35,688 nucleotides of DNA from Halanaerobiales bacterium. Its GTDB lineage: Bacteria > Bacillota > Halanaerobiia > B1SED10-174. Shown here piece after piece: positions 1-35,688 of this stretch; position 1 is the first letter of the stretch, and every line of letters starts with the position of its first letter. The position numbers and the translations under genes are program-made. The notes under the pieces were generated by a model. The model saw nothing but the letters and a program-made list of their open reading frames with translations. It did not search any database and was not told the DNA's origin. The stretch is from contig PUNT01000246.1 in assembly GCA_003551905.1 (NCBI GenBank), positions 1-35,688 of the forward strand, read 5' to 3'.

Positions 1-393
1 ATTAAGAATGGCCAGTTCATCCATTTTGCCGGTGACAATCAGGTTGGTACCCATCTCCCTGGCCAGGCTTTCTATGTGATCAGGGACCATACCGATGAGC
101 AGTGGTTTTTTAGACCCCAGTAAATTAAATAATTCTCTATTAAGTTGCAATTCACCTCCAGTAAAAGGTGCTTTAATATTACCTTTATTATCTGTTCCTG
201 ACATAGGCGCAATGAAAAGTTCACATTTTTCTATTAGCTCATTTAATTCCAGGTTTCCTTTAGCTTTAATGCCTGCTGATGGCTGACCAATAGCGTATAT
301 AAATGCTCCCTCTTGTTCTAGAAAATTGATTAGGATTCCTTCTCTCTCGTCACCACCCAGGAAACCAATATTAGTACCTTCTATACTTTTCAA
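1..393 (-). CDS. dpaA: Dipicolinate synthase subunit A, N-terminal part (runs off the left edge)
   Basis: Reverse-complement translation MKSIEGTNIGFLGGDEREGILINFLEQEGAFIYAIGQPS...APMSGTDNKG... resembles the SpoVFA/DpaA N-terminus. TTG start (CAA at 391-393) has SD GGGGAGGTG (400-408) 6 nt upstream. An in-frame ATG at 417 is possible but less likely. Absent from the ORF track because it is open at the edge. Confidence 0.85.
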   Translation of the reverse strand, partial: MKSIEGTNIGFLGGDEREGILINFLEQEGAFIYAIGQPSAGIKAKGNLELNELIEKCELFIAPMSGTDNKGNIKAPFTGGELQLNRELFNLLGSKKPLLIGMVPDHIESLAREMGTNLIVTGKMDELAILN

Positions 394-419
394 ATCAGGC
401 ACCTCCCCTGCAACCATTA

Positions 420-447
420 TACTATATGACTTCTTAATTATCCCAGT
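420..447 (-). promoter_or_regulatory. Putative sigma-K-type promoter for dpaA: AC-N17-CATATAGTA
   Basis: Minus strand: AC (446-447), 17 nt, CATATAGTA (420-428), matching CATANNNTA. Located just upstream of the dpaA RBS. Confidence 0.5.
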
Positions 448-456
448 GCTTGTTTT

Positions 457-486
457 AAAATAAAACCCCGGCCTTTTTGACCAGGG
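457..486 (-). terminator. Intrinsic terminator downstream of the YflT-like gene
   Basis: Minus strand CCCTGGTC-AAAAA-GGCCGGGG (8 bp including G-U pairs) followed by TTTTATTTT. Confidence 0.75.
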
Positions 487-495
487 TCAGCGATT

Positions 496-981
496 TTAGT
501 GAATTTCTACATCTCGAGCCCTGTGTTCGCGAAGGATATGGGCAATATCCTGGCTCTCTTCATTCTCTGATTCAATGACAGCTAAAATACCCCCCTGGCG
601 AACTTCTTCCTGAAAATGCTGGCTTCTTTCTCTGGGAATCCCCAGATCAACCAGACTTCCCACAATGCCTCCTGCTGCAAGACCGGTTAATCCAGCAGCA
701 ATAGGTCCAACAGCTAGTATAGGGCCAACACCAGGGATAGTCAAAGCACCTGCTCCAGCAAGAAGCCCGGTAAGACCTCCTAAAACTCCGCCAGTTGTCA
801 CTCCTGTGGTTAAGTCCTGGTCAATAACACCCTCTCTATCGCCTTCTTCTCCATTCTCTTTAAGCCTATCCTCCCGGGCTAGTATAGAAACATCTTCTTC
901 TCCAAAGCCTTTTTCCCTGATTTCTTCTACAGCCCTTTCTGCATTGCTGCGTTCCTGAAATACACCAATTACTGTTTCCAT
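496..981 (-). CDS. General stress / heat-induced YflT-like protein with glycine-rich central segment
   Basis: METVIGVFQERSNAERAVEEIREKGFGEEDVSILARED... resembles the YflT fold; Gly-rich TTGGVLGGLTGLLAGAGALTIPGVGPILAVGP. SD TAGGAGGAGG upstream. Confidence 0.65.
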   Translation of the reverse strand: METVIGVFQERSNAERAVEEIREKGFGEEDVSILAREDRLKENGEEGDREGVIDQDLTTGVTTGGVLGGLTGLLAGAGALTIPGVGPILAVGPIAAGLTGLAAGGIVGSLVDLGIPRERSQHFQEEVRQGGILAVIESENEESQDIAHILREHRARDVEIH

Positions 982-1050
982 TGGGAAACCTCCTCCTAGC
1001 TTGATCTTATAGGAGTATTATTTCCCCCAATTTGTTTTATATTCTTATTT

Positions 1051-1485
1051 TCAGGACCTACCTGTTTGCCCAAAACCTTTTTCCTTTCTACCAGAAGGAG
1101 GTAGGTTCTCCACCTGTTCCCATTCTGCTTCTATCACTTTATGAATTATCAACTGTGCTATGCGGTGACCTTTTACTATTTTAAATAGTTCTTTGCCGTG
1201 ATTGATGAGGATAACATTTATTTCACCCCGGAAACCTGAATCTATAACACCATCAGCGTTAAGGACAGTAATACCATGTTTAGCAGCTAGCCCGCTACGG
1301 GGGTTCACATAGCCCACGTACCCCTGTGGAATAGCCATTGCAATACCAGTAGGGATTTTCTTAAACTCACCAGGGTTAAGAATGCAGGATATCCGAGAAC
1401 GTAAATCCATACCGGCATCTTCCCCAGGATGCTCATATACTGGAAGAGGAATTTCCGGGTCCAATATTTTTACCGGTATCTTCAT
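1051..1485 (-). CDS. dut: dUTP diphosphatase
   Basis: dUTPase motifs: AGMDLRS, PRSGLAAKHGI, NADGVIDSGFRGEI, GHRIAQLI, C-terminal RKEKGFGQTG. Confidence 0.95.
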   Translation of the reverse strand: MKIPVKILDPEIPLPVYEHPGEDAGMDLRSRISCILNPGEFKKIPTGIAMAIPQGYVGYVNPRSGLAAKHGITVLNADGVIDSGFRGEINVILINHGKELFKIVKGHRIAQLIIHKVIEAEWEQVENLPPSGRKEKGFGQTGRS

Positions 1486-1529
1486 GAAGTCACCATTTCC
1501 TTCCCTTGAGGTAAGAATCGAATAATCTA

Positions 1530-2240
1530 TTATTTGATTAATTCACCAACAATAGTGAACTGGTACTGACGGTTTTTGATCTGTTCAATTATTTCAGGAA
1601 GTGCTTTAAGTGTTGGTTCGGTGGGATGAGCCAGGATAATGGCACCCGGTGTGAGCCCCTTCAATATGCGGCTAATGATTATTTCTGGTGCAGGTCTCTG
1701 CCAGTCTATGGTATCTACTGTCCACATTACGGTTTTATAGCCATTTCTGTAAGCAATTCTCGCTATTCTATCGTCTACAACACCATAAGGAGGAGCAAAT
1801 AGATTGGTCTTTATACCGGTTAGATTTTCAAGCAGGGCTTCATTTTTGAGAATTAATTCTTCCAGTTCCCTGTCATTTAGTTGGCCTGGATTTTTATGGC
1901 TGTAACCGTGATTTCCCAGTTCATGCCCTTCACTTGCTATTAGTTTTATTAATTCAGGATTCTTTTTTGCCCAGGTGCCGGTTGGAAAGAATGTTGCGAG
2001 TATATCATATCTATCAAGGTTTTGCAGAATTTCAGGTATGTATTCTTCACCCCAGTCTACATTGAAAGCCAGGGCAGCAACTCTTTCCCCGGTTTTTCCT
2101 TGGTATATGGGCTCATGTACTGCTGCAGGAACAGCCGGGTACTGTGAGTACTCAGCATATAAGGACCAGGCCAGCAGTACTAAAAAAACCAAAAACCAGA
2201 TGTAATTTTTGTTTATTATTATAATTCTTCGCCGTTGCAA
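1530..2240 (-). CDS. ylxY: YlxY-like membrane-anchored polysaccharide deacetylase-family protein with divergent active-site motifs
   Basis: PIYQGKTGERVAALAFNVDWGEEYIPEIL..., GHELGNHGYSH, MWTVDTIDWQRPAPE, ILAHPTEPT; YlxY-like composition and position downstream of pnp. TTG start with SD AGGAGG. Confidence 0.8.
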   Translation of the reverse strand: MQRRRIIIINKNYIWFLVFLVLLAWSLYAEYSQYPAVPAAVHEPIYQGKTGERVAALAFNVDWGEEYIPEILQNLDRYDILATFFPTGTWAKKNPELIKLIASEGHELGNHGYSHKNPGQLNDRELEELILKNEALLENLTGIKTNLFAPPYGVVDDRIARIAYRNGYKTVMWTVDTIDWQRPAPEIIISRILKGLTPGAIILAHPTEPTLKALPEIIEQIKNRQYQFTIVGELIK

Positions 2241-2253
2241 AGGTACTTCCTCC

Positions 2254-3024
2254 TTAATTTTCTCCTAGAGGTTTTTGCACGCCAGTATGTTTTTCTATGT
2301 AGTAATCTTTTTCATAGACCAAACGGGACAGAGGGACGATTTTAAATCCCCTGCTCTTCAGATGTGGTACAATTACCGCCAGAGCATCAGCAGTGTATTT
2401 CCCATTGTTATGCATTAAGATAATATCTCCAGCACTCGTTTTTTCCAGTACTCGGTGGATAATAAAATCTTTTCCGGGGTTTTTCCAGTCCAGAGAATCT
2501 ATACTCCATTGAATAACTTTATATCCTTCTTCTTCTGCAACACTAATGACCATATTGTTGTAATCACCAAAGGGGGGACGAAAGAAAACAGGTTTTTTCT
2601 GAGTAATTTCGTATATTAGATCTGAAGTTTTTTGCAGTTCCTGGCGAAAATCTTCGGGAGTCAAGTTAGAACAATGTGGATGGGTATAGGAATGGTTGCC
2701 AATTTCATGGCCTTCTTCGACTATCCTTTTGGCCATCTCTGGAAATTTTTCCAGCCAGTAGCCACCAAAGAAGAATGTTATTTGAATATCATGTTCCTGA
2801 AAGATATCCAGGATTCTGGGTGTCTGATCAGCACCCCATACACCGTCTATGGTTATTGAAATCTTTTTTTCATCTGTATCTACACTGTAAATGGGCAACA
2901 GTTTTTCTTCCTGCTGTACTGGAATTGCTAATCTCTGTCCAAGCCAAAAACTCCCAAAAATCAGAAGAGTGAATACAGCCAGTAAAGAGATCAACAGGAA
3001 ACTGAATCGATAGCTTTTCAACAT
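2254..3024 (-). CDS. Polysaccharide deacetylase, sporulation (PdaB-like) type, N-terminal TM anchor
   Basis: ISITIDGVWGADQTP, ITFFFGGYWLEKFPEMAKRIVEEGHEIGNHSYTHPH, FFRPPFGDYNN, WSIDSLDWKNPG, IILMHNN. Confidence 0.85.
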   Translation of the reverse strand: MLKSYRFSFLLISLLAVFTLLIFGSFWLGQRLAIPVQQEEKLLPIYSVDTDEKKISITIDGVWGADQTPRILDIFQEHDIQITFFFGGYWLEKFPEMAKRIVEEGHEIGNHSYTHPHCSNLTPEDFRQELQKTSDLIYEITQKKPVFFRPPFGDYNNMVISVAEEEGYKVIQWSIDSLDWKNPGKDFIIHRVLEKTSAGDIILMHNNGKYTADALAVIVPHLKSRGFKIVPLSRLVYEKDYYIEKHTGVQKPLGEN

Positions 3025-3066
3025 CCTCTTTCCCTCCTTCTATATTTTTTATGCTTTTTGATCAGT

Positions 3067-3106
3067 TAAAATTCCCCACTTGGTTATATAATGAGCAGGA
3101 ATTTTA
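3067..3106. repeat. 9-bp perfect inverted repeat TAAAATTCC-N22-GGAATTTTA flanking TATAAT in the divergent intergenic region
   Basis: Read directly; arms 3067-3075 and 3098-3106, TATAAT at 3087-3092. Confidence 0.7.
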
Positions 3107-3132
3107 GTATATTAGATTAGGAGGGATGACGA

Positions 3133-4275
3133 ATGATTATAAGGCTTCCCAGGAATGAAAAACTATTTTTTATTTTTGTTTTAATTTTAGGGTCATTTCT
3201 TCTATTTGCCAGTTTATCTATATTTATCTGGCCGGTAAAAGTACTAAAGAAACAGGATATAACAATAATAGTTGATGCTGGTCATGGAGGCAAAGACCCT
3301 GGTTCTTCCTATAATGGGTTTCAGGAAAAAGATATTAATCTGGAGGTAGCTTTTTACTTGCAGGAAATACTACAAGACGAGGGCTTGAAAGTTGTAATGA
3401 CTCGCACGGAGGACATAATGTTTAATAATAACCGACAGGATGATCTTAAGAGAAGGATTGATATAGCCAATAGTTCTGATGCAGCTCTCCTGGTAAGCAT
3501 ACATGTGAACAAGTTTCCTTCTCCAAAGCCATTTGGTGGAGAGGTTTATTATTTTACTGGTTCTGAACAAGGCAAACAACTGGCTCAGAAAATACAGGAA
3601 AACCTCCTCAAGCTTCAGAAAAACAGTTACCGGTCTATAAAGGAAGGGAATTTTTACCTGCTAAAAAAATCCAAAATACCAGGGGTTATTGTTGAAATTG
3701 GTTTTATCTCCAATCCTAAAGATAGAGAGAGGTTAAAGAGTGAGAGTTCCAAAAGAGAAATTGCCCGGGCAGTGGCCCAGGGCATAAAAGATTATCTTGT
3801 ATTAGATGTGCCAGTTACAGTGCAAGATCAGCAGGTTTCTGTTTATCCAGAGTATTCTAAAATAGATCTTATGGGTGGTTTACTGCCTCTTTTTTATATT
3901 TGTCAGGAGGGAAGTGGTGATCTCAAGAGGCATGACATAAAAGTGGATTACCTAAAAATGCTGCAGGATACCCCTGCAGCATCGTTTGTGGAGAAAAAAA
4001 TTGAACTGGCTCTTTTAGTATATAGGGAAGGAGATCTGGCCGGAATAGCACCTCTCCCGGAAAATGCAAATTATGACTTTTCACTCAGAGATGGTGATTT
4101 GCATCTTTTTTTTGAATTAGATGCTAAATATTTTTTCTCTAGCTCACTTATGGAGCTTTTGGCCTTGCAGGCTCTTAAAAAAACATTCTTAAGTTTGCCA
4201 GGAGTCAATAGGCTTATTATTTACCTGGATGAACGTCCAGTCAATACCATCAGCGGACATTTATTTATTGACTAG
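3133..4275 (+). CDS. CwlD-like N-acetylmuramoyl-L-alanine amidase fused to a C-terminal GerMN-like domain
   Basis: Amidase_3 motifs IIVDAGHGGKDPG, LEVAFYLQEIL, LLVSIHVNKF, VIVEIGFISNPKDRERL; C-terminus IELALLVYREGDLAG...DLHLFFELDAKYFFSSSLMELLALQALKKTFLSLPGVNRLIIYLDERPVNTISGH resembles GerMN. SD GGAGGGATGACGAATG. Confidence 0.85.
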   Translation: MIIRLPRNEKLFFIFVLILGSFLLFASLSIFIWPVKVLKKQDITIIVDAGHGGKDPGSSYNGFQEKDINLEVAFYLQEILQDEGLKVVMTRTEDIMFNNNRQDDLKRRIDIANSSDAALLVSIHVNKFPSPKPFGGEVYYFTGSEQGKQLAQKIQENLLKLQKNSYRSIKEGNFYLLKKSKIPGVIVEIGFISNPKDRERLKSESSKREIARAVAQGIKDYLVLDVPVTVQDQQVSVYPEYSKIDLMGGLLPLFYICQEGSGDLKRHDIKVDYLKMLQDTPAASFVEKKIELALLVYREGDLAGIAPLPENANYDFSLRDGDLHLFFELDAKYFFSSSLMELLALQALKKTFLSLPGVNRLIIYLDERPVNTISGHLFID

Positions 4276-4310
4276 GGACTCTTTCTTGAAAAGAGAAAAT
4301 ACTTTGGGCT

Positions 4311-5231
4311 CTATCTAGCAAAGACATGATTGCCAATGATGACTGTTACCTCCCGGGTTTCTAGCCACCAGGTCGAAACAGCTATAGCTGGATTATAATA
4401 GAAAAGGGCTCCTCTTGTGGGATCAGTACCCTTCAAAGCTTCTTCAGCAGCCTTAAAGGCTGTTTCATTAGGTCTCAGATTTATCTGGCCATCCTGAACG
4501 CAACTGAATTGCAACGGTTGGTAGACTACACCATGGATTGTGTCAGGGTAGCTGTTGTTTAGAACCCTATTCAGGATAACAGCCCCTACTGCTACCTGAC
4601 CGATAAAAGGTTCTCCTCTAGCTTCAGCATGTATGGTGCGAGCCAGAAGTTCTTTTTCCGCCGGGCTTATAGTCTTTTTAATTGCTTCTTTAGGGGTTAG
4701 ATTATGTACAGGCAAATATATTCTCTGTCCTATGCGAATTTGAGGATCAGGAAGGTTGTTTAGAGCCTGAATAAAAGAAACAGAAGTGTTAAAATCTCTA
4801 GCCAGATCAAAGAGTGTGTCTCCCCTCCTTACCTGATAGAGAATCACCTTATCCTTGGGTAAGGAAACTGGTTTTAGGTTTTGATACAGATAAACTGGGT
4901 AGAAATCAAGTTCCAGTTGCATCTCATGGAAGCTTTCATTGAATAAAGCATCCTGAAGAGGAGGCACTTCCTGCCACAGCTGAGAGGGAATTCTTATGTA
5001 ATCGCCTGCTCTGATAAAATCATTGGTACCCAGGTTGTTTGCCCATCGCAGGCCACTTATGGACGCACCAAATTTTCGGGCAATACTGGTTAGATTGTCC
5101 CCTTCCTGTACCTCATAAATAAAGTAGAAGCAGGAAAAAAAATTATGGCAGTAATTTTCCAGTGCACATATTGTTAGGCTGTAAATTCCTAAAAATAGTA
5201 ATATTAATACAGCGACCCGTATCACTTTCAT
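4311..5231 (-). CDS. SleB-family (Hydrolase_2) cell wall hydrolase with two LysM domains
   Basis: LysM 1 YEVQEGDNLTSIARKFGASISGLRWANNL..., LysM 2 YQVRRGDTLFDLARDFNTSVSFIQALNNL...IYLP; catalytic domain LLARTIHAEARGEPFIGQVAVGAVILNRV...FSCVQDG...GALFYYNP. Confidence 0.9.
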   Translation of the reverse strand: MKVIRVAVLILLFLGIYSLTICALENYCHNFFSCFYFIYEVQEGDNLTSIARKFGASISGLRWANNLGTNDFIRAGDYIRIPSQLWQEVPPLQDALFNESFHEMQLELDFYPVYLYQNLKPVSLPKDKVILYQVRRGDTLFDLARDFNTSVSFIQALNNLPDPQIRIGQRIYLPVHNLTPKEAIKKTISPAEKELLARTIHAEARGEPFIGQVAVGAVILNRVLNNSYPDTIHGVVYQPLQFSCVQDGQINLRPNETAFKAAEEALKGTDPTRGALFYYNPAIAVSTWWLETREVTVIIGNHVFAR

Positions 5232-5257
5232 AGTTTGTTGTTATCCTCCATGTTTTA

Positions 5258-7276
5258 TCAATTATCTTCACCATAGTCCAGGTTTTTTCCTTCCTTTTCC
5301 CAGAATTTTTTTCCTGATGACAGCAGTTTTTCTTTTTTTCCGATAATAACCGGCATATCATCTGGCAAAGAACGCAAAAATGTTTTTCCATAGTTCCGGG
5401 TTGCAATCCTGGTATCAAAAAGCATAATAAGGCCACGATCTTGATAACTTCTGATGAGTCTTCCCCAGCCTTGTTTGAAACGCAGTAATGCTTTTGGCAA
5501 CATGAGGTCGGAAAAAGGATTTCTACCCATTTCTTCTAATTGTTTTGCTTTCCCATATATCCAGGGATCATCAGGTACAGGAAAGGGTAAGCGCATAATG
5601 ATTACAGTTGTTAGATGATGGCCGGGTAGATCTATCCCCTCCCAGAAACTACTGGTACCCAGGAGTATAGCCTTTTGTTCTTTTTTAAATGTATTAACCA
5701 GTAGGTCTGGTGTTTTTTCCCCTTGCTTGAGTATGGCATAAAATTTTGATAAGTTTGAGCCTTTCAGGACATTGTGAAAATCCTCCAGCATTTTATACGC
5801 TGTGAAAAGTATCAGAACCCGCGGTCCCAGAATTGATTGTAAATGTTCCATAAGGTAAATTGATTCTTTGGTGTAACCTGCACTACCTGGTGATGGGAGT
5901 TCTTCAGGAATTATAAATTGAGTTTGGTACTGATACTCAAATGGAGATGGTAAAATCATTTTATCTACCCGGTCTGGTGGCAAGCCCATTTCTTCTGTAA
6001 AGCGAGATATATCTGCATCGACAGATATGGTTGCAGAAGTGAATACAGCCCCATTCAGATAATTTTGAAAGGTTTCTTTGAGAAAATTATCTATGCGTAA
6101 TGGCAATGCTTTAAGTGCAGAATCGCTTTTATTTTTTTCGGCCCAGAAAACATAATTATGAAGATCCAAAGTTAGGAAATGATTTAAAGAAGCAATGAAA
6201 TCCTGCAGTTTTCTTTTATTCTCCATTAGCATACCCTCCTCTTCCACAGGAAGAGAGGGAAAGTTTTTAAAAAATTGCAGCAGTTTGTCTAAGGTTTCTA
6301 ATAAGTCTTCCGGGGCACCTTTCAGGTCATTAGTCCAGCCTTCCTGGAGAATTTGCTGTTCATTTTTGTCGGTATTTTTCCTGAGCACCTGGAAAAACCC
6401 TTTGCTCTTTTGTGCCAGCATGGTTACATTCTCCACGAAATCTTGCAGATTTTTTATGTTATTTTTGCCCATCAAGGTAGCAACTTCTTTTAGATCCTGG
6501 CAGAATGAGTCTAAATGTTTTTCCTGAAAATCAAAACCAAAAAAATTGATGCCTGCTTCTTCTAGGTGATGGGCCTCATCAAAAATAATGTTCTTAAAGG
6601 GAGGTAAGACCGAACCTTCTTCGGTCCCGGGGTATTTTAGATTGCTAAAAAAAAGGTGGTGATTGATAATAGCAATCTGGGCATGATGGCAGTGTTTTCG
6701 GGCCTTGATTACAAAACAGTCCTTTAGATATGGGCAGTTAGGGTATTGACACAGGTCCAGAGAAGCACATAGATTATACCAGAGGTATTTTTGGTTATGA
6801 AAGGGCCAGTCTTCGATTGAACCATTTTCAGTATCTGCTACCCACATATAAATCTGGGGAAGAATTTTTTTGTTCAATGATGGTTTTAGATGAAGCCTGG
6901 CCAGTCGATTGCGGCAGATATAGTTTTGTCTACCCATTAACAGGGCTATATCACAGTTAATATTCAAGGCCTTTTTCGCCAGGGGCAAATCTTGATTGAA
7001 TAATTGCATCTGTAGATTCCTGGTATAGGTGGAAATCAGTAAAGGCTCTGAATTGGCCTGGGAAAAAAGTAGAGCAGGAATCAGGTAGGAAAATGTTTTT
7101 CCAATACCAGTCCCTGCTTCCACAATCAGATAACGCATTTCTTTCAATGCCTTACTGACATGCCATGCCATTTTCTTTTGAGCTGAACGCATTTCAAAAT
7201 CAGGCAATGTTTTTTCCAGAGCGCCACCCTGGCTGAATATTCTATCTATGTCCTCTAGATTAATTGACCAGGTCAT
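5258..7276 (-). CDS. dinG: DinG-family ATP-dependent DNA helicase (no N-terminal exonuclease domain)
   Basis: VEAGTGIGKTFSYLIPA (Walker A), IIFDEAHHLEEAG (DEAH), Cys cluster (YICRNR...CQYPNCPYLKDC), GTSSFWEGIDLPG, QGWGRLIRS. Confidence 0.88.
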   Translation of the reverse strand: MTWSINLEDIDRIFSQGGALEKTLPDFEMRSAQKKMAWHVSKALKEMRYLIVEAGTGIGKTFSYLIPALLFSQANSEPLLISTYTRNLQMQLFNQDLPLAKKALNINCDIALLMGRQNYICRNRLARLHLKPSLNKKILPQIYMWVADTENGSIEDWPFHNQKYLWYNLCASLDLCQYPNCPYLKDCFVIKARKHCHHAQIAIINHHLFFSNLKYPGTEEGSVLPPFKNIIFDEAHHLEEAGINFFGFDFQEKHLDSFCQDLKEVATLMGKNNIKNLQDFVENVTMLAQKSKGFFQVLRKNTDKNEQQILQEGWTNDLKGAPEDLLETLDKLLQFFKNFPSLPVEEEGMLMENKRKLQDFIASLNHFLTLDLHNYVFWAEKNKSDSALKALPLRIDNFLKETFQNYLNGAVFTSATISVDADISRFTEEMGLPPDRVDKMILPSPFEYQYQTQFIIPEELPSPGSAGYTKESIYLMEHLQSILGPRVLILFTAYKMLEDFHNVLKGSNLSKFYAILKQGEKTPDLLVNTFKKEQKAILLGTSSFWEGIDLPGHHLTTVIIMRLPFPVPDDPWIYGKAKQLEEMGRNPFSDLMLPKALLRFKQGWGRLIRSYQDRGLIMLFDTRIATRNYGKTFLRSLPDDMPVIIGKKEKLLSSGKKFWEKEGKNLDYGEDN

Positions 7277-8115
7277 TTTTTCACCCCTGCAAATTCCTTC
7301 AAAAAGTTGAGGTTTCTGGAGCCTTCTACTTTTGGATCTCCGGGGGTTTCCAGTATCATGGGGAGATTCCTCAGCAAAGGTTCTTCTAACATAGCCTTGA
7401 AACCACTTTGGCCAATATGTCCTTCACCCAGATGAGTATGACGATCTATACCCGATCCCAGCGGAGCTAAAGAATCATTCACATGAAGCAGCTTGAGCCT
7501 TTTGGTATCCATTTCATTGTCTATCTCTTTCAATGTTGTGGACCAACCATGAGAACTTCTTATATCATAACCACCTGCTAGAGCATGGCAGGTATCAAAA
7601 CACAGGCAAACATTTTCCTGGGGGAACATATTTATGGCCTGGGCTAGTTCATTAAAACTCCCTCCTAAAGATGTTCCAGAACCTGCAGTGTTTTCCAGGA
7701 GAAATACAATATCTGGGAATTTATTCATGAGGTAGTCAAGTGTTTTTTGCAGTCTCCATATGGACCTGGGGACTGTGGTGTTTTTATGGTTGCCAGGATG
7801 CATGACAAAAAATTCTGCACCCAGCAAAATTGCTCTCGAGACTTCTATTTCTAGCGCATGTAGAGACTTTTCATAAATATCTTTGTCAGGAGAGCAAGGA
7901 TTGATAAGGTAAGAAACATGAACTACCCAGGGATTAATACCTTTTTGGGGGCTCTGTTCTTTGGCAAAAATAGCGCCCTCTTTATCAAAAGTCCCCGCTT
8001 TCCAGCTGCGGGGATTTCTGACAAATACCTGTAAGGTAGTGCACTGCAATTCTTCAGCCAGTTGTAATGTTTTTTGGAAACCACCACTGATTGAAAGGTG
8101 GATACCTGTACGCAA
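7273..8115 (-). CDS. nfo: Endonuclease IV
   Basis: MRTGIHLSISGGFQ, FVMHPGNHK, LLENTAGSGTSLGG, CFDTCHALAGGYD, LLHVNDSLAPLGSGIDRHTHLGEGHIG, ILETPG. TTG start, 4-bp overlap with dinG. Confidence 0.95.
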   Translation of the reverse strand: MRTGIHLSISGGFQKTLQLAEELQCTTLQVFVRNPRSWKAGTFDKEGAIFAKEQSPQKGINPWVVHVSYLINPCSPDKDIYEKSLHALEIEVSRAILLGAEFFVMHPGNHKNTTVPRSIWRLQKTLDYLMNKFPDIVFLLENTAGSGTSLGGSFNELAQAINMFPQENVCLCFDTCHALAGGYDIRSSHGWSTTLKEIDNEMDTKRLKLLHVNDSLAPLGSGIDRHTHLGEGHIGQSGFKAMLEEPLLRNLPMILETPGDPKVEGSRNLNFLKEFAGVKK

Positions 8116-8130
8116 AGGCTTTTCCCCTTT

Positions 8131-10347
8131 CTACTTTCTAGGGTTGCGGCGATTACCCCTCTCCTGTCCACCACGTCCTCTTCTATCATGATCTTGATCT
8201 TTATTATCCTTGGAAGGCTTTGGGTTTCTCGTTTCTTCTTCCATAATTTCCTGTCCTCTCTCTTTTAGTACAGCTTCCCGGGAAAGGTTAACTCTGTCCC
8301 TGTCATCAATCTCTGTAACCTTAACCCATATTTGATCTCCTACACTGATTATATCTTCCACTTTTTTTACATGATGATCAGCAAGGCGAGAGATATGAAC
8401 AAGACCTTCTTTACCAGGAAGAACCTCTACAAAAGCTCCGAAGTTCATGAGCCGTTTAACTTTGCCTAAATAGATTTCCCCAACCTGAACTTCTCGGGTG
8501 AGTTCTTTGATTATCTCTACTGCTTTATTAGAATCTTCCTGATTATAGGCCAATATATATACTTTCCCTTCATCATCCACATCAATTTTTGTATTGGTTT
8601 CCTCGGTAATCTTTCTGATGGTTTTTCCTTGAGGACCTATTATATCACGGATCTGTTCGGGATTTATTTCCACAGTGACCATCTTGGGAGCAAATGGAGA
8701 GAGTTCCTCTCTAGGTTTGTCAATCACTTCATTCATTTTATCTAGAATAAAAAGTCGGTCTTTTTTCGCCTGTTGCAAGGCATCTTTTAAAATATCGATG
8801 GAAATCCCGCTTATTTTCATGTCCATCTGAAGAGCGGTGATACCTTTTTCTGTGCCAGCTACTTTGAAATCCATATCGCCATAGAAATCCTCAAGACCTT
8901 GAATATCGGTGAGAATAACATATTCATCTTCTTCTTTCATCAATCCCATAGCAATGCCTGCCACATGGCTTTTAATTGGAACGCCACCATCCATCAATGC
9001 CAGTGAACTGGCACATATGCTGGCCTGGGAAGTGGAACCATTTGATTCCAGTATCTCTGATACCAGCCTTATGGTATATGGAAATTCTTCGTGACTTGGG
9101 ATGACTTTTTCCAGGGCTTTCTCGCCCAGGGCTCCATGACCAATTTCTCGACGTCCAGGCGGCCGTAAGGGAAAAGTTTCACCTACAGAATACGGTGGGA
9201 AATTGTAGTGGTGCAAGAATCTCTTTGGCTCGCCTTCTCCTAGATCAAAAAGAATTTGTTCATCACCTACAGCTCCAAGAGTCAAAACAGTAAGAGCCTG
9301 AGTTTGCCCCCGAGTGAAAACTGCAGATCCATGAACTCGAGGCAAGAGGCCTACCTGACTCCAGATTTCCCTTATTTCATCAGGTTTACGACCATCTGGT
9401 CGCCTTTTTTCCTGGATAATAAGCTTCCGGACAATCCTTTTAAACATTTCCTCGTAGGTTTTCTTGATCATGTTTTCTACTTCTTCTTCTTCTCCTTCAA
9501 CTGCAAGCTCTGGGACCAGGACATCAATTATCTGTTCCTTTAGATTATCAATTGCTTCATTTCTATTGCTCTTTTCCTCGATGCGAATTGCTTTTTCCAG
9601 ATCTTCTTCATAGCTATTGACCCTTTCAAGAACCTGTTCATCCAGTTCAGCAGGATTAAATTCAATTTTTTCTACTCCGGCTTCTTGTACCATTTTCTCT
9701 TGAAATTCAACCTGTTTCTTAATAAATTTATGGCCAAATTCAATAGCTTTGATCATGGTGTCTTCATCAACTTCTTCTGCTCCTGCTTCCACCATGGTAA
9801 CTGCATCTTTTGTACCGGAGATAATGAGATCCATTTTACTTTTGTCTCTCTGTTCTTCGTCCGGATTAACAACAAATTCTCCCTCAACGAGCCCTATCTT
9901 TACTCCGCCTATAGGAGTTGTAAAGGGGATTTTGGAAAGCATTAGGGCAGCAGATGCTCCTACAAGTGCCAGAAGTTCTGGCTCATGATCCAGATCTACA
10001 CTCAGCACTGTAGCTATTACCTGTACATCATTAGTAAATCCTTTGGGAAATAATGGTCGTAAAGGCCGGTCTATCAATCTAGCAAAAAGGGTTGCAATAT
10101 CTCTAGGTCGTCCTTCTCGACGATTCCAACTGCCTGGAATTCTGCCTATGGCATAAACTCTTTCTTCATAATTTACCATCAAAGGCAAGAAATCGATTCC
10201 AGGACGAGGATCAGACATGGTAGCTGTAACCAGAACAACTGAATCTCCGCTTCTAACCATAATGGCTCCATCAGCCTGATTGGCAAAACGGCCTGTTTCC
10301 ATTGTTATTGTCTTATTGCCAATCTCTATCTCCCACAATTTTTCCAT
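8131..10347 (-). CDS. pnp: Polyribonucleotide nucleotidyltransferase (PNPase)
   Basis: Two RNase PH repeats, KH (IIGPQGKTIRKITEETNTKIDVDDEG) and S1 (GEIYLGKVKRLMNFGAFVEVLPGKEGLVHIS). Start taken as ATG at 10347; the track uses TTG at 10359. Confidence 0.97.
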   Translation of the reverse strand: MEKLWEIEIGNKTITMETGRFANQADGAIMVRSGDSVVLVTATMSDPRPGIDFLPLMVNYEERVYAIGRIPGSWNRREGRPRDIATLFARLIDRPLRPLFPKGFTNDVQVIATVLSVDLDHEPELLALVGASAALMLSKIPFTTPIGGVKIGLVEGEFVVNPDEEQRDKSKMDLIISGTKDAVTMVEAGAEEVDEDTMIKAIEFGHKFIKKQVEFQEKMVQEAGVEKIEFNPAELDEQVLERVNSYEEDLEKAIRIEEKSNRNEAIDNLKEQIIDVLVPELAVEGEEEEVENMIKKTYEEMFKRIVRKLIIQEKRRPDGRKPDEIREIWSQVGLLPRVHGSAVFTRGQTQALTVLTLGAVGDEQILFDLGEGEPKRFLHHYNFPPYSVGETFPLRPPGRREIGHGALGEKALEKVIPSHEEFPYTIRLVSEILESNGSTSQASICASSLALMDGGVPIKSHVAGIAMGLMKEEDEYVILTDIQGLEDFYGDMDFKVAGTEKGITALQMDMKISGISIDILKDALQQAKKDRLFILDKMNEVIDKPREELSPFAPKMVTVEINPEQIRDIIGPQGKTIRKITEETNTKIDVDDEGKVYILAYNQEDSNKAVEIIKELTREVQVGEIYLGKVKRLMNFGAFVEVLPGKEGLVHISRLADHHVKKVEDIISVGDQIWVKVTEIDDRDRVNLSREAVLKERGQEIMEEETRNPKPSKDNKDQDHDRRGRGGQERGNRRNPRK

Positions 10348-10380
10348 GTAAACTATCAACCTCCCTGTATCTAAAAATAA

Positions 10381-10398
10381 GAGCGGGTAGTCCCGCTC
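10381..10398 (-). terminator. rpsO-pnp intergenic hairpin (attenuator or leaky terminator)
   Basis: Minus strand GAGCGGG-ACTA-CCCGCTC followed by TTATTTTTAG, directly after the rpsO stop. Confidence 0.7.
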
Positions 10399-10404
10399 AT
10401 TTTT

Positions 10405-10671
10405 TTACCCCCTGATTCCCAGTTCGCTAATTAAACTACGATATTTCTCTGTATCCTTGTTTTTTAGGTATTTTAGGAGGCGCTTTCTTTTGCCAACAAT
10501 TTTTAAAAGGCCTCTGCGGGAATGATGATCTCTGGGGTGTTCTTTCAGATGATCTGTAAGCTGGGTTATCCGTTTAGTGAGAACTGCAATTTGTACTTCT
10601 GGTGAACCGGTATCAGCTTCATTCCTCTGAAAATCTTGAATGACTTTCTTCTTTTCTTCAGGACTGATCAA
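10405..10671 (-). CDS. rpsO: 30S ribosomal protein S15
   Basis: [56 protein letters not shown] start with SD AGGAGG 7 nt upstream. Confidence 0.97.
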
Positions 10672-10764
10672 TATTAAACCTCCTTAATTTGTTTTCTCCC
10701 CTAACCAAGAAGAAAGCTGGAGGGGCAATCTTCCTAGAAAGAGGCTTGCTTCAGACTACCAATA

Positions 10765-10793
10765 ATTCTATCATAAATATTTTTCAGTGTAAA
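10765..10793 (-). promoter_or_regulatory. Putative sigma-A promoter for rpsO: TTTACA-N17-TAGAAT, overlapping the 3' end of ribF
   Basis: Minus strand TTTACA (788-793), 17 nt, TAGAAT (765-770). Confidence 0.6.
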
Positions 10794-11725
10794 GATAAGT
10801 CATTTTGCAGTAATTCGCGAGTTTTATCCTTATCTTTAATAATTTGCTGGCAAAGGTTATTTTTATTTGGAAACTGTTTTTCCTGCCGGAGAAAGTGACA
10901 GAACCGGACTTCAATCGTTTTTCCATATAAATTTTCGTTAACATCTATAAGGTGAGCTTCCAGGATCAATTCTCCCTTGTTGAATGTAGGTCGTTGGCCA
11001 AAGTTCACAACTGCTGCATTGATATTACAATCAGTTTTCACCAGTGCAGCATAAACTCCTAGTCGAGGCAGAATATAAGCAGTTGTAAAGTGAACATTAG
11101 CTGTGGGAAAACCAAGATTCTTCCCTTGTCCAGTTCCTGACCTGATTACGCCTCTTATGGAAAAGTGTCTGCCTAAAAAAGAAGGCACTTTATCCACTTC
11201 TCCGTTTTTGACCAGGTTTCGGATCAGGGAACTGCTTATTTTTTCCCCATCAACTTTGAGAGGATCAAGAACAATAGTTGAGAACCCATAATGCTTTCCT
11301 GCTTCAGCAAGTTTGTAGGAGTTTCCTTGAGCATTTCTACCAAACTGAAAATTTTGGCCCACAACAATTCCATTCACCTTAAGCCCTTCTACCAGATATT
11401 TTTTAATAAAACTATTATAAGCTATATCAGCAAAAGTTGTATTGAAATTTTGAATGAGAAGAATATCGGGTCCCATTTCACCAATCAGTTTTTCCTTTTC
11501 CTCATAAGAAGTTATGAGATGAGGTGCCCTATCAGGTTTAAGAATTGAAAGGGGATGGGGCTGAAAGGTTAATACGCCGGCTTTAGCACCGGTTTTCTTT
11601 GCTTGTTCAACAGCGGTTTCCAGTACTTTTTTATGTCCAAGATGAACTCCATCGAATGTTCCCAGAGCAATAAAGATATTAGTTACAGGTATATCCTCTG
11701 GGGTTTCTAGGCGATAAATCTTCAT
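10784..11725 (-). CDS. ribF: Bifunctional riboflavin kinase / FAD synthetase
   Basis: ALGTFDGVHLGHKKV, TFQPHPLSIL, ISSSLIRNLVKNGEV, GTGQGKNLGFPTANV, NFGQRPTF. Confidence 0.95.
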   Translation of the reverse strand: MKIYRLETPEDIPVTNIFIALGTFDGVHLGHKKVLETAVEQAKKTGAKAGVLTFQPHPLSILKPDRAPHLITSYEEKEKLIGEMGPDILLIQNFNTTFADIAYNSFIKKYLVEGLKVNGIVVGQNFQFGRNAQGNSYKLAEAGKHYGFSTIVLDPLKVDGEKISSSLIRNLVKNGEVDKVPSFLGRHFSIRGVIRSGTGQGKNLGFPTANVHFTTAYILPRLGVYAALVKTDCNINAAVVNFGQRPTFNKGELILEAHLIDVNENLYGKTIEVRFCHFLRQEKQFPNKNNLCQQIIKDKDKTRELLQNDLSLH

Positions 11726-11747
11726 TCTATATATCTCACCCTATTCC

Positions 11748-12626
11748 TTATTGTATAAATACTTTGAAGGGATGAAATCTGCCCTCTTTAAAAGTGCATA
11801 AGGCCAGGAAATGCCCTTCAGTAGAATACAGACGGTATATAGCATTTTCCTGAGCAACAGTAGTAAGATCTGTTTCAGCTAAATTGATCATCAGGCCTGT
11901 TTTTACCTTCTTTACTGAATTCCTTATGAGAGAAATAGCTGGCAGATGTTCTAATGCTTGGTCTGCTGGCAGTATACAGGTCTTTATTTCACAACTTTTA
12001 ATTTCCTCCAGTGAATAAGTATCTTCAAGTTTAAAAGGGCCTGACCTTGTTCTTATGAGAAAATTTAAACAACCTCCTGTACCTAACAAATGACCTAAAT
12101 CCCTGGCAATGGAACGCATATAGGTTCCCCGGGAACAGTGAACCATAAAACGCACAATGTTTTTCTCTATATTTACTATATCCAGGGAAAATATTTCAAC
12201 CTGACGGGCTTTGATGGTAAATGGTTCATTTTTCCTGCTCAGTTTGTAAGCTGGTTTTCCAGATATTTTTACAGAAGAAAAGCGAGGTGGCACCTGTTCT
12301 ATTTTTCCTTTAAAAGATTCTAGAGCAAGAATTATTCTGTCTGTGGGAACCTCCACTCTTTTCTTTTCTAAAACCCTGCCACAGGTATCATCAGTATCAG
12401 TTCTTGTGCCTAGAATGACTTCACACCAGTATGTTTTTTTGTCCATCAGCAAAAAGGAAGCAACTTTTGTGGCTTTTCCCAGGCATAATGGTAGAACTCC
12501 GGCGGCCGCTGGGTCCAATGTGCCTGTGTGCCCAATTTTTTTTATGCCTGAAATCTTTTTTACAGCACCTATTATATTGTTAGAACTGATGCCCGGTGGC
12601 TTTAAAAGATTAAGAATTCCATTCAT
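11748..12626 (-). CDS. truB: tRNA pseudouridine(55) synthase
   Basis: MNGILNLLKPPGISSNN, IGHTGTLDPAAAGVLPLCLGKATK, VHCSRGTYMRSIARDLG. Confidence 0.96.
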   Translation of the reverse strand: MNGILNLLKPPGISSNNIIGAVKKISGIKKIGHTGTLDPAAAGVLPLCLGKATKVASFLLMDKKTYWCEVILGTRTDTDDTCGRVLEKKRVEVPTDRIILALESFKGKIEQVPPRFSSVKISGKPAYKLSRKNEPFTIKARQVEIFSLDIVNIEKNIVRFMVHCSRGTYMRSIARDLGHLLGTGGCLNFLIRTRSGPFKLEDTYSLEEIKSCEIKTCILPADQALEHLPAISLIRNSVKKVKTGLMINLAETDLTTVAQENAIYRLYSTEGHFLALCTFKEGRFHPFKVFIQ

Positions 12627-13581
12627 CTAACTCTTTCACCGCCTGGGGAATAATAGTTTTAACTGCCTTTTTCCAGGGGAATTCAATATTCATGCCCGCT
12701 GCTTGTTTATGTCCTCCTCCTCCCCAGCGGCCAGCAAAATCATTCACAGGAAATGAAGAATTACTGCGTAGGCTTACTTTTGTTGAATTGCTATTGTTTT
12801 CCACGAATAGTATGGCTACCTGAACACCTTTAACGTTTTTTAGTTCTTCTATAAGGCGCTGAGTTATTTCCTTTGTTCCCTGGCCGGTAAGAACAGTCCA
12901 GATAATTTTGCCTTCTGCAGCAAACCTAGCTTTTTCCAGTCCGGTTGAGTACCTGCTGAAATCCTCTTTTGTGAAGTTTGCAAACAGTCGCTTCTGTAAA
13001 ATATGGATATTAACTCCTCTTTTTGCCAGAAGTGCCAGTGTATAAAGGCTCTTTTCACTGGTATTTGGATTTCTTAGGTTGCCTGTATCGTATAATAGAC
13101 CACAGGCCAGGGCTTGACAGGATTTAGTTGGTAAAAATAGCTGCTCATGGATTAACAAGAAAACCATTTCACAAACAGAGGAAGCATCTGGATTCACAAA
13201 GTTAACATGCCCAAACTTCATGTTGTCGGGATGATGGTCGATATTCACCAGGATGTCCGCATTTTTGATAATCTTTTCAGCTTTGCCAGTTCTTTTAGTT
13301 GAAGTGCTATCACAGACAATTGCGTGGCTAAATTGATCTTGGGGAATGCTTGTTGAGGTAAGATCAATTATTGTTTTTTCTGAATCCATAAATTGCAGGC
13401 GCCGGGAGATCGGGCCATGAACAGCACTGATAACTTTTTTATTCATGCTCTTTAAGAGGTGATAAAGCCCCAGAATAGCACCAAGACTGTCACCATCAGG
13501 ATCTTCGTGGCCGGTTAGAAAGAAGCTTTCACCTTCTTTTATTATTCTTGTAAGAGAATTGGGTTCAAACATCCCCTTCAT
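12610..13581 (-). CDS. nrnA: DHH-family bifunctional oligoribonuclease / PAP phosphatase
   Basis: TGHEDPDGDSLGAILGLYHLL, VNIDHHPDN, LACGLLYDTGNLRNPNTS, RWGGGGHKQAAG. Overlaps truB by 17 bp and rbfA. Confidence 0.92.
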   Translation of the reverse strand: MKGMFEPNSLTRIIKEGESFFLTGHEDPDGDSLGAILGLYHLLKSMNKKVISAVHGPISRRLQFMDSEKTIIDLTSTSIPQDQFSHAIVCDSTSTKRTGKAEKIIKNADILVNIDHHPDNMKFGHVNFVNPDASSVCEMVFLLIHEQLFLPTKSCQALACGLLYDTGNLRNPNTSEKSLYTLALLAKRGVNIHILQKRLFANFTKEDFSRYSTGLEKARFAAEGKIIWTVLTGQGTKEITQRLIEELKNVKGVQVAILFVENNSNSTKVSLRSNSSFPVNDFAGRWGGGGHKQAAGMNIEFPWKKAVKTIIPQAVKELDEWNS

Positions 13582-13915
13582 CCTTAAGTTTTTTTAGAAG
13601 GTTAAAAATTCTATCGCCTTTCTCCATTGATGTATCGTAAGAGAAGCGAATTTCCGGTATATAGCGTAAGTTGATTCTCTTCCCCAGTTCTTTGCGAATA
13701 AAACCTGAAGCTTGTTCCAGGCCATCCATCAGTTCAGCAGGGCTGTTCTTTTCTTTAATAGTACTCACATAAATTTTTGCTACCCGCAAATCACCACTTA
13801 CCTCAACTGAAGTTATGGTAGCAAAATCAACTCGAGGATCCTTTAAATCTTTCTGGAACATATGGCTTAGCTCTTTTTTGATTACCTCAGCCAACCGTGT
13901 TGCCCTGTAATTCAT
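13565..13915 (-). CDS. rbfA: 30S ribosome-binding factor A
   Basis: MNYRATRLAEVIKKELSHMFQKDLKDPRVDFATITSVEVSGDLRVAKIYVS. Confidence 0.95.
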   Translation of the reverse strand: MNYRATRLAEVIKKELSHMFQKDLKDPRVDFATITSVEVSGDLRVAKIYVSTIKEKNSPAELMDGLEQASGFIRKELGKRINLRYIPEIRFSYDTSMEKGDRIFNLLKKLKDEGDV

Positions 13916-13932
13916 TTTTCACTCACCCTTTT

Positions 13933-15882
13933 TTAATCAATTGTTCTTTTTATTTCCTCCAGCACATAAGCTTCAAGAATATCATTTTCTTTTATATCCT
14001 GGAAGCCCTCCAGGGCAAGACCGCATTCATAATTTTCTTCAACCTCCCTGACATCGTCTTGAAATCTTTTCAGGGAACTGATTTTCCCTTCATGCATAAC
14101 AACACCATCTCTAATGAGCCTGATCAAGGAGTTTCTGTGGATTTTACCTTCCTGAATATAGAGACCGGCTACTGTACCGGTTCTGGGAACCTTGAATGTC
14201 CTTCTAACTTCCGCCCTGCCAGTTACTTTTTCCCTTACTTCTGGTTCTAACAGTCCTTCAAGAGCTTTCTTAATATCATCAATTACCTGATAGATGATCC
14301 GGTAGGTTCTTATATCCACATTTTCTCTTTCGGCAACTTTACGGGCATTGCTATCTGGACGAACATTAAAGCCAATAATTATGGCCCGGGAAGCTGCTGC
14401 TAGAATTACATCACTCTCAGTTATGCCGCCTACACCACTGTGAATTATCTGCAGTTTTACTTCATCACTTCTAATTCGCTCTAGAGACTCTTTAATAGCT
14501 TCTACTGAGCCATGAACATCTCCCTTAATAATGAGCTTAAGCTCTTTCACCTCTTCCTGGCTCATCCTGGAAAAGAATTCTTCCAGATTTACAGCTCGAT
14601 CAGTTGTGAGTTCCCGGTCTCTTTTTTCACCTTTTCTCAAGGTAGAAATATTTCTTGCTGTTTTTTCATCTTGTACCAGTTCAAGGATGTCTCCAGCATC
14701 AGGCACATCAGAAAGACCTAAGACTTCTATTGGTGTGGCTGGTCCTGCTTCCTTAACACGTTCTCCTTTATCATTAAAAAGAGCCCTGACTTTACCATAG
14801 GCTGTGCCTGCTACAATGGGATCACCAACAGAAAGGGTGCCTTCTTTTATGAGTGCTGTGACCACCGGGCCCCTTCCTTTGTCCAGTTGGGATTCGATGA
14901 TAATACCTCTGGTTTTAGCCTTGGAATCTGCCCGGTAATCTTCCATTTCTGCTATGAGCAATATCATTTCTAATAATTCTTCAATATTTGTCCTTTGTAG
15001 TGCTGACATTTCAACACATACAGTATCGCCACCCCAATCTTCAGGTACCAGGTTATGGTCAGAAAGCTGTTGTTTTACCCTATCAGGGTTGGCATTGGGT
15101 TTATCAATCTTATTGATAGCCACAATAATGGTTATCCCGGCATCTCTTGCATGGTTAATGGCTTCTACAGTTTGAGGCATAACACCGTCATCAGCAGCAA
15201 CTACAAGAACAGCTATATCCGTTACCTGGGCTCCCCGGGCTCGCATGGTTGTAAAAGCTTCATGGCCTGGAGTATCCAAAAATGTTATTGTCTTACCATT
15301 AACTTCAATTTGATAAGCACCAATATGCTGAGTAATACCACCAGCTTCTGTCTCAACTACCTTGGTTTCTCTGATTACATCGAGTAGTAGAGTTTTTCCG
15401 TGATCAACATGGCCCATAATTGTGACTACAGGTGGGCGGGGGGTAAGTTTGGATTTGTCAATACTTTTTTTCTTAGTTGTTGGTTTTTTCTTTTCTTCTT
15501 TTTCTTCTACAGTGATTCTAATATCAAGAGCATCTGCAATATCATTAAGGATATCTCCTGATAGTTTGTCATTGATGTTAATCATTAATCCTTTCTCTAT
15601 CAGGGATTTCATTATTTCCTTAGGTTCTTCCTCTAGAGACTCAGCAATGCTTGTTATGGTAGCAGATTTTTTTAATCTTATTTCTTTACGTTTTTTTGTT
15701 TCTGTTTCTGTTTCTTTGTCTTTTTCATTGCCAAACATCTCTTTTATAATTCTGGCAGTTTCTTCTTCAACTGTACTCATATGGGATTTAACTTCAACAC
15801 CCAGGTCTTTGAGTGCTTTTATGAGATCATTGTTGCTTATACCCAGTTCCCGAGCTAGAAGGTAAAGCCTTATTTTACCCAT
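13933..15882 (-). CDS. infB: Translation initiation factor IF-2
   Basis: IF2_N modules, [41 protein letters not shown]. Confidence 0.98.
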
Positions 15883-15903
15883 ATAACCACCTCCATCAAT
15901 TAA

Positions 15904-16218
15904 TCATTCTAAACCCTCCCTCTCTTTTTTAAAGAAAGGTTTTGCAAAATTTTTATCAGTTATAAGCATAACTGCCACAGGTCTTTTGAAAAAACTAAAA
16001 AGTGATTTTTTTAACCCCCAATTTAAAATAGGAACTTTATATGTTTGGGCGAGCTTATTGGCTTTTTTTACACTGTTAACACCAGCATCTTTCGTAAGGA
16101 GTAGGAGAATTCCCTCACCTCTCTTAAGTGACTTTGTGACTTCACCAAAGCCTAACCTGAGGCTTCCAGCTTTCCTTGCCAGTCCCAGGAGTGAATAGTA
16201 TTTATCCTCTCGTTCCAT
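15904..16218 (-). CDS. ylxQ: L7Ae-like ribosomal/K-turn-binding family protein YlxQ
   Basis: YYSLLGLARKAGSLRLGFGEVTKSLKRGEGILLLLTKDAGVNSVKKANKLAQTYKVPI; position after ylxR. Confidence 0.88.
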   Translation of the reverse strand: MEREDKYYSLLGLARKAGSLRLGFGEVTKSLKRGEGILLLLTKDAGVNSVKKANKLAQTYKVPILNWGLKKSLFSFFKRPVAVMLITDKNFAKPFFKKEREGLE

Positions 16219-16489
16219 CTTCTTTTTCAGGCAGTGTTTCCTTGAGCTGCTCTGCTAGCTCAGACTCAATTTTTCCTCCTAGAGCTCTCTCTATCCCTTT
16301 ATTCTTTAAGGCCTTTTCCAGGCAAGAGCTTTTTGGACAGATATAGGAGCCCCGGCCAGCCATTTTACCTCCTTTGTCATGAAGAATTTTGCCTTCAGGG
16401 GTTCTAACAATCCTTACAAGAGCTTTTTTCTCCTGTTTTTCTTGACAGCCAACACATTTACGAAGAGGTATCCTCTTCTTCTTGCTCAT
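16202..16489 (-). CDS. ylxR: YlxR-family nucleic-acid-binding protein
   Basis: MSKKKRIPLRKCVGCQEKQEKKALVRIVRTPEGKILHDKGGKMAGRGSYICPKSSCLEKA. Start taken as the internal ATG at 16489. Confidence 0.9.
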   Translation of the reverse strand: MSKKKRIPLRKCVGCQEKQEKKALVRIVRTPEGKILHDKGGKMAGRGSYICPKSSCLEKALKNKGIERALGGKIESELAEQLKETLPEKEDGTRG

Positions 16490-17597
16490 TTTCCTGAGAA
16501 ACCTCCTCTTCCTCATCTATATTGATCTTTATCTCACCTTCCGGGGTTGCTTTGGTAACTGTTTCTTCCAGCTGACTTTCCCCTTTTATATCGATCCGCC
16601 AGCCAGTGAGTTTAGCAGCCAGTCGGGCATTTTGTCCTTCCCTGCCAATGGCTAAGGAGAGTTGATAATCAGGAACTACCACCTTGGCAACTTTACTATC
16701 GTCATCTATTTGAACTTCAACAACTTTAGCTGGGCTGAGGGCATGGGAAACGAAAATTTTAGGGTCTTCATTCCATTCCACAATATCTATCTTTTCCCCA
16801 TTTATCTCGTCAACAACTGCCTGTACCCTGATTCCTTTTTGTCCTACACATGCTCCAACAGGATCAACATTTTCATCCCGAGAATAGACAGCGATTTTGG
16901 AACGATAACCTGCTTCTCTGGATATAGCTTTTACCTCAACAATTCCTTCATGAATTTCCGGTACTTCCAGTTCAAAAAGTCTCTTTAGAAGTCCAGGGTG
17001 AGTCCGGGAGACAAAAATTCGAGGTCCTTTAGTTGTCTGTTTCACTTCCAGAATATAGACTTTTATACGATTGCCAGAACTATAATTATCATTAGTAACT
17101 TGTTCTGAGGGAAGAAGTATGGCTTCAGTTTTACCCAGGTCAATCATTATATTTTGATTGTTAGGGCGTTGGACCACGCCGGTTATTATATCCCCTTCTC
17201 TGCCTCTGAACTCATCGTAGATCATTTCTCTTTCAACTTCTCTTATTCTCTGAACAACAACCTGTTTGGCTGTTTGTGCAGCAATGCGGCCGAAATTAGC
17301 TGGTGTAACTTCCAATTCTACAAAATCGCCTAAATTGCACTCAGGATCAATACTTTTTGCTTCCTCATGTGTTATTTGTGTGGCGGTATTGGTAACTTCT
17401 TCTACCACTTCTTTTTTGGCAAGAACCTGTACATTGCCGGAACTATGGTCTATGGAAACAGTTACATTTTGATCAGATCCAAAGTTTTTTTTGTAAGCAG
17501 AAAGAAGGGCGGCTTCGATTGTTTCCAGCAGAAGTTCTTTAGGAATGCCTTTTTCTTTGCCCAGGTCCGCAAGGGCCCGAAGAAACTCAAAATTCAT
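16458..17597 (-). CDS. nusA: Transcription termination/antitermination protein NusA
   Basis: MNFEFLRALADLGKEKGIPKELLLETIEAALLSAYKK, S1 domain, KH domains (DPVGACVGQKGIRVQAV, LAIGREGQNARLAAKLTGWRIDI), acidic C-terminus. Confidence 0.97.
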   Translation of the reverse strand: MNFEFLRALADLGKEKGIPKELLLETIEAALLSAYKKNFGSDQNVTVSIDHSSGNVQVLAKKEVVEEVTNTATQITHEEAKSIDPECNLGDFVELEVTPANFGRIAAQTAKQVVVQRIREVEREMIYDEFRGREGDIITGVVQRPNNQNIMIDLGKTEAILLPSEQVTNDNYSSGNRIKVYILEVKQTTKGPRIFVSRTHPGLLKRLFELEVPEIHEGIVEVKAISREAGYRSKIAVYSRDENVDPVGACVGQKGIRVQAVVDEINGEKIDIVEWNEDPKIFVSHALSPAKVVEVQIDDDSKVAKVVVPDYQLSLAIGREGQNARLAAKLTGWRIDIKGESQLEETVTKATPEGEIKINIDEEEEVSQENEQEEEDTSS

Positions 17598-17611
17598 ATT
17601 CTTACCCCCGT

Positions 17612-18076
17612 TCAAATTTCCACTTCCAGGTTGACTTTTTCTATTATATCTTTAGGGATGCTGATTGTGTCCCCATCTTCCAGTTCCACTCGTATCTTTC
17701 CTTCTATTAAGCCTAACAAGTTGCCTTTAAATGTCTTTCTCCCATCAAAAGCTACCCGAGTTTTTATAACTATTTTCTGACCGGCAAAGCGTTCAAAATC
17801 CTCTTCTTTTTTTAAAGGACGATCCAGGCCAGGAGAGGAAACTTCAAGAATGTATGAATGGTCTATTGGCGCTTCTATGTCCAGGATAGGGCTGAGAATA
17901 TTTGAAATTTTTTTGCATTCTGTGTGTGATATGCCCTGAGGATTATCTATGAAGACTCTGAGAACCCAAGCTCCTCCTTCTTTCTTATATTCAAGGTCCA
18001 CAAGTTCAAAACCTTCTCCTTCAATAACAGGCTCCACAATCTCCTGAATTTTATCAATACGTTCCACAAAAGTCAC
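17612..18076 (-). CDS. rimP: Ribosome maturation factor RimP
   Basis: GEGFELVDLEYKKEGGAWVLRVFIDNPQGISHTECKKIS, HSYILEVSSPGLDRPLKKEEDFERFAG. Confidence 0.95.
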   Translation of the reverse strand: MTFVERIDKIQEIVEPVIEGEGFELVDLEYKKEGGAWVLRVFIDNPQGISHTECKKISNILSPILDIEAPIDHSYILEVSSPGLDRPLKKEEDFERFAGQKIVIKTRVAFDGRKTFKGNLLGLIEGKIRVELEDGDTISIPKDIIEKVNLEVEI

Positions 18077-18111
18077 CTGCCTATTATCTATTATTTGATT
18101 TTATAATGTAA

Positions 18112-18134
18112 AGAGTGGGTTTGAGACCCACTCT
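18112..18134 (-). terminator. Leader hairpin upstream of rimP (candidate attenuator)
   Basis: Minus strand AGAGTGGGT-CTCAA-ACCCACTCT (9 bp) followed by a weak, interrupted U tract TTACATTAT. Confidence 0.65.
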
Positions 18135-18180
18135 AAGAAAACCTGTGCTCAAGTTAGTATGCACATTGAAACCTGATAAG

Positions 18181-18209
18181 AGTATATCATAAAGAATGTA
18201 ACATTTCAA
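18181..18209 (-). promoter_or_regulatory. Putative sigma-A promoter for the rimP-nusA operon: TTGAAA-N17-TATACT
   Basis: Minus strand TTGAAA (18204-18209), 17 nt, TATACT (18181-18186), between mgtC and the leader hairpin. Confidence 0.7.
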
Positions 18210-18224
18210 TGACAAATATGCTGC

Positions 18225-18884
18225 TCAAAGCCACTCTACTTCAAAAATTCCTTTCCTGCTTGATATTTGACTGCTAACCTGGTTGAGATCTGCAGTTTTC
18301 AGCATCCTTATCTTAATATTAATAATTATTTCAGGTTTGTGGGTTATTGGTTCAAGATTGATTCTTTCGATATTTAGCCCAGCCTCACCTAGAATGGAGC
18401 CTATCTGTCCCATAATACCAGGTTGATCTATAGCTCGAATGCGAATTTCTTTATATTTTCCTTTTGCTGTTGCCATAAATTCTATTTGAGACAATAACCA
18501 TAGGCTGGCAAATATGATAATAGAAGCAAAGAAAGCACCAAAATACAGCCCAGCACCAACAGCCAGCCCCACTCCGGCCACTGCCCAGAGACTGGCTGCA
18601 GTTGTTAGGCCTTTAACAGTGGCTCCTTCCCTGATAATGGTTCCTGCTCCTAAAAAACCAATTCCGCTTACTACCTGGGCAGCAATACGGCCAGGATCAG
18701 CAGCAACACCGTAGTAATCATGGATGTTCTGTGAGATTATCATAATCAGGGTTGCTCCCATGCATACCAGTATGTGGGTTCGGAATCCTGCTGGTCGCTC
18801 GTGGATTTCTCTTTCCCAGCCAATCAAGCCACCGAAAATCACTGCCAGGACAAGCTTTAATAAAATATTCAATTCGGGGATCAC
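18225..18884 (-). CDS. MgtC/SapB-family membrane protein with C-terminal ACT-like domain
   Basis: GGLIGWEREIHERPAGFRTHILVCMGATLIMIIS, GRIAAQVVSGIGFLGAGTIIREGATVKGLTTAASLWAVAGVGLAVG; C-terminus EIRIRAIDQPGIMGQIGSILGEAGLNIERINLEPI. GTG start at 18884, SD GGGGG, one nt after the proS stop. Confidence 0.92.
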   Translation of the reverse strand: MIPELNILLKLVLAVIFGGLIGWEREIHERPAGFRTHILVCMGATLIMIISQNIHDYYGVAADPGRIAAQVVSGIGFLGAGTIIREGATVKGLTTAASLWAVAGVGLAVGAGLYFGAFFASIIIFASLWLLSQIEFMATAKGKYKEIRIRAIDQPGIMGQIGSILGEAGLNIERINLEPITHKPEIIINIKIRMLKTADLNQVSSQISSRKGIFEVEWL

Positions 18885-18885
18885 T

Positions 18886-20577
18886 CTATTCCCCCTTTCT
18901 CTTCCTGAATTGGTTAACCCATTGCACAACCTGATGGATGTTGACAATTTCAGTTTTTCCTGAAGCCCTCTCCTTAATCTCTATTTTCCCCTCTTTGGCA
19001 AATTTCCCTACTGTAATACGTAGAGGAATACCTAAAAGGTCAGCATCATTAAATTTAACTCCTGGCCTTTCCTTCCTGTTGTCCCAAAGAGTCTCTACGT
19101 CAATATTCCATAATTCTTTGTATATATTCTCTGCAACATTATTTATTTCATCTGAAGCACCCAGGCTCAAAACGATGACTTGAAAAGGAGCAAGAGGCCA
19201 GGGCCAAACTATTCCCATATCATCATGGTTTTGTTCTATAGCTGCTGCAACAGTTCTACCTACCCCAATACCATAACAGCCCATTATAAAAGGTCTTTCC
19301 TTGCCATCAGCGTCAATAAAAAATGCTTTCATGGCCTGACTGTATTTAGTGCCCAGTTTAAATATATGCCCCACTTCGATTCCCCGGGCAGTTCTTAAAG
19401 GATTTGAACAGTGAGGGCAGCCATCTCCAGATTGGGTCAGTCGGATATCTGCAATTATCTGAGGCTTGAAATCCTGGCCAGGTATTACACCAGTAAGATG
19501 GTAATCCTTTTCATTAGCTCCGGTGATTCCCCAGTCCATCTTCATAACCAGGTTATCCGAAATAATTTTGAATCCTTTTTGATCTACTGGTCCTACAAAA
19601 CCCATGGGCCTTTCCAGGGAATCATCCACTACCATTTCTATTTCATTTTCTTGCAATGCATTTTTCAGCTTCACTTCATTTATTTGATCATTACCCCGGA
19701 GCAGAGCCATATATTCCCCTTTTTCTCCCCGGTAGATGAGTGTTTTTATTGTATGTTCTTCCGGTACAGATAGATATTCTGCTAGTTGAGCTATAGTTTT
19801 AATGTCAGGCGTGTATAACATTTCTTTTTTGGGTTTTACCGGCATCTCTTTTACCTTTACCCTGGCCGAAGCTTTTTCTATATTTGCAGCATATTCACAA
19901 TCACCGCAGTATAGCACCTGATCTTCACCAGTATCCGCTGTCACCATGAATTCATGGGAATCACTACCACCTATAGGTCCGGTATCTGCTTCCACTACCC
20001 GGTAATCCAGATCACAGCGGTTAAAGATATTGCAATAAGCATGGTACATTTTTTCATAACATTCATCCAGTGATTCTCTGCTGGCATGAAAACTATATGC
20101 ATCCTTCATGGTAAATTCCCGAGCCCGCATCACACCAAATCTTGGCCTGATTTCATCTCTCATCTTGGTTTGAATTTGGTAAAAGTTCAAGGGCAGATCC
20201 TTATAGGATTTTAGTTCGTGTCTGACTAAAAAGGTTATAATTTCTTCATGAGTTGGACCAAGGCAGAATTCTCTTTCCTTCCGGTCCTTCAATCTTACCA
20301 GTTCTGGTCCATATTCAGCCCAGCGTCCGGATTCTTTCCAGAGTTCTGCAGGATGCAGTACTGGCATGAGGAGCTCTTGAGCCCCGGCTTTATCAAGCTC
20401 TTCCCGAATTATTGTTTCAAGTTTTTTCATTACCCGGTAGCCGAGAGGTAGGTATGAATAGATTCCTGCCGCAACCTTGCGAATCATGCCTGCTCTCAGC
20501 ATCAATTGCTGGCTTATTACTTCTGCCTCAGCTGGTAATTCTCTCAGTGTGGGGCAGAAAAATTCTTTCATAAGCAT
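18886..20577 (-). CDS. proS: Prolyl-tRNA synthetase
   Basis: LRELPAEAEVISQQLMLRAGMIRKVAAGIYSYLPLGYRVMKKLE, GPTHEEIIT, RPRFGVMRAREFTMKDAYSFH, FIMGCYGIGVGRTVAAAIEQNHDD, YbaK-type insertion. ATG at 20577 follows SD GAGGAG. Confidence 0.97.
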   Translation of the reverse strand: MLMKEFFCPTLRELPAEAEVISQQLMLRAGMIRKVAAGIYSYLPLGYRVMKKLETIIREELDKAGAQELLMPVLHPAELWKESGRWAEYGPELVRLKDRKEREFCLGPTHEEIITFLVRHELKSYKDLPLNFYQIQTKMRDEIRPRFGVMRAREFTMKDAYSFHASRESLDECYEKMYHAYCNIFNRCDLDYRVVEADTGPIGGSDSHEFMVTADTGEDQVLYCGDCEYAANIEKASARVKVKEMPVKPKKEMLYTPDIKTIAQLAEYLSVPEEHTIKTLIYRGEKGEYMALLRGNDQINEVKLKNALQENEIEMVVDDSLERPMGFVGPVDQKGFKIISDNLVMKMDWGITGANEKDYHLTGVIPGQDFKPQIIADIRLTQSGDGCPHCSNPLRTARGIEVGHIFKLGTKYSQAMKAFFIDADGKERPFIMGCYGIGVGRTVAAAIEQNHDDMGIVWPWPLAPFQVIVLSLGASDEINNVAENIYKELWNIDVETLWDNRKERPGVKFNDADLLGIPLRITVGKFAKEGKIEIKERASGKTEIVNIHQVVQWVNQFRKRKGE

Positions 20578-20600
20578 TTTTATCACTCCTCATTGATAAT

Positions 20601-20812
20601 AAAAAACTTCTCATCCACAAGGGACGAGAAGTTCATTACAACCCGCGGTACCACCCTAATTTCCCGAAGGACACTCGAGCCTCTAAGGGGGCTAGCCTGA
20701 TGCTAAAAATTCCGGCGGGTTCAGAAGGTGCAGATGCAGATCTTCCAGCCTGGAATCCGCTCTCTGAGTTTCTGCAGGACTTCTTAATATTCCGAGAAAG
20801 CATCATTCATTT
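20601..20812 (-). ncRNA. T-box leader of proS-mgtC with terminator; probable proline specifier CCC
   Basis: Minus strand contains T-box core TTAGGGTGGTACCGCGGGTT (20640-20659), then terminator AACTTCTCGTCCCTTGTGGATGAGAAGTTTTTT (20601-20633). CCC at 20717-20719 after GAA in the stem I region. Confidence 0.93.
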
Positions 20813-20818
20813 TTTGTA

Positions 20819-20847
20819 ATTTTACCAATTTATTTACTTCCTGTCAA
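20819..20847 (-). promoter_or_regulatory. Sigma-A promoter for the T-box proS transcript: TTGACA-N17-TAAAAT
   Basis: Minus strand TTGACA (20842-20847), 17 nt, TAAAAT (20819-20824), overlapping the ispG 3' end. Confidence 0.8.
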
Positions 20848-21895
20848 GGATATATTCCTGGAGTGCCTTAAGGAGCGCTTGGGGCAGTTCTTTAGAGGAA
20901 TAGGTTCCAATGATTTCACCTTTTTTAAAGAGGGCACCCTTATTTTTGCCGCCAGCAATACCTAAGTGTGCTTCCCTGGCTTCACCAGGTCCGTTAACAA
21001 CACATCCCATTACTGCAATATTAACTGGTTCTTCTATATGGCAGGTTTTTCTATCAAGTTCTTCTACAATTTCTTTTACATCAATCTCACATCTTCCGCA
21101 GGTAGGACAGGAAAAGATATTGACTCCTCTAGTTCTTATCTCCAGGGCATTTAAAAGGTCCCAGGCCACCCGGACCTCCTCCACAGGGTTTTCTGTAAGA
21201 GAAATCCGGATAGTATCACCCAATCCTTCCAGCAAAAGTGGTGACAGACCTGATATTGAACGAACTATGCCCCGGCGAAAAGTACCAGCTTCAGTTATTC
21301 CCAGATGCAGTGGGTAAGAGTTTTCCCTGGCAATTATTCGGTTGGCCTCAATGGTCTCCAGAATATTTGTTGATTTTAAAGATAAAACTAGATCAGTAAA
21401 CCCATGGGTCTGAAATATTTCAATGTACTCCCGGGCAGTTTCTACCAGGGCCTGAGAATTTGGTCCTCCAGCTTTTTTTATTTTATCTTCTGGCAGGGAA
21501 CCGCTGTTGATGCCAATTCTTATGGGAACTTTGTTTTCTTTCGCCCGTTCAATTATAGCTTGAACGTGTTCACGTTTGCCAATATTGCCAGGGTTTATGC
21601 GCAAGCCGGCTACACCTGAATCCAGGGCACCCAAAGCCAATCGATAATCAAAATGAATATCAGCAACAACCGGCATGGGGGAATTTTTAATTATAGCAGG
21701 TAATGCACTTACAGCACCATTGTTGGGGACTGCGATGCGAACTACCTCGCAACCAACCTGACTTAGTTCCCTGATTTGCTTAAGAGTTGCTTCAACATCT
21801 TTTGTATCTGTATCGGTCATAGACTGAACCATAATAGGGGCATCTCCACCAACAGGTACATTACCATAAAATACTTTTTGGGTTTTCCTGCGCAA
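20834..21895 (-). CDS. ispG: 4-hydroxy-3-methylbut-2-enyl diphosphate synthase (flavodoxin/ferredoxin)
   Basis: RRKTQKVFYGNVPVGGDAPIMVQSMTDTDTKD, CPTCGRCEID, NIAVMGCVVNGPGEA. TTG start at 21895 with SD GAGGTG preferred over GTG at 21904. Confidence 0.96.
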   Translation of the reverse strand: MRRKTQKVFYGNVPVGGDAPIMVQSMTDTDTKDVEATLKQIRELSQVGCEVVRIAVPNNGAVSALPAIIKNSPMPVVADIHFDYRLALGALDSGVAGLRINPGNIGKREHVQAIIERAKENKVPIRIGINSGSLPEDKIKKAGGPNSQALVETAREYIEIFQTHGFTDLVLSLKSTNILETIEANRIIARENSYPLHLGITEAGTFRRGIVRSISGLSPLLLEGLGDTIRISLTENPVEEVRVAWDLLNALEIRTRGVNIFSCPTCGRCEIDVKEIVEELDRKTCHIEEPVNIAVMGCVVNGPGEAREAHLGIAGGKNKGALFKKGEIIGTYSSKELPQALLKALQEYILDRK

Positions 21896-21905
21896 AATAT
21901 TCACC

Positions 21906-23009
21906 TCAGAAGATTTGGGTTATATCTCGGATGATGATAATGACTATCAATATGATGAGAAAAACAAAACCAATGAAATGGGCATAACCCTCCTTTTGTG
22001 GGTCAACAGCTTTCCCCCTAACCATTTCCAAAAGGATGAAGATTAGGCGTCCTCCATCCAAGGCTGGTATGGGTAGGAGATTAATAATGGCCAGGTTGAT
22101 GCTGATAATTGCTGTGAGGTTCATAACATTCAATATGCCTACCCGGGCAGCTTCGCCAACCATCTGAGCTATCCTGACTGGCCCACCAATATCGGCAGGA
22201 GCTCGGCCGGTAATCATCTCCGATATGCCAATAAAGATTGCTTCGGTAACAAACCAGGTGTTTTGTACACCAAGTTTCAAGGACTCCCAGATAGGGACTT
22301 TTTCCCTGATCCATTGTGGATAGATGCCTATAACTCCAGCACCCTGTTCATTAGTTTCTGGTGTCAACTGGAAGGTTAATAGTTCGCCCCTGCGGTTTAC
22401 CTGGATGGTGAGTTCCTGGCCAGGAGATTTGTTGATTTTGCCAGCCATATTATCCCAGCTGTCAACAACCTGACCCTCAATTGCTACTATCTTATCACCA
22501 GCACGAATACCTGCTTCATGGGCAGGCATGGTTGGTATTACATCGCCAAGGACAGTGCTGTCCAGAGCATCAACAGGAATTCCAAAAAAAGCGAATGCCA
22601 GGAAAAACACCAGAATTGCTAAAAAAACATTCATTAGAGGCCCCATGGCGATTATGATTAATCGCTTATAAGCAGGTTTTTGGAAAAAGCAGCGCTCATC
22701 TTCAGTAGCTTTTTTTATGACTTTTTGTCTTTCTTGATCAATTTCCTCATCTTCGGGCATCTCGCCCAAAAGTTTGCAGAACCCTCCCAGTGGAAAAGCT
22801 CTTACTGAGTAAACTGTTTCTCCTCTCTTCCGGGAAAATATCTTGGGTCCAAAACCCAGGGCAAATTCTTCCACATAAACGCCAAATCTCTTTGCTGCCA
22901 GGAAATGGCCCATTTCATGGAAAAATATCAAAACCCCCAGAACTATAATGAAAGTGAAGATCGTTTGAGAGATTGATATGACATTTTCTAAGAAAAGGAA
23001 GTGAGCCAT
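21906..23009 (-). CDS. rseP: RIP site-2 metalloprotease RseP/RasP
   Basis: FFHEMGHFLAAKRFGVYVEEFALGFGPKIFS, PDZ domain, INLLPIPALDGGRL. Confidence 0.95.
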   Translation of the reverse strand: MAHFLFLENVISISQTIFTFIIVLGVLIFFHEMGHFLAAKRFGVYVEEFALGFGPKIFSRKRGETVYSVRAFPLGGFCKLLGEMPEDEEIDQERQKVIKKATEDERCFFQKPAYKRLIIIAMGPLMNVFLAILVFFLAFAFFGIPVDALDSTVLGDVIPTMPAHEAGIRAGDKIVAIEGQVVDSWDNMAGKINKSPGQELTIQVNRRGELLTFQLTPETNEQGAGVIGIYPQWIREKVPIWESLKLGVQNTWFVTEAIFIGISEMITGRAPADIGGPVRIAQMVGEAARVGILNVMNLTAIISINLAIINLLPIPALDGGRLIFILLEMVRGKAVDPQKEGYAHFIGFVFLIILIVIIIIRDITQIF

Positions 23010-24166
23010 TACTCCACCTCCATTTGAATTTGGTCTCTAGCCCAGGAATCTGCATATAGAACATCATCCAGGGTTTTAATAATCTTTTTCTTATGTCTTT
23101 TTAATATTCTTTCCAAAATCACAGCAATATCAGTAAATGATATTTTACCTTCCAAAAACAAACTTACCAGGACTTCATTGGCCCCATTCAATACTACCGG
23201 CATGGTCCCTCCAGCTTTACCTGCTTCATATCCAATTCGCAGGGCAGGGAAGTCCTCAAATCGAGGTTTAGCAAATGTAAGCTGCCCCTGAGATGTCAGG
23301 TCCAATTCTGCTATTTTACAATGTTTTCTCCGGGGATAGGTCAAGGCATATTGAATTGGTCCTCGCATGTCTGGCACACCCATGTGAGCTAGGATTGACC
23401 TATCTTTTAGTTGAATCATGGAGTGAATAATGCTTTCCGGGTGAATTAGTACCTCAATTCTATCATAATCTAGATCGAATAACCAGTGAGCTTCAATGAC
23501 CTCCAGAGCTTTGTTCATAAGTGTTGCAGAATCTATAGAAATTTTTTTACCCATGGACCAGTTGGGATGTTTGAGGGCCATATCAGGAGTTATCTTTTTA
23601 AATTCTTCTTTACATGTCTTGTGGAACGGTCCACCGGATGCAGTTAAGATTATCCGGTCCAGATGGTTTCTGTCCTCATTCTGCAAGAGCTGGAAAATAG
23701 CACTGTGTTCACTGTCAACTGGTATGATTTGGTTTGCTTTTTCTTCCAGGAGGCTCTTAATTAATGGACCGCCGGTAACCAGACTTTCTTTGTTGGCCAG
23801 AGCCAGAATTTTATTGTTTTCCAGGGCCAGGAGGCTGGGTTGCAGGCCAGCAATACCTGTAATGCCATTGACTACGGTGGTTACTTCTGTTTTGGCAAGC
23901 AGTTCCTCAATGCCTTCCTTGCCGGAAAGAACTATTGTTGGATAATTTTTGAGCTGTTTCTTGAGAATATCCGCATTTTTTTCTTCTGTTATTACAGCAA
24001 ATTTGGGTTGATAGCGCTTTATCTGCTCTATGAAGAGAGCAATATTTTTATGACAGCTTATTCCCCAAAGCTCATGTTCAAATTCTTTTTTTTCTTTGAG
24101 AAATTCAATTGTTTCCAGGGTCTGAACTCCAATTGAACCTGTTGCCCCCAATACTACAATTCCCAT
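23009..24166 (-). CDS. dxr: 1-deoxy-D-xylulose 5-phosphate reductoisomerase
   Basis: MGIVVLGATGSIGVQTLE, LANKESLVTGG, IPVDSEHSAIFQ, LTASGGPF, HPNWSMGKKISIDSATLMNKALEVIEAH. Confidence 0.97.
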   Translation of the reverse strand: MGIVVLGATGSIGVQTLETIEFLKEKKEFEHELWGISCHKNIALFIEQIKRYQPKFAVITEEKNADILKKQLKNYPTIVLSGKEGIEELLAKTEVTTVVNGITGIAGLQPSLLALENNKILALANKESLVTGGPLIKSLLEEKANQIIPVDSEHSAIFQLLQNEDRNHLDRIILTASGGPFHKTCKEEFKKITPDMALKHPNWSMGKKISIDSATLMNKALEVIEAHWLFDLDYDRIEVLIHPESIIHSMIQLKDRSILAHMGVPDMRGPIQYALTYPRRKHCKIAELDLTSQGQLTFAKPRFEDFPALRIGYEAGKAGGTMPVVLNGANEVLVSLFLEGKISFTDIAVILERILKRHKKKIIKTLDDVLYADSWARDQIQMEVE

Positions 24167-24177
24167 AAAACCCACCT

Positions 24178-25257
24178 TTACTTGAATAATAATTTCCAAT
24201 CAGCAAGAAGCCCTGCCCTAATAAAGGCTTTTCCTACTATCACTATTGCTGGCCCGATAATTACACCACTAACACCAAAGATACGTAAACCTAAATAGAT
24301 GGAGATTAAAGTTGCTACTGGATGCACACCAATATTTTGACCGATAATTTTGGGCTCAAGCATAGATCTCACTACTACCATTGTTCCATAGAGAGCTAAA
24401 AGCATGAATGCGAAACTAACATTACCTGCCATGAAGGAGTAGAATATCCAGGGGACAAATATCAAGCCGGGACCAACTATAGGGATAAGATCAAGGATAC
24501 CAGAAATTAACCCCAGGATCAATGAGTAATCACTCTGAAATATTTCCAGGCCAATTATTGTTATAATTGTGGTTACAGTAATTAAAACTAATTGAGCTCT
24601 GATGAAACCAATAGCGCTGGATGCCAGTTCTGCTCTAAAGTGTTGAGCTTTTTCCTGCCATTCTTCAGGAATTAAGCTGAGAATGCTCTTGCCCAGGATT
24701 TCCTTGTCCTTGCTGATGAAAAATGTGGCTATAAAACTTATCAGGAGGATAATGAAGAAATTAACCGCTCTCTGAGCACTGTCTTGAAGGGTGCGGAAAA
24801 TGGCCCCAATACCATCCCTTACTCCCTCCAGGAGATCTTCAAGTCCATCTTCTACCGCTTTTTGTAACTGAGGAGAAATTTCCCATGATTCCATGACTTC
24901 CTGCAGTCTTTCATGGTCCCATAAAACTTCTAGCAAAGCCAGTGCTTCTTGATAGTCAGGCAAAGACCTGATTAGCCGATCCATCTCAAAAAACAGTCTG
25001 GAAGTACCAGTTATGATGACAATAATAAGAAATGCTATGAGTATTCCCAAACAAATTACAACTGATATTGTTCGGGTTAACCGGGCGCTTTTTTGCAGGA
25101 AAACCACAGCTGGTTCAATAAGACTGGCCAGAACCAGGGCTATAATGAATGGTACAAAGTAAGGAAGTATATTGGTGATAAAAAAGTACAGTAAGACCAG
25201 GATTATGATTGCTAAAAAAATATATAAAAATATTCGTAGATTGTTGTTAACTTCCAT
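24178..25257 (-). CDS. AI-2E-family transporter, similar to sporulation integral membrane protein YtvI
   Basis: About 8 hydrophobic segments; IGFIRAQLVLITVTTIITIIGLEIF, LIPIVGPGLIFVPW, LEPKIIGQNIGVHPVATLISIYLGLRIFGVSGVIIGP. Confidence 0.8.
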   Translation of the reverse strand: MEVNNNLRIFLYIFLAIIILVLLYFFITNILPYFVPFIIALVLASLIEPAVVFLQKSARLTRTISVVICLGILIAFLIIVIITGTSRLFFEMDRLIRSLPDYQEALALLEVLWDHERLQEVMESWEISPQLQKAVEDGLEDLLEGVRDGIGAIFRTLQDSAQRAVNFFIILLISFIATFFISKDKEILGKSILSLIPEEWQEKAQHFRAELASSAIGFIRAQLVLITVTTIITIIGLEIFQSDYSLILGLISGILDLIPIVGPGLIFVPWIFYSFMAGNVSFAFMLLALYGTMVVVRSMLEPKIIGQNIGVHPVATLISIYLGLRIFGVSGVIIGPAIVIVGKAFIRAGLLADWKLLFK

Positions 25258-25272
25258 TGGTCTTACCTCCAG

Positions 25273-26094
25273 TTAGAGAAAGATTGATAAAAAATAATAA
25301 GCTAAGGGAATATTGAAAAGAAGACTGTCACAGCGATCCAGAGCTCCTCCGTGCCCGGGGAAAATGGTTCCTGTATCGCTGATATTGGCTTTTCTTTTCA
25401 GACAGGATTCTACCAGATCACCAAACTGACCTGCAATAGACATTAGAAATCCAAGAAAAATAAAAGCAAACAGGTTCAGAGGGCTGAAAAAAGACATGAT
25501 AACAGCAGAGGCAAATCCCAGAATACCTCCCCCTATGGCTCCTTCCCAGGTCTTGTTGGGGCTGACTTTAGGGGAAAGTTTGTTTTTTCCCAGAGAACTA
25601 CCTATAAAATATGCACCTATATCTGTAATCCAGGTAACTATAAAAACAAACCAGATAATAATAATTGCATTTTCCATGGTCATACGAATCAAAATAAGAT
25701 GGGCTAAAAAGAAAGGTATATATACTACACCTAACCAGGACATGGGAAAGTAACTGCAAAAATTATCTGAACCTTTGACAAAAGAATCTATTGCTGTTAT
25801 GAGAAAGGACAAAAAAAGCAGGGCATAAATATAGTTTTCTCCCAGGAGTTCAATACCTAAATATGTGCCGGGTATCAATAATATGCCGGCTGCATACAGA
25901 TTAGCGCTGGGAAAATTGCCATGGATTTTCTTGCCTATTGAAGAAAATTCCCCGAGAGCAATCATGGCGAAAAGAAAAACAGCTGCTGTATAGATGAACC
26001 TACCTTCAATTATAACAAAAAATACAACAATTATACAGAGTATTGCTGTTACTATTCTCTTCCTCAGTTTTTCAAACTTCTCTGATTTTTCCAA
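25273..26094 (-). CDS. cdsA: Phosphatidate cytidylyltransferase
   Basis: Multi-TM; TDIGAYFIGSSLGKNKLSPKVSPNKTWEGAIGG...GQFGDLVESCLKRKANISDTGTIFPGHGGALDRCDSLLF. Confidence 0.95.
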   Translation of the reverse strand: MEKSEKFEKLRKRIVTAILCIIVVFFVIIEGRFIYTAAVFLFAMIALGEFSSIGKKIHGNFPSANLYAAGILLIPGTYLGIELLGENYIYALLFLSFLITAIDSFVKGSDNFCSYFPMSWLGVVYIPFFLAHLILIRMTMENAIIIIWFVFIVTWITDIGAYFIGSSLGKNKLSPKVSPNKTWEGAIGGGILGFASAVIMSFFSPLNLFAFIFLGFLMSIAGQFGDLVESCLKRKANISDTGTIFPGHGGALDRCDSLLFNIPLAYYFLSIFL

Positions 26095-26818
26095 ATCGAC
26101 GTTGCCTCCTGCTAAATTCGCTTAATGCCTTGGCCAGTTCATCCTGATTAAAATCAGGCCAGTAAGTGCTGGTAAAATAGAGTTCGGCATAAGCTGTTTG
26201 CCAGAGCAAGAAATTGCTCAACCGCATGTCACCGCCAGTTCTGATTAAAAAGTCAACATCAGGAACATCGTAGGTATATAAAAAACGAGAAAAGTAGTCC
26301 TGAGTAATACCTTCTGCAGGCAAGTCTTTCACAGCATGGTATAGATTTTCTACAGCATCTAAGATTTCCCTTCTTCCCCCATAATTCAAAGCGATATTGA
26401 GCCTGAGTACATCGCAATGCTTTGAGCTCTCTTCTATATCTTGAATAAGTTCCTGTAATTTAGCAGGAAGTTGTGTTCTATCCCCAATAACACATACCCT
26501 GGTTTTGTTTTTAAGGAGTTCTTTTTTTTCTTTTCTTAAAGTAGTTTCAAACAGTTTCATGAGAAAACTAACCTCATCTGTAGGTCTTCCCCAGTTTTCA
26601 GTGGAAAATGCATAAACGGTCAAAACTGAAATGCCCAGTTCTCCACACCAGCGTGAGACATCTTTCAATTTCTCAACACCTGCTTTATGCCCTGCTTTCC
26701 GGGGCATCCTTTTCCTTTTTGCCCACCTGCCATTTCCATCCATGATTATTGCCAGATGTTCAGGAATTGTTCCTTTCTTCAGTTCTTCAATCTTTTTTTT
26801 CCAATCCATAGTGTACAA
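26072..26818 (-). CDS. uppS: Isoprenyl (undecaprenyl) diphosphate synthase
   Basis: PEHLAIIMDGNGRWAKRKRMPRKAGHKAG, YAFSTENWGRP, LNIALNYGGRREI, VDFLIRTGGDMRLSNFLLWQTAYAELYFT. Confidence 0.97.
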   Translation of the reverse strand: MYTMDWKKKIEELKKGTIPEHLAIIMDGNGRWAKRKRMPRKAGHKAGVEKLKDVSRWCGELGISVLTVYAFSTENWGRPTDEVSFLMKLFETTLRKEKKELLKNKTRVCVIGDRTQLPAKLQELIQDIEESSKHCDVLRLNIALNYGGRREILDAVENLYHAVKDLPAEGITQDYFSRFLYTYDVPDVDFLIRTGGDMRLSNFLLWQTAYAELYFTSTYWPDFNQDELAKALSEFSRRQRRFGKIREV

Positions 26819-26843
26819 TTTTCACCTGCCTTTATAAGGGGAA

Positions 26844-26862
26844 CCCCCTCAAACTGAGGGGG
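26844..26862 (-). other. Intergenic hairpin before uppS without a good U tract
   Basis: Minus strand CCCCCTCA-GTT-TGAGGGGG followed by TTCCCCTTAT. Confidence 0.5.
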
Positions 26863-26864
26863 GA

Positions 26865-27062
26865 TTAATCACTTGATTTGCTGGAGGGAAAAGCGAGAGT
26901 TAACTCCAGACCATCTTCTGCTTGTTTTACCCGGATAATTCGAGGTTCTGCATCAGTGTTGGAAAGCCTATGAGGTTCACAGCAGAAAAACTCAGCCTTC
27001 AGCCCTTTTTCTTTTAACAAATTCCTGGCTTCTTCTTCTGTCAGGCCTAGAAAAATATCCAT
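26865..27062 (-). CDS. Small (65 aa) PASTA-like conserved protein
   Basis: MDIFLGLTEEEARNLLKEKGLKAEFFCCEPHRLSNTDAEPRIIRVKQAEDGLELTLAFPSSKSSD resembles a single PASTA repeat. Abuts frr in the same operon. Confidence 0.6.
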   Translation of the reverse strand: MDIFLGLTEEEARNLLKEKGLKAEFFCCEPHRLSNTDAEPRIIRVKQAEDGLELTLAFPSSKSSD

Positions 27063-27620
27063 CTAGACCTCCATTATTTCTTTCTCTTTTTCTTCTAGCA
27101 ATTTATCAATTTTTTCTATATAATCATTTGTCAATTCCTGAGTGTTTTCCAGGGCTCTATGGTAATTATCTTCAGATATATCCCCTTCTCCCTGCATTTT
27201 CTTTAACTCTTCATTTGCTTCCCTGCGTATTGACCGGATACTAACTCTCTGTTCTTCTGCTTTATTTTTTACGATTTTGACCAGTTCTTTTCTTCGCTCT
27301 TCCGTGAGCTGAGGGATAACCAGGCGAATTATTTCACCATCTACATTGGGATTCAAACCCAGATCTGATTTGAGGATGGCCTTTTCAATTTCTTTTACTG
27401 CTGTTTTATCCCAGGGTTGAATTAAGAGCATTCTCGGTTCCGGATTGGATACCTTGGACATCTGATTTATTGGCGTGGGGGTACCGTAATAATCAGCTTT
27501 AATATTTTCCAGTAGAGAGGGAGAAGCACGCCCGGTCCGGATTGTAGAAAATTCCCGTTGGGTATTTTCAATAACGGCTTTCATCTTTTCCTCGGCTTTT
27601 TTCAAAACATCTTCAAACAT
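27063..27620 (-). CDS. frr: Ribosome recycling factor
   Basis: STIRTGRASPSLLENIKADYYGTPTPINQMSKVSNPEPRMLLIQPWD, RIVIPQLTEERRKELVK-like region. Confidence 0.97.
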   Translation of the reverse strand: MFEDVLKKAEEKMKAVIENTQREFSTIRTGRASPSLLENIKADYYGTPTPINQMSKVSNPEPRMLLIQPWDKTAVKEIEKAILKSDLGLNPNVDGEIIRLVIPQLTEERRKELVKIVKNKAEEQRVSIRSIRREANEELKKMQGEGDISEDNYHRALENTQELTNDYIEKIDKLLEEKEKEIMEV

Positions 27621-27633
27621 CTAAAGACCTCCT

Positions 27634-28430
<797 letters not shown>

Positions 28431-28443
28431 ATAAAAAATTCTA

Positions 28444-29055
28444 TCAAGCTTCCTCCTGTAAAGTTTCGCCAGTCTGGAAGCGGGAAAAACGTCTTATTAT
28501 TATATTCTCTCCAAGCTGGGCAACATATTCAAGTATAACTTCGTTAACTGTTTTATCAGTGTCCTTGATAAATGGTTGTTCTAAAAGGCAGGTTTCAGAA
28601 AAATATTTTTCCATTCTGCCCTCAACAATCTTATCTATTACGTGTTCTGGTTTATTCTCATGTTTTGCTTGTTCTCGCAATATTTTCTTTTCTGATTCAA
28701 CTTTTTGAGATGGGACATCTTCACGAGAGATGTATTCAGGGTTGCTAGCAGCAATTTGCATTGCTATATCATGGACCAGTTCTTGGAATGTTTCATTTCT
28801 AGCTACAAAATCCGTTTCACAGTTAACTTCTACCAGAACTCCGATTTTGCCACCTAAGTGAATATAGGAATCTACAATGCCTTCAACAGCAGCTCTACTT
28901 GTTTTTTTCTGGGCAGCAGCAATGCCCTTTTCCCGGAGATATTCTACTGCTTTTTCAACATTACCGCTAGTTTTTTCCAGGGCTTTTTTACAATCCATTA
29001 CACCTGCACCGGTTTTGTCTCTCAATTCTTTAACCTGACTGCGATCTATAGTCAA
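28444..29055 (-). CDS. tsf: Elongation factor Ts, short form
   Basis: TIDRSQVKELRDKTGAGVMDCKKALEKTSGNVEKAVEYLREKGIAAAQKK, VEVNCETDFVARNETF. TTG start at 29055 after a GGAGGGGGG SD. Confidence 0.95.
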   Translation of the reverse strand: MTIDRSQVKELRDKTGAGVMDCKKALEKTSGNVEKAVEYLREKGIAAAQKKTSRAAVEGIVDSYIHLGGKIGVLVEVNCETDFVARNETFQELVHDIAMQIAASNPEYISREDVPSQKVESEKKILREQAKHENKPEHVIDKIVEGRMEKYFSETCLLEQPFIKDTDKTVNEVILEYVAQLGENIIIRRFSRFQTGETLQEEA

Positions 29056-29071
29056 GTGTATGTCCCCCCTC

Positions 29072-29875
29072 CTATTCTTTTTCGTCGACCTCAAGTTCTT
29101 CAATATCCGGTTCTGAAAGGTCTTCTGTTTGTTCTTCGGTTGGTTGCTCTTCTTCCTCTAATACTTCCTCTTGATCTTCCAAATCCTGTTGTTCTCCTTG
29201 TTTCCCTTCCAGCACTGCATTGGCAATTACGCCTGTAATCAGCTTGACAGCTCTGATGGCATCATCATTACCAGGTATAATATAATCCACCACATCTGGA
29301 TCGCAATTGGTATCAACAATAGCAATAACAGGTACGTTCAACTTGTTAGCTTCAGCTACTGCAATGGCTTCTTTTCTGGGGTCCACCACATATATGGCAT
29401 CGGGCAGTTTCTTCATGTGTCTGATGCCACCCAGGAATCGATAAAGGCGATCCTTTTCTTTCTGCAGTGCGATCACTTCTTTTTTGGGAAGAAGTTCAAA
29501 AGTCCCTTCTTCCTCCATCTTTTCCAGTTCTTCAAGTCTTTTTACTCGCTTGTTGATGGTAGCAAAGTTGGTAAGCATTCCTCCCAGCCAGCGCTGATTC
29601 ACATGAGGCATACCACATCTTTCAGCTTCTTTTTTGATAGTTTCCTGGGCCTGTTTTTTGGTGCCAACAAAAAGAATAACCTTACCTTCCATGGCCAGGT
29701 TTTTGGTAAATTCATATGCGTCCTCAACCAGTTTTACAGTCTGTTGCAAGTCGATAATGTAGATACCATTTCTTTCTGTAAAGATGTACTGCTTCATTTT
29801 GGGGTTCCAGCGACGGGTCTGATGGCCAAAATGAACTCCTGATTCTAAAAGCTGTTTCATGGTTACAATTGACAT
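29072..29875 (-). CDS. rpsB: 30S ribosomal protein S2 with acidic C-terminal tail
   Basis: [82 protein letters not shown]. Confidence 0.97.
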
Positions 29876-29920
29876 CTAATAATTTAACCTCCTTATGGTT
29901 ATTCCTCTGACCAGATCTAC

Positions 29921-29954
29921 CTTCAAAAAAACCTCCAGGGCACCGTTTTTGAAG
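29921..29954 (-). promoter_or_regulatory. Candidate rpsB leader hairpin
   Basis: Minus strand CTTCAAAAAC-GGTGCCCTGGAG-GTTTTTTTGAAG (about 10 bp, imperfect), between promoter and rpsB RBS. Confidence 0.5.
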
Positions 29955-29984
29955 TCACTGATCATGTGTTGTTTATCCTTTGGT

Positions 29985-30013
29985 AGTATACCACAGGGCA
30001 ATATTTTTATCAA
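29985..30013 (-). promoter_or_regulatory. Putative sigma-A promoter for rpsB-tsf: TTGATA-N17-TATACT
   Basis: Minus strand TTGATA (30008-30013), 17 nt, TATACT (29985-29990). Confidence 0.75.
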
Positions 30014-30064
30014 TAGGAAAAAACAATTGGGGCAACATTTTTTCAATCCATCTAGCCCAAAAAA

Positions 30065-30553
30065 TCAGATTATATTTACACCAGATTGTACGGTTTTTAT
30101 AATAAATTCCCCTGTTTCCAGGGCAAATTGTATTGTCCTCCCCCTATTACCTCCTACATCTGCTGCTATAAGGGGAATTGACAATTGTTCCAGCAATTCT
30201 TTTGATTTTTCACTATTTCTACTGCCTATTCTCACCATTTCATTTTCTGAGTCAAAAGCAAACATCTGTGAACCACCGGCCATCTTAGCCCACATGTTTT
30301 TTCTATTGGCACCCTTTTTTAATAGTTGGTTAAACAAAAAAGGAATAGCATGATCAGCATATTTCCCTTTCTGTATTTCGTTATTTTTGCTGCTCTCGCA
30401 ATAAGGCAGCATTATATGGGCCAGACCTCCTATTTTTTGTTTGTTGTCATAAAGGACTAACCCAACACAAGAACCCATTCCATTGCTTACCAAAATATCC
30501 GGTGCTGAAGAAATCTTGATTTCACCCATCTTTACCTGGATTATCTTCTTCAT
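30065..30553 (-). CDS. cheD: Chemoreceptor glutamine deamidase CheD
   Basis: VSNGMGSCVGLVLYDNKQKIGGLAHIMLP, KMAGGSQMF, IRIGSRN-like IGSRNSE, DVGGNRGRTIQFALETGE. Confidence 0.93.
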   Translation of the reverse strand: MKKIIQVKMGEIKISSAPDILVSNGMGSCVGLVLYDNKQKIGGLAHIMLPYCESSKNNEIQKGKYADHAIPFLFNQLLKKGANRKNMWAKMAGGSQMFAFDSENEMVRIGSRNSEKSKELLEQLSIPLIAADVGGNRGRTIQFALETGEFIIKTVQSGVNII

Positions 30554-31157
30554 GGGAGTCAACTCCAATAGATTCTAGTATTTTTTCCAGGCTTCCCGGA
30601 TCTGGTACCAGGAAAAAATTGGTTAGGAAATCCCTATCTCCTTCTGAGAACTTAGTTTCAATAAAAAGAACATCTGAACCGGTGACACCGGATTGTAGAA
30701 GCGCTGTAGTCAGAACTGCCCCGGCCATATCCATTGCAAAACTTGGTAAGGATTGAATGCAATTGAAGTTGGTTATCCTGTTGATTGCATTGAGGAAAGA
30801 ACCGGCCAGAATATTGCCAACTTCTTTCATTGCAGATTTTTCCAGTTCCCCTATTTCATAAATTTTTCTCTGGGGGAACACCATGGATAAAAAATTATAC
30901 ATACAATGTTCTTCCATCAAAAAAAGAATATTCCCGGAGGCTTCGCCCAGGACTCTCAGCAATATGCATGCGATTACTTTTTCTTCTCCCCCCAGCATTA
31001 CTGGTAATTCTTCCAAAGGGAGAACCTTTATGTCTGGAACCTTCATGTCTATTTTACGATCAAGGAATTGAGCTAGTGCAGTTGCAGCATTACCTGAGCC
31101 AATATTTCCTACTTCCCTCAGGGCATCAACCTGTAGAGGTGTCAGGTTTTTTATCAA
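30522..31157 (-). CDS. cheC: CheY-P phosphatase CheC
   Basis: Two phosphatase motifs: DALREVGNIGSGNAATALA and SAMKEVGNILAGSFLNAI. TTG start overlapping the cheW stop. Confidence 0.93.
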   Translation of the reverse strand: MIKNLTPLQVDALREVGNIGSGNAATALAQFLDRKIDMKVPDIKVLPLEELPVMLGGEEKVIACILLRVLGEASGNILFLMEEHCMYNFLSMVFPQRKIYEIGELEKSAMKEVGNILAGSFLNAINRITNFNCIQSLPSFAMDMAGAVLTTALLQSGVTGSDVLFIETKFSEGDRDFLTNFFLVPDPGSLEKILESIGVDSHEEDNPGKDG

Positions 31158-31654
31158 AATCCTTCCTCCTCTGAATCCATCTTCTTAATTTCCTCAACTT
31201 CATTAGTGGTAAGGATTTTTTCCAGGTCGAGGATAATTATCAGCTGTTCGTCCAGCTTGCCAACACCTTTTAAGTATTCGCGCTCGATTCCTCCGGCTAT
31301 AGGGGGTGGTGCTTCAATATTATCCACTGGCAGCCAGACTACCTCAACAACTTCGTCCACCAGAAGGCCAATAATTTCCTCTTCAACCTGTACCGTTATT
31401 ATCCGTCTCTCTTGCTCTTTAGGTTTTCCTGCCAGTCCAAAACGTTCCCGCAGGTCTACAATAGGAATAATCTGGCCACGGACATTGCACACTCCCAGAA
31501 CAAAATCGGGAGAATTGGGCACACGGGTTAGTTTTTGATAGCGGACAATTTCTCGGGCCTGCAAGATTTCCACACCATATTCTTCGTCACCTATTTTAAA
31601 GATGACAAACTGTTTTTCTCCCTCTCGGTATCCTCTTTGTTTTTTCTTCTCCAT
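31154..31654 (-). CDS. cheW: Chemotaxis coupling protein CheW
   Basis: FVIFKIGDEEYGVEILQAREIVRYQKLTRVPNSPDFVLGVCNVRGQIIPIVDLRERF. Confidence 0.95.
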   Translation of the reverse strand: MEKKKQRGYREGEKQFVIFKIGDEEYGVEILQAREIVRYQKLTRVPNSPDFVLGVCNVRGQIIPIVDLRERFGLAGKPKEQERRIITVQVEEEIIGLLVDEVVEVVWLPVDNIEAPPPIAGGIEREYLKGVGKLDEQLIIILDLEKILTTNEVEEIKKMDSEEEGF

Positions 31655-31675
31655 GAATATCCCCCTCGACATGCT

Positions 31676-33613
31676 TTAAGCTAAATTTTTCATATCAAGG
31701 ATTAGTGCTACAGTCCCATCCCCAAGGATCGTAGCCCCATTTATTTCTTTTATCTTACTAAGAACACCACCTAAAGGCTTAATTACAATGTCAGTTTCCA
31801 CTATTACTTCATCCACTACAAAGCCATAAACTTTTCCTGGTTGCTTAACAATGAGTATTGTTACTTCATCTTCTTTAGCATACTTTTTCCTGGAAACGTT
31901 GAGAACGTCTGCTCCCCAGTTAAGGTGAATTATTCTATCACCCATCATGAGAACATCATGCCCGTGTATCTTTTTTAAGTCTTTTATCTTGCTGGTTTCT
32001 ATCTCATCGATCATGCTCAAAGGTATAGCGTAAGTTTCATCTCCCATATTTACTAGCAGGGCTTGAGTAATGGACAGAGTCAGTGGCAGAATTATTCTCA
32101 CCAGGGTTCCTTCATCTTTAGCTGTTTCTATCTCTATATTGCCTTCCAGGGTGTTAATGCTTTCCTGAACAACATCCAACCCCACACCCATCCCTGAAAG
32201 AGCTGTGGTTTCTGTTTTTGTACTAAAGCCTGGATGAAAGAGAAAGGATAGAAGTTCATCTTTATCCATTTCTTCTTTCTCTTCTTCTGTTATGTATCCT
32301 TTCTTAACAGCCTCTTCTCCTACTTTCTCCAGGTCGATTCCCTGACCATCATCCTGAATTTCAATAGCTATATCATTACCTCTTTGTGATGCTGATAGAG
32401 TTATTTCACCGGTAGGATTTTTCCCTTTATTTATTCTTGTCTCCTCATCTTCTATACCGTGATCTATGGCATTTCTGATGGCATGAAGCAGGGGATCGCC
32501 AACTGCATCTATTATTGCCCGATCCAATTCAGTGTCAGCTCCCTGAACTCTAAAATCTATTTTTTTTCCGATTTCTCTGGAGATTTCCCTCACCATTCTG
32601 GGGAAAGCGCTGAAAATGCGATAAATAGGTACCATCCTAACCTGCATAACAGTATGATGAAGGTTATCTGTTAATTGATGAACCTGATTTACAATATCTT
32701 TTAACTCGGTGTTTTCAACATTTTTTTGCACAACCTCATCCAATCGTGATTTAACAATTAGAAGCTCGCCAACCATGTTCATGAGCTTATCCAGACGTTC
32801 AATGTTTATTCTTACCGTAGGTGTGGGCTGAAAAGTAGAAACAGTATCGTGTTCTTTTTCAGTTGCAACTTCTGCAAGGTCTTCGGTCTGCAGATATTCT
32901 ATTGTGGCAGATTCAATGTCTATTATGTCTTCAATTTCCTGTTTAATTTTTTTCTCAGAGACTTCTGTTAGAAATAGTAGTTTAAACTCATCAGCAAATT
33001 TTTCATCTTCTATGTCTGCTAGTGGAGGTATGGTTTTAATCAAATTGCCTTTCTCTTTTAGAGCTTTTAAAACCATAAAACCCCTGACTGATTTAAGCAT
33101 ACAGTCTGGCCGCAGTTTAATATTAATAATCAAGCAATTTTTCCCTGCATCTATTTCATCATGGATAAAACTTTTTTCCAGACTGTTTAACATTAATTTT
33201 CCTGTTCCCTCTAGAGCATCTTTTTCTTCTCCAGGCTTGCTATAGAGATTTTGCAGTCTATTTATCAGGTTATCAATATCCATTCTTTCTTCGCCCTGAT
33301 CTTTTATCTCCCTTAACAATCTCAAAAGAGAATCGTGAGATTCAAAAAGGACATCTATAGTATTTGCATCCAGTCTTAGCTGCCCTTCACGGGAGCGGGC
33401 AAGCACATTTTCCATCTCCTGATTTATGTTGGAAAATGAGCTAAACCCCATGGTAGAAGACATGCCTTTAAGAGAATGAACAGTGCGAAATATTTTATTT
33501 AACACCTCTTTATTGTCTGGTTCTTTTTCCAGCTTTATGAGATCAGTATTTAGAGTCTGCAGATGCTCATTGGCTTCTTCTGTAAACATCTTTACATATT
33601 GAGAGATATCCAT
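31676..33613 (-). CDS. cheA: Chemotaxis histidine kinase CheA
   Basis: HPt IFRTVHSLKGMSSTMGF; HATPase DPLLHAIRNAIDHGIE, IQDDGQGID, GMGVGLDVVQESI; C-terminal CheW-like domain. Confidence 0.97.
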   Translation of the reverse strand: MDISQYVKMFTEEANEHLQTLNTDLIKLEKEPDNKEVLNKIFRTVHSLKGMSSTMGFSSFSNINQEMENVLARSREGQLRLDANTIDVLFESHDSLLRLLREIKDQGEERMDIDNLINRLQNLYSKPGEEKDALEGTGKLMLNSLEKSFIHDEIDAGKNCLIINIKLRPDCMLKSVRGFMVLKALKEKGNLIKTIPPLADIEDEKFADEFKLLFLTEVSEKKIKQEIEDIIDIESATIEYLQTEDLAEVATEKEHDTVSTFQPTPTVRINIERLDKLMNMVGELLIVKSRLDEVVQKNVENTELKDIVNQVHQLTDNLHHTVMQVRMVPIYRIFSAFPRMVREISREIGKKIDFRVQGADTELDRAIIDAVGDPLLHAIRNAIDHGIEDEETRINKGKNPTGEITLSASQRGNDIAIEIQDDGQGIDLEKVGEEAVKKGYITEEEKEEMDKDELLSFLFHPGFSTKTETTALSGMGVGLDVVQESINTLEGNIEIETAKDEGTLVRIILPLTLSITQALLVNMGDETYAIPLSMIDEIETSKIKDLKKIHGHDVLMMGDRIIHLNWGADVLNVSRKKYAKEDEVTILIVKQPGKVYGFVVDEVIVETDIVIKPLGGVLSKIKEINGATILGDGTVALILDMKNLA

Positions 33614-33614
33614 A

Positions 33615-33998
33615 TTAATACTCTCCCTGATTATTGGTTTCCATCACTTTATTAATGGCCTCTAACACCCTTTCAGGCCGGAAGGGTTTTACTATAAAGT
33701 CTTTGGCACCAGACTGAATTGCCTCTATGACCAGGGCCTGTTGCCCCATTGCACTACACATAATTACATTAGCATCAGGATCATGATCAAAAATTTCTTT
33801 TAACGCTGTAATTCCGTCTTTTTCTGGCATGGTTATATCCATGGTTACCAGATCGGGTTTCAATTCATTATACATTTCTACAGCCTGTATACCATTCTCG
33901 GCATCTCCAACGACTTCGTAGCCCCCATCGAGGAGAATATTTTTTATCATCATACGCATGAAGGCAGCATCATCGACGATGAGGACACGTTTACTCAA
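33615..33998 (-). CDS. cheY: Chemotaxis response regulator CheY
   Basis: KRVLIVDDAAFMRMMIKNIL, LVTMDITMPEKDGI, VIMCSAMGQ, GAKDFIVKPF. TTG start at 33998 with SD AGGAAGGAG. Confidence 0.94.
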   Translation of the reverse strand: MSKRVLIVDDAAFMRMMIKNILLDGGYEVVGDAENGIQAVEMYNELKPDLVTMDITMPEKDGITALKEIFDHDPDANVIMCSAMGQQALVIEAIQSGAKDFIVKPFRPERVLEAINKVMETNNQGEY

Positions 33999-34077
33999 GG
34001 AAAACACTCCTTCCTGTATTTTCAGAACCATGATTATCCTTTTCTACATTTTAGTTAAATTTCCCTGCAAAATTTAA

Positions 34078-34103
34078 AAACTCATGGGAAGTCCCATGAG
34101 TTT
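34078..34103 (-). terminator. Intrinsic terminator at the codY 3' end
   Basis: Minus strand AAACTCATGGG-ACTT-CCCATGAGTTT followed by TTAAATTTT; hairpin begins at the codY stop. Confidence 0.75.
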
Positions 34104-34884
34104 AGATATCTAGTTTTTCAATTTCTTCAAGCAAGAATTCATTTAACACCTTAATGTGTGTGCCTTTCATGCCCAGTGAGCGAGATTCAATAACACCTGC
34201 GCTTTCAAACTTTCTCAGAGCATTCACAATAACAGAGCGAGTGATTCCTGCTCTATCAGCTATTTTGGAAGCAATGATTAACCCTTCATTACCGCTGAGC
34301 TCAGCAAAAATGTGTTCCACTGCTTCTTGTTCTGAGAAAGAAAGACTTCCTAGCGCCATGTGCACAGCTGCTCTTTTCCGGGCTTTTTCTTCCATTTTTT
34401 CATTGCGGGAACGGAGGATCTCCATGCCCACAACAGCAGCAGCATATTCTGCAAGGATTAAATCAGAAGGAGAAAATTGACTCTTGAATCTTGCCAGTAT
34501 GAGTGTGCCTAAACGTTCTCCTCCGCCTTTAACAGGCACAATTGTGGTCAACTTGGAAGAAAAAAGGCAGTCTTCTCTTGTTGCAAAAACACATTCTTTA
34601 TTTTTTTGCTTTATATTTGCCCGGGTTTCCTGTGTATTTATGATTCTTTGATTGTAATCATCGGGAAAGCGTCTTTGGTCCAGCACCTTTTCGATCATCA
34701 CTTCGCATTCAAACTGGTCAAGAAGGCTATAACCTAATAATTTCCCTTTTTTACTGACAACATAAACATTGGCATCGAGAGAACTACTTAACACCATTGC
34801 CACTTCAGAAAAATTAACTGGTTTACCTGCTCCACCTAGAATTAGATTGTTTAATTGCCTTGTTTTTTGCAGTAGGTCTTGCAT
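34102..34884 (-). CDS. codY: GTP-sensing pleiotropic repressor CodY
   Basis: [51 protein letters not shown]; w[48 protein letters not shown]. Confidence 0.97.
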
Positions 34885-34900
34885 AGCGTATCCTCCTTTA

Positions 34901-35688
34901 TTATAAGATATAACGGCTCAGATCTTTGTCTTTTACTATACCTTCCAGTTCATCTTTTACAAATTTTGCATCGATAGGAATAGTTTTTCCAGAAAGTTCA
35001 GGCCCTTTAAAAGAAACATTCTCTAGCAATTTTTCTAAAACTGTGTGCAGTCTGCGAGCGCCTATGTTTTCCATCTGTTCATTTGCCAATCGTGCAATTT
35101 TGGCTATCTCTTCAATACCGGATGAGGTGAATTCAAGTTCCATGCCTTCTGTTTCCAGGAGGTCAGCGTATTGTTTGGTTAAAGCGTTTTGTGGTTCTGT
35201 AAGAATCTGCCGGAAGTGTTCTTCAGATAAACTGGTCAGGTTTACTCTAATAGGAAAACGTCCCTGTAATTCTGGGATGAGATCAGATGGTTTTGCTACA
35301 TGAAAGGCTCCGGCAGCTACGAAGAGGATGTGATCTGTTTTGACTGGACCGTACTTTGTCATTACAGTGGATCCTTCTACAACCGGTAATATATCCCTTT
35401 GAACTCCTTCCCGGGACACATCTGGTCCATGGCTTCCTTCCTGACCTGTTATCTTATCTATTTCGTCCAGGAATATAATTCCCATTTCTTCTACCCTGTT
35501 TCTGGCTTCATCTGCTGCTTCATCCATATCAATAAGTTTCTGAGCTTCTTGCTGTTTTAAGATCTCCCGAGCTTGTTTTATGGTAACTCTACGCTTTTTT
35601 TTCTTTTTGGGGAACATGCCTCCAAAAAGGTCCTGCATGTTTATACCCATCTCTTCTACTCCTGAGCCGGAGAAAATCTCCAGCATAG
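34901..35688 (-). CDS. hslU: ATP-dependent protease ATPase subunit HslU (C-terminal part; runs off the right edge)
   Basis: [74 protein letters not shown]-terminal DLSRYIL. Confidence 0.97.

Follow-up and report, generated by a model that had tools for sequence, protein, structure and literature searches.

We found a proline-type T-box leader in front of proS and an mgtC-family gene directly behind it, on the minus strand of a 35,688-nucleotide stretch of DNA from a Halanaerobiales bacterium (contig PUNT01000246.1), hereafter the window. As read from the sequence, the T-box very probably controls mgtC as well as proS. We give a probability of about three in four to the reading that this is a proline-responsive proS-mgtC operon in which mgtC is mostly an old neighbour within a gene cluster, rather than a demonstrated case of a proline-related MgtC function. 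Within the well-known class of T-box operons this is an unusual case. An initial annotation, made from the letters alone, had named the promoter, the T-box core, the terminator, proS, the GTG start just past the proS stop and the MgtC and ACT domains of the product, and we could confirm all of them on the minus strand (Table 1). The specifier codon is an addition to that annotation, which gave none.

Table 1. Features of the proS-mgtC region and its flanks in the window
Feature	Position	Strand	Basis
ispG (gcpE), upstream gene, 3' end overlapping the -35 region	20834..21904	(-)	Pfam profile
Promoter, sigma-70-like, TTGACA-N17-TAAAAT, TG before -10	20819..20847	(-)	11/12 consensus matches
T-box leader RF00230, proline type	20617..20809	(-)	covariance-model match, 58.8 bits, E 1.6e-12
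Specifier codon CCC (Pro) in Stem I specifier loop, context UGAA-CCC-G-CC	20717..20719	(-)	Rfam alignment and sequence
T-box core GGGTGGTACCGCGGG	20656-20642	(-)	sequence
T-box bulge UGGU, complementary to ACCA of tRNA-Pro(GGG)	20650..20653	(-)	sequence
Intrinsic terminator GAACTTCTCGTCCCTTGTGGATGAGAAGTTT + TTTATT, alternative to antiterminator	20604..20634	(-)	-17.5 kcal/mol fold
proS, prolyl-tRNA synthetase, bacterial type with editing domain	18886..20577	(-)	NF006625, 794 bits, cut-off 558
proS/mgtC junction: SD AAGGGGG, proS TAG, 1 nt, mgtC GTG, in GGGGA/UCCCC hairpin	18875..18898	(-)	sequence, fold
mgtC-family gene, GTG start, MgtC membrane domain and C-terminal ACT domain, 219 aa	18225..18884	(-)	Pfam/NCBIfam profiles, model
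Probable terminator 3' of mgtC, 9-bp hairpin AGAGTGGGT-CTCAA-ACCCACTCT then TTTACATT	18112..18134	(-)	sequence, fold
rimP, first gene of next unit; own promoter-like sites 18215-18083	17612..18076	(-)	Pfam profile, promoter scan

The leader matched RF00230 over the whole model (positions 1-219), with a score below the gathering score of 93. For this reason a default Rfam scan of the window, run at the gathering score, returned no T-box, and the leader appeared only under an E-value threshold. By score it ranked ninth among the 10 T-boxes of the whole genome. The T-box was retained at 56-65 bits in all four relatives from the window's family that have the locus. Counting the window's own genome, it precedes proS in 5/5 family members in which we saw the locus, and it scores below the Rfam gathering threshold in the family as such. 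Leaders of proS with the same arrangement elsewhere reached up to 94-119 bits. Moreover, the same four relatives carry the CCC specifier and the near-consensus TTGACA/TAAAAT arrangement before the T-box, the latter hence being found in five genomes in all. The host genome encodes a tRNA-Pro with anticodon GGG and acceptor end ACCA, and both the specifier and the bulge fit this tRNA. The terminator, with which the T-box core and the CCC arm are shared, and its alternative antiterminator lie upstream of the cognate synthetase gene. In its Stem I specifier, its T-box core GGGTGGTACCGCG, its terminator and antiterminator and its match to the host tRNA, the leader is like other transcriptional-type RF00230 T-boxes before aminoacyl-tRNA synthetase genes. 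It differs from them in its weak family score and in the second gene of the unit, which encodes an MgtC/ACT membrane protein instead of being an amino-acid gene.

proS, which probably starts at the ATG at 20577, ends in TAG-A-GTG, i.e., the mgtC start lies one nucleotide past the proS stop on the same strand. In the predicted fold, a small GGGGA/UCCCC hairpin holds the mgtC Shine-Dalgarno sequence (GGGGG) together with the proS stop codon. A ribosome terminating on proS would open this hairpin, suggesting translational coupling of the two genes. A scan of the minus strand from the T-box promoter to the mgtC end, the proS interior included, showed nothing promoter-like, and nothing resembling a terminator was seen at the junction. 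Gene ends overlap in the four family relatives, where proS runs into the mgtC start (as TTGA in 3/4) and mgtC apparently into the polC start; polC, a DNA polymerase gene, follows there in the same unit. Behind mgtC in the window, the probable terminator hairpin is followed by a weak T run. The sequence thus points to a probable co-transcription of proS and mgtC. The annotation's proposal of a proS-mgtC unit under a proline T-box was supported by the tight junction, the overlapping gene ends in the four relatives and a proS interior free of promoter-like sites.

The annotation had also asked whether mgtC directly downstream of a T-box-proS pair occurs beyond a single genome. We searched 60 related genomes and read their loci for gene order. 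Across the class Halanaerobiia we found the order rseP-ispG-proS-(GT2)-mgtC-polC-rimP-nusA, in which the bracketed gene behind proS encodes a family-2 glycosyltransferase (GT2). The same order was present in Thermosediminibacter, Thermincola, Thermosyntropha and Sporomusa, and it is widespread in Bacillota. The arrangement around the window is like the housekeeping cluster rseP-ispG-proS-polC-rimP-nusA of this phylum, from which it differs by mgtC (elsewhere also GT2) between proS and polC. In the window itself, GT2 and polC are missing between proS and rimP. The absence of polC at 18076-18225 could be due to PolC loss or to an assembly gap. The genome, which is 94% complete, yielded no full-length PolC; two ORFs of about 1100 aa (G000:C75, G000:C265) gave partial matches to PolC models and are presumably of the DnaE type. 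The best match to the cluster GT2 sits elsewhere in the genome (G000:C215:5839-6474), as it does in some family relatives.

For a phylum-wide view, 300 genomes were drawn evenly from Bacillota, and 100 loci around high-scoring ACT-MgtC genes were read. The gene was in the cluster in 51 loci and elsewhere in 47, and two loci were at contig ends. proS stood ahead of mgtC in 43 of the 51 in-cluster loci, and GT2 was present in 39. All eight clusters without proS have kept mgtC, always behind GT2. The layout is hence not peculiar to the window's genome, and the pair of T-box-proS and mgtC recurs in relatives and in other Bacillota; the refuting condition given in the annotation, a pair confined to this genome, did not apply. 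A T-box preceded proS in 10/43 loci with proS ahead of mgtC and was lacking in 33/43. These ten fall in families f94, f46 (Thermosediminibacteraceae), f118, f59, f83 and f112. Eight of them were scanned with Rfam and scored 119.3 (L260), 101.5 (L232), 98.4 (L240), 96.5 (L246), 93.6 (L268), 89.6 (L200), 76.2 (L205) and 33 bits (L265); two further Thermosediminibacteraceae records had T-boxes of 93.9 and 84.4 bits. Where readable, the specifiers of the sampled proS T-boxes were CCC, except for CCA in L268; that of L265 was unreadable.

The type of in-cluster ProS varied, and a T-box accompanied the archaeal type in 6/8 loci and the bacterial type in 4/35. A T-box drives an archaeal-type ProS (ProRS-C_1) in L079 (6361-9295) and L085, both Thermosediminibacteraceae, and in L205, L212 and L218. 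Between this gene and GT2-mgtC all five carry another ProS-like ORF, diverged and about 490-517 aa long, whose first 96 residues gave no match to any Pfam family.

Clusters with and without a T-box differ in the space between ispG and proS. This gap was at least 223 nt in all T-box-positive loci. The 50 T-box-negative ones had a median gap of 24 nt, and in 45 of them it was below 150 nt, so that a leader would mostly not fit. An Rfam scan of three of the five long-gap negative loci (L046, L057 and L064, excluding L059 and L075) gave no match. From the short gaps and these empty scans we mostly reject the explanation that T-boxes in negative clusters had been overlooked by the motif. The sole candidate for a T-box directly 5' of an mgtC without proS, L147 from Selenomonas, was a chance motif without an Rfam match. 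On an IspG tree, on which gain and loss of the T-box are indistinguishable, at least 3 changes of T-box state are needed, compared with at least 10 in 200 shuffles; we hence conclude that the T-box is inherited within lineages. As a control set we took 21 genomes with mgtC elsewhere. Here, none of 17 in-cluster proS genes without mgtC had a T-box, and a T-box-like core was found on 2/4 proS genes outside the cluster, i.e., the T-box goes with proS and not with mgtC alone.

The window protein is the sole PF02308 match in its genome. Its MgtC domain scored 145 bits against a cut-off of 31.4 (E 1.6e-42), and its ACT domain exceeded the Pfam cut-offs of 27 with 36 (PF13291) and 33 bits (PF01842). 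In an AlphaFold model (32 sequences, mean pLDDT 90) the N-terminal part is helical, and the C-terminal part follows the order beta-alpha-beta-beta-alpha-beta. With the latter, Foldseek matched the ACT domains of IlvN, Rel and SerA and the C-terminal domains of MgtC from M. tuberculosis and P. aeruginosa. The C-terminal ACT fold is hence real. The two MgtC structures (2LQJ and 7QA5, TM-score on target 0.72 and 0.67, respectively) share with the window protein an N-terminal MgtC membrane domain and a C-terminal ACT fold; the ACT domain of the window protein, in contrast, is recognisable from sequence, and its IlvN and Rel matches have better E-values. The annotation had noted that ACT domains often bind amino acids and had listed proline among the ligands to be tried. 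We saw nothing that points to proline as the ligand. Invariant residues are almost confined to the membrane part, and conservation is lowest in the ACT part, which lends no support to a conserved proline pocket. Compared with the enterobacterial MgtC equivalog (NF011912, PRK15385) the protein scored 104.3 bits, far below the cut-off of 255.

We propose the following course of events. Transcription would start at the promoter inside the ispG end. Uncharged tRNA-Pro(GGG) would bind the leader at two places, the anticodon pairing with the CCC specifier and the ACCA acceptor end with the bulge UGGU; in the tRNA-bound leader the antiterminator would form, and polymerase would continue through proS and then mgtC without meeting a stop or a new promoter. 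With charged tRNA-Pro, the terminator would form instead. mgtC would be translated by ribosomes finishing proS, and MgtC would very probably be raised together with ProS at proline shortage. The direct task of the T-box would be feedback control of proS. mgtC, an old resident of the rseP-to-nusA cluster, would simply have come to lie under the T-box in some lineages, and its proline control may be incidental. The sequences directly show the parts, their fit to the tRNA, the close packing and its recurrence; that the two genes share a transcript and are coupled in translation, and how large an MgtC response would be and what it would serve, we infer. Transcription running on from the ispG operon might also contribute to proS-mgtC mRNA.

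Alternatively, the link may have been selected, i.e., the T-box would have been retained ahead of proS-mgtC for the benefit that MgtC brings to cells short of proline or of charged tRNA-Pro, as in osmotic or magnesium stress. This would make it the Gram-positive counterpart of the Salmonella mgtP attenuator, where low levels of proline-charged tRNA-Pro raise mgtC via the mgtP ORF (PMC3641672). Both systems would put an MgtC-family gene under the influence of tRNA-Pro charging. The Salmonella mgtCBR leader with its proline-codon ORF is, however, a ribosome-stalling attenuator on a dedicated mgtC leader (PMC3641672), whereas the window has a tRNA-binding leader and mgtC as the second gene after proS; moreover, Salmonella MgtC is of the enterobacterial type, encoded with mgtB, and belongs to a different family branch. 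We found no paper that joins T-box and mgtC in the sense of a T-box-controlled mgtC. A selected link would agree with the tightly packed, colinear T-box-proS-mgtC order recurring in several families, with the mgtP precedent and with the fold matches to amino-acid-binding ACT domains such as those of IlvN and SerA. It would also agree with T-boxes in 10/43 clusters with mgtC versus 0/17 without (Fisher p 0.049, kinship uncorrected), which runs opposite to a pure passenger reading; we reject this enrichment as evidence, since a tree with possibly no more than 3 changes makes the loci non-independent by kinship and the p value unusable. Against a selected link stand the T-box-free majority of mgtC clusters, the inclusion of polC or GT2 in the unit in other genomes, the persistence of mgtC after proS has departed, the poor conservation of the ACT part, the score below the enterobacterial cut-off and the lack of any pointer to proline as ACT ligand. 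We therefore regard a selected link, together with its role as mgtP counterpart, as unlikely. It is equally doubtful that a tRNA-sensing RNA in several Bacillota lineages functionally took up the enterobacterial input-output link from proline to MgtC. The suggestion in the annotation that two RNA mechanisms converged on proline-controlled MgtC is hence not supported as it was worded: most clusters have no T-box, mgtC outlasts proS, the relatives' unit extends to polC and the protein falls short of the enterobacterial MgtC family.

Should MgtC indeed rise with uncharged tRNA-Pro, the same signal would be wired to the same protein family by RNA devices of two unrelated kinds in distant phyla. 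This would speak for a general tie of proline supply to the ion or envelope physiology served by MgtC, and the role of ACT-MgtC would become testable in harmless anaerobes. Even as a passenger, mgtC would represent a widespread, little-studied lineage inside a Bacillota core gene cluster, probably expressed with that cluster.

Very improbable is a marginal role of the T-box on proS, with mgtC expressed mainly by read-through from rseP-ispG or from an unrecognised promoter: ispG does end inside the promoter region, same-strand genes are dense and most relatives have a leaderless proS directly in the ispG operon, but transcripts from ispG would themselves meet the T-box terminator, the near-consensus promoter before the leader is conserved in five genomes and a promoter-like site inside proS was not found.

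Two further observations were made in the searched genomes. One Halanaerobiia genome carries two ACT-MgtC genes about 5 kb apart outside the proS cluster (L063 of G012, 7596-13672). Moreover, adjacent T-box pairs within about 600 bases, probably tandem T-boxes, were found at G019:C4:36485-36986, G007:C14:39147-39680 and G006:C31:7437-8005.
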